In this document: piece after piece, positions 1 to 64,000 of the stretch | How the letters are laid out: each line of letters opens with the position of its first letter | How positions within the stretch are numbered: position 1 is the stretch's first letter | NCBI RefSeq assembly: GCF_011299615.1 | Contig: NZ_CP049861.1 | Coordinates: 1,116,001 to 1,180,000, forward strand | Source of the DNA: Erysipelothrix sp. HDW6C | Lineage (GTDB): Bacteria; Bacillota_I; Bacilli_A; Erysipelotrichales; Erysipelotrichaceae | Direction: 5' to 3' | DNA length: 64,000 nt | Made by a program: the position numbers and the translations under genes | Notes under the pieces: generated by a model | What the model was told of the DNA's origin: nothing | The model's input: only the letters and a program-made list of their open reading frames with translations | Databases searched by the model: none

Positions 1-1
1 T

Positions 2-844
2 AATACAGAACATCTTGAAATGTCGCTAAGTATTCTCAAACAAGAATATCACTCGCAACTTTCTTCATGGGATAAAGTTCAATTGGCCCGTGCAAAAGAC
101 CGTGCGGGTTCCAAGCAGTTCATCGAAGCAATTTTTACTGATTTTACCGAATTGCATGGTGATCGCAATTATGGTGATGACGGTGCAATCCTCGGTGGTA
201 TTGCACATCTTCATGATATGCCTGTTACCGTTATTGGTGTTGTAAAAGGCCAGACTACAGAGGAAAATCTCAAATCAAACTTTGGGATGGTCCATCCTGA
301 AGGGTATCGCAAGGCCTTACGTTTGATGAAGCAAGCGGAAAAGTTTAACCGTCCAATCATTACCCTCATTGACACCCCCGGAGCGTATCCTGGGATTGGA
401 GCAGAGGAGCGCGGCCAAGGGCAGGCAATCGCTCAAAATTTGGTTAGTATGATGGATCTTAAAGTTCCGGTAATTGCCATAATTCTTGGTGAAGCAGGAA
501 GTGGTGGTGCCCTTGCCTTAGCAGTTGCCAATCAAGTCTGGATGATGGAGCATGCGATTTACAGTATCCTTTCACCCGAAGGGTTTGCCTCAATTTTATA
601 CAAAGACGCTTCAAAAGCGCCCGAGATTGTCGATGATATGAAAATTACCAGTGATCATCTCTTTGCGCTTGGATTGATTGATGAAGTGATTGAAGAGAAA
701 GATGATTTTGTACCCGTTGCAAAATATCTCAAAGCACGACTGTATCGTGAACTGAGCGCTATGAAAAAAATGAAAGCAAAACAAATCCAAAAACAGCGGT
801 ACGAGAGATTCCGTAACATTGGGGAGGTAATCCATGAAAAGTAG
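2..844 (+). CDS. accA: Acetyl-CoA carboxylase carboxyltransferase subunit alpha, 5' end outside window
   Basis: AccA transfers the carboxyl group from biotin to acetyl-CoA, giving malonyl-CoA for fatty acid synthesis. The central region reads ELHGDRNYGDDGAI, then HPEGYRKALRLMKQAEKFNRP and GEAGSGGALALAVAN, which is the crotonase-like carboxyltransferase fold. The first ATG is at 20, but it has no ribosome site, and the frame stays open to base 2 with residues that align to the N-terminal helix of longer AccA proteins (LExxLxxLK then WDKVQLAR). The gene therefore probably starts left of the window, as a long-form AccA or an AccD-AccA fusion. Its 3' end overlaps fabH by 11 bases, so the two are translationally coupled. 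Confidence 0.93.
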   Translation, partial: NTEHLEMSLSILKQEYHSQLSSWDKVQLARAKDRAGSKQFIEAIFTDFTELHGDRNYGDDGAILGGIAHLHDMPVTVIGVVKGQTTEENLKSNFGMVHPEGYRKALRLMKQAEKFNRPIITLIDTPGAYPGIGAEERGQGQAIAQNLVSMMDLKVPVIAIILGEAGSGGALALAVANQVWMMEHAIYSILSPEGFASILYKDASKAPEIVDDMKITSDHLFALGLIDEVIEEKDDFVPVAKYLKARLYRELSAMKKMKAKQIQKQRYERFRNIGEVIHEK

Positions 845-1802
845 CATTATCAGTACTGGGAGTTATCGTCCCAAACAGGTTGTAAGTAATTTTGATTTTG
901 AAGGTATTATGGAGACCAGTGATGCGTGGATCGTTCAAAGAACGGGGATAAGGCAGCGCTTGTTTGAAGACGAATCATCCGTCCGTATGGCAACTGAAGC
1001 CGCACGCAATGCTTTAGAAAATTTGGATGCATCCAGTATCGATTGCATCATTGTTGCAACCTATACGCCTGACTCATTCATTCCGACCATTGCCAATCAA
1101 GTTCGAGCGCACTTAGGAATTACGAACCCAATTCCGTCGTTTGATATCAATGCCGCATGTTCGGGGTTTGTTTACGCTTACCAAACAGCACATGCTTATA
1201 TTGCATCTGGAATTTACAAACGTATTCTTGTGGTTGGGGTCGATTTTAACTCGCGTTATTTGGATTTTTCAGATCGCGCAACGTCAATTCTTTTTGGAGA
1301 TGGTGCCGGAGCAATCGTGATGGAAGCAGGAATCACAGGCTCCATCGATTGTATTCTGGGCGGAGAAACAGACACTCTTGAAACAATTCGTATGCAGAAC
1401 ATGAGTGATCATGGTAATCCATTTGTATCCCGTCCATTGACCGATTCATCATACTTTGAAATGAAGGGAGCAGAAGTCTTCAAATTTGCCGTCCGCGTCA
1501 TGGAGTCATCTGTGCATGCTATTCTTGAACGTAACAAATTGACAAGTGAAGATGTTGATCTTGTAATTTCCCATCAAGCAAACCAGCGGATCCTCGACAG
1601 TGGTGCCCGTGCACTTAAAATGCCCAAAGAAAAATTTTTAAGCAATGTTGCTGAAGTTGGGAACACCTCTTCAGCAAGTGTCCCTCTTTTGTTGGATGAA
1701 GCCAATCGAAAGGGACAATTGAAGCCTGGCATGAAGATAATCCTTGTTGCCTTTGGTGGTGGTTTGACCTATGGAACGGCACTCTTGGAGTGGGTTGCAT
1801 AA
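834..1802 (+). CDS. fabH: Beta-ketoacyl-ACP synthase III
   Basis: FabH condenses a short acyl-CoA with malonyl-ACP and so starts each fatty acid chain. At 322 residues it has the usual length. The catalytic triad is visible: Cys109 in DINAACSGF, His247 in ISHQANQR and Asn277 in GNTSSASVP. The ribosome site GGGGAGG (821-827) is well spaced from the ATG at 834, inside the end of accA. The next gene, acpP, has its own promoter in the 62-base gap. Confidence 0.96.
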   Translation: MKSSIISTGSYRPKQVVSNFDFEGIMETSDAWIVQRTGIRQRLFEDESSVRMATEAARNALENLDASSIDCIIVATYTPDSFIPTIANQVRAHLGITNPIPSFDINAACSGFVYAYQTAHAYIASGIYKRILVVGVDFNSRYLDFSDRATSILFGDGAGAIVMEAGITGSIDCILGGETDTLETIRMQNMSDHGNPFVSRPLTDSSYFEMKGAEVFKFAVRVMESSVHAILERNKLTSEDVDLVISHQANQRILDSGARALKMPKEKFLSNVAEVGNTSSASVPLLLDEANRKGQLKPGMKIILVAFGGGLTYGTALLEWVA

Positions 1803-1803
1803 C

Positions 1804-1832
1804 TTGACAATTTAAAGATAAAAATATATAGT
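1804..1832 (+). promoter_or_regulatory. Promoter of the acpP-fab operon
   Basis: TTGACA (1804-1809) and TATAGT (1827-1832) lie 17 bases apart, just after the fabH stop. This gives acpP and the downstream fab genes a start that is separable from accA-fabH. The -10 box overlaps the operator-like palindrome at 1830-1846. Confidence 0.7.
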
Positions 1833-1846
1833 TTGAACATCAAACT
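1830..1846 (+). promoter_or_regulatory. FabT-like operator
   Basis: AGTTTGAACATCAAACT is a perfect palindrome with 7-base arms and a 3-base centre. It fits the box known for FabT, the MarR-family repressor of fatty acid synthesis in streptococci (TTTGA, three bases, TCAAA). It overlaps the acpP promoter -10 and the likely start point, so binding would block transcription. No FabT gene is present in the window, so the regulator is inferred. Confidence 0.72.
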
Positions 1847-1864
1847 AATTAAGGAGAAAATAAA

Positions 1865-2089
1865 ATGAACGACAAAATTAAAAACATAGTAGCAGAAATC
1901 TTAGATATTGAAGCAGGTACAATTGCTGAAGATGCATCAATTCTTGATGATCTTGGCGCCGATTCAATCGCAGTTATGGAAATCGTAATGGAACTTGAAG
2001 GCGAATATGGTGTTGAGGTACCAACAGAAGATATCCTAACACTCAAAACAGTAAATGATATTGTGGCTTACATCGAAGCAAAACAGTAA
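1865..2089 (+). CDS. acpP: Acyl carrier protein
   Basis: This 74-residue acidic protein carries growing acyl chains on phosphopantetheine attached to Ser34, in GADSIAVME (the usual DSL is DSI here). AAGGAG at 1851 is a strong ribosome site. The stop overlaps the fabD start (TAATG). AcpS, which activates ACP, is encoded 3.2 kb downstream in the same operon. Confidence 0.96.
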   Translation: MNDKIKNIVAEILDIEAGTIAEDASILDDLGADSIAVMEIVMELEGEYGVEVPTEDILTLKTVNDIVAYIEAKQ

Positions 2090-2985
2090 TGAAAATTGGA
2101 TACTTATTTGCTGGCCAAGGCCAGCAATTTGTTCATATGGGCCAAGACCTCGCTCAAGAATATCCAGATATTTCCGCAATTTACAAGACGGCATCGGATA
2201 TTCTTGGCTATGACATCCTGGCACTTACGGAAACACAATTATCACAAACTCGCTATACCCAACCAGCGCTCTATGTTCTAGGTCATGCCTTGGATTCACT
2301 TATTAAAGCCAAAGGATTCCAACCGCATGTTGTAGCAGGGCTCTCTTTGGGAGAGTACAATGCGCTGACGAGCAGCGGTGCCCTTGACTTTGTCGAAGGT
2401 GTTGCTTTAATTGCGAAACGTGGCGAAATCATGCAAACAGCGCTTCCCGAAAATACAACGGGAATGGCAGCTTGCTTAAAAACAGATATTGATACAGTTC
2501 GTAATGGTCTTGAAGGGTCTGACATTGCAATTTGCAATATCAATACCCCCAGTCAAATCGTGATTGGTGGTGCCTTGGATAAACTTGAACCTGCGATGCA
2601 ACGGTTGAAAGAAAACGGTGTCCGTATGGTGATTCCTTTAAAAGTGTCGACGGTTTCGCATATGGCACTTATGGAACCTGCAAGCCAACAATTACGCGCA
2701 GCGCTATCATCAATGGTTTTTAAGACGCCAACCATTGATTTCATCAACAACATCAATGCAGCAGTTCAAACCGATGGCTTTGTAGATACATTGTCTCGTC
2801 ATATTGCTGAGCCAACACATATGGCACAAACCATTCAATCGATGATTGATATGGGTATTGATTTGTTTATTGAGGTTGGTCCAAAAGGATCAATTTCAAA
2901 ATTTGTTAAAGAAATTGGTGGCAAGGAAATCGCCGTCATTAATGTCTATGATATTGACACATTGGGAGGTTTAACTCATGAATAA
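2089..2985 (+). CDS. fabD: Malonyl-CoA:ACP transacylase
   Basis: FabD moves malonyl from CoA to ACP. It has the N-terminal FAGQGQQ, the nucleophile Ser86 in GLSLGEY and a catalytic His191 in VSHMALMEP. At 298 residues it is slightly under the usual 305-310. It is coupled to acpP by a 1-base overlap and to fabG by an 8-base overlap. No enoyl-ACP reductase (FabK or FabI) sits between acpP and fabD, where streptococci have fabK. Confidence 0.95.
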   Translation: MKIGYLFAGQGQQFVHMGQDLAQEYPDISAIYKTASDILGYDILALTETQLSQTRYTQPALYVLGHALDSLIKAKGFQPHVVAGLSLGEYNALTSSGALDFVEGVALIAKRGEIMQTALPENTTGMAACLKTDIDTVRNGLEGSDIAICNINTPSQIVIGGALDKLEPAMQRLKENGVRMVIPLKVSTVSHMALMEPASQQLRAALSSMVFKTPTIDFINNINAAVQTDGFVDTLSRHIAEPTHMAQTIQSMIDMGIDLFIEVGPKGSISKFVKEIGGKEIAVINVYDIDTLGGLTHE

Positions 2986-3703
2986 GCCACTAGCAATCGT
3001 CACTGGGGCGACCAAAGGAATTGGACATGCTATTGCCATGCAATTGGTTGAGGATGGGTACGAAGTCTATGGAACCTACGTTCGCGACTACGAACCTGAA
3101 ACATTAAAAGCCCTTGAAAGCGATGCATTTACATTGCATCAGGTTGATGCTAGCAATCAAGAAATGTGCAAAACATTCATCCAAGAAGTTTTGAATCGTG
3201 GAAAGAATATCGCAGTTTTGGTTAACAATGCGGGAATTGTTAAAGACAATTTGTTGATGCGAATGCCATTAGAAGATTTCACACGCGTCCTTGACGTTAA
3301 CTTAACCGGTGTCTTTAACATGACACAAGCCATCACGAAGCCGATGATGCGTCAAAAATTTGGTGCAATTGTAAATATCACTTCAGTGATTGGTGAGATT
3401 GGCAATGTGGGACAGGCAAATTATGCCGCAAGCAAAGCGGGTCTTATTGGTTTTTCAAAAAGTATTGCTAAAGAATTTGCAAGTCGCAATATTCGCGTGA
3501 ATTGTGTTGCACCAGGGTTTATTGAAACAGATATGACTGAGACACTAAGCGATGATATTCGCGCAACAATTTTAAACAATATCGCCATGAAATCACTTGG
3601 AAGTGCACAAGATGTAGCCAATGCAGTAAGTTTCTTAGTGAGTGATAAGGCCCGTTACATTACAGGACAAACCTTGAATGTATGCGGCGGCATGGTAATG
3701 TAG
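2978..3703 (+). CDS. fabG: 3-oxoacyl-ACP reductase
   Basis: This is an NADPH-dependent short-chain dehydrogenase for the first reduction of the elongation cycle. The dinucleotide motif TGATKGIG is at residues 9-16, NNAG follows near 83, and the catalytic Ser136, Tyr149 and Lys153 (NYAASKAG) are all present. Length is 241. The gene starts inside the end of fabD. Confidence 0.95.
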   Translation: MNKPLAIVTGATKGIGHAIAMQLVEDGYEVYGTYVRDYEPETLKALESDAFTLHQVDASNQEMCKTFIQEVLNRGKNIAVLVNNAGIVKDNLLMRMPLEDFTRVLDVNLTGVFNMTQAITKPMMRQKFGAIVNITSVIGEIGNVGQANYAASKAGLIGFSKSIAKEFASRNIRVNCVAPGFIETDMTETLSDDIRATILNNIAMKSLGSAQDVANAVSFLVSDKARYITGQTLNVCGGMVM

Positions 3704-3712
3704 GAGAATGTT

Positions 3713-4945
3713 ATGAGAAAACGCGTAGTAGTTACCGGATTGGGGATCGTGAGTCCACTTGGAAACAGTGTTGAGGAAGCCTATACGAATGCAATCAATG
3801 GCGTGAGTGGTGTGGATACAATCACAAGTTTCGATACATCCGATTTAAAAGTTAAAGTTGCTGCACAAGTCAAAAACTTTGCAGCAGATAAATATTTAAG
3901 CAAACGAGAAATTAGGCGTCAAGATTTGTTTAGCCAGTTCGCAGTCTATGCTGCAAGTGAGGCGTACAATGATGCAGGGTTAAATGAAACAACCCACGAT
4001 ATTAAACGTATCGGCGTACTTATGGGAACAGGAATGGGCGGTATGCAGACATTTGCCGGTGATTTGAATAAAGCATACGAAGGTGGATTCGGCAAAATCC
4101 CTCCGATGTTTATTCCGATGATTATTCCCAATATGGCCGCTGGAAATGTTGCCATTGCCTTGCAAACTCAGGGTCACACATCGTGTGTGACAACTGCATG
4201 TGCGGCGGCAACCCATGCAATAGGGGATGCCTTCCGTATGATTCAACATGGATATGCTGATATTATGGTCGCTGGTGGTACGGAAGCCGGTGTATCACCA
4301 TATACTTTAGCAGGTTTCAATGCGTTAACGGCCTTGAGCTCCCATAATGATCCTAAAGTTGCATCCCGCCCTTTTGATCAGAATCGTGATGGATTTGTAT
4401 TGGGAGAGGGTGCCGGTGTCTTAATCTTAGAAGACCTTGAACATGCGCAAAAACGTGGTGCACATATCTATGCTGAGATGGTTGGCTATGGGTCAACGTG
4501 TGATGCGTTCCATATTACTGCTCCGAGCGGTGTCGGTGCTGCGGATGCAATGCGACAAGCGTTGGACGATGCTGGATTAAAACCAGAAGATGTGTCTTAT
4601 ATTAATGCGCATGGCACAAGTACCCCCTTGAATGATAAGTTTGAAACACAAGCTATCAAGGACGTATTTCAAGATGCTGCTCATACTGTATCAATATCTT
4701 CAACCAAATCAATGCATGGACATGCCTTGGGAGGAACGGGCGGTATTGAAGCCGTGCTTTCGATTAAAACCATCACAGAAGGCATTATTCCCCCAACGAT
4801 TAATTTACAGACTGCAGATCCCGAGTGTGATTTGGACTTTACGCCAAATACAGCAAAACAAAAATCTGTGGACGTTGTAATGTCAAACTCCTTAGGGTTT
4901 GGTGGTCACAATGCTGTAATCATGTTTAGAAAGTTTGGTGTGTAA
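3713..4945 (+). CDS. fabF: Beta-ketoacyl-ACP synthase II
   Basis: FabF is the main elongating condensing enzyme. The 410-residue thiolase fold has the active site Cys163 in TTACAAATHA and the two catalytic histidines His300 (NAHGTSTPLND) and His337 (HGHALGG). It lies 9 bases after fabG with ribosome site GGAG. Order and spacing match the fab operons of Lactobacillales. Confidence 0.96.
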   Translation: MRKRVVVTGLGIVSPLGNSVEEAYTNAINGVSGVDTITSFDTSDLKVKVAAQVKNFAADKYLSKREIRRQDLFSQFAVYAASEAYNDAGLNETTHDIKRIGVLMGTGMGGMQTFAGDLNKAYEGGFGKIPPMFIPMIIPNMAAGNVAIALQTQGHTSCVTTACAAATHAIGDAFRMIQHGYADIMVAGGTEAGVSPYTLAGFNALTALSSHNDPKVASRPFDQNRDGFVLGEGAGVLILEDLEHAQKRGAHIYAEMVGYGSTCDAFHITAPSGVGAADAMRQALDDAGLKPEDVSYINAHGTSTPLNDKFETQAIKDVFQDAAHTVSISSTKSMHGHALGGTGGIEAVLSIKTITEGIIPPTINLQTADPECDLDFTPNTAKQKSVDVVMSNSLGFGGHNAVIMFRKFGV

Positions 4946-4946
4946 A

Positions 4947-5372
4947 ATGTTATTAAACTCAAATCAAATTCAAGAAATCATCCCGCATCGTTATCCATTC
5001 TTATTGGTTGATGCTGTCAAAGAAATGAGTGACACATCCATTGTGGCGATTAAGAATGTATCGGCTAATGAGATGCATTTCATGGGACATTTTCCACAGA
5101 AACATGTGATGCCTGGCGTGCTTATTACTGAAGCACTTGCGCAAGCAGGGGCGATTGTTTTATTGTCGCAAGAACAATTCAAAGGTAAAATTGCTTATTT
5201 TGTTGGAATCGACAACTTCAAGTTTAAACGACAAGTCATTCCAGGAGACCAATTGGAACTTCATGTTGAGTTGGTTAAGCTGAAAAGTATTATGGGTATT
5301 GCCGAAGCGAAGGCATATGTCAATGGAGAGGTTTGTGCTTATGGAACCATTAAATTTGCAATCGGAGATTAA
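4947..5372 (+). CDS. fabZ: 3-hydroxyacyl-ACP dehydratase
   Basis: FabZ dehydrates hydroxyacyl-ACP. The protein starts with the family pattern of an N-terminal IIPHRYPFLLVD and has the hot-dog catalytic His48 (HFMGHFPQ) and Glu62 (LITEALAQAGA). I chose the ATG at 4947 (141 residues) because other FabZ proteins begin just before this pattern; a TTG at 4935 would add four residues. The Shine-Dalgarno site is weak, so translation probably depends on ribosomes finishing fabF, which ends 2 bases upstream. Confidence 0.93.
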   Translation: MLLNSNQIQEIIPHRYPFLLVDAVKEMSDTSIVAIKNVSANEMHFMGHFPQKHVMPGVLITEALAQAGAIVLLSQEQFKGKIAYFVGIDNFKFKRQVIPGDQLELHVELVKLKSIMGIAEAKAYVNGEVCAYGTIKFAIGD

Positions 5373-5694
5373 GATTGGGACTGATTTGGTGCACATGCCG
5401 CGCTATGAGAAATTTGTAGAAGATGCACGCTTTATTCAAAAGGTATTGACGCCTAATGAACAATACCTTTTCAATGCACTGGTTCATCCCCGTAAGAAGT
5501 TGGAATTTCTTTGTGGACGTTATGCTGCAAAAGAAGCGTATGCAAAGGCAAAGGGCACTGGAATTGGTGTGACATCGTTTTTGGATATTGAAGTTCTCAA
5601 GAATGAGTCAGGGTGTCCAATTAGTAAACAGGCGCAGGTATCCATCAGTCATGATGGTGAGTACGCGATTGCGATGGTGCTTGTTTATGCATAA
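5341..5694 (+). CDS. acpS: Holo-ACP synthase
   Basis: AcpS attaches 4'-phosphopantetheine from CoA to Ser34 of the ACP encoded upstream. The magnesium and CoA ligands are Asp15 (KIGTDLV) and Glu65 (GRYAAKEAYAKAKGTG), and SISHDGEYA closes the fold. I chose the ATG at 5341 because GGAGAGG lies 9 bases before it and it gives the family length (117 residues). A longer frame opening at 5299 lacks homology at its start. It overlaps fabZ by 32 bases. Confidence 0.9.
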   Translation: MEPLNLQSEIKIGTDLVHMPRYEKFVEDARFIQKVLTPNEQYLFNALVHPRKKLEFLCGRYAAKEAYAKAKGTGIGVTSFLDIEVLKNESGCPISKQAQVSISHDGEYAIAMVLVYA

Positions 5695-6361
5695 AATATA
5701 CATGCTGATTACGTTTCTTGCACTTCCTTATTATTGGGTTCGCTCATTTTTCATACGCAAAAGTGGCGATCCTGAGAAAATAGCCCGCGAGCTGAAAACA
5801 TACCCTCGTGACTACTTCGGAATTCGTGGAAAGAAAGTGACACCGATAGGTGATACGACACACATTTATCCCAATTGTGTTTACCTATCAAATCATCAAT
5901 CGCACAACGATATCTTTATCGTGTTGGATGCTATTCAGAAACCTTTTCGATTTATCGCGAAGAAAGAGCTTTTCAGTAATCCCGCAACCGGTCCGTTTAT
6001 GAGAATGTCACAATCTTACCCACTGGATCGTGATGACCCCCGTCAATCGCTGACACAGCTCAAACAAGCGGTAAATGATATTAATGCTGGGTGTTCCGTT
6101 TTAGCCTTCCCAGAAGGCACACGCTCACACCAGGCGGAAATGTTGGAATTCAAAGCGGGAATGTTTTCAATGTTACGAAAAAGTACGGTCCCTTTGGTAC
6201 CACTCTATATAAAGGATAGCTTTAACGAGCAAACAAAAAATTATGAAATTTACTTTGGCGACCCCATTTTACCAGAGGTGTTCCAAAGCATGAAGGGCAC
6301 GGAGTTGTGTGACTATGTCCGTGCGCGCATGGAAGAACTTAAAGAACATGCATACGCTTAA
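5687..6361 (+). CDS. plsC: 1-acyl-sn-glycerol-3-phosphate acyltransferase (PlsC family)
   Basis: This 224-residue membrane enzyme probably acylates lysophosphatidic acid to phosphatidic acid, using the chains made by the upstream operon. A hydrophobic N-terminal segment (about residues 4-20) precedes the acyltransferase motifs NHQSHND and FPEGTRS. The start at 5687 overlaps the acpS stop by 8 bases. It is the last gene of the operon and is followed by a terminator. The family also contains lysophospholipid acyltransferases, so the exact acceptor is inferred. Confidence 0.85.
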   Translation: MHKIYMLITFLALPYYWVRSFFIRKSGDPEKIARELKTYPRDYFGIRGKKVTPIGDTTHIYPNCVYLSNHQSHNDIFIVLDAIQKPFRFIAKKELFSNPATGPFMRMSQSYPLDRDDPRQSLTQLKQAVNDINAGCSVLAFPEGTRSHQAEMLEFKAGMFSMLRKSTVPLVPLYIKDSFNEQTKNYEIYFGDPILPEVFQSMKGTELCDYVRARMEELKEHAYA

Positions 6362-6371
6362 TTATTGACAC

Positions 6372-6401
6372 AAAAAAGAACATTTTGAATGTTCTTTTTT
6401 T
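6372..6401 (+). terminator. Terminator of the fatty acid operon
   Basis: AAAAAAGAACATT and its complement AATGTTCTTTTTT form a 13-base stem with a 3-base loop, ending in a T run 10 bases after the plsC stop. Confidence 0.85.
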
Positions 6402-6431
6402 GTATGATATACTTTGAAAAAGAGGATTTGT

Positions 6432-7004
6432 ATGCACGAAGTACAAGGGTTAATTATGGAATTTGCGACTGGATTTTATTCTTACATTCCAGTATTTATC
6501 ATCTTATACTGTATTCGGCTCCGAAAATTGCCGTTAGGGCAGCAGGTGCTGAATACTCTATTATTTTTCTATCTCTGTATTGTTATTGATCTTACCCAAT
6601 TTCCACTCCCTGCAACGCGTGCTGCAGTGGAATACACAATGCAAAGGGTTGGTCCATTTAATCATTCGAGTTACAACCTGATGCCATTTTTTGTACAAGA
6701 TTTAAACTTTTTATTGCAAGATAACAAACTGGCTTTAAACGTTATCATGACCATTCCATTTGGTTTCTTGGTTGGTCTTAAAACACGGAGAATGCGTAAA
6801 ACACTTTTCTTTGGTGCATGCTTTACAGTGGCACTTGAACTCACTCAATTATTGACGCGCTATTTTCAAATGAGTTATCGAATTTTTGACGTTGATGATT
6901 TAATCTTAAACTTCATGGGCGTAGCCGTTGGTTACGGAATCTACTTCGTCTTCCGAAGTGGATACCACTACGTCCGCAAAATTACCACGAATCAGCGCGA
7001 GTAA
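6432..7004 (+). CDS. VanZ-like membrane protein
   Basis: This 190-residue protein has four or five predicted membrane segments and family features: LTQFPLP after the second helix, NLMPF, and a C-terminal FDVDDLILNFMGVAVGYG. VanZ-family proteins affect the response to teicoplanin and lipoglycopeptides in some species, but their activity is not established. The ATG at 6432 has AAAAGAGG 6 bases upstream. The last 99 bases overlap the 3' end of ybaK on the other strand. A paralogue of similar length lies at 34962-35528. Confidence 0.8.
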   Translation: MHEVQGLIMEFATGFYSYIPVFIILYCIRLRKLPLGQQVLNTLLFFYLCIVIDLTQFPLPATRAAVEYTMQRVGPFNHSSYNLMPFFVQDLNFLLQDNKLALNVIMTIPFGFLVGLKTRRMRKTLFFGACFTVALELTQLLTRYFQMSYRIFDVDDLILNFMGVAVGYGIYFVFRSGYHYVRKITTNQRE

Positions 7005-7433
7005 TGCCGTCGGATTTACTTCAAGTTGTTGTCCAATCTTACCTGCAGACACAATAAAGGATGACATCGCTTGCGCAGTTGTATCGATGATTGTTGGAAA
7101 TTGCTTTTTCATCCCTAATGGAGAACAGCCACCACGAACATAACCTGTCAAATCAAAGAGATACTTGATATGAAGCAGTTCAAGCCGTTTTACTCCAAAC
7201 GCTTTAGCTGCTTTTTTCATGTCAATATGTTCGTTAATGGGGATAACTGCTACAAAATGGTCAACACCGTGCTCAAGGACAATGGTTTTGAATATTTTGG
7301 AAGCGGGTTGCCCAATTTGGGTGGCAACATCAATGCCATCAAATTCTATCTTATCTTTATCGTATGCATGCGTTGTATAAGGAATCTTCTTTTGATCCAG
7401 AATTCGCATCGCATTGGTCTTCTTTATTTTCAT
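6906..7433 (-). CDS. ybaK: Cys-tRNA(Pro)/Cys-tRNA(Cys) deacylase
   Basis: YbaK/EbsC proteins hydrolyse Cys wrongly attached to tRNA-Pro. The 175-residue protein carries the family core: SKIFKTIVLE, a lysine-rich AKAFGVKRLEL, TGYVRGGCSPLGMKKQFPT and SAGKIGQQLEV. The start at 7433 has AAGGTG 7 bases upstream; the longer frame to 7520 has no support. The C-terminal 16 or so residues extend beyond the usual YbaK end. They and the conserved last strand are encoded inside the convergent VanZ-like gene. Confidence 0.88.
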   Translation of the reverse strand: MKIKKTNAMRILDQKKIPYTTHAYDKDKIEFDGIDVATQIGQPASKIFKTIVLEHGVDHFVAVIPINEHIDMKKAAKAFGVKRLELLHIKYLFDLTGYVRGGCSPLGMKKQFPTIIDTTAQAMSSFIVSAGKIGQQLEVNPTALLALIRGNFADVVVSTSEDEVDSVTNGYAHEV

Positions 7434-7520
7434 GTTGTTCACCTTCAAAACTATTTTACCATAAAGCAGTCCTATCGGTTGCAATGAACAATCGGTCTTG
7501 GTATTCTTAGAACGTATCAA

Positions 7521-7610
7521 GCAAAGTAAATAACATGTGTTAAGTGCTGAAGGATGGGAAGTAGCCTTTGGACGAAACGAAAGTGCAGTGTGTTATTGCC
7601 TCCGTTGCGA
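7521..7610 (+). promoter_or_regulatory. THF (folT) riboswitch
   Basis: The leader before folT matches the folT-type tetrahydrofolate aptamer block by block: GTAAATAAC, then GTTAAGTG, GGATGGGA, ACGAAACGAAAGTGCAGTG and TGTTATTGCCTCCG. GCAA (7521-7524) and TTGC (7605-7608) close the outer helix, and GTAAATAACA pairs with TGTTATTGC. Downstream, CCTTTTTC (7612-7619) can pair, with one mismatch, with GAAAGAGG, which carries the folT ribosome site. Control of translation is therefore likely. The assignment is from recalled sequence pattern, not from a covariance search. Confidence 0.85.
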
Positions 7611-7655
7611 GCCTTTTTCTTTATGCTGCTTGATAAGCGAAAGAGGTGTTAGAAG

Positions 7656-8165
7656 ATGAAAACAAAGAAGTTAGTTTTAATGGCGTTATTTATCGTCATA
7701 GAAATCGTATTTACGCGATTTGTAAGCATTAATACTCCAATTACTCGGGTTGGATTCTCATTTGTTCCCATGGCAATTGCGGGTTATATGATGGGGGTCT
7801 TCAATGCAGGGATCATCGCTCTCATTGCTGATCTTATTGGAGCAACATTATGGCCAAGTGGTCCTTATTTTATTGGCTTCTCAATTTCTGCTTTCCTAAC
7901 GGGTGCTGCATACGGTATCTTAAAAGGAAAAGAAGATATATGGAAATGGATGATTGTTGTTGCCCTATTCAATACGTTTATCGTCAATATTGGGTTGAAT
8001 ACCTGGTGGCTTCAAATTATGTATGGAAAAACATGGGATATACTCTTGCCACCGCGCATTGGAAAAGCCTTGTTTATACTTCCAATTAAAGTTTTGATTA
8101 ATGGAAAAGTACTGACAGTTCTAAAAAACCATAAAAGTTTACAGAATGAAATCAATAGCCTATAA
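7656..8165 (+). CDS. folT: ECF transporter substrate-binding subunit, folate type
   Basis: FolT is the membrane S component that captures folates and joins the shared ECF energy module, encoded elsewhere. The 169-residue protein has about six helices, an N-terminal charged-then-hydrophobic start and the FolT signature LNTWWLQIMYGK followed by PPRIGKAL. AGAGGTG lies 7 bases before the ATG. The THF riboswitch upstream supports a folate substrate, and fhs next door uses the product. Confidence 0.88.
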   Translation: MKTKKLVLMALFIVIEIVFTRFVSINTPITRVGFSFVPMAIAGYMMGVFNAGIIALIADLIGATLWPSGPYFIGFSISAFLTGAAYGILKGKEDIWKWMIVVALFNTFIVNIGLNTWWLQIMYGKTWDILLPPRIGKALFILPIKVLINGKVLTVLKNHKSLQNEINSL

Positions 8166-8180
8166 AAGGCTATTTTTTTA
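8154..8180 (+). terminator. Terminator of folT
   Basis: AATAGCC and GGCTATT form a 7-base stem with a TATAAAA loop and a T run. The stem begins inside the last codons of folT. Confidence 0.8.
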
Positions 8181-8215
8181 TGGTAGTCTAGATACAGATA
8201 GGTGGAGGGACACAC

Positions 8216-9853
8216 ATGAAAAACGATGCACAAATTTCAAACGAAGCACATTATGATCACATTCAAAATGTTGCTGATAAATTGGACTTAAAGAATGAAG
8301 ATATAGAGATGTATGGAACACGCAAAGCGAAGATTAGCTTGGATGTCTTAGAACGTCCAACAAAAGGAAAACTAATTCTTGTCACGGCGATTAATCCAAC
8401 CCCAGCTGGTGAGGGAAAAACAACCATGAATATCGGTCTTGCCATGGCGATGAACAAACGTGGGTATCAAACGATATCAGCCTTACGTGAACCATCACTG
8501 GGGCCTGTTTTTGGTATGAAGGGTGGTGCAACGGGTGGCGGGTATTCACAAGTCATTCCAATGGATGAAATAAACCTTCATTTCACAGGGGATTTCCATG
8601 CCATAACATCTGCTCATAACTTATTGGCAGCGATGCTCGATAATCATATTTTTCATGGCAACCAACGGAATATTGATTTGCAAAGTATTTTATGGGGACG
8701 GGCAATGGATATGAATGATCGTGCCCTTCGTCGTTTAACCATTAATAGTAAGAAAATGAATCATGATACATTCTTTGATATCACAGCGGCTTCGGAAATT
8801 ATGGCCATAGTTTGTCTTGCTGAGAATTTGGCTGATTTGCGGGTACGATTGGGACGCATAATTGTTGCCTACGATATCTTTGGTAATCCAGTAGTTGCAA
8901 ACGATTTGGGGGCAGTCGGTGCTATGGTATTGTTACTTAAAGACGCGATGAAGCCAAACTTGGTGCAAACCCTTGAGAATACACCGGCAATTATTCATGG
9001 TGGACCCTTCGCAAATATTGCTCATGGATGCAATTCAATCATTGCCACCAAAACGGCATTAAAATTGGGTGACTATGTGGTTGCAGAGGCTGGCTTTGGT
9101 GCTGATTTGGGGGCGGAGAAATTCTATGACATTAAATGTCGCAGTGGAAACCTGAAACCATCGGCAACAGTTCTCGTTGCAACCATTCGTGCACTGAAAT
9201 ACAATGGTGGTGTTTCAGTTAGTGATTTGGGTCAAGAAAACCTCGATGCTTTGAAACTTGGTTCGCAAAATCTTATCCAACATTTCGAAAATCTAAAGAA
9301 ATACCAAAACAATGTCATTATAGCAATCAATCGTTTTGCCAGTGATACTGATGCAGAAATTGCTTACTTGCAAGATCTTGGTCGCGATCTCAAGACACAG
9401 GTCATTCTTGCCGATGTGTTCTCCAAAGGTGGAGACGGAGCATTGGAGCTCGCTGAAGCGGTTCATGACTTATGTGAACAACCAGACACGTTTAAGCTTC
9501 TTTATGAGAACACGTCAATCAAAGAATCCATTGAAACAGTTGCTACAGGAATTTATCGAGCTGCATCGGTTCATTATAGTTTTGAAGCCGATGCGAAAAT
9601 AGAAGCAATATCAAAGCACTATCCTAAGGGATTGCCTGTGTGCATTGCGAAAACACAGTACTCGTTCAGTGATGATCCCAAGGCCTTAAATGTTCCACAA
9701 AACTTTAGTATTGAAGTTCGTGATGTACGATTATCCCAAGGAGCAGGATTTTTAGTAGTTCTACTGGGGAAGATTATGACGATGCCTGGCATGCCAACAT
9801 CACCCAATGCACTCGGTATGGACTATGATGGAGCGGTTATTGGACTTATTTAG
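8216..9853 (+). CDS. fhs: Formate--tetrahydrofolate ligase
   Basis: Fhs makes 10-formyl-THF from formate, THF and ATP, feeding purine and formyl-Met synthesis. The ATP site TPAGEGKTT is near residues 61-69, and the family blocks SLGPVFGMKGGATGGGY and VVAEAGFGADLGAEKFYDIKC are present. At 545 residues it is close to the usual 555. GGTGGAGGG precedes the ATG. Its position after folT makes a small folate locus. Confidence 0.96.
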   Translation: MKNDAQISNEAHYDHIQNVADKLDLKNEDIEMYGTRKAKISLDVLERPTKGKLILVTAINPTPAGEGKTTMNIGLAMAMNKRGYQTISALREPSLGPVFGMKGGATGGGYSQVIPMDEINLHFTGDFHAITSAHNLLAAMLDNHIFHGNQRNIDLQSILWGRAMDMNDRALRRLTINSKKMNHDTFFDITAASEIMAIVCLAENLADLRVRLGRIIVAYDIFGNPVVANDLGAVGAMVLLLKDAMKPNLVQTLENTPAIIHGGPFANIAHGCNSIIATKTALKLGDYVVAEAGFGADLGAEKFYDIKCRSGNLKPSATVLVATIRALKYNGGVSVSDLGQENLDALKLGSQNLIQHFENLKKYQNNVIIAINRFASDTDAEIAYLQDLGRDLKTQVILADVFSKGGDGALELAEAVHDLCEQPDTFKLLYENTSIKESIETVATGIYRAASVHYSFEADAKIEAISKHYPKGLPVCIAKTQYSFSDDPKALNVPQNFSIEVRDVRLSQGAGFLVVLLGKIMTMPGMPTSPNALGMDYDGAVIGLI

Positions 9854-9868
9854 TTTTAATGGTATAAT
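9840..9868 (+). promoter_or_regulatory. Promoter of the papain-like hydrolase gene
   Basis: TTGGAC (9840-9845) and TATAAT (9863-9868) are 17 bases apart. The -35 lies in the last codons of fhs, and transcription would start about 25 bases before the ATG at 9900. Confidence 0.65.
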
Positions 9869-9899
9869 TCACATACTAAAGAAAAGGATTCGGAATGCA

Positions 9900-10436
9900 A
9901 TGAAAGAAAATAACGTCTACATTGTCCTTAGTGACACCGGTAGTATGCTTACACGCGCGATACAGCTTTACACCAAATCGCCGTATAATCATGTTTCAAT
10001 ATCGTTTGATGAAACATTGAATTCACTTTACAGTTTCGGACGCAAGTCCCCACGTAATCCGTTTATTGGTGGTTTTGTTGAAGAAAGTTTCTATGGTGGG
10101 ACCTTTAAACGTTTTAAGGAGACACGATGCTTGGTTTTAAAGTTATCTGTTGATGATGAAACTGTAAACATACTCAAAGAAAAAGTTGGTGCATTTGTGG
10201 CCAACAAAGATGATTACCACTATGATTTCATTGGTCTGCTCGCTTATCTCTTTAAAAAAAGAGTGATCCGTCAGAATCATTACTACTGTACAGAGTTTGT
10301 TGCCGAAGTTATGGCAGAAGCGGATATGTACTGTTGGGAGTTACCACCCCATTTGGTAACACCGCAAGATTTTACTCAAATTGATAATTCTGAAGTAGTA
10401 TACGAGGGATTGTTGAAAGAATTCGGGAAAGCGTAA
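9900..10436 (+). CDS. YiiX/YebB-like permuted papain-fold hydrolase
   Basis: This 178-residue soluble protein has an N-terminal histidine block (YTKSPYNHVSISFD) and a later cysteine block (HYYCTEFVAEV), the order expected for circularly permuted NlpC/P60 (papain-like) enzymes. These are thought to be amidases or peptidases of cell-envelope or small substrates. There is no signal peptide, so a cytoplasmic role is likely. I chose the ATG at 9900 because it follows the promoter and AAAGGA. The upstream extension to 9807 lies within fhs. Confidence 0.65.
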   Translation: MKENNVYIVLSDTGSMLTRAIQLYTKSPYNHVSISFDETLNSLYSFGRKSPRNPFIGGFVEESFYGGTFKRFKETRCLVLKLSVDDETVNILKEKVGAFVANKDDYHYDFIGLLAYLFKKRVIRQNHYYCTEFVAEVMAEADMYCWELPPHLVTPQDFTQIDNSEVVYEGLLKEFGKA

Positions 10437-10450
10437 AATACGCTTTCTTT
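10427..10450 (+). terminator. Terminator of the papain-like hydrolase gene
   Basis: GAAAGCGTA and TACGCTTTC form a 9-base stem with an AAA loop, followed by CTTTT-type sequence. The stem includes the stop codon of the gene. Confidence 0.7.
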
Positions 10451-10486
10451 TATGTTAAAATTGTAGAGAAAAGGTTGGTGACTGTT

Positions 10487-12652
10487 GTGGAAAATAACGT
10501 ACTTATTTTATTGAAAAAGGAATTAGCGCACTATAAAGGTCAGCAAATTGATGCTGTATTAGACCTGTTGGCAGATGGGAATACGGTGCCATTTATTGCC
10601 CGTTATCGTAAAGAAGTAACGGGAACACTTGATGAAGTGCAAATTCGTGAGATTGCCGATCGTCATGATTATCTTGACAACATTGAAAAACGAAAAGAAG
10701 AAGTCATTCGTTTGATTGATGAACAAGGCAAATTAACACCCGAACTTGAAGCGGAGATTGTCGCTGCTTCTGTTTTACAGAAAGTTGAAGATATTTACCG
10801 TCCCTACAAACAAAAACGTCGCACAAAGGCAACGATTGCTCGTGAAAAGGGACTGGAGCCGTTGGCATTACGCATCATGGCATTACCGCTTGATTTTAAC
10901 GATTCAGAAGCAGATGCTTTTATCAATGCAGAGTTTGAACTTGAAACACGTGAGGATGTCTTCTTGGGTGCTCATGAAATCATCGCTGAAATCATTGGAG
11001 ATGACGCTGATTTCAGAACATGGATTCGTGATTTTACAATGTACTCGGGCGTTTTAAAAACGGACGTTAAAGACAAGGAAAAAGATGAACGTGGTGTTTA
11101 TGAGATGTACTATGATTTCTCACAACCAACCAACAAAATTGCATCACACCGTGTTTTAGCAGTGAATCGTGCCGAAAAAGAAGATGTCATCAAAGTTGAT
11201 ATCGTGGTTGATGAAGAGAAAATTAATCAGAATTTTGAACGCAAACTTGTCCGTAATGCAACCGACTCTCCTGCAGTTGGGTATCTGCGTACGGGTTACA
11301 TGGATAGCTACAAGCGATTCATCAAGCCAGCAATCGAGCGTGAAATACGCAACCAGCTGACCGAAGATGCAGAGAAACAAGCCATTCATATTTTCGGGGA
11401 GAACCTTCGTAATTTACTCCTTCAAGCGCCTCTTAAAGGTCGTGTTGTGATGGGATTTGACCCCGCATACCGTACCGGATGTAAGTTAGCGATTGTTGAT
11501 GAAACTGGAAAAGTACTGGCCATTAATGTTATTTATCCCCACAAACCAGCACCGCAACACAAACAAGCTGAAGCAGAAAAAGCATTCATTGACCTGATTG
11601 AAAAATATAAGGTTGATATGGTTGCAATCGGAAATGGAACTGCAAGCCGTGAGTCAGAAGTCTTCGTAGCAGAAAACTTAAAGAAAGTTAACCGTGATGT
11701 CTTTTATCTCATTGTGAATGAAGCAGGCGCGTCTGTATATTCAGCCTCAGATGTTGCACGTAAAGAGTTTCCGAATCTGCAAGTTGAAGAACGCTCGGCC
11801 GTAAGTATTGCACGTCGTATCCAAGACCCACTTGCGGAACTTGTAAAGATTGATCCACAATCTGTAGGGGTTGGACAGTACCAACACGATGTAACACAGA
11901 AGACGTTATCAGAGGCATTGGATGTTGTTGTTGAAACTGCTGTTAACCAAGTGGGTGTTGACGTAAATACGGCATCACCGCAACTTCTTGAACATATTGC
12001 CGGTCTTACTAAAACGACAGCACAAAACATAGTTACCTTCCGTGAGGAAAATGGGATGTTTGCATCTCGAACAGAAATTAAGTCAGTGCCACGCTTGGGT
12101 CCCAAATCATTTGAACAAGCGATTGGCTTCTTGCGTATTCCCAAAGGCAAGAATATCCTTGATAATACAGGAATTCATCCGGAGACCTACACTGTAACCA
12201 AACAAATTCTCAAAGACACAGGAATTAAACTTGAAGAACTTGGAACGGATACAGCCCGTGAGAAACTTGAAGGCCAGTCCTTGAATGATTTATCAACACA
12301 CTATGATATTGGTAAAGAAACACTCAAAGACATTTTCGCTTCATTGATTCAGCCAGGTCGTGATATGCGTGATGAAATGAGCAGTCCACTCTTGCGCTCA
12401 GATGTTCTTACTATGGAAGACCTCAAACCAGGAATGGAGTTGAATGGTACGGTTCGTAATGTTGTTGATTTTGGTGCTTTTGTTGATATTGGGGTCAAAC
12501 AAGACGGACTCGTTCATATTTCCAAACTCAGTAAAAACTTTGTAAAACACCCAACCGATGTTGTTGCTGTTGGTGATGTTGTTAAGGTGTGGGTCATGGA
12601 AGTAGATCTCAAGAAGCAACGTATTCAATTATCAATGTTACCTTTAAACTAA
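10487..12652 (+). CDS. tex: Tex, transcription accessory RNA-binding protein
   Basis: Tex binds nucleic acid through a C-terminal S1 domain and affects transcription and stress survival; its exact job is unclear. The order is: helical N-domain with NTVPFIARYRKE, YqgF/RNase H-like domain (VVMGFDPAYRTGCKLA) near residues 320-440, helix-hairpin-helix (VDVNTASPQLLEHIAGLT), then S1 (GTVRNVVDFGAFVDIGVKQDG). I prefer the GTG at 10487 (721 residues), about 6 bases after a GGTGA pairing site; TTG 10475 and GTG 10478 are in frame but badly spaced. Confidence 0.93.
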   Translation: MENNVLILLKKELAHYKGQQIDAVLDLLADGNTVPFIARYRKEVTGTLDEVQIREIADRHDYLDNIEKRKEEVIRLIDEQGKLTPELEAEIVAASVLQKVEDIYRPYKQKRRTKATIAREKGLEPLALRIMALPLDFNDSEADAFINAEFELETREDVFLGAHEIIAEIIGDDADFRTWIRDFTMYSGVLKTDVKDKEKDERGVYEMYYDFSQPTNKIASHRVLAVNRAEKEDVIKVDIVVDEEKINQNFERKLVRNATDSPAVGYLRTGYMDSYKRFIKPAIEREIRNQLTEDAEKQAIHIFGENLRNLLLQAPLKGRVVMGFDPAYRTGCKLAIVDETGKVLAINVIYPHKPAPQHKQAEAEKAFIDLIEKYKVDMVAIGNGTASRESEVFVAENLKKVNRDVFYLIVNEAGASVYSASDVARKEFPNLQVEERSAVSIARRIQDPLAELVKIDPQSVGVGQYQHDVTQKTLSEALDVVVETAVNQVGVDVNTASPQLLEHIAGLTKTTAQNIVTFREENGMFASRTEIKSVPRLGPKSFEQAIGFLRIPKGKNILDNTGIHPETYTVTKQILKDTGIKLEELGTDTAREKLEGQSLNDLSTHYDIGKETLKDIFASLIQPGRDMRDEMSSPLLRSDVLTMEDLKPGMELNGTVRNVVDFGAFVDIGVKQDGLVHISKLSKNFVKHPTDVVAVGDVVKVWVMEVDLKKQRIQLSMLPLN

Positions 12653-12675
12653 GACCGATTTCTCGGTCTTTTTTT
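12651..12675 (+). terminator. Terminator of tex
   Basis: AAGACCGA and TCGGTCTT form an 8-base stem with a TTTC loop and a long T run directly after the tex stop. Confidence 0.88.
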
Positions 12676-12709
12676 ATCGCTTATTCAAAAACTTTGTTAA
12701 TTCATAACG

Positions 12710-12738
12710 TTGTCACCGACGTGAATAACCATTACAAT
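12710..12738 (+). promoter_or_regulatory. Promoter of the deacetylase/binding-protein operon
   Basis: TTGTCA (12710-12715) and TACAAT (12733-12738) are 17 bases apart, about 24 bases before the first gene. Confidence 0.7.
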
Positions 12739-12761
12739 AGATAAGGAGATGAGGAGAAAGT

Positions 12762-13508
12762 ATGAGTTTTATAACATTGGTTTACCATGAATTACGCGAA
12801 CCAGGTACATTTGAAGACCAAAGACCTGTTACGATTGACGTTGCAGATGGTTACGAAGATGCGCTGCCAGTTCCTTTATTTATGTTGAAAGAAGATTTCA
12901 GTACCCAGATGCATTATCTTGTTGAACATGGGTTTAGTTTTATAACATTGGCTGATATTACCGCGTATTACTATGATAAAAAGCCACTACCTGAAAAAGC
13001 AATTCATCTAACATTTGATGACGCGTTTCAATCGTTACGATATGAGACCTATCCTATATTAAAAGCATTGGGAATTAAGGCAACACTTTTTGTTGTCAAA
13101 GGGTGGTTGTCACTTGAAGCACAACCTTACAATCCCCAGGTATCGAGGGTTTTGAGTTTTGATGAGATTCTTGCAATGCGTGATGTTTTTGAGTTTGCCA
13201 ATCACACCACCCACATACACAAACGGACTGGTGGCACTGGCCTTATTCAAACGCTATCCGCACAAAAAATTCATGACGATATCTTAAGTTGTGCAAAGAT
13301 TGTAGATTTCCCAAATGTCTTTGCGTATCCATTTGGATTTTACGATGCCAATGTCGTTCGTATTCTTGAAGCGATGAACATTGATTTTGCATTCACAACA
13401 CAGCCAGGAATTAATGATCGCACAACCCCACAGTTGGAATTGCATCGGTATGTTATACCGTATCTGATGCCACTGACCACATTTATTGAAATAGTAGAGA
13501 GAGATTAA
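12762..13508 (+). CDS. Polysaccharide deacetylase family protein
   Basis: The 248-residue protein has the NodB-homology motifs: THLTFDDAF-type metal motif (here HLTFDDAFQS), the histidine pair in ANHTTHIH and the FAYPFGFYD block. Members remove acetyl or similar groups from carbohydrates with a divalent metal. There is no signal peptide or membrane anchor, so it probably acts in the cytoplasm or on an imported compound. It ends 1 base before a substrate-binding lipoprotein gene and shares its promoter. The substrate is unknown; the neighbours suggest something linked to the ABC importer. Confidence 0.8.
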   Translation: MSFITLVYHELREPGTFEDQRPVTIDVADGYEDALPVPLFMLKEDFSTQMHYLVEHGFSFITLADITAYYYDKKPLPEKAIHLTFDDAFQSLRYETYPILKALGIKATLFVVKGWLSLEAQPYNPQVSRVLSFDEILAMRDVFEFANHTTHIHKRTGGTGLIQTLSAQKIHDDILSCAKIVDFPNVFAYPFGFYDANVVRILEAMNIDFAFTTQPGINDRTTPQLELHRYVIPYLMPLTTFIEIVERD

Positions 13509-13509
13509 G

Positions 13510-14424
13510 ATGAAAAAAATACTGATATTACTTACATTATTTATTTTAGTCGGATGTTCATCCGCACCTAAGGTGAATGAAACACCAATTCGCGTGGGAA
13601 CACTTCCTGCTGAAGCCGCCTTACCGATTATTATTGCTCAAGAAAAAGGTATGTTTGAAGCACATGGTGTTAAGATTGAGATTACACCCTTTGGGAACCC
13701 TCAAGAACGCAATGCAGCAGCACAGGCCGGTGAAATTGATGGAATGATTGCTGATGTTATGACTGGATATACATTCCAGGACAAAGGCATGCCCTACGTT
13801 ATTACATCGGATATAAACGAGGACTTCAAAATCTTAGCATCTCCCAATTCAGGTATTACAACCATGAGTCAATTGGATGGTAAAGAAGTTGCACTGATTC
13901 CAGGACTTATTTTGGAATATGTAATGGATGAAATCGCTCAAAAAGATAGTTTTTCCTACAATGTATTGGCAATGCCATCTTTTCCAGGGCGTTTTGAAGG
14001 GCTTCTCAGTGATCAGTTCGCCGGCGTAGTCTTTACAGAACCCCAAGCAGGCATGCTCGTTCAAAATGGTGCGATTTTGCTCGGAAGTTCTTCACAATAT
14101 GGTATAAAGGGTGGAAGTCTTTTATTCCATGATGACGTTGTGACACAAAGAAGCGACGATTTAAAGCGATTCTATGCTGCTTACAACGAAGCAGTCGCAT
14201 ACCTTAATGATAATCCATCATCAGAATATTCCGACTTGCTAACAAAATATCAGTTCCCAGAACAAATGGGTGCTTATATTGATAACAAAAAAGAGGCCTT
14301 TGGTACCGCAACTGCCGTATCACAAGACCAACTTGATAAGATTAACACATGGTCACAAGCCAAAGGATTGATTGATAAACCTGCTGATTTAGAAAAGGCG
14401 GTTAACTTCGAAGCAATCAACTAA
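13510..14424 (+). CDS. ABC importer substrate-binding lipoprotein (NMT1/SsuA-like), copy 1
   Basis: This 304-residue protein has a lipoprotein signal peptide with lipobox LVGC, so it is anchored outside the membrane. The mature part starts with RVGTLPAEAALPIIIAQEKG, which fits periplasmic-type binding proteins of the nitrate/sulfonate/thiamine-precursor class. It is about half identical by eye to the next gene, including NEDFKILASPNSGIT and EPQAGML. The partner permease and ATPase face it from 15380-16818. The ligand cannot be read from sequence. Confidence 0.82.
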   Translation: MKKILILLTLFILVGCSSAPKVNETPIRVGTLPAEAALPIIIAQEKGMFEAHGVKIEITPFGNPQERNAAAQAGEIDGMIADVMTGYTFQDKGMPYVITSDINEDFKILASPNSGITTMSQLDGKEVALIPGLILEYVMDEIAQKDSFSYNVLAMPSFPGRFEGLLSDQFAGVVFTEPQAGMLVQNGAILLGSSSQYGIKGGSLLFHDDVVTQRSDDLKRFYAAYNEAVAYLNDNPSSEYSDLLTKYQFPEQMGAYIDNKKEAFGTATAVSQDQLDKINTWSQAKGLIDKPADLEKAVNFEAIN

Positions 14425-14434
14425 GGAGGAAAGC

Positions 14435-15343
14435 ATGAAAAAAATAGGTATTATTGCATTACTAGTCGTTATACTAACTGGATGTGGTTCAAAGGAACCT
14501 ACCAAACCCCTAAAGTTCGGTACCATTCCTGCTGAAGCATCGTTACCCATGATTATTGCATATGAAAAGGGATTCTTTACTACAGATATTGAAGTGATTC
14601 CGTTTCAAGCACCGACAGACCGCAATGCGGCGGCACAATCTGGCCAGATCGATGGACTCATTGCAGATGTTATGACAGCATTACCCATGATTGAATCCGG
14701 TGTCGATGTAAAAATAACATCAGACATCAACGAGGATTTCAAACTCTTAGCATCACCGAATTCTGGAATTACCTCAATTAAAGGTTTTGATGGCAAACAT
14801 GTCGCAGTTATTCCCAAATTTTTCTTACAATGGGTTATGGATACCATGGCAGAGAGTGAAGGAATCAGTTATGAAATGATGAATGTTCCGGCATTTAGTG
14901 CTCGCTTTGAAGGATTACTCAACGATCAGTTTGAGGGACTTGTATTCCCTGAACCCCAAGCAGGAATGCTGATTGAAAAAGGTGCAATCTTAATTGCTGG
15001 GTCACAAGAGTTTGGTTTAAAAGGTGGAAGTATCATGTTCACGACAGATAGTTTAACAAACAACCGGGCTGCCGTTGAAGATTTCTACAATGGTTACAAT
15101 AAAGCTGTTGATTATCTCAATGAAACAAAAGCAGGGGAGTATGTTGATATTCTTGAGAAGTATGGTTTCCCTCAAGAAATGGAAGCATATATCGATAACC
15201 GGGCTACAAAATATCAATATGCAGGTGTTGTTCCTGTTGACCAATTTGATAACATTATGAAATGGTCTCAAAAACAAGGGCTCACAACCCAAGATTATTC
15301 ATACGATGCAGTGACCGATTTTAAAGTAAACGGATCAAAATAA
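14435..15343 (+). CDS. ABC importer substrate-binding lipoprotein (NMT1/SsuA-like), copy 2
   Basis: This is a tandem duplicate of the previous gene: 302 residues with lipobox LTGC, TIPAEASLPMIIAYEKG, NEDFKLLASPNSGIT and EPQAGMLIEKGAIL. AAGGAGG precedes the ATG. Two binding proteins probably serve one permease with different affinity or ligand. The gene meets the permease gene tail to tail across a shared terminator. Confidence 0.82.
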   Translation: MKKIGIIALLVVILTGCGSKEPTKPLKFGTIPAEASLPMIIAYEKGFFTTDIEVIPFQAPTDRNAAAQSGQIDGLIADVMTALPMIESGVDVKITSDINEDFKLLASPNSGITSIKGFDGKHVAVIPKFFLQWVMDTMAESEGISYEMMNVPAFSARFEGLLNDQFEGLVFPEPQAGMLIEKGAILIAGSQEFGLKGGSIMFTTDSLTNNRAAVEDFYNGYNKAVDYLNETKAGEYVDILEKYGFPQEMEAYIDNRATKYQYAGVVPVDQFDNIMKWSQKQGLTTQDYSYDAVTDFKVNGSK

Positions 15344-15382
15344 AAAAAATCGCATATTCCGTAATGGAAATGCGATTTTTTA
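15344..15382. terminator. Two-way terminator between the importer halves
   Basis: AAAAAATCGCAT and ATGCGATTTTTT form a 12-base stem around a short inner TCC/GGA helix. A runs on one side and T runs on the other let it stop both convergent operons. Confidence 0.85.
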
Positions 15383-16102
15383 ATGCGTGATTTTAACTTC
15401 AAGATAATCGACGATTTTGAAAAGTATGTAACCCATCAAAGAGAGAACAATTATACCTGCAAACATCAGTGGGTAATTAAATGTTGTCCAAGCATTCATG
15501 ATGAAATAACCCAGTCCGGTGAAGGTTGCATAATTTTCCGAAAAGAATAAGGTTGCAATGGCCACACCCAACCCAATCCGAAGACCGCTTAGAAGTTGTG
15601 GCATAATTGCTGGGAAGTACAGGTAGCGTAAGCGATGGCGACGGTTGGCATGATAACTGTCCATCAACATGATATAGGAGTTGGGGATCAGACGAATGCC
15701 ATCGCGGGTTGAAATAATGACTTGGAAGACCAAGATGGTGATCATAAGGATTATTTTTGAACTGTCACCCAAACCAAACAATTGCATAAACACGGGTAAG
15801 AATGCAATTTTAGGGAGCGGATAGAGAATGTATACGAGTGGCGAGATGAGAGCATCAAATTTATGATTGATGCCTAAGGCGATTCCCACGGGGACACCAA
15901 TCAAAAATGAGAAGAATATCGCCAAAAGAATGCGATACAGACTGGCACTTGCATGGATAAGCAGTTCATTGGCATTTTTGATGAGCATCGCAAAGGCTTG
16001 ATGGGGGTAGGGAATAATCTTAACACCAACAAGCAGGGAGGCAAGATACCAAAGGATAATGATCGTTGCCAGTGGATAAACCTTTCGAAGCAACTTCATC
16101 AT
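15380..16102 (-). CDS. ABC importer permease (SsuC/TauC-like)
   Basis: This 240-residue inner-membrane protein has about six helices and a cytoplasmic EAA-type loop (YHANRRHRLRYLYFPAIMPQLLSGLRIGLG). It forms the channel for the binding lipoproteins encoded on the other strand. Two adjacent ATG codons (16102, 16099) are possible; the second is better spaced from AAAGGAGG. The start overlaps the stop of the ATPase gene (ATGA). Confidence 0.88.
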   Translation of the reverse strand: MMKLLRKVYPLATIIILWYLASLLVGVKIIPYPHQAFAMLIKNANELLIHASASLYRILLAIFFSFLIGVPVGIALGINHKFDALISPLVYILYPLPKIAFLPVFMQLFGLGDSSKIILMITILVFQVIISTRDGIRLIPNSYIMLMDSYHANRRHRLRYLYFPAIMPQLLSGLRIGLGVAIATLFFSENYATFTGLGYFIMNAWTTFNYPLMFAGIIVLSLMGYILFKIVDYLEVKITH

Positions 16103-16818
16103 CGGCCTCCTTTAAAAGCTTGTCTGAGTTGAAAGCAATAATCATAAAATTCAGGGTGCTGTCTTGCGTTGATATCTTTTGCAAAGGGACTTTGGTGGAA
16201 ACTCACTGTCTCGTTTTGCATCATGACAATGGATTCTCCTAAGAATGCAGCTTCTTCAATATCGTGAGTAACTTGAATAATTGACATCTGGTATTTTTGC
16301 TTCAATGATTTTAAGAGTTCCTGAATTTGTTCTTTCGTGATCATATCAAGTGCGGAGGTAGCTTCATCCAAAATAAGCAGCTGAGGGTTGGTTGCCAGTG
16401 CTCGGGCAATCTCGACGCGCTGGCGCTGACCTCCTGACAATTGACGTGGATAACTATCAAGTAACGATTCAATACCCAGGTCATGAATAATATCCTGCAA
16501 ATCATGCTGTGAGTGTGTAAGTTTAACTCCCAGCGCGATGTTTTGTTGAACCGATAACCATGGAAGCAGTGTTCCCTCTTGTAATATCAAACTCGCATCG
16601 TTGGGGAAACCCTCATAAGAGGATCCATTATATAAGATGGTTCCTTCCTGAGATTTCAAAAAACCACCGATAAGTTTGAGGAGTGTCGTCTTCCCACATC
16701 CTGAGGGACCAACAATCATTGTATAGGTGTTGGGTAAAAAAATATGCGAAAAATTCTTGATTATAAGATCTTCCTGATACCGAAAGTTAAGATTGGAAAT
16801 TGTTATTTCTGCGCTCAT
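16099..16818 (-). CDS. ABC importer ATPase
   Basis: The 239-residue nucleotide-binding subunit has Walker A GPSGCGKTT, signature LSGGQRQR, Walker B LLILDEATSALD and the switch histidine in THDIEEAAFL. I chose the start at 16818 because a promoter lies at 16844-16872, inside the longer frame that opens at 16872, and because the family N-terminus (ISNLNFRYQ) follows directly. It is the first gene of a two-gene operon with the permease. Confidence 0.9.
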   Translation of the reverse strand: MSAEITISNLNFRYQEDLIIKNFSHIFLPNTYTMIVGPSGCGKTTLLKLIGGFLKSQEGTILYNGSSYEGFPNDASLILQEGTLLPWLSVQQNIALGVKLTHSQHDLQDIIHDLGIESLLDSYPRQLSGGQRQRVEIARALATNPQLLILDEATSALDMITKEQIQELLKSLKQKYQMSIIQVTHDIEEAAFLGESIVMMQNETVSFHQSPFAKDINARQHPEFYDYCFQLRQAFKGGR

Positions 16819-16843
16819 AAACTGCCTGCTTTCTGTCTTTACT

Positions 16844-16872
16844 ATTATAGGGGAAACGGTATTAAATTTCAA
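16844..16872 (-). promoter_or_regulatory. Promoter of the ABC ATPase-permease operon
   Basis: Read on the minus strand, TTGAAA (16872-16867) and TATAAT (16849-16844) are 17 bases apart, 26 bases before the ATG. Confidence 0.75.
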
Positions 16873-16969
16873 AGTCGAAACGAATCGCGCAAATGTTGTA
16901 TTGAGTTACTTAAGAAAGTTAAATCAAGATGACATGTAAAAGAATAATTCTATTTTCATTGTATCATTA

Positions 16970-16998
16970 TTGTCGAAGCAAATTATTTATGATACGAT
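16970..16998 (+). promoter_or_regulatory. Promoter of the ATP synthase operon
   Basis: TTGTCG (16970-16975) and TACGAT (16993-16998) are 17 bases apart. Transcription would begin near 17005 and give a leader of about 90 bases before atpI. Confidence 0.65.
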
Positions 16999-17006
16999 AG
17001 CAATGG

Positions 17007-17059
17007 ATTTTTCGCCACTGGGCGAAGAATGTAATCAACCATATTAAATGGACGATTAC
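17007..17059 (+). promoter_or_regulatory. Two leader hairpins before the atp genes
   Basis: ATTTTTCGCC pairs with GGCGAAGAAT (17007-17030) around ACTG. Directly after it, GTAATC pairs with GATTAC (17031-17059) with an inner CCAT/ATGG helix. Neither ends in a T run, so they are not terminators. They may stabilise the 5' end of the mRNA or bind a regulator. The rest of the 223-base gap before atpI is AT-rich with no gene. Confidence 0.5.
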
Positions 17060-17095
17060 TTATAAACTATAAAAGAAAATAATAAGGAGGCTGAA

Positions 17096-17437
17096 ATGAA
17101 CAGACAGCTAAGGATAGGTATTTGTGCTATAGGTGCAATTGCTTTGGTGTTTGTTGGTTTGCCTTTTGCTTTTGGATGGATTATTGGATGGAGTGCCCTC
17201 ATTGCGCTCGCATATTTTCGTCATAAATTTTATAATATCATACTCGACGAAAAACAATTCACAGTTAAGAAATATATCAGTTACATTATTTTTGTATTCA
17301 TAATTCTGTGGATGCCACTTTTACTGGCTTTTCTATTTCCTAAAATCATCAATCCTTTTGCGATGGCTGCGACTTACATCATTGATCGTTTGCTCTTTTT
17401 TATTACCGGAATATTTTCGCGAGGACCCACAATATGA
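17096..17437 (+). CDS. atpI: ATP synthase subunit I-like membrane protein
   Basis: This 113-residue protein has about four hydrophobic segments and stands first in the atp operon, where AtpI normally is. AtpI helps assemble the c ring and has been linked to magnesium. Sequence similarity is weak, as usual for AtpI, so the call rests on position, size and topology. AAGGAGG precedes the ATG, and the stop overlaps atpB by 4 bases. Confidence 0.72.
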   Translation: MNRQLRIGICAIGAIALVFVGLPFAFGWIIGWSALIALAYFRHKFYNIILDEKQFTVKKYISYIIFVFIILWMPLLLAFLFPKIINPFAMAATYIIDRLLFFITGIFSRGPTI

Positions 17438-18108
17438 TCCAAGTAGAAGTTTATTCAATCGTACTCATCACAATCATATTGTCACTGACATTTGTGGTGA
17501 TTGGCAAAACGATGCGTACACTAACACTGAATGAAAAACCCAAAGGTATTGCCTTAGGTGCTGTTTTATATGTCCAAACCCTCTCAAATTTTACAATCCA
17601 AAATATGGGCGAAAAACATGGGAAGCGCATGGCCGGATACATTGGCAGTGTATTTATCTACATATTGATTGCGAATATGTTTGGTCTCACCGGGCTTCAA
17701 GCTCCGACGAGCAATTATTCGGTAACACTTGTTTTGGCGATTATTACATTCTGTTTGATACAGCATGCAAAGATTGATGCCAATGGATTTAAAGGGTATT
17801 TAAAGGGATTCTTTGAACCTTTCTTCCCTTTTGTGATTCCAAATTTTTTCGGAACGGTGGCACCGTTAATCAGTTTGTCACTGCGTTTGTTTGGGAATGT
17901 ATTATCGGGAACGGTCATTATGACGTTATTGTATACATTTACGGGATGGCTCAGTAGTTTTATTCCATTAATTGGAGGCTTCAATTTTGTTGGTGTGATT
18001 GTCGCCCCTGTTTTGCATTTATACTTTGATATGTTCTCTGCTTTTTTGCAGGCATTTATTTTCATATCACTCACATCAATATTGATTGCTGTAGAATATC
18101 AAGACTAA
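17434..18108 (+). CDS. atpB: F-type ATP synthase subunit a
   Basis: Subunit a forms the ion half-channels against the c ring. The 224-residue membrane protein carries the essential arginine in SLSLRLFGNVLSG and a conserved final helix (FDMFSAFLQAFIFISLTSILIAVEYQ). The start (ATGA) overlaps the atpI stop. Confidence 0.95.
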   Translation: MIQVEVYSIVLITIILSLTFVVIGKTMRTLTLNEKPKGIALGAVLYVQTLSNFTIQNMGEKHGKRMAGYIGSVFIYILIANMFGLTGLQAPTSNYSVTLVLAIITFCLIQHAKIDANGFKGYLKGFFEPFFPFVIPNFFGTVAPLISLSLRLFGNVLSGTVIMTLLYTFTGWLSSFIPLIGGFNFVGVIVAPVLHLYFDMFSAFLQAFIFISLTSILIAVEYQD

Positions 18109-18121
18109 GGAGGAATTTAAT

Positions 18122-18361
18122 ATGGATACAGTTAGCATTGGAAAAGGGTTGGTGGCTATTGCCGCTGCATTGGCAGTTATGACAGGGATTTTTTCAACAA
18201 TTGGTCAAGGATATGCGGCCGCAAAGGCAGTTGAAGCAGTGGGTAAAAATCCAGAAGCAGAAAGTAAAATACGTTCGATGTTAATTCTTGGAGCTGGTAT
18301 TGCTGAAACAGCTGCTATTTATGGAATGTTGATCGCGTTCTTACTCATCTTTGTTTTTTAG
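18122..18361 (+). CDS. atpE: F-type ATP synthase subunit c, sodium-binding type
   Basis: This 79-residue two-helix protein forms the rotor ring. The ion carboxylate is Glu62 in GIAETAAIYG. Gln29 in TIGQGYAAAKAVEAV, Thr63 and Tyr67 occupy the same relative positions as Gln32, Ser66 and Tyr70 of the sodium-binding Ilyobacter tartaricus c subunit. Proton-type c subunits usually lack this set. The ring is therefore predicted to carry Na+. AAGGAGG precedes the ATG. Confidence 0.95.
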   Translation: MDTVSIGKGLVAIAAALAVMTGIFSTIGQGYAAAKAVEAVGKNPEAESKIRSMLILGAGIAETAAIYGMLIAFLLIFVF

Positions 18362-18377
18362 ATAGACGGAGGGTTCT

Positions 18378-18890
18378 ATGGATTTAGATATTGCACAAAA
18401 ATTAATGCCCAATCTTTTAACCATGGCTGCCCAACTGGGTGCAACCTATGTCATTTACTTAATGTATAAAAAATATTTGCACGAGCCGGTTCAAAAGTTT
18501 TTGGACATGCGCGCCGAAGCCATAGCAAATGAGGTTACCGCTGCGCAACAGTTAAAAGAAGAAAGTCTCGCAATGCGAGAACAGTCTGCTGAAGATTATG
18601 AAATTGCAATTGAGAAATTAAAACGTGTTGAACAAGAGATGCTTGCGGAAGCAAATCGTGAACGTCAAGCAATCGTAGCATCGGCACAGGATGATATTCA
18701 AGCACAAAAGCAAGCACTCATTGATGCATTTGAAATTGAGAAGCAAACATTATTTGACGATGTCAGTGATCAAGTGTTGAGTTTGGCAGTTGCTGTAAAC
18801 CGAAAAGTAATCAGTCAGCATGAGTATGAAAACGAGACAATGATTAATGATCTAGAAAAAGAAATTAGGAAACACCATGTTAAGCACTAG
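18378..18890 (+). CDS. atpF: F-type ATP synthase subunit b
   Basis: Subunit b is the peripheral stalk. One N-terminal membrane helix (about residues 10-30) is followed by a long charged coiled coil rich in Glu, Gln and Ala. Length is 170, as usual. It overlaps atpH by 14 bases. Confidence 0.94.
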   Translation: MDLDIAQKLMPNLLTMAAQLGATYVIYLMYKKYLHEPVQKFLDMRAEAIANEVTAAQQLKEESLAMREQSAEDYEIAIEKLKRVEQEMLAEANRERQAIVASAQDDIQAQKQALIDAFEIEKQTLFDDVSDQVLSLAVAVNRKVISQHEYENETMINDLEKEIRKHHVKH

Positions 18891-19401
18891 AACGTATGCT
18901 CAAGCGCTTTTTGAAGTCGGTGTTGTACGAGAAACCGCTTTACAATATTACGATGAACTCATTGATTTCAAACAAATCTTGCACGATCAATCCGTAACGA
19001 AAGTATTCCGTTTGGCACCCATGAGCGAAGACCTTAATGCCATATGGGATATCCTTCAATCGGAATATTCATTGCAGGTTGTAAATTTTATTCGCATTCT
19101 CTACGATGCGAATTTGCTCAAATTTTACACACGAATTGTTGAGGCGTATCAAGAAATTCTCGAGGATAATGGGTATCTGCGCATTGTTTCTATTTCAACG
19201 CCATCAGCATTGGATCACGAATCGCAATTGCGAATTGAATCCATGCTAGAAAAAGACAGTACAGTGAGAATGCTATTTCATTATTCAAACGATCCATCGC
19301 TCATTGCAGGAATGGTTGTTCAAAACGGTAATGATATTTACGATACGAGTATTAAAAGCAAACTCGATCGTATTATGAGTCAAGGAGGTCAGGGAGTATG
19401 A
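18877..19401 (+). CDS. atpH: F-type ATP synthase subunit delta
   Basis: The 174-residue delta subunit joins the stalk to the top of F1. It has the typical N-terminal YAQALFEVG and a C-terminal strand-helix part ending in [14 protein letters not shown]. Position between atpF and atpA and the overlaps on both sides support the call. Confidence 0.92.
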
Positions 19402-20910
19402 GTCGGCAGTCGGATGCTATTTTGGAAATGTTAAAAGAACAAATTGCTGGAATTGAGTTTGATACCACCAATGAAGATGTTGGACGGGTTCATAAAATTG
19501 GCGATGGGATTGCATTTGTTCGCGGATTGGATGACATCCTTTCAGGGGAAATGGTTCGCTTTAGTGATGACGTCTTGGGTCTTGCACTCAACTTGGAAGA
19601 AAATCAAGTGGGCGTTGTGCTGCTTGGAAATGATAAACTCGTAAAAGAAGGCGATATTGTATATCGTACCAAACACATTATTGAAGTTGGTGTTGGCGAT
19701 GCCTTATTGGGTAGAGTGGTCAATGCGCTTGGACAGCCCATCGATGGACTTCAAGATATTGAAGTTATTGAAAAGCGTCCGGTAGAACGGATTGCTCCAG
19801 GTGTTATGACTCGAAAGTCAGTGCATCAACCATTACACACAGGCATTAAAGTAATTGATGCGATGATTCCTATTGGAAAAGGGCAACGTGAACTTATAAT
19901 TGGCGATCGTCAAACAGGAAAAACAAGCATTGCACTCAATGCTATTCTCAATCAAAAGGGCAATGATGTAAAATGCATCTATGTCGCAATTGGCCAAAAA
20001 GCATCGACGGTTGCAATGGTTGTTGAGAAATTAAAACAACATGATGCGATGGATTACACGGTTGTTGTATCAAGTACTGCAAGTGAGTTAGCACCCCTAC
20101 AATACCTCGCACCCTATACAGGATGCGCAATTGGTGAATATTGGATGGATAATGGGCAAGACGTGCTCATTGTTTATGATGATTTATCCAAACATGCCGT
20201 AGCGTACCGTACCATTTCATTGTTGCTACGTCGTCCCGCAGGTCGTGAAGCGTATCCTGGCGATGTTTTCTATTTGCATTCTCGTTTACTGGAACGCAGT
20301 GCAAAATTGAATGAAAAATACGGGGGTGGTTCCATGACTGCTCTTCCCATTATTGAGACACAAGCTGGCGATATATCAGCGTACATTCCAACCAATGTCA
20401 TCTCGATTACTGATGGACAACTGTTCTTGAATGCAGACGCCTTCAACAGTGGACAGCGTCCTGCAGTTGACAGTGGAATGTCAGTATCGCGAGTGGGTTC
20501 GGCTGCGCAAACAAAAGCCATGAAGACGGTGGCATCGTCGCTTAAACTTGAATTAGCAACCTACCACGAGCTTCTCTCTTTTGCACAATTTAGTTCGGAT
20601 GTGGATGCTGCAACACAAAAAACAATTGATCATGGACATCGGTTAACAGAACTTTTGAAGCAAGGTGCCTTAACCAAGATGCCCCATGAATTGATGATTA
20701 TCAGCATGTTCTTAAATAAATATGGGAGTTTGGATGCACTTACCGTAAAAAAAGTATTGCCATTTGAAAAATACCTTCATCAACGTTTTTTGAATACTCA
20801 TCCAGAGATACTTGCGCGTATAAAAAAAGATGCTGTTTTGGATGAAAATCTGATTGATGACATTCAAAGGGTTGTGGATGATGCGCTTGAAAGTTTTAAG
20901 ATAAGTCATC

Positions 20911-20918
<8 letters not shown>
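19398..20918 (+). CDS. atpA: F-type ATP synthase subunit alpha
   Basis: The 506-residue regulatory subunit of F1 has the P-loop [21 protein letters not shown] and the family block near [21 protein letters not shown]. It overlaps atpH by 4 bases and atpG by 8. It has the normal length and no visible defects. Confidence 0.97.
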
Positions 20919-23078
<2,160 letters not shown>

Positions 23079-23471
23079 ATGTTTGCAGTTAAGATACTAA
23101 CTCCGCATGGAATTTACGATACAATCCAGATTGATTCCATAACCCTTCCATCAACAGAAGGTCAACGAACCGTTTTGGAAAACCACATGCCATTAATAAT
23201 GTCATTAGAAATAGGCGTGATGTATATAAAAAGAGGCGATACGCGCCAAAACTATGCAATTTCAGAGGGAATCTTTACTTTCAATGCAAATGAGGGTATT
23301 CTGTTGTTAGATACGATTGAAAGCGAAGCGGATGTTGATTTTGAGCGAGCAGATCGTGCACGGCAACGTGCAGTGGAACGCATTCAATCCCAATCGGATA
23401 CAACAATCGATCTCAAACGTGCCGAGATTGCGCTGAAACGATCCTTATCGAGGTTGAAACTACAAAAATGA
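23079..23471 (+). CDS. atpC: F-type ATP synthase subunit epsilon
   Basis: Epsilon couples and inhibits F1. The 130-residue protein has the N-terminal beta sandwich (TPHGIYDTIQIDSITLPSTEGQ) and a C-terminal pair of helices rich in Arg. Its stop overlaps the start of ktrB (ATGA), so the operon does not end here. Confidence 0.93.
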   Translation: MFAVKILTPHGIYDTIQIDSITLPSTEGQRTVLENHMPLIMSLEIGVMYIKRGDTRQNYAISEGIFTFNANEGILLLDTIESEADVDFERADRARQRAVERIQSQSDTTIDLKRAEIALKRSLSRLKLQK

Positions 23472-24820
23472 TAAAGAAACTAAAGAAAAATCTGCGAAGA
23501 TTATCAATTCCGCAGCAAATAGCCATTGGATTTGCACTTACAATACTCGTAGGTGCAAGTCTTTTGACTTTACCGATTGCAACGAATAGTGGTGAGAGTA
23601 CAAATTTTCTTGATGCATTGTTCGTGGCAACTTCAGCTGTTTGTGTTACCGGTCAAACGACGGTTAATACTGCAGCACATTGGAACTATTTCGGCAGGAC
23701 CGTCATCATAAGTCTCATTGAAATCGGTGGACTGGGATTTATGTCTATTATTGTCTATTTCTTTGTCTTTTTAGGGAAAAAAATGACACTTCGACAACGC
23801 ATGCTCTTACAAGAAACTGTCGGAACCGAAAATGCAGTTGATGCACAGCGCATGATTCGTTACATCGTCCGATTTGCACTCTTTGTTCAAACGTTGGGTG
23901 CGGGAATCCTCGCTTTAGATTTTATTCCCCGTTATGGTACACTCAAAGGAATTTATTTTTCATTCTTTCACTCTATTTCGGCGTTTAATAATGCGGGATT
24001 TGACTTGTTTGGAAACAGTCTGGAAGGCTTTGTTACCAATCCGCTTGTCATTTTAACAATTGGTGGACTCATTTTCTTTGGAGGTCTTGGATTTATTGTT
24101 TGGAGAGATCTCTTAACCTACCGTAAGAACAAACGATTGCTTATTCATACGCGAATTACGCTTATTACGACGTGCTCGATCCTCATTGTAAGTTTCCTAC
24201 TCTTTTGGATTAGTGAGACAAAACATGGAACATTCGCGGGTCTATCAACTCCCGATCAAATCACCAATGTTTTATTTCTCGCCATTACACCACGAACGGC
24301 AGGTTATGCGAATGTAAATTATGCATTCTTGTCGCCAATGGGAATTTTTCTAACACTATTATTGATGTTCATCGGTGCGTCTTCTGGTTCAACAGGTGGT
24401 GGTGCAAAGGTTACAACCTTCGCTACACTCTTCTTGTACCTACGCGGTCAACTTACAGATACACAACCAAATTTCAAAGGGCGTGCGATTGGTGTCGACA
24501 AAATTGTAAAAGCAATTATGATTCTTATTATTGGTTTAGGAATGGTTACAGTTGCATCGATGATTCTCTTTGTTACTGAAACAATACCACCGCAGTTTGG
24601 AATTGAGTATATTCTCATGGAAGTCTTTTCTTGCTTTGGAACTGTTGGACTGACAATGGGGCTTACTCCAGATTTAACGGCCATTGGCAAAGTTGTATTA
24701 ATTATTGTAATGTTTGCAGGAAGAATTGGTTTGCTGACGTTCTTCTTGTCATTGGGAAATCACCCCGAAAGTCGTGAGCCACACATACGATATCCAGAAG
24801 CAAACATTCTGGTAGGATAG
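23468..24820 (+). CDS. ktrB: Potassium uptake channel subunit (TrkH/KtrB)
   Basis: This 450-residue membrane protein has four repeated pore units with filter-like segments: SAVCVTGQTTV, FNNAGFDLFG, TPRTAGYANVN and FGTVGLTMGL. KtrB proteins take up K+ and in several species depend on Na+. The size and short N-terminus fit KtrB better than TrkH. It is coupled to atpC by a 4-base overlap, which is unusual and links K+ uptake to the Na+-type ATP synthase. Confidence 0.9.
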   Translation: MIKKLKKNLRRLSIPQQIAIGFALTILVGASLLTLPIATNSGESTNFLDALFVATSAVCVTGQTTVNTAAHWNYFGRTVIISLIEIGGLGFMSIIVYFFVFLGKKMTLRQRMLLQETVGTENAVDAQRMIRYIVRFALFVQTLGAGILALDFIPRYGTLKGIYFSFFHSISAFNNAGFDLFGNSLEGFVTNPLVILTIGGLIFFGGLGFIVWRDLLTYRKNKRLLIHTRITLITTCSILIVSFLLFWISETKHGTFAGLSTPDQITNVLFLAITPRTAGYANVNYAFLSPMGIFLTLLLMFIGASSGSTGGGAKVTTFATLFLYLRGQLTDTQPNFKGRAIGVDKIVKAIMILIIGLGMVTVASMILFVTETIPPQFGIEYILMEVFSCFGTVGLTMGLTPDLTAIGKVVLIIVMFAGRIGLLTFFLSLGNHPESREPHIRYPEANILVG

Positions 24821-24830
24821 GAGCATAAAA

Positions 24831-25505
24831 ATGTCAAACAATAAAACAGTAGCGGTACTCGGATTGGGTCTCTTTGGAGCGTCAGTAGCACGTACTTTAG
24901 AGAAGCATGATCTTGATGTAATCGCCATGGATAAAAAAATGGAACGCGTTGAAGAAGTCGCGGCCCATGTTGAACATTCGATTCAAGGGGACTTCACCAA
25001 AATTGAACACCTTGAGGCTGCTGATGTTGGCGAAGCCGATATTGCAATTGTAGCGTCCGGTGAGCGATTGGAAGAAGCGATTATGTGTGTTCTGAACCTA
25101 AAAAAATTGGGTGTCCGACATGTTATTGTCAAAACGAAGAATAAGGACTATCTTGAAGTCCTTAAAAAAGTGGGTGCTGATCGCGTCGTCTTGCCTGAGG
25201 TCGCAATGGGAAAACGACTTGCTAACGAAATTGCGCAGCACTCAGTGATTGATACTTTGAGAATTGATGACCGCTATAATCTTGTTGAAATTCATCCTTT
25301 GAAATCTTGGGAAAATAAAACAATCATGGCGCTTAATTTACGGCAAATGTATGGATTCAATATTGTTGCTGTTAAGAAAGCATCCAATCATGAAATGTCG
25401 ATTAATGTCGAACCCGATTATCTAATACATGATGGTGATTTATTATTTGTTTTAGTAGAGGAACAGGACCTTGAACGCTTTAATGATATGGAAGACGCCA
25501 GTTAA
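24831..25505 (+). CDS. ktrA: Potassium uptake regulatory subunit (TrkA/KtrA)
   Basis: This 224-residue cytoplasmic gating protein has an RCK_N Rossmann domain starting VAVLGLGLFGASVARTLE and a C-terminal TrkA_C domain (about residues 140-220). It binds nucleotide and opens KtrB. AGGAG precedes its start, 10 bases after ktrB. Confidence 0.93.
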   Translation: MSNNKTVAVLGLGLFGASVARTLEKHDLDVIAMDKKMERVEEVAAHVEHSIQGDFTKIEHLEAADVGEADIAIVASGERLEEAIMCVLNLKKLGVRHVIVKTKNKDYLEVLKKVGADRVVLPEVAMGKRLANEIAQHSVIDTLRIDDRYNLVEIHPLKSWENKTIMALNLRQMYGFNIVAVKKASNHEMSINVEPDYLIHDGDLLFVLVEEQDLERFNDMEDAS

Positions 25506-25568
25506 GCAGTTGTCTTTACTCAGTGCTAAATAAGGTATATCATGAAGGTAGTAAAGGAGTATGATAGT

Positions 25569-25880
25569 ATGACATTACATATTACAGATCAAGATTTTGA
25601 TGCGCAAATCGCTGAAGGCCTAACATTTGTTGATTTCTGGGCAGAATGGTGTGGACCATGCCGAATGCTCGGTCCGGTGATTGATGAACTTGCCACTGAA
25701 TTAGATGGTAAGGTAAAAATTGCTAAATTAAACATTGATGAGAATCGTGTTATTACTGAAAAATTTGGCGTTATGTCCATTCCAACCATGATTCTTTTCA
25801 AGGATGGAGAACCTGTAGAAAAAATTCAAGGATTCCAACCTAAAGAAGCACTCAAAGGATATCTTGAAAGTAAAATCTAA
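25569..25880 (+). CDS. trxA: Thioredoxin
   Basis: This small thiol reductase of 103 residues has the active site WCGPC (Cys28, Cys31) and the cis-proline in SIPTMILFKDG. I chose the ATG at 25569, 9 bases after AAAGGAG; a frame opening at 25542 would add nine unsupported residues. A terminator follows. Confidence 0.96.
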   Translation: MTLHITDQDFDAQIAEGLTFVDFWAEWCGPCRMLGPVIDELATELDGKVKIAKLNIDENRVITEKFGVMSIPTMILFKDGEPVEKIQGFQPKEALKGYLESKI

Positions 25881-25910
25881 AAAATACCGCTCATGAGGCG
25901 GTATTTTTCT
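25881..25910. terminator. Two-way terminator between trxA and the bactofilin gene
   Basis: AATACCGC and GCGGTATT form an 8-base stem with a TCATGAG loop. A run and T run on the two sides suit both convergent genes. Confidence 0.85.
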
Positions 25911-26626
25911 TATTCATGATCGACAGGACGAATGGCGTCCATTGTGCCGACAATTTTCGTGAAGTCGGTGATTGAATCAAAACTTGCTGACTCAATGTGT
26001 GTTCGCATAGCAGTGGGTGATGGCTGTGTATGCGATTTAACAATCTGTACGCGTCCGATAATGCTAGCACCGTGTTCAATGCTGATGCTGGATGCTTCAA
26101 TATCACCTTCAACTGCACCATAGGAACTGAGTGTTACAGTATCCGATGCTTGTATGTTCCCAACAATATTTCCTGAGCTCATAATCTTTCCAGTTCTGAT
26201 ATCTCCTTGAATTTGAGAAGATTCTGAAAGTGTAATGGCGTCTTTGACAGCGACTGCACCTTTGATGATGCCAGACTCTAGGGTAATGTTGTGGGCAGTA
26301 ACAGATCCCTCAATGCTTGCTTCATCTTTAATTGTTACATCACCATTGATTTCAATATTACCGGTGATTGTACCCTCAATAATAATGTTTCCATCAACAT
26401 TGACGTCCCCAACCAGTTCAAGGCCCTTGGAGAAAATCGAAGTATTGCGTGAATTTGTATCTAGAATATTCATGATTATCTTTTCCTCTGTTCTATCAAT
26501 TATAGTGGGGATAGGGGAGTGTTCTTTAACAGGAACCTCAGCTTCAGGTTGCGTGTTCTGACTTTGAAAGAACGTTTTAACACGGTCAATGAGCTTGGTG
26601 CTTGAGTCATGATTCGTTGCTTTCAT
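25910..26626 (-). CDS. Bactofilin-family protein
   Basis: The 238-residue protein has a central region (about residues 60-195) of repeating short strands with alternating hydrophobic and charged residues, such as GNIIIEGTITGNIEINGDVTI and VEGDIEASSISIEHGASI. This is the right-handed beta-helix of bactofilins, which polymerise at the membrane and help shape cells. The N-terminal 50 residues and the C-terminal tail are polar and unstructured. AAGGAGG sits 7 bases before the ATG. Confidence 0.8.
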   Translation of the reverse strand: MKATNHDSSTKLIDRVKTFFQSQNTQPEAEVPVKEHSPIPTIIDRTEEKIIMNILDTNSRNTSIFSKGLELVGDVNVDGNIIIEGTITGNIEINGDVTIKDEASIEGSVTAHNITLESGIIKGAVAVKDAITLSESSQIQGDIRTGKIMSSGNIVGNIQASDTVTLSSYGAVEGDIEASSISIEHGASIIGRVQIVKSHTQPSPTAMRTHIESASFDSITDFTKIVGTMDAIRPVDHE

Positions 26627-26717
26627 ACCCTACCTCCTTATCGTTGTAAGTCTATCATACAGAACATTGAATAATGCCATGAGGTACTGAGTTTATGCAG
26701 GAATGTTACAGACATGT

Positions 26718-26754
26718 AAAAACCACCGTTCAATGTAAAGAGACGGTGGTTTTT
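26718..26754 (-). terminator. Terminator downstream of the two-helix membrane protein gene
   Basis: AAAAACCACCG and CGGTGGTTTTT form an 11-base stem with a 15-base loop, about 30 bases past the stop of the minus-strand gene at 26787. Confidence 0.8.
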
Positions 26755-26786
26755 GTGTAGAAATCATTAAGATGTGTGAAGAGAAG

Positions 26787-27467
26787 TTATTTAATTAGTG
26801 CTGTTGCAAGCTCGGCTATGAGCGGGTAAATATTATGTTCTTGAATGTCACTGACCTTCTCGTTGAGGGTAACTTCATCATGGTTATATTTCGCAACAAC
26901 GGCATAATAGTAATTCATTGATTGTTGGTTCAGTGCATTCATTTTATGGAGTGGTGTAATGAGGTTTAGAATCTCGGGATTATGTTGTACCTCTGCAGCG
27001 TAAGCGAAGAAGAGCACTTTAAAACGAGAATTATCATTCATACGCTGACCCATATTTTCATTAAGATAGTCAAATGTATCATTATAGCTGATACCATTTA
27101 AAAGCATAGAGAGACCACATGCGAAGTAGAAATCACTGCTTATAAACGAATTTTTGAAGGATTTAGAACTTTGCGCGATAATCTGTTGATAGACTGCTTG
27201 TGCTGTTGGCGCATCTTTATCTTGGAAGAGAATACTGAATAACTTCTCACGGTCCATTTCTGCGGTGACAAAGTTAATGATAAGAATGATAACGGCTAAT
27301 ACTGCACAAAAGAAAAAAGATAAGAAGGTTATGTTTCCATTATGATTTCGAGTCATACGTATAATGTAGACAAAGCCGATTACGAGTGCAAAAAGAGAAA
27401 TAAAGAGTCGCTTCTTGATGCCTTTCATAAATTGTTGTGCTTTATCTTGAATGAGTGTTTCGTTCAT
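26787..27467 (-). CDS. Unrecognised membrane protein with two N-terminal helices
   Basis: I do not recognise this 226-residue protein. Two hydrophobic segments lie near residues 20-38 and 48-68, followed by a soluble, mostly helical region of about 150 residues that could be a repeat-like (TPR-type) domain. The start at 27467 is set by GGAGGT 6 bases upstream; a longer frame adds eight residues. An extended -10 (TGTTATAAT, 27499-27491) lies upstream. It is monocistronic. Confidence 0.7.
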   Translation of the reverse strand: MNETLIQDKAQQFMKGIKKRLFISLFALVIGFVYIIRMTRNHNGNITFLSFFFCAVLAVIILIINFVTAEMDREKLFSILFQDKDAPTAQAVYQQIIAQSSKSFKNSFISSDFYFACGLSMLLNGISYNDTFDYLNENMGQRMNDNSRFKVLFFAYAAEVQHNPEILNLITPLHKMNALNQQSMNYYYAVVAKYNHDEVTLNEKVSDIQEHNIYPLIAELATALIK

Positions 27468-27520
27468 TGTTGTACCTCCAACACGCTTCAATTATAACAA
27501 CATTCAGCGTAAGAAACTAT

Positions 27521-27548
27521 AAAAAGAAGGCATCTCTGCCTTCTTTTT
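27521..27548 (-). terminator. Terminator of the pyroglutamate operon
   Basis: AAAAAGAAGGCA and TGCCTTCTTTTT form a 12-base stem with a TCTC loop at the stop of the minus-strand cyclotransferase gene. Confidence 0.88.
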
Positions 27549-27969
27549 ACTTATTGTGATGATTTTCTTTGAAATCGCGCCAATCCCCATTGGGAATGAG
27601 AATGGCTTGCTCTTCAAAGTATATATCAAAATCGTGGGCGTGATAGAAGTAAACGTCTAAGGTTATAACCTCACCACTATTGAGCGTTACCTCACGTGGA
27701 ATGCGTTTGTATTCATCATCATCCTTACCAAAGAAACCCTCCATTGCATCCATAGCGGGCAGTACAGCATTGATATCTTTCACTGTAATTACTTCACCAT
27801 GGACGCGGGTTGTTCCATCTAATAGTGCAGGATAGCCTTTATAAGGCATATCGTATAATGTGCCACTCACATAACCATCTTCAATTGCTACGACATGACC
27901 GCGTAGGTACTTATCGTAGTTGTAGAAATTTTTCATGAGTGATCCATAAACAAAGAGTTGGTCACTCAT
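27547..27969 (-). CDS. Gamma-glutamylcyclotransferase-like protein
   Basis: The 140-residue protein has the AIG2/GGCT fold signature YGSL (residues 8-11) and a likely catalytic Glu77 in AMDAMEGFFG. Such enzymes cyclise the gamma-glutamyl group of peptides or amines to 5-oxoproline. It overlaps pcp by one base and is the last gene of an operon whose other members handle 5-oxoproline, which supports that reading. The true substrate is unknown. Confidence 0.82.
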   Translation of the reverse strand: MSDQLFVYGSLMKNFYNYDKYLRGHVVAIEDGYVSGTLYDMPYKGYPALLDGTTRVHGEVITVKDINAVLPAMDAMEGFFGKDDDEYKRIPREVTLNSGEVITLDVYFYHAHDFDIYFEEQAILIPNGDWRDFKENHHNK

Positions 27970-28610
27970 TATGCAATTGCACCACCTTGAATTTTTGCAT
28001 CCTCACGAACAGTAACTGTTGTTGCAATGGCAACTTCAAGTCCTTTCGCAATTTGTTCGAGTGTCAATGAAGGTTGTGTTGGTTTATCCAATACTTGTTC
28101 CGTTGCGTAAGGCACATGAATGAATCCACCACGGACATTTGGATATTTGGTATCAATCAAATAAAGCAGTCCATACATCAAGTGGTTACAGACAAATGTT
28201 CCGGCAGTATTGGATACGCTTGAAGGAACACCTGCTGCTTTGATATTCTCAACGATTGCTTTGATAGGTAACTTCGTGAAGTATGCAGGTGCACCATCGG
28301 CCTTAATTGCAACATCAATGGGTGCGTTGCTTTCGTTATCCTTGATTCGCGCATCATCTTGGTTAATAGCGACACGCTCAGGCGTTACTCCGAAACGACC
28401 GCCAGCTTGACCAATATTAATCACAAAATCAGGTTGGTGCTTTGCGATTGCTGCATCAAGTACATCAATTGATTTACCAAAGACTGTAGGTACCTCAAGT
28501 TTGATAACTTCAGCACCCTCAATCGTGTCGGGTAGGAGTTTGACTGCCTCATAAGCAGGGTTCATTGCCTCACCACCAAATGGATCAAATCCGGTAATTA
28601 ATACTTTCAT
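27969..28610 (-). CDS. pcp: Pyrrolidone-carboxylate peptidase
   Basis: Pcp removes N-terminal pyroglutamate from peptides. The 213-residue protein begins with the family block [17 protein letters not shown] and has the catalytic Glu78 (TPERVAIN), Cys141 (TFVCNHLMY) and His165 (HVPYATEQ). AAAGGAGG precedes the ATG. Together with the DUF979/DUF969 membrane pair upstream, it suggests uptake or release of 5-oxoproline. Confidence 0.95.
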
Positions 28611-28623
28611 AGCGTTTCCTCCT

Positions 28624-29574
28624 TTAGAATGCTAAGAAATACATTAAGAAGATATGTATTACTAGTAATATTATAGCAAATGGTACCTGGAACTTGATAA
28701 CAGAATACTCATTTTTTGTTTCCAACAGTGTTGCTGGAACAATATTAAAGTTCGCAGCCATTGGTGTCATTAAGGTTCCACAGAATCCAGCGGTCATCGC
28801 AAGGGCTCCAGCAATCACAGGGTTTGCACCATGAGCGAATACAAATGGAATCCCAACACCAACAGTAATAACAGTAAATGCGGCAAATGCATTCCCCATA
28901 ATCATGGTAAAGATTGCCATACCAACACAGTAAGCGACAACACCCGCAAAAACTGAGTTTGCAGGAATGATGCCTTTCAAGAGTCCCGCGATTAAATCAC
29001 CAACACCAGCAGCTGTAAAGATTGCGCCAAGTGCACCAAGAAGTTGCGGAAGAATTGCATACGATCCCATAGTTCTTAAAATACGTGTACCATCCTTAAC
29101 AGCGGTAACAGCAGGTGCACGCGTGATTACAAATGCAGTAGCCAATCCAACAACAGCTGAGATACCAATCGCGATGTATCCTAAGTTACCTGCTGATACG
29201 GTAGATGGTGCAACCATGGGAAGCACTGTTGCAAAAAGGAATGCACCAATCGCAATAGTAATTGAAGGAATGAAAATCTTATTTCCGATACGGTTTGATT
29301 GTTCATCACGGAATGGTTGTGCTATTTGTTCAATGTCCCCAATATTAACACTCTTAGTAAGTGAAATAACACCTAAAACTAGAACTAAAGCCCCGTTCAA
29401 TTGATTGGGGACATACGGTCCAACAATAAATAGGAACGCAAGAATTACCCAAAAGGATAATGCACCGTATTTACGGTTATCATTAATATTCTTATAAGCG
29501 TTTAAGCCCGTTGCAAAGAGAATAAAGCCAATTAATACATACCACATTTCCAAAAATAATGTCCAGAAATCCAT
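28624..29574 (-). CDS. DUF979-family membrane protein
   Basis: This 316-residue protein has about nine hydrophobic segments and matches the DUF979 family, which is nearly always adjacent to DUF969 and often to pcp in Firmicutes. The pair is believed to be a transporter, perhaps for pyroglutamate or its peptides; this is inference from neighbours. It overlaps the DUF969 gene by 1 base. Confidence 0.82.
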
Positions 29575-30260
29575 TAGCGTTTCCCTCCTTTAGCAAGTTT
29601 ACGATCAAGCATGGTCAATTGAATACCACTGAGTATCAAAACTATAATAAATACCGGTAACGAGTAGAGCGCAATTTGGCTCGGTGTTACGGTATATCCA
29701 GCATCAACAAGTGTTGTAACAATCAAAGTAACACCACCAGCAGCTGGGAACATATTTTGACCAAAGAAGTTAGCATAGTTGTCAACCGCAGCCGCAGCTG
29801 CTTTGATGACATCAGCTTCATCTTCATTTAAGGGTTCACCATTACGTTCGTTGATTGCAGCCCCTTCTGCCATCGGTTGAATTAAGGGTCTAACAAATTG
29901 AGCATGTCCCCCTAAACGCAATGAGAATGCGGTCGCCAATTGGCGAACAACTTGGTAAAGCCACATAACACGTCCCGCTGTAAGTGAACTCATTTTTTGA
30001 ATGAGCTTAACTGCTTGCTCACGCAAACCATAGCGCTCACTCAAACCTACGATTGGCAAGGTTAGTATAAATATACTGATCCCTCTCCCTGATACAAAAC
30101 GAGACCCCAAGATGTCGAGAATCTCTCCAAAAGATATACCACCGATTAGGGCGGTAACAATTGCAGAAACCAAGACAACAGCAATTGAGTCAATCTTCAT
30201 TGTGAAACCAACAATAATAATCGCGATTCCGACAATGAGCCATAAATTCATGTCTGCCAT
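29574..30260 (-). CDS. DUF969-family membrane protein
   Basis: This 228-residue membrane protein, first gene of the operon, has a family-like stretch RLGGHAQFVRPLIQPMAEGA and about five hydrophobic segments. With DUF979 it probably forms a two-subunit transporter. It has a consensus promoter and AGGAGA ribosome site. Confidence 0.82.
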   Translation of the reverse strand: MADMNLWLIVGIAIIIVGFTMKIDSIAVVLVSAIVTALIGGISFGEILDILGSRFVSGRGISIFILTLPIVGLSERYGLREQAVKLIQKMSSLTAGRVMWLYQVVRQLATAFSLRLGGHAQFVRPLIQPMAEGAAINERNGEPLNEDEADVIKAAAAAVDNYANFFGQNMFPAAGGVTLIVTTLVDAGYTVTPSQIALYSLPVFIIVLILSGIQLTMLDRKLAKGGKR

Positions 30261-30291
30261 AATTCTTTCTCCTATATTCTATATTATGGAT

Positions 30292-30320
30292 ATTATATAG
30301 AGAATAGGTTGGACTGACAA
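30292..30320 (-). promoter_or_regulatory. Promoter of the pyroglutamate operon
   Basis: On the minus strand, TTGTCA (30320-30315) and TATAAT (30297-30292) are 17 bases apart. An imperfect palindrome (30271-30308, CCTATATTC to GAGAATAGG) covers the -10 and start point and could bind a repressor. Confidence 0.72.
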
Positions 30321-30648
30321 CTTATATAATCAATAAAATATGGCATGAACAGTAGGCTTTCCACATTACCGTTCGAACAGGGGATTAGTAGAGCGCTTTC
30401 ACAATATTCACATATAAATTTCACAAAATTCTGTTAGTGTAGTTTATATAGTTCATAATGAGTAGGGGAGCATGAATAATTTGTTTAATTCTTAATTTTC
30501 AAATCGATTCGATGTTGAACTTTTAATGGCCTGCGGTGCATCAAAGCAGAATACGTTGTTTTTGTTACATATTTGCATCATATGAAACAACAATGCGTAC
30601 AACCATTGATTTATGTGTTAAAATTAAGAGTAGTGGTTAGAGAAAGAG
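30321..30648. other. AT-rich gap between divergent genes, with an inverted repeat
   Basis: No gene is visible. TTGTTACATAT (30562-30572) and ATATGAAACAA (30580-30590) form an 11-base inverted repeat with one mismatch and a 7-base loop, about 25 bases before an extended -10 (TGTTAAAAT, 30616-30624) of the downstream gene. It may be an operator. The rest is AT-rich sequence without clear structure. Confidence 0.45.
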
Positions 30649-30657
30649 GTGTTTACT

Positions 30658-31884
30658 ATTAAAGCAAAGAAAACGACAGAAACAGAAGTCGAAACAAAAG
30701 AAGCGCAAGATACGCGTCAACCTGAGTTTTCGCGTCATGATTTTGGGTGGGAAAGTCTAGCATCAGTAGAGGAGTCACGTCAAAATCAATTGATTTCCGA
30801 GATTTATAGTATTATGAATACCGGAGACGATGAGAAACTTGAGTTTATCAAACGAGAGTGGAGTTCATTATCAGAAGAGGGCATCGACGATGCACTTGAA
30901 GCACGCTTTAACCAAGCAGTTCACCGTTATGAAACACGTCAAGAACGTCTTGAAGAAGCACAGAATATCAAGAAGCAATTGATATTGGATGCCGAAGCAC
31001 TTAAAGATTCAAGTGATTGGAATAAAACTTCAAATGCTTTACAAGAACTTCAAAAGAAATGGAAAGAAGCAGGATTTGCCGGTGAAGATATTGATCAAGA
31101 TTTATGGGAGAAATTCCGTGGAATCAATGACCAATTCTTCGACAGACGCAGTTCACACTACGAAAAAATGTCTGAAAACCGTGATGAAGCACGCACAGTA
31201 AAAGAGGCATTGATTGTTGAAGTTGATGCATTGAAGGATTCCGAAGATTGGAAACAAACTTCGACAGATATGCGAAATCTTATGACACGTTGGAAACAAG
31301 CAGGATTCGCAGGACGTGAATATGAAGATGAATTGTGGGAACGTTTCAATAGCGCTCGTCAATTCTTCTATCAAAAACAACGCGAATTCTTCGACAGCAT
31401 GCGTGATACACAAAGTAAAGCACGTGAGATTAAAGAAGATGTAATCACACGCGCTGAAGCTCTGGTACAGGCATTCCATGCTGAAACAACCCGTGAGGGA
31501 ATGGAAGCATTATTCGAAGAATGGAAAGCAGCTGGACACAGTGGTCGTGACCACGAAGAAAAGCTATGGAATGAGTTCCGTGCAATCCAAGATGACTTCT
31601 ATGATCGCTTGAAAAACCGTGATGTTATGCAACGTCAAAATCGTGAAGATGAGGTATCCAATGATTTGGAAACTCTTGAAGTTCGAATTTCGGCACTCGA
31701 AAGCATTAATGAGAAAATTGCTGCAAAACTTTCAAGCCTTGAAGGACAACTTGCAAGCAACGACTCCGAAACATTACGTGAAGAAGTTGCTGGACTTAAA
31801 GCAAACTTAGAAGAAAATGAAGCACGATTGGCTGAATACCAAGCCGAATATGCTGAGTTGGATGCTGAACTTAACAAAATGTAG
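30658..31884 (+). CDS. DUF349-repeat coiled-coil protein
   Basis: The 408-residue charged helical protein carries at least three copies of the DUF349 unit, each with a WxxTSxxxxxLxxxWKxAGxAG pattern and a following LWExF (near residues 100, 175 and 245). The last 70 residues form a coiled coil. Function is unknown; proteins of this family appear in proteobacterial stress genes. Start choice is odd: AAAGAGGTG sits 6 bases before an ATT at 30658, while the in-frame GTG at 30649 is part of that ribosome site. I list the ATT start but GTG remains possible. Confidence 0.75.
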   Translation: MKAKKTTETEVETKEAQDTRQPEFSRHDFGWESLASVEESRQNQLISEIYSIMNTGDDEKLEFIKREWSSLSEEGIDDALEARFNQAVHRYETRQERLEEAQNIKKQLILDAEALKDSSDWNKTSNALQELQKKWKEAGFAGEDIDQDLWEKFRGINDQFFDRRSSHYEKMSENRDEARTVKEALIVEVDALKDSEDWKQTSTDMRNLMTRWKQAGFAGREYEDELWERFNSARQFFYQKQREFFDSMRDTQSKAREIKEDVITRAEALVQAFHAETTREGMEALFEEWKAAGHSGRDHEEKLWNEFRAIQDDFYDRLKNRDVMQRQNREDEVSNDLETLEVRISALESINEKIAAKLSSLEGQLASNDSETLREEVAGLKANLEENEARLAEYQAEYAELDAELNKM

Positions 31885-31895
31885 TTTCTAAAGAG

Positions 31896-31919
31896 CCACC
31901 CATTGGGTGGTTTTCTTTT
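31896..31919 (+). terminator. Terminator of the DUF349 gene
   Basis: CCACCC and GGGTGG with an ATT loop, followed by TTTTCTTTT, 12 bases after the stop. The following 190 bases up to 32113 show no gene. Confidence 0.8.
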
Positions 31920-32112
31920 GATTAGGCAAGAAGTATCTCTGTAGATTTCATTTCTGCGCATCAGCCAATGTGCTTGTGTCAGTAAAAGATAAATCAAATG
32001 ACTTTCAAGTTCGTGATGATTGGCTTATAATTTTCTAGTAAGATACGACTCTCTATTCTGTTATCTCGACACGCTAAACGACGATATCATTATCAGTATT
32101 TTACAGATACAT

Positions 32113-32139
32113 AAAAAAAACCGCATTTGCGGTTTTTTT
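32113..32139 (-). terminator. Terminator of the symporter gene
   Basis: AAAAAAACCGC and GCGGTTTTTTT around ATTT at the stop of the minus-strand symporter gene. Confidence 0.85.
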
Positions 32140-33427
32140 ATGCTGTAGGCTCAGTAATAGCATTTTGTCGTGTTGCGACAATTACAGTTGCAGTTGCAGA
32201 GCCTGTGACGTTTGCCATTGTACGGGCCATATCAACGATTGCTGAGATAGGCGAGAGTACAAAGATAATTTCAATTGGTAATCCAGCAGCTGTAAGTACA
32301 GCTGTTGCAGCGATTGTAGCGGTTCCTGGAACACCAGCAGTTCCAAGTCCAACAATTAATGTATAAACTACAAGTAAGACATATTGCATTGTAGTGAATG
32401 GAATATTAAGGGCATTGATGCTGAATACAGCCAATAGAATTGGCCAAATACCAGTACATGCAGCCATACCAACATTTGCTCCCAGACCCGCAACAAATGC
32501 TGCAATATCATCTTTTACACCGAGTTTTGTTGTAACTTGATCAATAACAACTGGAACAGTACCGATGCTGCTTTGTGATGTAAAGGCAACAACTTGAGCT
32601 GGCCAAATTGCTTTGAAGAACTTGATTGGGTTCATCTTGGCAAAAAGTCGGATTAAAACACCGTTAACAACGAATGCTTGGAAGAAACTTAAGATATATG
32701 CAATAACAATTACGAATACAAATGAAGCCAGGTCTTTTCCGCCATCACGTGTTGGAACGTTTGCGATATAAGCAACGACTGCATAAGGCGTCAAACGAAT
32801 GATTGATTTAACAAATGTGTTTGTAAGCTTGTTTGCGGACTCAAAGAATTTCATCATGGGTGCAGCACCTTCGGGATCCTTAGTGTTAAATTTAACCAAT
32901 GCGATACCGATGATAACTGAGAAAATAATAATAGGAATAACTTGATTTTCAGCAACATGACGAACAATGTTACTTGGGAAGAAACCAACAATTGTATCAA
33001 TGAATGTTGGTACTTCTTTAGCAACGTAATCTGTTGGTAAAGTAATGTTGAATCCCGATCCAAGTTTGAGGCCACCAGCCACAAGAACTGTAATTGTGCT
33101 GGCAATTGCCGTATTTAACAACAACCAGAATACAGAACTGAATCCGAGTGTACGTAATCGTTTGATGCTATCAAGCGATGCAATGCTTGAGATAATACTA
33201 AAGAATAACAATGGGGCAACAATTGAATAAATTAATTGTGTAAAGATGCGTCCAAAGGGTGTAACGTATTCCGTGCTTCCTTGGAATAGAAAACCAATTA
33301 CCAATCCAAATCCAAGGGCAATAATTGTTCGAATCCCAAAATTAACATGCTTCTTCGCAAGATAATACAGGAAACCATAAACTCCTAATGTCACAGCCAA
33401 TGCTATAACAGGCAGATAATTACTCAT
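32138..33427 (-). CDS. tcyP: Dicarboxylate/amino acid:cation symporter, probably L-cystine (TcyP-like)
   Basis: The 429-residue transporter has about eight helices and two re-entrant loops. The serine-rich loop reads AFTSQSSIGTVPVV, and the substrate-site helix reads DMARTMANVTGSATA, which replaces the NMDGT motif of glutamate carriers and resembles cystine carriers of the TcyP/YdjN group. The substrate call is strengthened by the leader RNA, which encodes a peptide with tandem Cys codons and ends in a terminator. The gene is monocistronic. GAGGAGG precedes the ATG. Confidence 0.8.
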   Translation of the reverse strand: MSNYLPVIALAVTLGVYGFLYYLAKKHVNFGIRTIIALGFGLVIGFLFQGSTEYVTPFGRIFTQLIYSIVAPLLFFSIISSIASLDSIKRLRTLGFSSVFWLLLNTAIASTITVLVAGGLKLGSGFNITLPTDYVAKEVPTFIDTIVGFFPSNIVRHVAENQVIPIIIFSVIIGIALVKFNTKDPEGAAPMMKFFESANKLTNTFVKSIIRLTPYAVVAYIANVPTRDGGKDLASFVFVIVIAYILSFFQAFVVNGVLIRLFAKMNPIKFFKAIWPAQVVAFTSQSSIGTVPVVIDQVTTKLGVKDDIAAFVAGLGANVGMAACTGIWPILLAVFSINALNIPFTTMQYVLLVVYTLIVGLGTAGVPGTATIAATAVLTAAGLPIEIIFVLSPISAIVDMARTMANVTGSATATVIVATRQNAITEPTA

Positions 33428-33440
33428 AAATCCTCCTCAT

Positions 33441-33462
33441 AAAAAAAAGTGCCACGGCACTT
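33441..33462 (-). terminator. Attenuator directly before the symporter gene
   Basis: On the minus strand AAGTGC, a CGTG loop and GCACTT form a 6-base stem followed by eight T (counting two in the stem). It ends only about 4 bases before the GAGGAGG ribosome site of the symporter and about 40 bases after the leader peptide stop, which is the expected place for an attenuator. The stem is short, so strength is uncertain. Confidence 0.7.
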
Positions 33463-33500
33463 GAAATATCATCTGTAATAAAAGTATTTTCTAAATGTCG

Positions 33501-33575
33501 TTATTTGACATGTGTAAAACTACACATGTGTGTATTTGTGGTGGGTTGGGTTTTGCAACAGATAACGAGATTCAT
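33501..33575 (-). CDS. 24-codon leader peptide with tandem Cys codons
   Basis: A small frame inside the symporter leader starts with ATG at 33575, 6 bases after AAAGGAG, and stops with TAA at 33503-33501. It reads MNLVICCKTQPT, then TNTHMCSFTHVK: Cys codons 6 and 7 (TGT TGC) are adjacent and a third is codon 18. A perfect 9-base hairpin (33508-33529) covers the third Cys codon. It lies between a consensus promoter and an attenuator in front of a cystine-type carrier. The design matches amino-acid attenuation leaders: ribosomes stalling at Cys codons would prevent termination. It has no described homologue that I know. Confidence 0.75.
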   Translation of the reverse strand: MNLVICCKTQPTTNTHMCSFTHVK

Positions 33576-33627
33576 AAAATGCTCCTTTACATACAACACA
33601 TGTATGTTTACTATGTGGTGTACGATT

Positions 33628-33656
33628 ATCATATAGAATTCAAAATTATATGTCAA
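33628..33656 (-). promoter_or_regulatory. Promoter of the symporter leader
   Basis: On the minus strand TTGACA (33656-33651) and TATGAT (33633-33628) are 17 bases apart. It gives a leader RNA of about 190 bases before the symporter ATG. Confidence 0.82.
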
Positions 33657-33680
33657 CGAATATACCTCACTATCTTTGTT

Positions 33681-33689
33681 TGTTATAAT
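33681..33689 (+). promoter_or_regulatory. Extended -10 promoter of the flavoprotein gene
   Basis: TGTTATAAT is an extended -10 (TG, one base, TATAAT) with no clear -35. It is 25 bases from the divergent symporter promoter. Confidence 0.6.
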
Positions 33690-33712
33690 AGGTGGGAGAT
33701 TTAGGAGAAACT

Positions 33713-34891
33713 ATGAAAAAAATAATTGTTGTTGGTGGAGGACCGTCAGGTATGATGGCGGCAATCTCGTCAAAGGAGCATTGGCCACATGCTCATGTAA
33801 TGTTAATTGAACGCAATGAGAAGTTGGGTAAGAAGCTTCGTTTAACGGGCGGGGGACGCTGCAATGTCACTGCTGATGTCTCAGTCGATGAGGTTATCAA
33901 GTATGTACCAAAGAATGGAAAGTTCTTATACAGTGCTTTGAATAACTTTAATCCGCAGGATATTCAGAAGTTTTTTGCAGATAACGAGTGTGAACTCAAA
34001 ATGGAGGATCATTACCGAATGTTTCCTGCCTCAAATAAGTCACAATCAATTGTTGAGGCACTTCAACGCCGATTGGACACACTAAAAGTTGAGATTTGTT
34101 TGCACTCTTTTGTAGAAAGCGTCGATACCTCAAAACAAGAGATTGTAATGAATGGCAAAACAATTGCCTATGATGCAATCATCTTTGCAACCGGGAGTCG
34201 TACATTATCTGGGACGGGGTCTGATGGTAATGGGTATGGGCTTGCTGAGGCTGTTGGACACACGATAACCGAATTACTTCCAGCTGAGGTTCCACTTGTA
34301 TCAAACGAATTATTTATTCAAGAAAAGACCTTACAAGGGCTCTCGTTTCATGATGTGACGTTGAGTGTACTACAAGGGAAGAAAGTGAAAAAAGCAATTA
34401 CCCATGATTTGCTCATTACACATTTTGGACTCTCCGGTCCTGCTGCATTACGAGGTAGTTTCTACATTCAACAGGTTCTACCGAAAGAGACACCCGCACG
34501 CATTCAAATTGATTTCTTGCCAAGTATAAGTATCGATCAGTTGATGCAATCGGAGTCATTGGATGAAATGCTTCTTGAACAGGGAATACAGAAGCGCCTG
34601 CTCGCTTATTTTAATGAACGCGCAACAAACAAGAATGAGTTAATAGACCTCGTCAAACGTTTCCCTATGACAATTTATGAGACGCGAGGCTTCTCACATG
34701 CCTTTGTAACCAACGGAGGAGTTTCACTCAAGGAAATTGATCCCAAAACAATGAAATCAAAGATTGATTCGCATGTATCCTTTGTTGGCGAGTTGATGGA
34801 CTATAATGCCTTTACCGGAGGATTCAATATTACGTCTGCCTTTGCCACAGGATATACTGCTGGTCAATACGCACTTCAAGACAACGCGTAA
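33713..34891 (+). CDS. BaiN/HI0933-family FAD-dependent oxidoreductase
   Basis: The 392-residue flavoprotein starts with the dinucleotide motif VVGGGPSGMMAAI, has RLTGGGRCNVT after the first domain, and ends with the family block MDYNAFTGGFNITSAFATGYTAG. BaiN-type proteins reduce unsaturated steroid rings in gut bacteria, but most members have no known substrate, so only the family is called. The ATG at 33713 has AGGAG 6 bases upstream; the frame open from 33692 lies on the promoter. Confidence 0.85.
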   Translation: MKKIIVVGGGPSGMMAAISSKEHWPHAHVMLIERNEKLGKKLRLTGGGRCNVTADVSVDEVIKYVPKNGKFLYSALNNFNPQDIQKFFADNECELKMEDHYRMFPASNKSQSIVEALQRRLDTLKVEICLHSFVESVDTSKQEIVMNGKTIAYDAIIFATGSRTLSGTGSDGNGYGLAEAVGHTITELLPAEVPLVSNELFIQEKTLQGLSFHDVTLSVLQGKKVKKAITHDLLITHFGLSGPAALRGSFYIQQVLPKETPARIQIDFLPSISIDQLMQSESLDEMLLEQGIQKRLLAYFNERATNKNELIDLVKRFPMTIYETRGFSHAFVTNGGVSLKEIDPKTMKSKIDSHVSFVGELMDYNAFTGGFNITSAFATGYTAGQYALQDNA

Positions 34892-34905
34892 AAACGTTAT
34901 TTTTT

Positions 34906-34933
34906 TTGTAGCTGTTTTTCATAATCCTATGAT
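34906..34933 (+). promoter_or_regulatory. Promoter of the second VanZ-like gene
   Basis: TTGTAG (34906-34911) and TATGAT (34928-34933) are 16 bases apart. The T-rich stretch before it (34901-34907) may also end transcription of the flavoprotein gene. Confidence 0.5.
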
Positions 34934-34961
34934 ATAGTAGACAAGAATAAAGGAGATAATT

Positions 34962-35528
34962 ATGTTAACGCGACATTCAGGTCCAGGTTGGATGGCAACC
35001 GGATTCTTATTTTACATTCCAATTTACGCATTATTTTATGGATTCTATCTAAAAAAACAAACCAAAAAGGCCAAAATTAGTTGGACACTCTTGTTTGTTT
35101 ATACCTTTTTAGTATTTGATTTAACACAATTTCCCTACCCAATTGGTGAAAGTGCAAGGGAGCATGTAGCAACACAACACAGCTTCCGCTATAACCTTGT
35201 CCCTTTAGATAATTTCATTGAAAATTTCTTCATTAGTTTTCGTCCCCGTTATCTTTTTGAGAACTTTATGAACGTCATGATTTTTATACCCTTTGGTTTT
35301 TTGGTAGCCAATGTACTTAAAGGAAATAAAAGATTTGTCAAAGTTCTACTCATCAGTTTTGGATTTACTTTGATGATTGAGTTACTTCAACTTGTGACAT
35401 CAATGACAGGCATGAATGTACGAATTTTTGATGTTGATGATCTCATTTTTAATACCATCGGTGGTGTTATCGGTTATCTGTGTTTTGCTATTATAAGATC
35501 CATCCAAGCAAAAAGAAAGCATTCATAA
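34962..35528 (+). CDS. VanZ-like membrane protein, second copy
   Basis: This 188-residue protein has the same plan as the gene at 6432: FDLTQFPYP, YNLVPLDNF, NVMIFIPFGFLVANV and FDVDDLIFNTIGGVIGY. It has about five membrane segments. AAGGAGA precedes the ATG. It stands alone between a promoter and a terminator. Role in glycopeptide response is only suggested by the family. Confidence 0.8.
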   Translation: MLTRHSGPGWMATGFLFYIPIYALFYGFYLKKQTKKAKISWTLLFVYTFLVFDLTQFPYPIGESAREHVATQHSFRYNLVPLDNFIENFFISFRPRYLFENFMNVMIFIPFGFLVANVLKGNKRFVKVLLISFGFTLMIELLQLVTSMTGMNVRIFDVDDLIFNTIGGVIGYLCFAIIRSIQAKRKHS

Positions 35529-35558
35529 AAAAGTCAGCCCCAAGGGACCGACTTTTTT
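35527..35558. terminator. Two-way terminator
   Basis: AAAAAAGTC and GACTTTTTT form the outer stem, with CCC/GGG pairing inside. It serves the VanZ-like gene and the convergent glycine-rich gene. Confidence 0.8.
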
Positions 35559-36257
35559 TTATTCTACGATAGTTTGCGACTCTGTCTTAACAGCATCAAG
35601 GACTTCAGTAACGGTTGCTGAATCAACATCGTTTTCAACGAGTGCTGATTTAAGTGTTCCCATAACATCAATCTCAGGAGTTCCTCCTGCAGCGATTCCG
35701 TTTTGAACACCACCAAGCATACCGCCGGCAAATGATTTCACAACGCCTGTTAAGGCATCGGAAGCAACTTTAGAAGCAAGAATTTTCATAATCATGTCAA
35801 GGAACTGATTTCCTTGATTTTTTGCTGGGGCTGCTGAACCACCTGTTAATTGTGATAAAGCACCACCGAGTAGCGTATCGAGCATTCCTTTTTGTTGGGG
35901 TTGTGCTGCTTGTGTGTTACCACCACCGCCACCACCTAATAAACCACCAAGTAATGAACTTAATGAGCCAGCATTAATTCCGTTTTGCTCGAGTTGTGTC
36001 TGGGCTGCGTTGTTCGCACCACCTTCGGTAATTCCTTTAATTGCATTGGTTAGTAAATCGGCTGTGTTACCATCAGACCCAGTTGGCGTATCTGCTTGCT
36101 TAGCGCCACCGGTCAATGAACCAAGTAAACCACCGAGCAGGTCGCCGCCGTCACCTGAAACAGCATCTGAGATTGAGTTAAGCAGCTCGTTGTCTCCTTT
36201 ACCATCCCCGTCTTTATCTGGATTTACCAGATTGAATAAATCTTTTAAATCAGGCAT
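35559..36257 (-). CDS. Glycine-rich low-complexity protein with an EF-hand-like loop
   Basis: I do not recognise this 232-residue protein. Near the N-terminus, residues 13-22 read PDKDGDGKGD, like a calcium-binding loop. The middle is built of LLGGLLG-type repeats and a run of six glycines, flanked by Asn/Gln-rich linkers. The C-terminal 80 residues are helical and acidic. There is no signal peptide or membrane helix, though amphipathic Leu/Gly segments may interact with membranes. AGGAGGGG lies before the ATG. The opposite-strand frame here is a shadow of its Gly/Pro bias. Confidence 0.65.
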   Translation of the reverse strand: MPDLKDLFNLVNPDKDGDGKGDNELLNSISDAVSGDGGDLLGGLLGSLTGGAKQADTPTGSDGNTADLLTNAIKGITEGGANNAAQTQLEQNGINAGSLSSLLGGLLGGGGGGNTQAAQPQQKGMLDTLLGGALSQLTGGSAAPAKNQGNQFLDMIMKILASKVASDALTGVVKSFAGGMLGGVQNGIAAGGTPEIDVMGTLKSALVENDVDSATVTEVLDAVKTESQTIVE

Positions 36258-36337
36258 TATATATCCCCTCCTTGTATAGTCACAGTATATTCGTTTTCGG
36301 AACGCGATTACAATTGAAACGCACAGAAATATATATA

Positions 36338-36360
36338 CAAAAAAAGAGCCGAGGCTCTTT
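36338..36360 (-). terminator. Terminator of the small membrane protein gene
   Basis: AAAGAGC and GCTCTTT around CGAG, with a run of seven or more T on the minus strand, at the stop of the gene at 36359. Confidence 0.75.
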
Positions 36361-36652
36361 AATCATTTTTTTGCGCTTTCTTGATTTGGTAAACCTTCAA
36401 AAGGATGAATCCAACAACACTGACACCAATGACTGAGAGGATTAATGTTTGCCATGATCCAAAGAAGCTAATCGCAATGTAGTTTAATACAAGAACAATC
36501 AGGGTTAAGACTGCAAGGATTAAATAAAACTGTTTTGGTGCAACCTTAAAATATTTCGTGATGACGCTGAACTTTTTTTCGAGTAAGTAGCTGACACCAA
36601 ATAGGATGGCGGCAATAATGATAACCAATAGATTAATTTGTAAAAATTCCAT
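36359..36652 (-). CDS. Small membrane protein with three helices
   Basis: This 97-residue protein has hydrophobic segments near residues 5-22, 42-62 and 68-88, and a lysine-rich tail (KVYQIKKAQKND). I recognise no family. It has a ribosome site AAGGGG before the ATG and its own terminator, so it is probably a real gene. Confidence 0.65.
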   Translation of the reverse strand: MEFLQINLLVIIIAAILFGVSYLLEKKFSVITKYFKVAPKQFYLILAVLTLIVLVLNYIAISFFGSWQTLILSVIGVSVVGFILLKVYQIKKAQKND

Positions 36653-36708
36653 ATGAAATCCCCTTTATGTTTGTATTTATTATACATGTGTTGCGCCCAA
36701 AATTCTAT

Positions 36709-37412
36709 TCAATTACCGTAAACAGTTTGTACCAGCTTAAAAGCCTGAGTTTGGTAGTATGAAACACCTGTGTTAAAGGGGGTTCCGTTTTCCATATATG
36801 CTGTAACGTGCATCTTGATGACGGCATGACCCACTGGTATGTTGAGGAAATTTGCAATAGTTTCGTCTGCATTTATAGCGTCTAAGCGTTGGTCAGCGTG
36901 TGCAAAATGAATGCCTCTTTTTCCCAGTAAATCATAGAGGGAGGCATCCAAGTCTTCAGGTCGAATCGTTCCTATCAAGTCGGTTGGGAAGAAAACGTGC
37001 TCATGCGCAACGGGAACATCATTTGCATAACGCGTACGAATAACTTCCCATACTGGGGTGCCAAGAGCAATTTTAAGTTCGGATGCAATGAGTTCAGTGG
37101 CAGGGATTTTTTTGAGTGACTTGTTGTGAGAGGTTACGGATAATGAACGCATAACCGCTTCGCGCGTAAAGCCGATACCATTTCGAAACTCAATAAATTG
37201 GGGGCGGTATTAACAAAAGTACCCCGTCCATGTTGCTTGTTAAGAATTCGATCGTTAACCAAGTCATCCAATGCCTTGCGAATTGTAACACGCGATACAT
37301 TCAAAGCAGCAACAAGTTCATACTCAGAATCAATCATTTGTCCAGGTTGGTAAAACCCTGTCGCTATCTTGTTTTTTATATAGTCTTTGACTATTTCGTT
37401 CTTAGTTTTCAT
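36709..37412 (-). pseudogene. GntR/HutC-family repressor, frameshifted
   Basis: The N-terminal part (37412 down to about 37200) has the GntR winged helix: ALNVSRVTIRKALDDLV, then HGRGTFV. The C-terminal part, in another frame, is a UTRA effector domain from PATELIASELKIALG to the end at 36709. Adding one base to the five-G run at 37200-37204 joins them into one protein of about 234 residues through QFIEFRNGIGFTREAV, which fits the family. The gene has a TATAAT 6 bases before its ATG, so the message may be leaderless. The frameshift may be real, phase-variable, or a sequencing error. Confidence 0.82.
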
Positions 37413-37418
37413 GTGACC

Positions 37419-37481
37419 ATTATAACGGAAACAACTTGATGATTCAACTTGTATTGACAAGTTGAGCAAAGGTGCTAAACT
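37419..37481. promoter_or_regulatory. Divergent promoters of the GntR and ceramidase-like genes
   Basis: Minus strand: TTGAAT (37447-37442), 17 bases, TATAAT (37424-37419). Plus strand: TTGACA (37454-37459), 16 bases, TAAACT (37476-37481) with TG before it. The -35 boxes lie almost together, under the palindrome at 37445-37464. Confidence 0.68.
37445..37464. promoter_or_regulatory. Likely GntR operator
   Basis: CAACTTG and CAAGTTG are perfect 7-base arms around TATTGA. The site covers both divergent -35 boxes. Its centre (TTGTATTGACAA) resembles operators of HutC-type GntR repressors. Binding would control both the regulator and the ceramidase-like operon. Confidence 0.7.
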
Positions 37482-37502
37482 TGAAGGAAGGAGGTAATCA
37501 TT

Positions 37503-38699
37503 ATGAGAATTGGTGTCGCACGACGAAATATTACGCCATCTATTGGGACAGAGATGGGTGGATATGGTATTGAGAGAAAATCAAAAGGTGTCCATGATGC
37601 CTTATATACGAAAGTAGTTATTATAGATACACATATATTTATTGGGTTAGATCTTGTTGCAATTGACCACAATTTACGCGAACGCATCGAATCACGAGTT
37701 GATTTACATGGGTATACAATGAGTCTGAGCGCGAGTCACACGCATTCAGGCCCTGCAGGAACACTTGATACATCAGGAATGCTTAAAGGGATGTCTCATG
37801 TATTTGGGGATCTGAATGATGAATTACTTGTCTTCATCGCTGAACAAAGTGTAGCAGCAATTAATGAAGCTTTTGATACAATGGAACCTTTTATTCTCGA
37901 AACATCAAAGGGAACGATTACGGGTGCTTATTCAAACAGACACAGTGAAACGAAATTATACAATAACACATTAATCACATACCTTTTTAAAACTGAAACA
38001 AAATCTATCCTGATGTATAGTTTTGCATGTCATCCCACAATTATGCATGCGGATAATCTGTTATTCAGTAAAGATCTTATTGACGGTATCGAGAATGCTG
38101 CCGATGTTGATTTTATGTTTTTCTTGAATGGACCCAATGGGGATATCAGCACGCGTTTTGTGAGAAATGCATCAACATTTGCGGAAGTTGAACGGATTGG
38201 ATTGAGTATTTGGGAGCAAATCTCACAGACAATAGCTCGAGGTGAGGAAACAATACTTTCACCCATTGTAGTTCATAATCGCACATATGAACTACATACA
38301 AAGCAAACAAGCATGTTTGACAAAGCAATTTATGAGCAATACACTAAAGCATTTGAATTAACACCGACACCTGAATTGCGGACAAAAATTGAAGGCATGG
38401 AAATTGAACGGCTCTTTGCAGATACAATTATGCCTCCAATGCTCCCAGTTGAAGTTCAGATAATTAGTGCTGGAAAGCACACGTTAGTCATGTTTCCAGG
38501 TGAATTATTTGGGTCTCTATGTCCTGCGAATGCCTGGATGATTACCAATTCGAATGGGTACCATGCCTATTTTGCGGATAAAGATGCTTACGATCATAAT
38601 TACTATGAAGCACTAACAAGTTTTGTGTCACCAGGGGCAACCGAATTAATGATACAGCAATTACAGAAAGATATTGAGGAGATTACAGATGGAAACTAA
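37503..38699 (+). CDS. Neutral/alkaline ceramidase-like hydrolase
   Basis: The 398-residue protein begins with the family pattern GVARRNITPS and has SLSASHTHSGPAG, whose two histidines would bind zinc, then FACHPTIMHADN and LNGPNGDIS. This is the N-terminal catalytic domain of neutral ceramidases, but without signal peptide or C-terminal domain, so it works in the cytoplasm, probably on an amide or ester of an amino sugar rather than ceramide. It overlaps the SIS gene by 11 bases; that neighbour and the GntR regulator support a sugar substrate. This last point is inference. Confidence 0.72.
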   Translation: MRIGVARRNITPSIGTEMGGYGIERKSKGVHDALYTKVVIIDTHIFIGLDLVAIDHNLRERIESRVDLHGYTMSLSASHTHSGPAGTLDTSGMLKGMSHVFGDLNDELLVFIAEQSVAAINEAFDTMEPFILETSKGTITGAYSNRHSETKLYNNTLITYLFKTETKSILMYSFACHPTIMHADNLLFSKDLIDGIENAADVDFMFFLNGPNGDISTRFVRNASTFAEVERIGLSIWEQISQTIARGEETILSPIVVHNRTYELHTKQTSMFDKAIYEQYTKAFELTPTPELRTKIEGMEIERLFADTIMPPMLPVEVQIISAGKHTLVMFPGELFGSLCPANAWMITNSNGYHAYFADKDAYDHNYYEALTSFVSPGATELMIQQLQKDIEEITDGN

Positions 38700-39416
38700 A
38701 AAATACATGAACTATATTATTGAAACAATGGGTGAATTGCGTGATACGCAGGCTGACGCAATTGATAAAGCCAGTGAATTTATGATTGAGTCGTGTGCAC
38801 AAGGTGGTCGTGTTTATATTTTTGGGAGTGGTCATTCCCATCTTGTTGCCGAAGAAATGTATGTACGAGCTGGGGGCTTGCGCTAACCAAAGGAATTCTA
38901 CCTGACGAATTGATGCTGCATGGTGTTACGGGTAAGAGCACGCAAATTGAGCGTCTTGATGGTTATGCCAAACCGATTCTTATGTTGCATAAACCAGCTC
39001 CTGAGGATACCTTAATTGTCGTTTCGAATTCTGGACGGAACAATGTACCGGTTGAGATGTGCTTAGCAGGTAAGGAATTGGGAATGAAAGTTGTTGCGAT
39101 TACTTCGATGAAGCACTCATCCGCAGTGACATCACGCCATCACAGTGGTTTACGTATGTTTGAGATTGCGGATGTAACCATCGATAATCTTGCTGTAGCT
39201 GGCGATGCTGATTACTATGTAGAAAATTTTGATGTACCAACGGGTCCTATTAGTGATATTATGGGGCTTACAATTGCCCAAACTTTAGTTGTAAATACGG
39301 TTGATGGATTGGTCCGTCGTGGGATTGAGCCACCTGTATTTAAGAGTTCAAATCTTGATGGCGCCGATGCATATAATAATGAGCTATTCGATAAGTACTT
39401 TGGCTACTGGAAATAA
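38689..39416 (+). pseudogene. SIS-domain sugar isomerase-like gene, frameshifted
   Basis: The first frame (from ATG 38689, with GAGGAG upstream) covers the SIS start with FGSGHSHLVAEEMYVRAGGL, then hits a stop at 38884. The second frame continues with ALTKGILPDELMLHG, SNSGRNNVPVEMCLAGKELGM and TGPISDIMGLT to 39416. One more G in the five-G run at 38872-38876 joins them into about 242 residues. SIS domains bind phosphosugars; members like this are annotated as UPF0309-type. As in the GntR gene, the break is one base missing from a G run. Confidence 0.82.
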
Positions 39417-39438
39417 AAAGTGGGAATTCCCACTTTTT
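39415..39438. terminator. Two-way terminator
   Basis: AAAAAGTGGGAA and TTCCCACTTTTT form a perfect 24-base palindrome between the SIS gene and the convergent membrane protein gene. Confidence 0.85.
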
Positions 39439-40150
39439 ATTTTTTCTTTTGGCGGACTTGTTGTTTAATTTCTTCCATGATATCCGTAAATTTACGTGAA
39501 GACAGCGATGGAAATGATCGTAGAATTCGAAGTTCGCCACGCTTCAGTGATTGTAAACTGTCGCGTACACCGTGTTCCAAAGACGTAATTTTTGAATTTA
39601 GGGTATCTTTCATTGCATGAATATTTACCACTCTATTTTTGAGATGCATTGTGGATGCAACGGATACGATTGTATCAATGACAACAATGACAAACAAAAC
39701 GCTTGCAAGAATCGTGAGTACATTTTGAGGTATTGTATTGATAAAGTCGATGATGCGTGGGTGAACCCATGTGACTAAAATCAAACATAGAAATCCAAAC
39801 ATAAGAGAGTTCTTTAAACACACACGACCTTTGATATTATAGGGTTGCTGGGAATAATCCCACCAGCGCATATGAAACAGTTTCTCCATTATAAAACTTG
39901 TTATGTATTCTAAGGAACTTGTGAGTAGTAATCCATATACAAACACAAGGACGGGATCGTTAATATAGGGATCGAGTACGTATAAAATAAGAATTGCTCC
40001 AAACCCATAGATAGGGACAAGGGGACCATTCAAAAACCCCCGCTCTACAAACTTTCTTTGTGGAATGGAACAATAAATCGTTTCTAAGATCCATCCAATG
40101 AATGCATAAATAATCCAATAAGAAAATATATGTGTAATTGTAACCACCAT
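39437..40150 (-). CDS. CmpB-like putative ABC-transporter membrane protein
   Basis: The 237-residue protein has about five membrane helices and the family pattern AFIGWILETIYCSIPQRKFVERGFLNGPLVPIYGFGA. This is the Firmicute family labelled putative ABC transporter type (ABC_trans_CmpB); its function is unproved and no ATPase lies nearby. The C-terminal 60 residues are charged and helical. The ATG at 40150 follows AAAGAGGTGATC. TATAAT lies at 40175-40170 on the minus strand. Confidence 0.78.
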   Translation of the reverse strand: MVVTITHIFSYWIIYAFIGWILETIYCSIPQRKFVERGFLNGPLVPIYGFGAILILYVLDPYINDPVLVFVYGLLLTSSLEYITSFIMEKLFHMRWWDYSQQPYNIKGRVCLKNSLMFGFLCLILVTWVHPRIIDFINTIPQNVLTILASVLFVIVVIDTIVSVASTMHLKNRVVNIHAMKDTLNSKITSLEHGVRDSLQSLKRGELRILRSFPSLSSRKFTDIMEEIKQQVRQKKK

Positions 40151-40293
40151 GAGATCACCTCTTTCTTCTATTATACTGCGAATAAGCGCCAATAGTTGAA
40201 TGAATGGTGAAATGCAACGCAAAAAATAGATTTGTCTTGTTTACATGTAAAGTGTTATCATAATAACGTACTAAAAAAGAAAACGGGGGCATT

Positions 40294-42057
40294 ATGAAAA
40301 AATTAATAAGCATACTCTTAGTTGCACTTCTTGTGTTAACGGGATGTACAACCAAGGGAACAGCAACACCAGCAGAGACACCCAATGCTGAATTTGCTGC
40401 ATATTTGGATGAATTATTGGTAGAATCCATGGATCCAAAGGACTTCTCAATTAACTTTATGTTTGTGAATCCTGAAAATTATGGTATTACACCTGAACCA
40501 TACGAGCTGACATTCTCTACAAATGAGGATGAGGCAGAATCTGTTGCGGAAACAGAAGCCATGATCAAGAAGTTAGAGTCATTCAGTGATAAGACATTAA
40601 CAGCGCAACAACAACTTGATAAAAAAGTTGTTATTGAACAGTTAAAGAATGGTCTTGAGATGGCACCTTACTATGATTATGAGCAAGGTGGATCCGTTAT
40701 TGGATACTCACGTAATTTAATGGGAAGTTTCCCAGCATACCTTGAAACCTACGTATTTAGAAACCAACAAGACGTTGATGGTTATTTCAATTTGATTGAA
40801 ACGTTACCTGCGTCCATTCAAAAATACATTGATTTGGAGAAAACACGTCAAACAAATGGTACCGGTTTTGGTAAAGAAGAAATTGCTGAAATTATCAAAG
40901 TAAATGAAGTGACCGCAACCGATGCTGCGTCCGAAGATTTCTACTTAATTGCACATTTTGATACTGCAATTGCCGATTTAGATTTTATGTCGGCCGAACA
41001 AAAAACAGCAGCGAGTGCACGTAACAAATCACTCCTAAACAATCAATTCGCACAATCGTATCAAATGGTTGTTGATCAGTTTAAGGAGATTGATGCAAAA
41101 CCTGTTACCGGTCTTGCCAACAAACCAAATGGTAAAGAGTACTATGAGATTCTGTTGCGTCAAGAAACAGGAAAGAATGTCACGGTTGCGGAAATGGAAA
41201 AATTCATTGACCGTAAGGAGTTAGAAATTCAAACCTATCTTTTCTCAAGTTTCACGGCAGAAGAAATGGATGAAATGTTTGCATTGATGCAAAGCGGTGA
41301 GTTTAGTGATTTTGAGGATGGACAAGCACTCCTCACATTTATTCAAGGCGCATATACAGAAGATTTCCCAGCAATTGAGGCGCCAAACTACGTGTTACGT
41401 CAAGTCGATGACTCGATGAAAGAAGCTTCAAGTCCTGCGTTTTACTTCTCACCACCTGTCGATTACACACCGGCAGAACCACAAGTAATCTATATTAACG
41501 GTGAATTTGATAATAAATTGTATACAACCTATGCCCATGAGGGGATTCCAGGTCACATGTATCAATTTAGCTACTTCTTAACACTCAAAGACATGCATCC
41601 AATTCGTTCACTGATTTCACCATCTAGCAGTGCTGAAGGGTGGGCAAACTATGCAGAAAAAGAAGCCGTTAAATATGTTCAATCTGACAAATTTATGGAA
41701 TTCAATAATGCCTATATGTCCTTAATTGAAATTTATCATATTAAGGCAGATATTGGAATTCACCACAAAGGATGGACTCAAGAAGAGTTTGGAGAATTCT
41801 TTGGACAACTTTTTGATGTGTCGGGGGAAAACTTGTCAGAAATGTACACACAATTTGTACATTCTCCTGCTGCGTATCCAACATATTACCTCAGCAACCT
41901 TTACATTCGTGATATGAAAGAAACGGCAAAAAAAGAGTTGGGTAATGCCTATGATGAAAAAGAGTTCCACGAACAAATTTTAAAATGTGGGGCAGCATCA
42001 TTCAATGTTATCGAAGAACAAATGAATCTTTATATAAAAGAAAAGGGAAGCCGTTAG
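40294..42057 (+). CDS. DUF885 lipoprotein, probable zinc carboxypeptidase-like enzyme
   Basis: The 587-residue protein has a lipoprotein signal (lipobox LTGC, Cys at 18) and the DUF885 domain. The metal motif is HEGIPGH (His415 to His421), with a further likely ligand Glu in SSSAEGWANYAE. DUF885 proteins resemble M32-type metallopeptidases but activities are poorly known. It is anchored on the outer face of the membrane. A promoter with TTGTCT (40232-40237) and extended -10 TGTTATCAT (40253-40261) lies upstream. It meets the TetR gene tail to tail with a 4-base overlap. Confidence 0.85.
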   Translation: MKKLISILLVALLVLTGCTTKGTATPAETPNAEFAAYLDELLVESMDPKDFSINFMFVNPENYGITPEPYELTFSTNEDEAESVAETEAMIKKLESFSDKTLTAQQQLDKKVVIEQLKNGLEMAPYYDYEQGGSVIGYSRNLMGSFPAYLETYVFRNQQDVDGYFNLIETLPASIQKYIDLEKTRQTNGTGFGKEEIAEIIKVNEVTATDAASEDFYLIAHFDTAIADLDFMSAEQKTAASARNKSLLNNQFAQSYQMVVDQFKEIDAKPVTGLANKPNGKEYYEILLRQETGKNVTVAEMEKFIDRKELEIQTYLFSSFTAEEMDEMFALMQSGEFSDFEDGQALLTFIQGAYTEDFPAIEAPNYVLRQVDDSMKEASSPAFYFSPPVDYTPAEPQVIYINGEFDNKLYTTYAHEGIPGHMYQFSYFLTLKDMHPIRSLISPSSSAEGWANYAEKEAVKYVQSDKFMEFNNAYMSLIEIYHIKADIGIHHKGWTQEEFGEFFGQLFDVSGENLSEMYTQFVHSPAAYPTYYLSNLYIRDMKETAKKELGNAYDEKEFHEQILKCGAASFNVIEEQMNLYIKEKGSR

Positions 42058-42068
42058 GCTTCTCTTTG
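42047..42068. terminator. Overlapping two-way terminator
   Basis: GAAGCC and GGCTTC with a GTTA loop span the stop codons of both the DUF885 and TetR genes. The flanking A-rich and T-rich sequence is moderate, so it may be weak. Confidence 0.6.
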
Positions 42069-42629
42069 TCCGTATAGGGTAAGTTGCACAAGTTCAATCA
42101 GAAAGTCAATATTCTTGGATCCATGTCGTAAGGACTCCAACAAGTTACGAACAACAAAGCGATTGAATTCATCTTTGGTGAATGTATCACTCCATATTGA
42201 GGGCCTTACTCTTGGATCGTTGTTAAGGACTTTAAGAAATATGGTGTTGATACGTTGCAATTGTTGCTCATGGACGCGTCGACTTTCTTCACGATCGGAA
42301 ACACTCAGCGCACGATAATAACCGGCAAATATAGAATGATAAATATGGGCATTGTAGATAATCCGTTCGTAGGTATGACGCAACATCCCTGGATAGTCTG
42401 ATTCATTTTCAAATGCTTGAATATTTTTAATAAAGAGGGTATCCCAGAAAATATCGACCAATGTAAAAACAAGATCCGACTTTGAATCAAAGTAATTGTA
42501 GACAGAACCCAAGGCCACATTTGCTTCCTTGGCGACACGACGCATACTCAATGCATCAAGCCCTTCTTCAAGGACAATTTTCCGTGCAATGTCAATCAAA
42601 TGTTCTTTTGTAATTGGTGCTTTTTTCAT
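42054..42629 (-). CDS. TetR-family regulator
   Basis: The 191-residue protein has the TetR helix-turn-helix: ARKIVLEEGLDALSMRRVAKE, then NVALGSVYNYFDSKSDLV. The C-terminal ligand domain is not specific. I chose ATG 42629; a GTG at 42641 lies in the AAAGAGGTG ribosome site. The target is unknown; the nearest divergent gene is yjdM. Confidence 0.88.
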   Translation of the reverse strand: MKKAPITKEHLIDIARKIVLEEGLDALSMRRVAKEANVALGSVYNYFDSKSDLVFTLVDIFWDTLFIKNIQAFENESDYPGMLRHTYERIIYNAHIYHSIFAGYYRALSVSDREESRRVHEQQLQRINTIFLKVLNNDPRVRPSIWSDTFTKDEFNRFVVRNLLESLRHGSKNIDFLIELVQLTLYGQREA

Positions 42630-42739
42630 GGTCGTTTTCACCTCTTTGAACTGTGTTCATTATAGTAAACAGGGACAAACTTGTCAAATCATCAACATCA
42701 TGTATACTTAAAGGACAACAATAAAGGAGATGGATAACG

Positions 42740-43063
42740 ATGAGTTTACCAAATTGTCCAAAATGTGATTCTGAATACACATACGAAGATCGCGAATTAT
42801 ATGTCTGCCCTGAATGTGCTCATGAATGGAATGAGCTGTCAGAGGCTGCAAATCAAATAAAGGATGCGCATGGAACAGTACTCGCTGATGGGGATGATAT
42901 TATTGTCATTAAAGACCTTAAGGTTAAAGGCAGCTCAAATCCATTAAAGCAAGGTACCAAAGTTAAGAACATTAAACTTGTTGAAGGTGATCATAATATC
43001 GATTGTCGTATTGATGGGTTTGGAAGCATGAGTTTGAAATCAGAGTTTGTGAAGAAGGCATAG
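42740..43063 (+). CDS. yjdM: YjdM/PhnA-family zinc ribbon protein
   Basis: The 107-residue protein starts [20 protein letters not shown] and has two CxxC pairs (CPKC, CPEC) of a zinc ribbon, then [10 protein letters not shown] and [15 protein letters not shown]. It is close to E. coli YjdM by eye over its whole length except a short gap. The old PhnA name suggests phosphonate use, but no phn genes are here and the function is unknown. Confidence 0.93.
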
Positions 43064-43075
43064 CCTTCTTTTTTT
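43052..43075 (+). terminator. Terminator of yjdM
   Basis: AAGAAGGC and GCCTTCTT around ATA, with a run of seven T, including the stop codon. Confidence 0.85.
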
Positions 43076-43155
43076 ATAACATCTAACCAACCTTTGATGA
43101 CACTTTCATGTATTTTATGTGAAATTTGGTATGCTAAGCATGCAAGGAGATTAAG

Positions 43156-43941
43156 ATGAAAAAATTAACAGTATTATTTTTACTCACATTACTTGTGATA
43201 ACAGGATGCGGAAGCAGTCGCCCAACAGATGCAGATCGTGCGCTTTACCGTGAGGCGGTCGCAAACATTCAAGATACCACGGCAATCCATATGGATGTAC
43301 GTTTTACAGCAAACTACATGGTTGATGGTCAGAAAGATGAAGAAGAGTCGATGGAATTCATGATGTCGATTATTGATTCAGATATAAACAGCAAAGACTT
43401 ATCAACGAAAACATTTGTAATGAGTTCAACAGCTGAGGACTTTGATTACGAAATGACCATGAACTTTAAAGACAATAACCTATATTTGGATTTTATGGGA
43501 GTGAAGTTAATACAACCAATGGATGACGACATACTGCCAGGATATGACATTCAAGATATTCTTGGATATCAGAATTTTGTTGATATGTTTGATGACAGTG
43601 ATGATGCACTTGCTGCAATGGTCGTTAACAGAAGAGAAAACGGCATTGACTTTGAACTCAAGACAAAGAAAATGTTGGAAACACTTATAAACGCATTCTT
43701 ACAAGATGAAGCATACGATGAATTTTCGTTGCGAGTTAAGAATCCGCAATTTACGATTCGTGTGAGCAATGAAGGTGTATTTGATGGATTCTTTGGATCA
43801 ATTGAACTTTTGGATGATTCATCAAAAACTGACTCATTTCAAGTTGACGTTGATATCGATTTTGTAGCAACAAATGATGCTGTGAAGTTTGTAACGCCGA
43901 AATGGGATGACTATATTGATGCATCAAAACTTGGAGCCTGA
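43156..43941 (+). CDS. Lipoprotein of unknown function (LppX-like size and plan)
   Basis: The 261-residue protein has a signal peptide with lipobox ITGC. The mature part is acidic and rich in alternating beta segments such as MEFMMSIIDSD, FVMSSTAEDFDYEMTMNF and LYLDFMGVKLI, which fits a half-barrel fold seen in LppX/DUF6612-type lipoproteins. No catalytic motif is visible. An extended -10 (TGGTATGCT, near 43130) precedes it and a terminator follows. Confidence 0.72.
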   Translation: MKKLTVLFLLTLLVITGCGSSRPTDADRALYREAVANIQDTTAIHMDVRFTANYMVDGQKDEEESMEFMMSIIDSDINSKDLSTKTFVMSSTAEDFDYEMTMNFKDNNLYLDFMGVKLIQPMDDDILPGYDIQDILGYQNFVDMFDDSDDALAAMVVNRRENGIDFELKTKKMLETLINAFLQDEAYDEFSLRVKNPQFTIRVSNEGVFDGFFGSIELLDDSSKTDSFQVDVDIDFVATNDAVKFVTPKWDDYIDASKLGA

Positions 43942-43958
43942 CATTGTCAGGTTTTTTT
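43937..43958 (+). terminator. Terminator of the lipoprotein gene
   Basis: CCTGAC and GTCAGG around ATT, then seven T, overlapping the stop. Confidence 0.85.
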
Positions 43959-43962
43959 GCGT

Positions 43963-43985
43963 AAAAAAAGGATGCGCAAGCATCC
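43963..43985 (-). terminator. Terminator of nagB
   Basis: On the minus strand GGATGC, TTGC and GCATCC, followed by seven T. Confidence 0.82.
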
Positions 43986-43992
43986 TGTGTTT

Positions 43993-44706
43993 CTATTTAT
44001 TCGTAAGTTTTGCTGCTGCTTTCTCATCGGCAATGACGATGACGTCAGCGTGATTTTGTAATGCACTTGCAGGGCAATCAGTTGATGGTGCTACTTCAAG
44101 CATCGCGTGAATTGCATCGGCTTTCTTTTCTCCATATGCAAATAAGATAATTTTCTTAGCGGACATAATGGATTTGATTCCCATTGAGTATGCATAACGG
44201 GGAACATCATCGATTGATGCGAAGTTACGGGCATTGGCTTCGATTGTGCTTTCAGTTAATGATACTTTTTCTGTTAATGAATCAAATGATGCACCTGGTT
44301 CGTTGAAACCAATGTGGCCATTTTCTCCAATTCCTAGAATCTGGACATCAATTGGGTTTTCAGCAATGATTGCATTGTAACGGGCACATTCTTTTGCTGC
44401 GTCTGTTTCCAATCCGTTTGGTAAGTAATTTGCTTTGAATGGTTTTTTGCTGAAAAAATGCTCATTCATAAAGTAATGGTAGCTTTGGTCATGATCTGCT
44501 CCAATACCGATATACTCGTCAAGGTTGATTGAGACTACATTTGTAAAGTCTAAATCACTTGCGGTAATGCGATCGTATAGGGAAATAGGTGTGCTTCCGG
44601 TAGCCAAACCAAAAACATTCAAACGTCCATTTTCTAATTCTTCGCGAATAATATTATAACCAAGTTCTGCTCCCTCTTGATTATCTTTAACTACAAATAA
44701 TTTCAT
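43993..44706 (-). CDS. nagB: Glucosamine-6-phosphate deaminase
   Basis: NagB turns glucosamine-6-phosphate into fructose-6-phosphate and ammonia, the last step of amino sugar use. The 237-residue protein has FGLATGSTPISLYD, the catalytic Asp in NLDEYIG and GIGENGHIGFNEPG. It lacks the C-terminal allosteric tail of the E. coli enzyme, as is common in Firmicutes. It is transcribed away from nagA. Confidence 0.96.
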   Translation of the reverse strand: MKLFVVKDNQEGAELGYNIIREELENGRLNVFGLATGSTPISLYDRITASDLDFTNVVSINLDEYIGIGADHDQSYHYFMNEHFFSKKPFKANYLPNGLETDAAKECARYNAIIAENPIDVQILGIGENGHIGFNEPGASFDSLTEKVSLTESTIEANARNFASIDDVPRYAYSMGIKSIMSAKKIILFAYGEKKADAIHAMLEVAPSTDCPASALQNHADVIVIADEKAAAKLTNK

Positions 44707-44733
44707 TATGAGTATCCTCTTACTTTCCCTAAT

Positions 44734-44844
44734 ATTATAGACTACTACTGAATAAAATCAAATCAATTAATGCAAATGGTTGCCTAATAAATGCAAACAG
44801 CAAAGTAAATGTCTTGTGCCATGTTGGAGGATAAGTGATATAAT
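44734..44844. promoter_or_regulatory. Divergent nagB/nagA promoter region
   Basis: nagB on the minus strand: TTGATT (44761-44756), 16 bases, TATAAT (44739-44734). nagA on the plus strand: extended -10 TGATATAAT (44836-44844). Between them AATGCAAA occurs twice (44769-44776 and 44790-44797), 21 bases apart, or two helical turns. These could be sites for a shared regulator. They do not match the GntR palindrome at 37445. Confidence 0.6.
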
Positions 44845-44873
44845 TTAAAGGTAATGACGAGGAGGCGTATGTT

Positions 44874-46028
44874 ATGTTAATAACGAACGGACGAATTTAT
44901 TTAGAAGACCGTGTCATTGAGAACGGTTTTGTACGCATTGAGGGTGATAAGATTGTTGCCTTAGGAGAAATGACAAGTGCTCCATCATATGATGGTGAAA
45001 TTTTAGATGCTAAGGGAAACAATGTGTTACCTGGATTTATTGATCAGCATATTCATGGTGCGAATGGTGCGGACCACATGGACGCAACCGAAGATGCTTT
45101 ATCAAATATTGCACACTTCTTACCAAAAGAAGGAACAACATCGTATCTTGCAACAACGATGACGCAATCAATTGAAGCAGTTTCAAAATCACTTGAGGCC
45201 ATTGCTGACTATGCGGATAATAACAATGGTCCTGGACAAGCAGAAATTGTGGGAATTCATCTTGAAGGACCCTTTATTTCTGTAAAACATATTGGTGCGC
45301 AAAATCCAAAGTTTGTATTAAAGCCAACTAAGAAAGACTTCGATACGTTCTGGGATGCAGCTGCAGGTAAAATCAAATTGATTACCTATGCACCTGAAGA
45401 AGCAGAACCAGGATTCACAGATTACCTACGTACTAAAGGTGTAATTCCTTCAGCGGGGCACACCGATGCTGATTATCAACAAATCGTTGATGAAGTAGAA
45501 CATGGACTTTCAAACCTAACGCATTTCCATAATGCGATGAAGCCTCACCATCACCGCGAACCCGGTGCTGTAACGGCAGGATTTGTTCGACCAGAACTTA
45601 AGGCTGAACTTATTGTTGATGGTATTCACCTTCATCCTGCTGTTGTTAAGGCAACATATGAAATTAAGGGTGTTGACAATGTCATTGCCATCACCGATGC
45701 CATGCGTGCTAAAGGGTTGCCAGATGGCAAATATGACCTTGGTGGACAAGAGGTTACGAAAATTGGAAAAGAGTGCCGTATTGCCTCAGGATCACTTGCT
45801 GGTTCTGTAGCTGAAATGGACTTCGTTGTTCGTAACTTTAAAAACTTCACAGGTGCTCCAATGCATGATATCGTGAAGATCTCCTCAGAAAATGCTGCCA
45901 AACATTTAGAAATTTTTGGTCGCAAAGGAAGTATTGCAATCGGTAAAGATGCTGACGTTGTAATTGTTGATAATGACATCAACGTCCAAACTACGGTTTG
46001 CCGTGGTGTTATTGGATACCAAAAATAA
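44874..46028 (+). CDS. nagA: N-acetylglucosamine-6-phosphate deacetylase
   Basis: NagA removes acetate to give the NagB substrate. The 384-residue amidohydrolase has the metal motif PGFIDQHIHGANG, the metal Glu in HLEGPFIS, SAGHTDADY, HFHNAMKPHHHREPG and the catalytic Asp in VIAITDAMRAKG. GAGGAGG precedes the ATG. Confidence 0.96.
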   Translation: MLITNGRIYLEDRVIENGFVRIEGDKIVALGEMTSAPSYDGEILDAKGNNVLPGFIDQHIHGANGADHMDATEDALSNIAHFLPKEGTTSYLATTMTQSIEAVSKSLEAIADYADNNNGPGQAEIVGIHLEGPFISVKHIGAQNPKFVLKPTKKDFDTFWDAAAGKIKLITYAPEEAEPGFTDYLRTKGVIPSAGHTDADYQQIVDEVEHGLSNLTHFHNAMKPHHHREPGAVTAGFVRPELKAELIVDGIHLHPAVVKATYEIKGVDNVIAITDAMRAKGLPDGKYDLGGQEVTKIGKECRIASGSLAGSVAEMDFVVRNFKNFTGAPMHDIVKISSENAAKHLEIFGRKGSIAIGKDADVVIVDNDINVQTTVCRGVIGYQK

Positions 46029-46034
46029 TTAAAG

Positions 46035-46059
46035 AAGACATCCGAAAGGATGTCTTTTT
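46035..46059 (+). terminator. Terminator of nagA
   Basis: AAGACATCC and GGATGTCTT around GAAA, then T run. Confidence 0.88.
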
Positions 46060-46062
46060 GCT

Positions 46063-46088
46063 AAAAAAAAGATGACGTGAGTCATCTT
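46063..46088 (-). terminator. Terminator of the ankyrin gene
   Basis: On the minus strand AAGATGAC, TCAC and GTCATCTT, followed by eight T, across the stop codon. Confidence 0.82.
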
Positions 46089-46669
46089 GGAAAATAAGTT
46101 AATACCGCGTTATTTGTGAACATCTGACGGACAGACTTACGATTGCTTGTTTCTTCACGTAGGCTTGCACCATTTTGAATCAAGAGCTTAAAGATAGCTC
46201 TTAAATCATCTTCAAATGCTTCATCAACAATACCAAGATCAATGTTTAAGGCATCCAACACAGCACGCATAATCGGTAAGTTACCGTATGAGTCTTGTCG
46301 ATGAATGTCTGCACCTTGATCAAACATTTCTTGTAAGAGTCTTAAATAGTCATTGAATAAGACACCATCGTTTTTTGGTCCATCAATTTCTGGACGTGGA
46401 AAACGTGATGCATTCATTGCTTGTTGTATTGCGACATGCAATATGGGAAGTTCCCAATTCTCAACCACACCTGGAACGTTGAAGTTTAAATTGTCTTTGT
46501 GTTCGACAAGGATGCGTGCAACGGATATATTATTGTTCTGTAAGGCAATTTGCAAGAGTGAATGATGGTTTACATCTGTATCACTAGCTGATAACGAGAA
46601 ACCTGACATCATTAAACTTTCAACGATATCGGGCTTATTTTCTATTACTGCTTGAAGTAATTGCTCCAA
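46082..46669 (-). CDS. Ankyrin-repeat protein
   Basis: The 195-residue protein has two clear ankyrin-type units: HHSLLQIALQNNNISVARILVEH, and MFDQGADIHRQDSYGNLPIM with weaker units between and after. Ankyrin repeats bind other proteins; the partner is unknown. No signal peptide. Start is uncertain: TTG at 46678 is only 1 base from GGGAGG, while TTG at 46669 is 10 bases away and is preferred. Confidence 0.7.
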   Translation of the reverse strand: MEQLLQAVIENKPDIVESLMMSGFSLSASDTDVNHHSLLQIALQNNNISVARILVEHKDNLNFNVPGVVENWELPILHVAIQQAMNASRFPRPEIDGPKNDGVLFNDYLRLLQEMFDQGADIHRQDSYGNLPIMRAVLDALNIDLGIVDEAFEDDLRAIFKLLIQNGASLREETSNRKSVRQMFTNNAVLTYFPR

Positions 46670-46720
46670 AAATGCCAATCCTCCCTTTCATACCAATTGT
46701 AGCATAGAAAGGGGATTCTA

Positions 46721-49033
46721 TCAATTTCGTTGGTCACGTATGTGTTGTATTTTAACAACTGTTCGGCGTATTATTTCAACTAAAGGAATGCAACATCCGA
46801 TAATGACTGCCAAAATAACAAGGTGACTTGTCGTGAAGTTCACAATTTCTAAAAGTGGGAAGGCAATCAGTGTTGCAATTGCAAAACCAATGATGTCAAC
46901 AATAAGAATGATCGTACGATATTTGTTTAGTGGTTTGAAAATGCGATACAGCATGTAGAACGATAAGAAGGCATTCACAAAAAAGTTAAGTGATTGAATA
47001 TCTCCAGAGTTTAGATGGAGCGGTTTACGGAATATAATCAGTGCGAGCCACATGATAATGATCGCTAAAGCATTTGGGAAGGCATATTGCATGACGTGTT
47101 GGATTACGGTTTTTGTAGGTTTGTTGTGGTTGACCTCAAACATAATCAAGAAAGAAGGGAGCCCACCAATAAAGATATTTGTAAGCGTAACTTGCAATGG
47201 TATAAAAGGAAAACTTACATTTAAAAGAATTGCGAAAATTGCGATAAATATGGTCAAAATAGTCCTTAGATAGAACATGGATGCTGAACGGGTAATGTTA
47301 TTGATGACTTGCCGTCCTTCTTTAACAACATCAACCAAAGTTGTGAGTTTTCCATCCATAATGACAATTTGACTGATGTTTAAAGCAGCATCACTTCCTT
47401 CGCCCAAAGCGATTGATACGTCTGCACGCTTGAGGGCCATGACATCATTAATACCATCACCAGTCATTGCAACACGGTTTTTATTTTCTTGGAGTATCTC
47501 CATAAAATCAAGTTTCTGCTGCGGCGTAGCCCGACCAATGACATTGGTTTGCATGATGGCATCCGCCATTGATTCAGGGGTTGTGAGTGTTGTTGCGTCT
47601 ATCGGTGAGGTGGATACATCCACGCCAGCACGCTTCGCAATCGCCCCCACCGTAACGATGTTATCGCCCGAGATGATCTTAATGGCAACGCCATTATCTT
47701 GAAAATACGTAATGGCTTCCTTTGCATCAGGGCGCAAGGGATCTTCGATGGCAACGAAGGCCATTGCTTCAAGTTGGGGAAGCATGTGGTCTTTTGCTAT
47801 CGGAGTATCACTCAGTGCTGCACAGAGTATCCGTGCACCGTTATTTTGGAAATCTTGAATTTTCGCACTCAGTTTGTGGCTTGGAAGTAAAATATCGGGA
47901 GCTCCGATGATAAACGTGTGGCCATTTGAGAAATTAATGGCTCCCCATTTTCGCGATGATGCGAAAGGGATTATTGAATCAAAAGGCAAACTTTGGTCGG
48001 AACGGTATTCATTACGCAGGGCAAGCATTGTCGCATTGTTATCAGAAGAGGCATGTATGTATGCGGACACGTAGGTTTCAAATTGCGGATGGAGGTGTTC
48101 AACATGCATAACTTCCATTTGCCCTTGTGTAAGTGTTCCGGTCTTATCGAGACATAAAACATCGATTTGTGACAACGTTTCAATTGCATAAAGGTCTTGT
48201 ACAAGTGATTTGCGTGCGCCCAGTTTTAATACAGCACTCATCAGAGTTAGTGTTGTGAGAAGGACAAGTCCTTGTGGAAGCATTCCTAAGAGTGCGGAAG
48301 CTGTATTAACAACCGATTGATACAGTGTTTCATGGCGGAACAATAAGCTTTGTGTCATAAGCAGTGCACCAATTGGAATGATAAAGTAACTGGTTAGTTT
48401 GGTAACAGATGTGAACGTATTGAGCAAGTCACTCGAGATAACCCGTTCGGTTTTGACGCTTTGAGTAACCTTTGATGCATAGTTGTCATTTCCAACGTGG
48501 GTGACTTTAGCAAAACATGTGCCACTTATAACAAACGAACCAGAAAGCAGGACATCTCCTGGTTGCTTATCGATTGGATCTATTTCGCCCGTTAGTAAAG
48601 ATTCGTTCACCTCTACAAACCCGGAAATAATACTGCTATCACAACTAATTTGGTTGCCTGCTTCAAAGCAAACAATGTCATCCAGCACGATATGTTCGTT
48701 TTCGATAGCAATAAGGGAGTCGTCACGAACAACCTTGGTGTGCGGTGTAATGAGAATATTTAACTTTTGAACTAAATTTCGTGAACGAATTTCTTGAACG
48801 ATGAAGATCGCAGTGTTTGAGATTATAACACCCATGAAAAGAATGCTAGAATAAGCACCAACAAGAATAAGTGCAATCGCAATTACAAGGTTAAAGAGAT
48901 TAAAAAGAGTGCAGATATTGTTGCGAATAATTTCGCCATTGGTTTTGATGTCTGGTTTTGGGAGCGTGTTGATAGCGCCTTGATTGATGCGTTGTTGTAC
49001 GTCTTGTTGTGTCAGTCCTTTAGGTAAATGCAT
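46721..49033 (-). CDS. Cation-transporting P-type ATPase (CtpE/YfgQ-like)
   Basis: The 770-residue pump has the phosphorylation site CLDKTGTLT, actuator motif LLTGEIDP, hinge MTGDGINDVMALKRADVSIALG and about ten helices. Order and length fit P-type ATPases of the CtpE/MgtA-like type that move Ca2+ or Mg2+. In helix 4 the usual PEGL is PQGLVLL: glutamate replaced by glutamine, which may change ion choice. AGGAGT precedes the ATG. The substrate is not established. Confidence 0.88.
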   Translation of the reverse strand: MHLPKGLTQQDVQQRINQGAINTLPKPDIKTNGEIIRNNICTLFNLFNLVIAIALILVGAYSSILFMGVIISNTAIFIVQEIRSRNLVQKLNILITPHTKVVRDDSLIAIENEHIVLDDIVCFEAGNQISCDSSIISGFVEVNESLLTGEIDPIDKQPGDVLLSGSFVISGTCFAKVTHVGNDNYASKVTQSVKTERVISSDLLNTFTSVTKLTSYFIIPIGALLMTQSLLFRHETLYQSVVNTASALLGMLPQGLVLLTTLTLMSAVLKLGARKSLVQDLYAIETLSQIDVLCLDKTGTLTQGQMEVMHVEHLHPQFETYVSAYIHASSDNNATMLALRNEYRSDQSLPFDSIIPFASSRKWGAINFSNGHTFIIGAPDILLPSHKLSAKIQDFQNNGARILCAALSDTPIAKDHMLPQLEAMAFVAIEDPLRPDAKEAITYFQDNGVAIKIISGDNIVTVGAIAKRAGVDVSTSPIDATTLTTPESMADAIMQTNVIGRATPQQKLDFMEILQENKNRVAMTGDGINDVMALKRADVSIALGEGSDAALNISQIVIMDGKLTTLVDVVKEGRQVINNITRSASMFYLRTILTIFIAIFAILLNVSFPFIPLQVTLTNIFIGGLPSFLIMFEVNHNKPTKTVIQHVMQYAFPNALAIIIMWLALIIFRKPLHLNSGDIQSLNFFVNAFLSFYMLYRIFKPLNKYRTIILIVDIIGFAIATLIAFPLLEIVNFTTSHLVILAVIIGCCIPLVEIIRRTVVKIQHIRDQRN

Positions 49034-49071
49034 GATGAACTCCTATTCATTTTATTTATTATCGCTCAAAC

Positions 49072-49100
49072 TTGGCTTTGTGTACAGTAAACTCTATAAT
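49072..49100 (+). promoter_or_regulatory. Promoter of the amino-acid oxidase-like gene
   Basis: TTGGCT (49072-49077) and TATAAT (49095-49100) are 17 bases apart, 16 bases before the start codon. Confidence 0.65.
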
Positions 49101-49116
49101 ATAATCAGGTGATATT

Positions 49117-50172
49117 ATGAAAAAAGTAGCAATTATTGGTGGTGGCATTGTGGGTGCGACGTGCGCATTCTATCTTTCACAAAGTGGACATGATGTCGTT
49201 TTATATGATGGTGATAAGGCACAGGCAACCCGTGCGGCCGTGGGGATCATTTGCCCATGGGTGAGCCAACGCCGCAATATGGCGTGGTACGAACTTGCGC
49301 GTGATGGGGCTGATTTTTATCAAAAGCTGATTCGTGATATTCCCAATCAGACATTTTATCAGCAAAATGGTACATTAATTACACATGAACGTTTGTTGCC
49401 ACGTCTGTATGAACTGGCCAAACAACGCAGTTTGGAATCGCCCATAATTGGCGTGCCACAGTTAGTTTATGGTGATGCAATTGCGAGCATGATGCCAAGT
49501 TCCTTAAATTGTGAGGAGGGTTTATTCATTCCGGGCGGTGCCCAAATTGACGGTGCACTGCTTGTGGATACGCTGTTGGACGCTTGTCAACAACTCACAC
49601 TTGTGAAACGCAACGTCGTTATAGTTGATGGTAAGATTGAAGGACAATCTTTTGATCATATTGTCGTTGCTTCAGGGGCGTGGATTAATGAGGTATGTGG
49701 CGACATGTTTGCAGTTTATCCTCAGAAAGGGCAACTCTTGGAAATGAGCGAGGGTGTCACCAAGGATGGTAATTATCCTGTATTTATGCCACAAGGTGAA
49801 CTGGATATCTTGTTTGGTGCCGACGGAAAAGTTGTTATCGGCGCCTCTCATGAGAATGATAAAGGTTTTGATGTAACTCGCGATTTCAGGGTCGAAGAAA
49901 GATTACTTGCTGAAGCTAAAGTATGGATGCCATCGTTGCAACAAAATGAAATCAGTGGTTATCGGGTTGGTACTCGGGCGTATACTCGTGATTTTACGCC
50001 TTTCTACGGTCCACTGGATGCATCACAGCATATTTATGTTGCCAGTGGGTTGGGCTCTTCAGGATTAACAACCGGACCCATCATTGGCTATCGCATTGCG
50101 CAAAGTATTGCCGGGGAGCCTATCGATTTTTCAAAATTGAATCCCACCCAATATCTTAAGACTAACATTTGA
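49117..50172 (+). CDS. FAD-dependent oxidoreductase, DadA/glycine oxidase-like
   Basis: The 351-residue protein starts with the FAD motif VAIIGGGIVGATCAFYLSQSGHDV and ends with the family block YVASGLGSSGLTTGPIIGYRIAQ. Members of this DAO family oxidise D-amino acids, glycine or sarcosine. No residue set identifies the substrate. AGGTGAT lies 7 bases before the ATG. Confidence 0.85.
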   Translation: MKKVAIIGGGIVGATCAFYLSQSGHDVVLYDGDKAQATRAAVGIICPWVSQRRNMAWYELARDGADFYQKLIRDIPNQTFYQQNGTLITHERLLPRLYELAKQRSLESPIIGVPQLVYGDAIASMMPSSLNCEEGLFIPGGAQIDGALLVDTLLDACQQLTLVKRNVVIVDGKIEGQSFDHIVVASGAWINEVCGDMFAVYPQKGQLLEMSEGVTKDGNYPVFMPQGELDILFGADGKVVIGASHENDKGFDVTRDFRVEERLLAEAKVWMPSLQQNEISGYRVGTRAYTRDFTPFYGPLDASQHIYVASGLGSSGLTTGPIIGYRIAQSIAGEPIDFSKLNPTQYLKTNI

Positions 50173-50292
50173 AAGGTGTTGCATGGCGAAAAGTATTTGT
50201 GCAAAGTTGAACAAATAATGAAAAATAATGGTACGGTCATGGTATATACAGATTTGAGGTTGAAAGTGTATAATATCAAAAAGGGGAACCGT

Positions 50293-50652
50293 ATGAAACT
50301 AAACAATATAATGCTATATTATGATGATTTGGATAGCGTCATTCCATTTTGGGTTGATATCCTTGGATTTACGCTGGAGTCTGATGTCGTTGAGGGCATC
50401 CGCCGTATCGAAATTACAGTTAATGATGGGGTTAATTTGGTATTCTTTATGAAGGATGACATTCGCGTGGTCAGTCCTGAAGTACCTCTGACTACACCAT
50501 CGCTCATGTTTTTTTCCATTGATTTGGAAAAAGACCATCTCCATCTGCAATCAAATGGAATTTTAGTCGGTGATATTGTTACTCATGGCAATCAAAAAGT
50601 ATTTAATTTTAGGGATTTAGAGGAGAACTATTTTGCAATCACATCACAGTAG
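50293..50652 (+). CDS. VOC-superfamily (glyoxalase-like) protein
   Basis: This 119-residue protein has the two beta-alpha-beta-beta-beta units of the vicinal oxygen chelate fold: MLYYDDLDSVIPFWVDILGF at the start and FRDLEENYFAI at the end. These bind metals or drugs and include glyoxalases and resistance proteins. AAGGGGA sits before ATG 50293; the longer frame from 50176 has no support. It overlaps the next gene by 20 bases. Confidence 0.8.
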   Translation: MKLNNIMLYYDDLDSVIPFWVDILGFTLESDVVEGIRRIEITVNDGVNLVFFMKDDIRVVSPEVPLTTPSLMFFSIDLEKDHLHLQSNGILVGDIVTHGNQKVFNFRDLEENYFAITSQ

Positions 50653-51118
50653 ACCAACACCCAGTGTTTTTACTCATGTTGCAACAGGTGTGCAGCACGC
50701 TGTTACACTTTATGGAACTTCATTTGTGACATCGCTTAAAGAAGATCATCACAACCATGTTGTGATGCATCAACGTAATGCATACGTTCAAGAGCTAAGG
50801 AATCGTGGGATTGATTTCAAAGATATCTACCTTGTTCAAGTCTATCCCGATGGTGACTTTGATGATGCAACAATGTTTACCAACATCGTTGCAATTGCAA
50901 ATCCTGATGGTGGTGATATCCCATTTACACTTACAGGATGTTTCTATGAATTTACAATCCAAGGTGAAGAAACACATATTGATTTAGCCTATCTTGAAGT
51001 CGCGCGATGGATCGATATCCATGATGTTAAGACAAGTCGATGTTACGATGTTGAACGTTGGAGTTATGATAATAATGAATTGATACAACTGGATATCATG
51101 ATTCGTTGTGATGATTAG
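50633..51118 (+). CDS. GyrI-like/effector-binding-domain protein
   Basis: The 161-residue protein begins with TTG at 50633, 7 bases after AGGAG. The part CFYEFTIQGEETHIDLAYLEVARWI followed by CYDVERWSYDN and a final strand LDIMIRC looks like a GyrI/SOUL-type small-molecule-binding fold. The similarity is weak. It is translationally coupled to the VOC gene. A second protein of this kind lies at 62713. Confidence 0.55.
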   Translation: MQSHHSRPTPSVFTHVATGVQHAVTLYGTSFVTSLKEDHHNHVVMHQRNAYVQELRNRGIDFKDIYLVQVYPDGDFDDATMFTNIVAIANPDGGDIPFTLTGCFYEFTIQGEETHIDLAYLEVARWIDIHDVKTSRCYDVERWSYDNNELIQLDIMIRCDD

Positions 51119-51180
51119 AATCGCTTCCAAACACATGAATTTGCGGTGAAAAGTTGGTAGTGGTAATTTGGGTTATACCC

Positions 51181-51190
51181 GTGTTATAAT
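51181..51190 (+). promoter_or_regulatory. Extended -10 promoter of the LytTR operon
   Basis: TGTTATAAT (51182-51190) with no clear -35. GGGTTATACCC, a short inverted repeat, lies just upstream (51170-51180) where an activator could bind. Confidence 0.5.
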
Positions 51191-51213
51191 TAGAGATAGA
51201 TTGAGGTGGTGGA

Positions 51214-51945
51214 ATGATTAATATTTATCTATGTGATGATGATCAAGACATAATTGATCAGTATCGATATCTCATTAAACGTTATGCGATGTCGCGTTCT
51301 TTAGATATTAATCTTGAAGTATTTTATCGCGGAGAGGAATTACTCTTTCATCTAGAAGATCATTTGGGGAGTCCAGATATTATCTTTATGGATATCTTTA
51401 TGGACGATATGAATGGTATCGAAACGGCAAGGCGCCTTCGTGATATGGGGATTAATGCACAAATTGTATTTTTAACGACATCTTCAGACTTTGTGTTTGA
51501 AGCTTTTGATGTCCGCTCATTTAATTACTTAATTAAACAAGATACCGATGAAGAACGATTTAGGGAAGTTTTAAGTAAGGTGATTACACACGTAGAAAAA
51601 CGTGCACCCGATTTCTTTGATTGCTCTTTTGGTGCTGAGTCACGCCGTATTCCTTATAAGGATATTACGCACTTCGAAATTTATCGCCGTGTTATGAGAG
51701 TTCATTATAATGGTGATGAGTATTTCGACTTCTATGAAACAATGGATAATCTTGCTGTATCGCTCGAGGAAAAAGGATTTGTGCGCGTGCACCGTTCCTT
51801 CCTTGTTAATTTGCGTCATATTGTATTGTTTAAGAATCAAGCGATTCGTTTAACAAGTGAAATTGAATTGCCATTAGGGAAGGCATACCAGGTCCAAGTT
51901 AAAGAAGCCTTTAACGAGTTTGTTTCAGAAAACTGGAGCGAATAA
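51214..51945 (+). CDS. LytTR-family response regulator (AgrA-like)
   Basis: The 243-residue protein has a receiver domain (about 1-120) with Asp60 in IIFMDIFMDDMNG and a LytTR DNA-binding domain with VRVHRSFLVNLRHI near residue 190. Such regulators bind pairs of short repeats. GAGGTGG precedes the ATG, and it overlaps the kinase gene by 1 base. No AgrB/AgrD-type peptide gene is next to it, so the signal is unknown. Confidence 0.9.
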   Translation: MINIYLCDDDQDIIDQYRYLIKRYAMSRSLDINLEVFYRGEELLFHLEDHLGSPDIIFMDIFMDDMNGIETARRLRDMGINAQIVFLTTSSDFVFEAFDVRSFNYLIKQDTDEERFREVLSKVITHVEKRAPDFFDCSFGAESRRIPYKDITHFEIYRRVMRVHYNGDEYFDFYETMDNLAVSLEEKGFVRVHRSFLVNLRHIVLFKNQAIRLTSEIELPLGKAYQVQVKEAFNEFVSENWSE

Positions 51946-53291
51946 TGTTGTACTGGGTCTTAATTGCGACATCCACAATAGCATTGTATTTTTATACCTA
52001 TTTATCCGTGTACTTTATGAGCGACTTTGCTTCGCTTCGTAAACACGGATATTTTACGTTAGCACTGTCAATGATTCTCAACTCTTTGTTGATTGTTTGG
52101 TCGCGTCATTATCATCTTGAATTGTATCGAACGTTCTTAAGTATGCTGATCATCATGTGGTTTACATTCCGATTCTCTTTAACGTTAAATCCATTGGAAG
52201 TGAGTTTCGCTGCCGTACGTCATGTGTTTTATTTCTTTGCTGTCAGATCACTTGTAATGTCATTGTTTTCGTTTCTTACAAACATTCCCATGCAAACAAT
52301 TGATGCTGACTCTATGTTATATACAATTGTTTTTCAAATCTCGATTTTACTGGCTATTGTTGTTTTGGTTTTCTTAAAGAATAAGGTTCTTACCACAGAA
52401 CGCCTGCGTAAGTTGCTTGATAATCGCAGTCAATTGCTGTTTGTTGTTGTTATGAAGTATTCATTGGGATCATTCCTCATGTTTACTGCATATGGTGCAA
52501 AATACATGGGGAACAGTACATGGTATGCACTGATGCAATTTGTAACCAGCCTTCTCGTAATTGGCGTTGCGGCGTTGTCGGTTGGAAACTCGCTGAAGAT
52601 TTCTGAAATGATGCAATATGAAAAACAAACAGTTGCACTTCAGAAACAATTGGATTTACAAGTAAGCCACTACAAGTCGTATCAAAAATACACCGAAAGC
52701 TTCCGAGAATTCAAACATGACTATAAAAAGATGTTATCAAACATTAATGCGCTTTTGCGCAACAATGAATATCAAAAAGCCATCCGCTTGTTGGATGACA
52801 TGGGTGTTCATTTAACGAAAGGTGTTGCAGCCCATCGTGAATACTCAAACGATGTATTTCTTGATGCGATTCTTCAAGCCTTCGCAAATCAATGCGAGTC
52901 AAACCATATCAACTTTAAAGGTATTGTATACTGGAATGAATCCATTCAGGTTGAAGAGTTAAAAGTTGTTCGAATCTTTAATAACTTACTTGAAAATGCG
53001 TTTGATGCTGTGATGCTCTTGCCAGAGGGACAACGCAGTATTGCCATGCGCTCCAATCTTCGCGATCATTGGTTGGATGTTGAAATTATAAACAGTTATA
53101 ATGGGGAACTCAAAGATGGCTTTGCTAGTACAAAATCACAATCAAAACAAAGCCGTGGATTGGGTGTGAAAATTGTCAATGAGACGATGGCAGACATTGG
53201 TGGTATTGTTAATTGGAATCCAGAAACATCATTTTTCAAAGTGCGCTTGAGCTTTCCGCGGACGATGTCTAAGGATGATAACTCTCTATAA
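51945..53291 (+). CDS. GHKL sensor histidine kinase (AgrC-like)
   Basis: The 448-residue protein has about six or seven membrane helices (residues 1-225), a coiled linker, the histidine box FREFKHDYKKML and an N box RIFNNLLENAFDAV, then GLGVKIVNETM. This is the AgrC/ComD plan, whose members usually sense peptides. It is the partner of the upstream regulator. Its 3' end overlaps the convergent small gene by 23 bases. Confidence 0.9.
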   Translation: MLYWVLIATSTIALYFYTYLSVYFMSDFASLRKHGYFTLALSMILNSLLIVWSRHYHLELYRTFLSMLIIMWFTFRFSLTLNPLEVSFAAVRHVFYFFAVRSLVMSLFSFLTNIPMQTIDADSMLYTIVFQISILLAIVVLVFLKNKVLTTERLRKLLDNRSQLLFVVVMKYSLGSFLMFTAYGAKYMGNSTWYALMQFVTSLLVIGVAALSVGNSLKISEMMQYEKQTVALQKQLDLQVSHYKSYQKYTESFREFKHDYKKMLSNINALLRNNEYQKAIRLLDDMGVHLTKGVAAHREYSNDVFLDAILQAFANQCESNHINFKGIVYWNESIQVEELKVVRIFNNLLENAFDAVMLLPEGQRSIAMRSNLRDHWLDVEIINSYNGELKDGFASTKSQSKQSRGLGVKIVNETMADIGGIVNWNPETSFFKVRLSFPRTMSKDDNSL

Positions 53292-53523
53292 ACCAACGTG
53301 TGCGTTCGTAAAAAAGATTGCGGACATTGTTTTGAATGCGACACTGATACAAGATTCCTGCTCCGCCTACTTGAGAGGCGGATTTTTTAATTTGTAGGAC
53401 ACGGTCAATTTGATACTTTTTACCATCAAACAAAATAAAGAGTGGCATAATTTCTCCTTGCTCATTAAAATGAACCACAACTTGGATATATTTCTTGTAC
53501 AGTCTCATCTCTTTGGCAGACAT
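53269..53523 (-). CDS. Small protein, DUF6504-like
   Basis: This 84-residue basic protein reads like a small beta-rich fold: RLYKKYIQVVVHFNEQGEIM, PLFILFDGKKYQIDRVL and YQCRIQNNVRNLFYERTRWFIE. The pattern resembles proteins often encoded beside DNA polymerase IV (DUF6504-type), but I am not sure. I chose ATG 53523, 8 bases after GAGG. Its promoter is covered by the palindrome shared with the S24 repressor gene, which suggests DNA-damage control. Confidence 0.55.
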   Translation of the reverse strand: MSAKEMRLYKKYIQVVVHFNEQGEIMPLFILFDGKKYQIDRVLQIKKSASQVGGAGILYQCRIQNNVRNLFYERTRWFIESYHP

Positions 53524-53543
53524 TCTCATCACCTCGTATGATG

Positions 53544-53572
53544 ATTATAGCGATTGTTGTTGCGTAAATCAA
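53544..53572 (-). promoter_or_regulatory. Promoter of the DUF6504-like gene
   Basis: On the minus strand TTGATT (53572-53567) and TATAAT (53549-53544) are 17 bases apart. The -35 lies inside the palindrome at 53558-53587. Confidence 0.7.
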
Positions 53573-53587
53573 TTCATTTACGCAACA
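53558..53587. promoter_or_regulatory. 30-bp palindromic operator, likely for the S24 repressor
   Basis: TGTTGCGTAAAT and ATTTACGCAACA are perfect 12-base arms around CAATTC. It covers the -35 of the minus-strand promoter and ends 13 bases before the -35 of the S24 repressor promoter. Position and symmetry suggest that the repressor binds here and controls both genes. Confidence 0.75.
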
Positions 53588-53599
53588 TTTAAGTGAAAT

Positions 53600-53628
53600 T
53601 TGATTAATAATTGCATTTTTTGTATAAT
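53600..53628 (+). promoter_or_regulatory. Promoter of the S24 repressor gene
   Basis: TTGATT (53600-53605) and TATAAT (53623-53628) are 17 bases apart, 20 bases before the ATG. Confidence 0.72.
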
Positions 53629-53648
53629 TAGTGAAAAGAGGTGAGCAT

Positions 53649-54236
53649 ATGACACTCCAAGAACTGGTAGCAATTTTTCGTGAACGTAATGGTCTTTCAC
53701 TTGAAGAAGTTGGGGATGCGGTTGGCGTTAGTAAATCAACGGTTTCGCGTTGGGAATCGGGTGCAATCAAGAAAATTTCGAAAGAGAACCAACAGCGATT
53801 GTCTGAAGTGTTTTCAATCGATGTTGGTGAATATCTTGATTACTATTTCTTCAAGCCGGTTTTGGGTGTTGTAAAGGCAGGTTATGACTTGTTAGCAGAC
53901 CAGCATATTGAAGCTTATGAACAGGTTTCAAAACAAGATTATGATCGCGGAGACTATTTCTTGCGTGTTAAGGGAGATTCAATGATTGGATCGCGCATCT
54001 ATGATGGCGACTTGATTTTCGTGAAACGCGTTACGGATGTTGAAAGTGGGGATATTGCCGTAGTTCTCATTAACGGTGATGAAGCGACCGTAAAAAAAGT
54101 TGTCAAAAAAGACAACTTACTTATTTTGGAAGCTAGCAATCCTGATTATGAGACGCGCTATTATAATGCAAAGGATGTTGCAATGATTCCGATTCAAATC
54201 ATTGGTAAGGTGCTGAATGTTCGCGTGACATTCTAA
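53649..54236 (+). CDS. HTH-XRE/S24 self-cleaving repressor (HdiR/LexA-like)
   Basis: The 195-residue protein joins an XRE helix-turn-helix (SLEEVGDAVGVSKSTVSRWE, residues 17-36) to an S24 peptidase domain. The likely cleavage site is Ala77-Gly78 (VVKAGYD), and the Ser-Lys pair is Ser111 (GDSMIGSRIYDGD) and Lys149 (ATVKK). Such repressors cut themselves when RecA is activated and release SOS or prophage genes. No phage genes are near, so a LexA-like or HdiR-like host role is likely. AAAGAGGTGA lies before ATG 53649. Confidence 0.88.
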   Translation: MTLQELVAIFRERNGLSLEEVGDAVGVSKSTVSRWESGAIKKISKENQQRLSEVFSIDVGEYLDYYFFKPVLGVVKAGYDLLADQHIEAYEQVSKQDYDRGDYFLRVKGDSMIGSRIYDGDLIFVKRVTDVESGDIAVVLINGDEATVKKVVKKDNLLILEASNPDYETRYYNAKDVAMIPIQIIGKVLNVRVTF

Positions 54237-55024
54237 AAGAAGTCTTTACGATACAGATAGGCAACCGTCGCAATGGTTAACAACGTACTGATTACAAAAA
54301 CAATGGCCAAAGAATAGGGATGATCTTGAAACGGTAAGTCAATATTCATTCCATAAAAGCTCGTAATAAGCGTTGGAATGGAAAGTACCAATGTGATTGA
54401 TGTCAGACGTTTCATGGTGATATTTAACTTGTTAGAAAATAAGGAATCCGAAACACTTACAATGGATTCGATTATTTGTTGATACATTTCGATATTTTGG
54501 TCAAGCTGGTTAATTTCAATGCGAATATTTGCATATTCCGATGCATTCTCATCGGACCACAGATGGGATGGTTTCTGGTCTCTTATATATGCGGTAACAT
54601 CACCAATGGCATTGATGGCAGTTTGATATTGAATGAGTTGGCGATTGATACTGAAAAGATGGCGTATATTTTCTTTTGTGATACCCCGATCCATCAGTTC
54701 TTCATAATGATTCAATTCAGCGTTGATGTACTTAATCAATGTTTCATAATTTCGCAGTGTTTGTATAATTAAATCGGTAAACGAGTACGCATCGGTATCA
54801 TCGTTTAAAAGTACGCTCGTGTGCGCATACAAATTATACGTTTCACCATCTGTTGCGACACACACAGGATGGATATTTTTAGGCCCACTGGGGTAATTTA
54901 ATATAATATAGGTTAATGCTTCAAGGTGACGAATGTGCGCAAGTTCAGCGCGGTCACGCAGTGATTGGATAACATAGGCAGGAAGCGGCAAGTTATTGGC
55001 GTCTTCGTAAGTGATAATGTTCAT
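54233..55024 (-). CDS. CorA-family magnesium transporter-like protein
   Basis: The 263-residue protein ends with two membrane helices and the CorA filter motif YGMNIDLPF between them. A long helical cytoplasmic domain precedes. It is about 50 residues shorter than most CorA proteins, mainly in the N-terminal alpha/beta domain. CorA takes up Mg2+ or Co2+; ZntB-like relatives move Zn2+. GGAGGT precedes the ATG and an extended -10 (TGATATAAT) lies near 55045-55053 on the minus strand. Confidence 0.88.
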   Translation of the reverse strand: MNIITYEDANNLPLPAYVIQSLRDRAELAHIRHLEALTYIILNYPSGPKNIHPVCVATDGETYNLYAHTSVLLNDDTDAYSFTDLIIQTLRNYETLIKYINAELNHYEELMDRGITKENIRHLFSINRQLIQYQTAINAIGDVTAYIRDQKPSHLWSDENASEYANIRIEINQLDQNIEMYQQIIESIVSVSDSLFSNKLNITMKRLTSITLVLSIPTLITSFYGMNIDLPFQDHPYSLAIVFVISTLLTIATVAYLYRKDFF

Positions 55025-55111
55025 GAGAAACCTCCGGTGTATTCATTATATCATGTTGGTAGTGAAAGTTGTTTTTGGTGTATAATGAAACAAGAAATAG
55101 GGAGGTAAGCG

Positions 55112-55786
55112 ATGTATCGAATTATGATAATTGAAGACAATGACAAGATTCGTAACGAATTGAGCACATTTCTTCAGAAAAACGGTTATACCACATTACT
55201 CGTAACGGAGTTTCACAATGTTATCGAGACATACCAAGCCAATGATGTTGATTGCATCCTCTTAGACTTGTCTTTGCCTGTTGTAGATGGCTATTATCTT
55301 GCTAAGGAAATTCGCAAACTCAGTGATGTTCCAATTATTGTTGTAACAAGTCGCGATAATACAATGGATGAATTGATGTCGATGAATCTTGGTGCAGATG
55401 ATTTCATCACCAAACCATACAATCTGCAAATTTTATTAGCACGTTTGCAATCTGTTTTGCGTCGTGCCTATGAGAAAGCTGATATGCAAGTAATCACAAT
55501 CCGTGGTGTTGAATTGGACATTCCAAGAGGAATTGTTCGTTTTCAAGGTACAGAACAAGAACTCACAAAAAATGAACTGCGTATTCTTTCATACCTGATT
55601 CAAAATAAAAATACGATTGTATCACGCCAAGATCTGATGCAGTATTTATGGAATACGGATTGGTTTGTTGATGATAATACACTGACTGTAAATATCAACC
55701 GCCTTCGTAAGAAATTAGAAGAAATAGGGATTGATGATTTTATTGAAACAAAACGCGGTATGGGGTACACAATCAATGAGAATTAG
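55112..55786 (+). CDS. OmpR-family response regulator (BceR-like)
   Basis: The 224-residue protein has a receiver with Asp52 in CILLDLSLPVVDG and a winged-helix domain with TKNELRILSYLIQ and DDNTLTVNINRLRKKL. With the overlapping kinase and the two BceAB-type exporters it forms a peptide-antibiotic resistance module. It probably binds the triple TGTNAG-like repeats at 59524 and 59801. GGGAGGT precedes the ATG; TATAAT lies at 55081-55086. Confidence 0.92.
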   Translation: MYRIMIIEDNDKIRNELSTFLQKNGYTTLLVTEFHNVIETYQANDVDCILLDLSLPVVDGYYLAKEIRKLSDVPIIVVTSRDNTMDELMSMNLGADDFITKPYNLQILLARLQSVLRRAYEKADMQVITIRGVELDIPRGIVRFQGTEQELTKNELRILSYLIQNKNTIVSRQDLMQYLWNTDWFVDDNTLTVNINRLRKKLEEIGIDDFIETKRGMGYTINEN

Positions 55787-56780
55787 AGATTATCTTGCTG
55801 ACAAGCGGTATCTCATTCTCGTAGCACTGTTTCTGAGTGTCTTTTTGCTTTTCTTTTTGAGTGTGCTTAAGATTCAGTGGGAAGTGACTGTTATGGTGTT
55901 GCTTTCATTATGGATTGCGACAGGTACACCGTTGGTTGTGGAATTTTCACGACGTAGAAGCTTTTATAACGAGCTTCTCGCTAATTTGGAAGCACTGGAC
56001 CAAAAGTATCTTATTACGGAAATGATACCAGATCCTACTTTTCTTGATGGTATGGTATTGGTCGAAGTCTTGAATGATACCAATAAATCCATGGCCGATT
56101 TTGTGAGAACCTACAAGAGCAGTCAAGATGACTATCTGAGTTATCTTGAACTGTGGATTCATGAGGTCAAAACACCATTGGCAGCGATAGACTTAATTGC
56201 AAGTAATCATCGTGGCTTAGAAATGAATGCAATCTTGGAAGAAAGTGCGCGTATTCAAAATTATCTAGAGCAGGTACTTTTCTATGCACGTTCATCATCT
56301 GTAGAAAAAGATTACATTGTTCAAAAAATTGACTTGGGCATGCACATTCGTAATGTTGTTAAAGAACTGTCCCCGATTTTCATTCAGAAGAAAGTGAGTC
56401 TGGATATGGACGGAATCGATCGCGACGTTTACAGTGATGCAAAATGGTTGGAGTTTATAATTAAACAAATACTCGATAACGCGTTAAAGTATGTAGAAGC
56501 GGATACGGGCTCTATCGAAGTTAAGTGCTTTGAGCAAGCACAAAATATTGTTTTAACGATTCAAGACAATGGACCAGGAATTCCTGCTCAAGACATTCGA
56601 CGTGTTTTTGAACGTGGGTTTACCGGACAGTTGGGCCGCAATCACAAACAGGCAACGGGCATGGGGTTGTATTTGGTCAAGACATTAGGAGATAAACTGT
56701 ACATGAATATATCGATTGCTTCAGATAGTGGGACAACCGTTACGCTTACATTTCCAAAGTCTGATATGATGTTCCGTTAA
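55776..56780 (+). CDS. Intramembrane-sensing histidine kinase (BceS-like)
   Basis: The 334-residue kinase has two adjacent helices with almost no outside loop (about residues 12-55), then the histidine box WIHEVKTPLAAIDL, N box IIKQILDNALKY and GNG-like TGMGLYLVKTLG. BceS kinases do not sense the drug themselves but read the state of the BceAB exporter. I chose ATG 55776, which overlaps the regulator stop by 11 bases. Confidence 0.9.
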   Translation: MRIRDYLADKRYLILVALFLSVFLLFFLSVLKIQWEVTVMVLLSLWIATGTPLVVEFSRRRSFYNELLANLEALDQKYLITEMIPDPTFLDGMVLVEVLNDTNKSMADFVRTYKSSQDDYLSYLELWIHEVKTPLAAIDLIASNHRGLEMNAILEESARIQNYLEQVLFYARSSSVEKDYIVQKIDLGMHIRNVVKELSPIFIQKKVSLDMDGIDRDVYSDAKWLEFIIKQILDNALKYVEADTGSIEVKCFEQAQNIVLTIQDNGPGIPAQDIRRVFERGFTGQLGRNHKQATGMGLYLVKTLGDKLYMNISIASDSGTTVTLTFPKSDMMFR

Positions 56781-56788
56781 CAGGAGAT

Positions 56789-58732
56789 ATGATGAGTTTT
56801 AGGATAGCATTACAAAATGTTCGCAAAAGTTATCGCGACTATCTTATTTACTTTGTGACACTGACATTTTCAGTGGCGCTTTTCTATGTCTTTGGGTCCG
56901 TAGATTATCAACTGCAACTGCTTGATGTTTCTTCGTTTGCAGATATGACATCATCCGGATTGCAAGCGATGATGCTTATTTTTTCGGTATTGATTGTGAT
57001 TATCTTTTACTTTTTGATTCGCTATGCCAATAATTTTCTGATTCGCCGCCGCAACAAAGAGTTCGCAACATACCTCATTCTTGGAATGCCTCAGAAAACC
57101 ATGGGCATGATTCTTGTCATGGAAACCTTAATCATCGGGGTCTTATCGCTGGTCTCGGGGATTATCGTTGGAATTATCATGTCGCAAGTGACCAGTGTAT
57201 TTACTGCATTCATTCTAAGCAGTGATATTAATTACAAGTTTATCTACTCCGCATTCTCAATGCGATACACGGTATTCTGTTTTGCGCTTATCTTTTTATT
57301 CATCAGCTATGGTAATATTCGAAAGATTCGCAAACTCAATTTAATTAATATCATGAATTCAGGACGCGAAAATCAAACAGTAACGCGTATTAATGTGTTT
57401 TTTGGCTTTGTGACACTTGTGATTGCCATCGCATTATTAGTGCTTGCTTATGTGTGGGTTTTACAACCATACCAACTGTTACTTGGTTTTCCACTGATTG
57501 TTCTTTTAGGAACCTTGGCAACATTATTGTTGTTCTATTCAATTGCCTATATATTTATGAATGTTATGACATGGTTTAAACGATCGTATTATTGGGAACT
57601 GAATATGTTTACATTTCGTCAGTTGGGATCACGGGTTAAAACAACCTATACGATGATGACATTCATCAGTGTCATCATGCTCTTTGCCTTGGTGCTTATC
57701 GTCACAGGGATAAATTTAAACCGATCGATTTTTGCCTCTGTTGACGTGAATACACCCTATGATTATTCAATAATTCTTGAAGACGATACTGTATTAAAAG
57801 ACTTTGTAAACCAAAACAAAGCATCCATAGCAACAAATATGACATACACCTATTATAAGACGGGGCTTACCAATGAAGATTTGACGGTTTCTGAAGGCAT
57901 CAATATTCTGGGTGAAGTCTATGTTATGAAACTCTCGGACTACAATCGTGTGCGTGCGCATTTTTCACAACCGTCACTTACATTGGATGCGAACCACGCT
58001 TTGTTTGATGTAACCTCACAAGATACGATTATGTTTGTTTATACACCCCTTGAAACAGTGTCGGGATCGCTTACCCTGGATTCACAGTTCTATCGCTTTT
58101 CGTCACCCAAGGCATCCCCGGTGCTCTTGATGAATAGTGGTCCCATCGATTATTTCTTCATTATCAATGATGATGAACTTGAGCGTATGCTATTTGATGG
58201 GTATCTTCACGAACCACGCTACGTTACAAACCTTGTGGTTAAAGAGGGTCAGGACATTGAACATAAAATAAGTGAGCATATCAAGTCCAATGATTATATT
58301 CAATTTCTCAGTAAGCATGATGTCGTGGGGACAATGGATGAGACACGCGTTATCATTACATACATTACACTCTACCTTGGGATGGTATTTCTCGTAAGTG
58401 CGATGGTGGTTCAGTCACTTCACTCACTTTCAGATGCCCACGACAGTAAACGCCGTTATACGATTTTGTATAATATTGGAGTGGATCAATCAGAAGTGAA
58501 TCGCTCCATTCGCACACAAACACTGATATATTTCTTATTGCCGATGGGGCTTGCGCTCATTCACACCTATGTTGGGATTCAAGCAGTTAAACTAAATGTT
58601 GAGCGTATCAGCTTTGCGAGTTTTTCCCTTGTACCAACCCTCATAACATTGGGTATCGTAGTCATCTTTTACTCAGTTTTCTATTATTTTGTGTATCTAA
58701 ACATCAAACGCATTGTGCGTCAACATCGCTAG
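56789..58732 (+). CDS. BceB-like ABC exporter permease, module 1
   Basis: This 647-residue membrane protein has the BceB plan: one helix, then FtsX-like helices, about ten in all, and a large outside domain of about 200 residues between helices 7 and 8 (residues 310-510). N-terminal FRIALQNVRKSYRDYLIYFVTLTFS is typical. It lies 8 bases after the kinase and overlaps nothing but the leading part of the ATPase frame. Its outer domain would contact a peptide antibiotic or lipid II-cycle intermediate. Confidence 0.88.
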   Translation: MMSFRIALQNVRKSYRDYLIYFVTLTFSVALFYVFGSVDYQLQLLDVSSFADMTSSGLQAMMLIFSVLIVIIFYFLIRYANNFLIRRRNKEFATYLILGMPQKTMGMILVMETLIIGVLSLVSGIIVGIIMSQVTSVFTAFILSSDINYKFIYSAFSMRYTVFCFALIFLFISYGNIRKIRKLNLINIMNSGRENQTVTRINVFFGFVTLVIAIALLVLAYVWVLQPYQLLLGFPLIVLLGTLATLLLFYSIAYIFMNVMTWFKRSYYWELNMFTFRQLGSRVKTTYTMMTFISVIMLFALVLIVTGINLNRSIFASVDVNTPYDYSIILEDDTVLKDFVNQNKASIATNMTYTYYKTGLTNEDLTVSEGINILGEVYVMKLSDYNRVRAHFSQPSLTLDANHALFDVTSQDTIMFVYTPLETVSGSLTLDSQFYRFSSPKASPVLLMNSGPIDYFFIINDDELERMLFDGYLHEPRYVTNLVVKEGQDIEHKISEHIKSNDYIQFLSKHDVVGTMDETRVIITYITLYLGMVFLVSAMVVQSLHSLSDAHDSKRRYTILYNIGVDQSEVNRSIRTQTLIYFLLPMGLALIHTYVGIQAVKLNVERISFASFSLVPTLITLGIVVIFYSVFYYFVYLNIKRIVRQHR

Positions 58733-58742
58733 GAGGTGCATC

Positions 58743-59510
58743 ATGACTCGTGTATTAGACGTAATCGATATTGAAAAATATTATGGTAAACGCGGAAACA
58801 TTACGAAAGCCTTAGATGGTGTTTCGTTTACGGTCGAAACCGGAGAGTTTATTGGGATAATGGGCCCAAGTGGGTCGGGAAAGACGACACTTTTAAATTG
58901 TGTAACAAGCATTGACCAAGTAACAAGTGGTCATGTACGCTTGGGTGGGGTTGAGATTACATCCTTAAAAAGAGAAGCACTGCAAGCATTTCGAAGAGAG
59001 TCATTGGGATTTATATTTCAAGACTTTAATCTCTTGGATACGCTTACTGCTTATGAAAACATCGCGCTTCCGCTTACAATTCAAAAAGTACCTCACAAGG
59101 AAATCAATCAACGTGTCAGCGAAATCGTGCAACGTTTGGATATTGCCGACACTCTGGAAAAGTACCCATACCAACTTTCGGGTGGACAGCAACAAAGGGT
59201 GGCCTCGGCACGCGCATTGGTAGGGAAGCCCCAGTTAATCGTTGCGGATGAGCCGACGGGGTCTCTTGATTCAAAAGCCAGTCGCGAATTGCTTGAGACA
59301 TTAACCTCACTGAATCACGTGAATCAAGTGACAATAATGATGGTGACTCACGATGCTTATAGTGCGAGTTATGCCAATCGTATTCTTTTTATCAAGGATG
59401 GCAAACTCTTTAGTGAATTGTACCGTGGAACGCAAAGTCGAAATCAGTTTTTTGATCAAATAATGGACGTTGTTACCTTGCTGGGTGGCGAAACGGATGC
59501 CTCACGATAG
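58743..59510 (+). CDS. BceA-like ABC exporter ATPase, module 1
   Basis: The 255-residue ATPase has Walker [10 protein letters not shown], signature LSGGQQQR, Walker [13 protein letters not shown] and the switch His in [17 protein letters not shown] precedes ATG 58743; a longer frame from 58713 lies in the permease end. The order permease then ATPase is reversed compared with module 2 and with classical bceAB. It is about 70 percent alike by eye to the second ATPase. Confidence 0.93.
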
Positions 59511-59523
59511 TGAGGTTTTTTTT
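59500..59523 (+). terminator. Terminator after exporter module 1
   Basis: CCTCAC and GTGAGG around GATA, then eight T, beginning before the ATPase stop. Confidence 0.86.
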
Positions 59524-59590
59524 ATGTGACAAGGATGTAAGTTTGATGTAAGAAGATTCGATGGTTGCTTTTTGTGAGAAAACGTATACT
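59524..59590 (+). promoter_or_regulatory. Activator-type promoter with triple 11-bp repeats, site 1
   Basis: ATGTGACA (59524-59531), four bases, TGTAAG (59536-59541), five bases, TGTAAG (59547-59552), then 32 bases to TATACT (59585-59590). The TGTNA cores start 11 bases apart, so they lie on one face of the helix. There is no good -35. The same layout occurs at 59801. OmpR-type regulators bind such direct repeats. Confidence 0.75.
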
Positions 59591-59614
59591 GGTATTACAG
59601 AGGAGGTACCATCA

Positions 59615-59797
59615 ATGAATCACGAAACATTACATTTAAATTCAGAGGCATGCGGGCCTCAAGGGAGAAAAATTATGAAAAAGAATAACGAACAAAAAAT
59701 AAAATCAATTTTGGATATTGCACAACCCGAAACGATGGACGAGGCATTATATGTTGAATTTATCAATGCTTTGGCACTGATGCAGTCAGGTCGTTAA
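59615..59797 (+). CDS. Small 60-residue protein in the exporter locus
   Basis: The frame starts at ATG 59615, 8 bases after AGGAGG. A second in-frame ATG at 59675 has AGGGAG upstream and would give a 40-residue peptide KKNNEQKIKSILDIAQPETM and so on. I recognise no family. There is no signal peptide or membrane helix. A short hairpin GAGGC/GCCTC (59645-59660) separates the two starts. It has the same promoter design as the second exporter, so it may be induced with it. Confidence 0.6.
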   Translation: MNHETLHLNSEACGPQGRKIMKKNNEQKIKSILDIAQPETMDEALYVEFINALALMQSGR

Positions 59798-59800
59798 TGA

Positions 59801-59867
59801 ATGTGACATTTCTGTAAGGGAAGTGTAAGTCTAAGCCATGGCGTGAGCAGCGCTGGGGGCGTATGAT
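59801..59867 (+). promoter_or_regulatory. Activator-type promoter with triple 11-bp repeats, site 2
   Basis: ATGTGACA (59801-59808), four bases, TGTAAG (59813-59818), five bases, TGTAAG (59824-59829), then exactly 32 bases to TATGAT (59862-59867). The layout is the same as site 1 although the spacers differ, which points to selection. Confidence 0.75.
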
Positions 59868-59895
59868 GAATCTATTAAAAAAAAGGAGTATATCT

Positions 59896-60663
59896 ATGAC
59901 AGCAGTATTACAAGTTAGAAATATCGAAAAATATTATGGCAAACGGGGAAACGTCACCAAAGCATTGGACGGTGTCTCGTTTGATATTGAACAAGGTGAG
60001 TTTGTTGGGATAATGGGTCCCAGTGGATCGGGAAAAACAACGTTGCTTAATTGTGTATCGACAATCGATCGGCTGACAAGTGGTAGCATTGAGGTTAATG
60101 GAACCAATACCACGAAACTAAAGAAAGATGCTTTGCAGCAATTTCGTCGCGAAGAACTGGGGTTTATCTTCCAAGACTTTAACCTTTTGGACACTTTAAC
60201 AGCCTATGAAAACATTGCGTTGGCACTAACAATTCAAAAAGTTAACCACAAAGAAATTGCTAATCGCGTCAATGCAGTAGCGGAATTATTGGACATTAAT
60301 GATCATTTATCGAAGTTTCCCTATCAAATGTCTGGGGGACAACAACAACGTGTAGCCAGTGCAAGAGCATTAATTACAAATCCAAGTCTTATTTTGGCAG
60401 ATGAGCCAACAGGAGCGCTTGATTCAAAAGCAAGCCGTATGTTGCTTGAAAAAATGCAAGAACTCAATCAACAATCCAATGCAACCATTATGATGGTTAC
60501 CCATGATGCCTTTACAGCAAGTTATGCGAAGCGCATTTTATTTATCAAAGATGGTAAAGTATTTAATGAACTCATTCGAGGAAATCAAAGTCGCCGAGAA
60601 TTTTTTGATCAAATCATTGATGTCGTAACATTACTTGGAGGCGACACATCAAATGTACTATAA
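59896..60663 (+). CDS. BceA-like ABC exporter ATPase, module 2
   Basis: The 255-residue ATPase has the same motifs as its paralogue: [13 protein letters not shown] variant MSGGQQQR, LILADEPTGALD and VTHDAFTAS. AAGGAG precedes ATG 59896; the frame from 59863 starts in the promoter -10. It overlaps its permease by 11 bases. Confidence 0.93.
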   Translation: MTAVLQVRNIEKYYGKRGNVTKALDGVSFDIEQGEFVGIMGPSGSGKTTLLNCVSTIDRLTSGSIEVNGTNTTKLKKDALQQFRREELGFIFQDFNLLDTLTAYENIALALTIQKVNHKEIANRVNAVAELLDINDHLSKFPYQMSGGQQQRVASARALITNPSLILADEPTGALDSKASRMLLEKMQELNQQSNATIMMVTHDAFTASYAKRILFIKDGKVFNELIRGNQSRREFFDQIIDVVTLLGGDTSNVL

Positions 60664-62674
60664 ACTTGCTTTTCGGAATGTTCGTAAAAGTTATAAAGAC
60701 TTTTCGATCTATTTCATCACATTAACATTCTCGGTAGCACTATTTTATATATTTAATTCATTTGAACAACAAGCAGCAATTTTAGATATGAGCGAAGGGC
60801 AGGGAACGATGGTTCAAGCACTCGTGACGATTATGGATGTAATGTCGGTAATTGTGGCGGCAGTATTTGGATTCTTAATTCTCTATGCAAACAATTTCCT
60901 TATTAAGCGTCGAAAAAAAGAAATGGGATTGTATACGTTATTGGGGATGCCACGTCGTAAAATTTCCCTGATTCTTATTTTAGAAACTGTATACATTGGT
61001 TTTGCGGCGCTATTGTTTGGGTTGATTGTAGGATACTTTGGTTCACATCTTACATCATTACTAACAGCTCGTTTATTAGCAGTATCAGCAAACTTTGGTT
61101 TCGTCTTTTCACTACAAGCCACACTGAAAACAATTTTGATTTTTGGTGCTGTATTTATTATCGTGCTCATCTTCAATCGAATGACACTTAATGGCTATGA
61201 ACTGATAGATTTATTACGCGCTGAACGTAAGAACGAAGAACCTGGTGCCAAGCATCTGTGGGTCTCTGTCCTGGTATTCTTATTGGGATCAGGTATCCTT
61301 GGGGGAGCATATGTATGGGCCTTGCAGCCGACACAATTGCTCTTAAATCTCTTGCCAATTATTGGTTTGGGAGCGCTTGGAACGTTTATGATTTTCAAAT
61401 CCTTCGCAGGATTTATGTTGAAATTTATGCAGACAAACAAAGGTCACTACTACAAAGGGCTTAATATGTTTGTATTCCGCCAAGTAGGTGCAAAGATTAA
61501 TTCAACCTACCGTATGATGGCAACAGTTAGCTTGATGTTGTTGTTTGCATTGGGAACCCTGATTACTGGTTTTAATCTCAACACTGTGATGGCGGAAGAA
61601 ATTGAGAGTCAAACAGCATTTGACTATACTTTGAGTGTTCATGGTCAAAATCTTAACAAGGAGATTGATACCTATATGGCATGGTTTGATCGCCCTGAAG
61701 TCGAACACGTGAGTGCATCGACCATTTATCGTGGCGAACAAACGTTTGCAGATTTGGAAGCAATCATAGATACCCAATCGGAAACATATCAACGCTATGC
61801 AACAATGCCGTTGGGTATCATGTCACTCGGTGATTTCAACTCGCTTCGAACACGACAAGGGCTCAGTAGCGTTACTCTATCTGAGCATTCAATTGCACTA
61901 AACATGCAAATGAATGGGATGTCGGGAATCAATGAGCAAATTGGTGACTTCATTCATTATGGCGTGCCTGTATCACTATTTAATGAAACATATACAGTTC
62001 AGGATGTCGATCGAACAGCGGTTAAATTTGAAAATGGCTACTTTACAATGCCGATTATCATCGTAAATGACAATGAGTTATTGGATGCAATCAACGCAGG
62101 CCATGTAGAAACAAAAACACTCTTGTTGAATGCTGATTTGGTGAGTGATATCGATGGTGTCGCATTTGCAAGAAGTCTGGAGAACAATTACCAACATGAA
62201 GAAGATCGCTATGCAATCTATAACAGTGTAGCTGCAGATGATATTATTGAAAGCTCACGAGGTATGGAGTTAATCTTAACGTATGTTTCATTGTACCTTG
62301 GTTCGGTGTTCTTGGTGACCAGTGTTGTCATCCTCGCGCTTCAACAGCTTTCTGAGGCAAGTGACAACCAAAAACGATACAATGTGCTTTCGAAGATTGG
62401 TGTCAGCGACCGCATGGTTCGTCATTCAATCTTCGCTCAGAATGCCCTGTATTTCTTTATTCCTTTACTTATTGGATTGATTCATACTTACGTTGGTGTG
62501 ACGGCAGTAAACTTGAATTTAAAACTTGCAATGATGAGCCCAACCAGCGTAAAGCCAGCTTTAATGACACTTGGATTTGTCTTGGCGGTGTATCTACTCT
62601 ATTTCGTCGTAACTTATGTTGGAAGCAAGTCAATTATTCTTGGTAAGAATGATAGAAATACTGCCACAGAATAG
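60653..62674 (+). CDS. BceB-like ABC exporter permease, module 2
   Basis: The 673-residue permease has the same plan as module 1: N-terminal YYKLAFRNVRKSYKDFSIYFITLTFS, FtsX-like helices and a large outside domain (about residues 315-530). It has about ten helices. The outer domain is only weakly like that of module 1, which suggests a different ligand. I chose ATG 60653, about 11 bases after GGAGG. Confidence 0.88.
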   Translation: MYYKLAFRNVRKSYKDFSIYFITLTFSVALFYIFNSFEQQAAILDMSEGQGTMVQALVTIMDVMSVIVAAVFGFLILYANNFLIKRRKKEMGLYTLLGMPRRKISLILILETVYIGFAALLFGLIVGYFGSHLTSLLTARLLAVSANFGFVFSLQATLKTILIFGAVFIIVLIFNRMTLNGYELIDLLRAERKNEEPGAKHLWVSVLVFLLGSGILGGAYVWALQPTQLLLNLLPIIGLGALGTFMIFKSFAGFMLKFMQTNKGHYYKGLNMFVFRQVGAKINSTYRMMATVSLMLLFALGTLITGFNLNTVMAEEIESQTAFDYTLSVHGQNLNKEIDTYMAWFDRPEVEHVSASTIYRGEQTFADLEAIIDTQSETYQRYATMPLGIMSLGDFNSLRTRQGLSSVTLSEHSIALNMQMNGMSGINEQIGDFIHYGVPVSLFNETYTVQDVDRTAVKFENGYFTMPIIIVNDNELLDAINAGHVETKTLLLNADLVSDIDGVAFARSLENNYQHEEDRYAIYNSVAADDIIESSRGMELILTYVSLYLGSVFLVTSVVILALQQLSEASDNQKRYNVLSKIGVSDRMVRHSIFAQNALYFFIPLLIGLIHTYVGVTAVNLNLKLAMMSPTSVKPALMTLGFVLAVYLLYFVVTYVGSKSIILGKNDRNTATE

Positions 62675-62712
62675 CGCGTGCATGGTACACTGTTAGTAAT
62701 AAGGAGACATGT

Positions 62713-63099
62713 ATGAATCTATATTTACTTGAAACTGTGCGCACTAACAATTTTACGGATCCCGAAATGGTATCCAAGATTACGGGACTATGGCAATCAC
62801 TACAAACACTTGAACCCCCTTTGGAGGGCAATGTTTATGGGGTTTACTCAGATTATGAGAGTGATTATAAAGGGGACTACTCCTTTGCAATTGCGACGAC
62901 TGAACCTCGCTCACAAATGTCAATCCCGATATTTGCAGGCATGAACTATACCAAGTTTGCAGTAGAAACAGATGTTGCTGCAACGTGGGCATTTATTTGG
63001 GATCTTGAAGAATCGGGGGAACTTCATCGTGCTTATACGGTCGATTTTGAATCCTATCAACCCGATGGTAGTGTCGTAATTTATATTGCCATTCAATAA
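62713..63099 (+). CDS. GyrI-like/AraC effector-binding-domain protein
   Basis: The 128-residue protein has the fold pattern of stand-alone effector-binding proteins: VYGVYSDYESDYKGDYSFAIA, FAGMNYTKFAVETD, then WAFIWDLEESGELHRAYTVDFESY and a final strand VVIYIAIQ. GyrI-like proteins bind small hydrophobic or cationic drugs, which suits the exporter locus next to it. AAGGAG precedes the ATG. Confidence 0.72.
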   Translation: MNLYLLETVRTNNFTDPEMVSKITGLWQSLQTLEPPLEGNVYGVYSDYESDYKGDYSFAIATTEPRSQMSIPIFAGMNYTKFAVETDVAATWAFIWDLEESGELHRAYTVDFESYQPDGSVVIYIAIQ

Positions 63100-63104
63100 G
63101 AAAA

Positions 63105-63135
63105 AAAGTGAACTACACATCGTGTGGTTCACTTT
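63105..63135. terminator. Two-way terminator
   Basis: AAAGTGAAC and GTTCACTTT with inner ACAC/GTGT pairing, between the GyrI-like gene and the convergent gene, including the stop of the latter. Confidence 0.82.
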
Positions 63136-63835
63136 CTGTTTGATAGCCTTCAGTATAGGGGAGGAAATGATCTAAACCCAGCAAATGAATAAAGTAATCA
63201 ATACCCTGACCAAAGAATAAACGAAGGTTTGGGTTTTCGTTGTTGTATTTAACAGCAATGAGTTCTTTTGGATTGATCAATTCATGACTGATATCATACC
63301 GCAGTTGTGCAATAAGCAGTGATGCCAGCGCGTTTGTTTCATAACGCACCCAGTCAACTGTATAATTGATATCTTCTTTCGCAAGTTCCAATAAGTCTTC
63401 GTATTGTTGGCTCATTAATGTTGAACCATAGATCGCTTTTTGAAGATAAATGGTTGTTTGAACCGATTGTTCGGCACCGTATGCTGTAACAAAGGACATC
63501 GTTTCATTGAATGTTTCTTGACCGTTATCAGTATTGAAATAGGTGTGAAATATCAGGGTATCAAAATCGGTATTGTAATACGCGTAGGTAAACTTTTGTA
63601 ACACGATTCTCAAGGCCTTATCTTTTTCAAGTTTATTTTGTTGTTCGATTTGCTTGCGTTGGTTTTCTTTAATCTTGCGAAGTTCGTTGCGCTGGGATTG
63701 CTGATTTCCATAGTAAGAGCTAATATAACCAAACACCGTACTCAAGAGCACGCCGGTAAGCCCGATAAGTGATGCAACGACAGCAGGTTGTTCCCACCAT
63801 TGAATAACATCGGCTGCGATCCATATTGTGAACAT
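63113..63835 (-). CDS. Membrane-anchored coiled-coil protein of unknown function
   Basis: I do not recognise this 240-residue protein. One membrane helix (about residues 18-40, VASLIGLTGVLLSTVFGYISS) is followed by a charged coiled coil (NELRKIKENQRKQIEQQ) and a helical domain of about 150 residues with several Trp and Tyr. I chose ATG 63835, since the longer frame to 63991 runs through the tRNA-Gly gene and its terminator. GGTGAT lies before the ATG. Confidence 0.7.
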   Translation of the reverse strand: MFTIWIAADVIQWWEQPAVVASLIGLTGVLLSTVFGYISSYYGNQQSQRNELRKIKENQRKQIEQQNKLEKDKALRIVLQKFTYAYYNTDFDTLIFHTYFNTDNGQETFNETMSFVTAYGAEQSVQTTIYLQKAIYGSTLMSQQYEDLLELAKEDINYTVDWVRYETNALASLLIAQLRYDISHELINPKELIAVKYNNENPNLRLFFGQGIDYFIHLLGLDHFLPYTEGYQTESEPHDV

Positions 63836-63890
63836 AAAATCACCATCCTCTAATACAATGAGTATATCACAAACCTGTGTGCAGAATATA

Positions 63891-63913
63891 GAAAAACCAC
63901 ACGCGAAGTGTGG
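63891..63913 (-). terminator. Terminator of the tRNA-Gly transcript
   Basis: On the minus strand CCACAC, TTCGC and GTGTGG, then five T, 19 bases after the tRNA 3' end. Confidence 0.8.
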
Positions 63914-63931
63914 CTTGAAGTATATATTTAT

Positions 63932-64000
63932 TGGAGCAGGTGAGGGGAATTGAACCCCCGCCTCAACCTTGGCAAGGTCGTGTTCTACCATTGAACTACA
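63932..64000 (-). tRNA. tRNA-Gly (GCC), 5' end outside window
   Basis: On the minus strand the visible part has the D arm (AGTTCAATGGTAGAAC), an anticodon stem and loop CCTTGCCAAGG with anticodon GCC, the T arm GGGGGTTCAATTCCCC, and acceptor strand CACCTGC then T and encoded CCA. About five bases of the 5' acceptor strand (expected GCAGG) lie beyond base 64000. Confidence 0.95.

Follow-up and report, generated by a model that had tools for sequence, protein, structure and literature searches.

The symporter gene and its promoter

The window, by which we mean the whole stretch of 64,000 nucleotides analysed here from the 2.36 Mb, single-contig genome of Erysipelothrix sp. HDW6C (the host genome), carries on its minus strand a gene for an SDF/DAACS symporter of 429 amino acids (32138-33427), preceded by the ribosome-binding (SD) site AGGAGG (33437-33432). 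The only Pfam domain detected in the protein, SDF (PF00375, E 2.5e-98), places it in the SDF/DAACS family, and no NCBIfam cut-off was reached in a profile search. The symporter gene appears to stand alone, since its downstream neighbour (30649-31884) is transcribed towards it. In a maximum-likelihood tree, the symporter falls within a clade of 20 Erysipelotrichales proteins (support 100/100), which joins two other clades at 99/96: the TcyP clade, in which E. coli TcyP stands with Enterococcus and Cytobacillus proteins annotated as L-cystine transporters, and the f11/f15 clade, drawn from other Bacilli. E. coli GltP and DctA fall outside this joint group. The position in the tree makes the symporter, judged by sequence, a TcyP-related carrier, for which cystine or cysteine would be the likeliest substrate given both the clade and the leader described below, yet it lies in a clade of its own, outside the TcyP clade proper, and its assignment as a TcyP orthologue was rejected for that reason. 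An earlier, sequence-only reading of this locus had named a cystine-type symporter, a description that holds for the grouping with E. coli TcyP but not for orthology.

Scanning for promoters identified on the minus strand a -35 box, TTGACA (33651-33656), and a -10 box, TATGAT (33628-33633), separated by a 17-nt spacer, as the sequence-only reading had it; this promoter ranks best among the 18 promoter-like sites of the scanned stretch (11/12).

A Cys-codon leader upstream of the symporter

On the same strand, a ribosome-binding site, AAAGGAG (33582-33588), precedes a 24-codon ORF, MNLVICCKTQPTTNTHMCSFTHVK* (33501-33575, ATG at 33575), whose codons 6, 7 and 18 specify Cys. The tandem codons 6/7 (TGT TGC, 33555-33560) are the proposed control codons, based on the translation and on the folding scan described below. 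Adjacent Cys residues occur in approximately 3% of the SD-ATG short ORFs in the window (4/120, this leader included). Between the leader ORF and the symporter SD lies an intrinsic terminator (33441-33462, minus strand), consisting of a 6-bp stem (33462-33447) and eight T/U residues running to 33441, and the end of the leader ORF overlaps a perfect 9-bp hairpin (33508-33529). ORF, hairpin and terminator are all present as first read from the bare sequence. As expected of a ribosome-mediated attenuator, a short SD-preceded ORF with codons for the putatively regulated amino acid stands before the gene. No Rfam family (T-box, S-box or others) was matched in the leader by covariance-model search, and an origin from a T-box or S-box was dismissed on this basis.

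Predicted folds of the Erysipelothrix leaders

RNA folding of the window leader delineated three interacting regions on the minus strand: region 1, the protector UCGUUAU (33562-33568); region 2 (33488-33504), in which AUAACGA (33504-33498) pairs with region 1 and ACGACAUUUAGAAA (33501-33488) provides the 5' half of an antiterminator; and region 3, UUUCAAGUGCCGU (33454-33466), the 3' half of the antiterminator, which includes the 5' arm of the terminator. The complementarity between CGTTAT (33567-33562) and ATAACG (33504-33499) pointed out in the sequence-only reading is real and extends to 7 bp (TCGTTAT/ATAACGA). In the predicted ribosome-free fold of the leader, a helix between 33568-33562 and 33504-33498 keeps the antiterminator from forming, and the terminator has a probability of 0.94, the same value as with a ribosome at the leader stop. 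Placing the ribosomal A site at codons 2-7 lowers the terminator probability to 0.30-0.37 (0.36 at Cys6/7), and from codon 9 it is 0.74. When an RNA ending before the 3' arm of the terminator was folded in the stalled state, 33501-33488 was freed and paired with 33466-33454, forming the antiterminator. The predicted switch was stable for ribosome footprints of 10-18 nt, at both 25 and 37 C. In the host genome the folds thus favour the antiterminator when the ribosome stalls and the terminator when it reaches the stop (0.36 versus 0.94), which lends support to the attenuator interpretation.

The mutually exclusive folds suspected earlier were recovered as a trp-type switch, but the decisive antiterminator (33501-33488 with 33466-33454) had been missed, and the ATGTC/GACAT pairing that had also been suggested, though possible, is absent from the minimum-energy folds. 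The 9-bp hairpin forms in the stalled state and may serve as a pause or spacer hairpin; it was rejected as the antiterminator because it does not overlap the terminator, and is not itself the competing fold. Cys codon 18 was likewise discarded as a control codon, since a ribosome placed there leaves the terminator at 0.91, outside the regulatory position.

When the intervening segment was shuffled, 22 of 500 sequences (4.4%) switched as strongly as the window leader, and for this reason we regard the RNA folding as support for the switch that is modest by itself and insufficient to carry the case. A terminator between leader ORF and gene was also found in four other Erysipelothrix species and in genus g73. 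The E. urinaevulpis leader gave terminator probabilities of 0.99, 0.53 and 0.98 at 37 C (no ribosome, stalled and stop, in this order; 13/500 shuffles as strong) and a weaker switch at 25 C, with a stalled value of 0.85. For E. inopinata the terminator is kept at equilibrium, and in the growing RNA its 5' arm is paired upstream with a probability of 0.72 in the stalled state versus 0.23 with the ribosome at the stop. Simple equilibrium folds of the E. aquatica, E. anatis and g73 leaders showed strong terminators that were favoured at every ribosome position, with no clear switch.

We therefore propose, with considerable confidence, that the locus is a ribosome-mediated transcription attenuator, in which a Cys-codon leader peptide is the sensor and the TcyP-related cyst(e)ine symporter the output. 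With ample Cys-tRNA(Cys), the ribosome would reach the leader stop and cover region 2 (33504-33488), allowing the terminator (33462-33441) to form. When Cys-tRNA is scarce, the ribosome would stall at codons 6-7 and cover region 1, so that region 2 could form the antiterminator with 33466-33454, and RNA polymerase would proceed into the symporter gene. Without translation, region 1 would pair with region 2 and the terminator would again form. In this model the elements, the conservation of frame and Cys codons (see below), the transporter clade and the predicted folds are results of the analysis, and stalling, read-through and the transport of cystine are what they would imply.

Cys-codon leaders in related genomes

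Upstream of the transporter gene, 15 of 22 relatives have a short SD-ATG ORF in which Cys codons are adjacent, compared to approximately 0.07 expected from dinucleotide shuffles of the upstream sequences; the 15 leader-bearing genomes are related and hence not independent, with six genera in three families contributing. The Erysipelothrix leaders are MGIQCCCTFSNDNWNTKV (E. aquatica), MEILCCCTFSNYNGNTKV (E. anatis), MNYFVKCCKLESQSVQFLYF (E. inopinata) and MKKSCCCKIINNKYNLTGDF (E. urinaevulpis); those of a second genus of the family are MRIRVLRMVCCHNRC, MSFRLNRIVCCHNRC and MLLNVNRIMCCHNRC, those of a second family of the order are MNFVLELQLRNNFRxGRCCCCFFNKE, MISVKILKNKKIFEWERMYGCCHN, MLEKSERRINLMRCC and MIFDDFIRKLYFERCW, and further relatives have MCCRNMNKRMCWFKQ and MYKMSRNYVNGMCCSQ.. 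in this position. In a different family of the class, two genomes of one genus with a carrier in the clade of E. coli TcyP encode MRKKYFLQKMLTSIMRAQHRCCQIG and a frame with ..RNRCCTWG.. The sequence-only reading had named, as a result that would refute it, relatives that keep the hairpins and lose the frame or its Cys codons; we found the opposite, as frame and Cys codons persist across genera and the hairpins, like the other residues of the peptide, differ in sequence.

The leader is not universal. It is absent from four of the 20 order-level relatives (G001, G225, G042 and G047), no f11/f15 relative has one with tandem Cys codons under the search used, no convincing Cys leader was found at the TcyP-type genes of Enterococcus, Cytobacillus and Melissococcus, and the leader of G073 has a single Cys codon. 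The leader of G077 (L035), MIFKLESQLRNHFRRNRCYYYF, has Tyr codons at three of the four Cys positions of its sisters (RCCCC), and its carrier is 86% identical (374/433) to that of G054; this exchange is possibly decay or a natural retuning of the sensor. By eye, a weak SD-preceded frame with a single, terminal Cys codon, MFNIKLFRC*, lies directly upstream of a TcyP-related carrier in a genome of another family (G473, L117). The annotated L-cystine transporter genes of Enterococcus faecalis (L133) and E. faecium (L134) have in common an upstream element, GGGAACCTTTACTTCCTT(T/C)GATG(T/G)ACTTGTCATTAA, which contains no Cys frame, matches no Rfam family and may represent a different leader control of tcyP.

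A different arrangement was predicted for genus g26, which belongs to a different family and in whose leaders, among them those of G073, G074 and G076, no terminator was seen. Folding paired bases at the leader stop of G076 and G073 (AACTGTC / AAACTGTC) with GACAGTT(T) over the transporter SD, and in G074 the Cys codons themselves joined the pairing with the SD region. With a ribosome placed at the Cys codons the SD became less paired, its unpaired fraction going from 0.21 to 0.70 in G074, from 0.22 to 0.48 in G076 and from 0.59 to 0.83 in G073, which suggests that the g26 leaders are a translational version of the control. Their Cys codons abut the stop, so that stalled and terminating ribosomes would stand in nearly the same place and only the dwell time would differ. 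The folds of G054 and G075 are less clear, the SD being masked even with a ribosome at the Cys codons. One could argue from the three g26 leaders, which have a helix between leader end and SD that is opened by a ribosome at the Cys codons and no terminator, that the leader works chiefly via translation or mRNA stability, with a stalled ribosome protecting or opening the transporter ribosome-binding site; we consider this unlikely, because the window leader places an eight-U terminator ahead of the SD and the probability of this terminator varies with ribosome position.

Across species, the leaders have in common the SD, the frame, its place and the Cys codons, and little else. The position of the first Cys codon of the run ranges from 2 to 21, the run may lie at any point between start and stop, and both the length of the leader and the residues flanking the run differ. 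This variability fits codon sensing and weighs against the notion that the peptide itself is functional, binding metals or thiols or sensing redox state, with Cys, the conserved residue, acting chemically; we deem such a peptide very improbable.

An operator-like element shared with cysK

Directly after the -10 box of the symporter promoter lies an operator-like 16-mer, CACATAGTAAACATAC (33602-33617, minus strand), which recurs identically at cysK in the host genome, right after the -10 region of that promoter (L145 2439-2454, minus strand). A gene of the Rrf2 family (PF02082) adjoins cysK divergently, and its product does not reach the NCBIfam cut-offs for CymR or IscR. A 15-mer of the element, ACATAGTAAACATAC, is found reverse-complemented at the same place in the leaders of a second genus, g73 (L030, L031 and L033). 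We regard the 16-mer as a candidate operator of a cysteine regulon, and its presence at both promoters, together with the divergent Rrf2 gene, makes a second, repressor-type control common to symporter and cysK likely. That such an Rrf2/CymR-like repressor, acting at the shared 16-mer after the -10 box and beside the Rrf2 gene at cysK, is the sole control and the short ORF a chance occurrence in an ordinary 5' UTR is the least credible account, as it would leave 15 leaders in 22 relatives against 0.07 expected and a terminator with competing folds that would be unneeded. The leader attenuator and the repressor-type control may act together.

T-boxes and other cysteine genes of the host genome

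An Rfam search of the host genome returned 14 T-box matches. The genes that follow them, named by eye from their translations, include, among others, leuS, ileS, asnS, serS, thrS, hisS, pheS and alaS, together with ABC transporters of amino-acid and methionine type; none of the 14 stands at a recognisable cysteine gene, cysS and cysK included, and cysS has neither a T-box nor a Cys frame upstream. In one instance, two tandem T-boxes precede an amino-acid ABC substrate-binding protein (G000:C1:92364-92819). A THF riboswitch (RF01831, 62.4 bits) lies elsewhere in the window, at 7520-7609 on the plus strand.

A further search for SD-ATG-Cys frames covered the genus and the order; in the host genome it gave, by eye, no other leader-like in-frame match save one or two short frames, among them MLRCC.. 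at genome position 304509. Of the in-frame matches examined in relatives, all but one sit within longer ORFs or on their opposite strand. The exception is in E. inopinata (L076 1280-1600), where an M-box magnesium riboswitch is followed by the SD-preceded frame MQSCCCRGIKQFNNRRNMLGGLTLSYRLL and a cation-transporting P-type ATPase, placing a Cys run in a magnesium setting.

Discussion

Enterobacterial trp and his attenuators combine tandem control codons with a region 1:2, 2:3, 3:4 pairing logic. The window leader follows the same region logic with another amino acid and another class of gene, and we claim no homology. A close comparison by its features is the uORFC-8-2 motif of the Rhodobacterales cysS leader, in which stems and an intrinsic terminator accompany a uORF whose codons 14 and 15 are both Cys, and which was proposed to sense Cys-tRNA(Cys) (PMC8632094); unlike the window leader this motif occurs in Alphaproteobacteria and controls cysteinyl-tRNA synthetase rather than a transporter. 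Short ORFs with Cys runs also precede cysteine-responsive cys operons in mycobacteria and other Actinobacteria (PMC1262725; Canestrari et al. 2020 as cited in PMC13236596). The polycysteine ORFs resemble the g26 leaders in lacking a terminator and in carrying the Cys run close to the stop, but they are leaderless, actinobacterial and linked to translational attenuation of biosynthesis operons, whereas the window leader has an SD and an intrinsic terminator.

In Clostridium perfringens, the symporters CysP1 and CysP2, which have limited similarity to B. subtilis TcyP, are controlled by a Cys-specific T-box that responds to Cys-tRNA charging by premature termination (PMC2940859). There the sensor is a T-box RNA that binds the tRNA directly; in the window it would be a translated peptide, and no T-box was found. 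In the host, where T-boxes stand at other amino-acid genes, a leader peptide appears to do this job for cysteine uptake. A broader reading would have a translated Cys-codon leader replace the clostridial Cys T-box as the sensor of tRNA-Cys charge for TcyP-related carriers in Erysipelotrichales and some other Bacilli, the output having changed, so that Erysipelothrix and g73 use transcription termination and g26 masks the carrier ribosome-binding site; we consider this reading evenly poised between true and false.

A His leader peptide attenuator replacing a T-box has been described for hisS/hisZ in bacilli (PMC2965389). It is, as here, an amino-acid leader peptide in Bacillota, but it serves histidine and genes of the aminoacyl-tRNA synthetase type, and before that case the same 2010 survey listed no such attenuator beyond Proteobacteria and Actinobacteria, the ermC leader aside (PMC2965389). 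In the literature searched, mostly open-access papers, no Cys leader is reported for any Bacillota or for any transporter gene, and no leader peptide for TcyP-type carriers.

Amino-acid leader-peptide attenuators have rarely been described in Bacillota, and the Cys leader is of note for its phylum, for the gene that it precedes and for the apparent change of output between genera. If our interpretation is correct, it would add a cysteine-starvation sensor in a little-studied lineage and show a gene family in which one sensor has replaced another, and it would offer a test at the level of codons, in which swapping two codons should alter the amino acid that is sensed.
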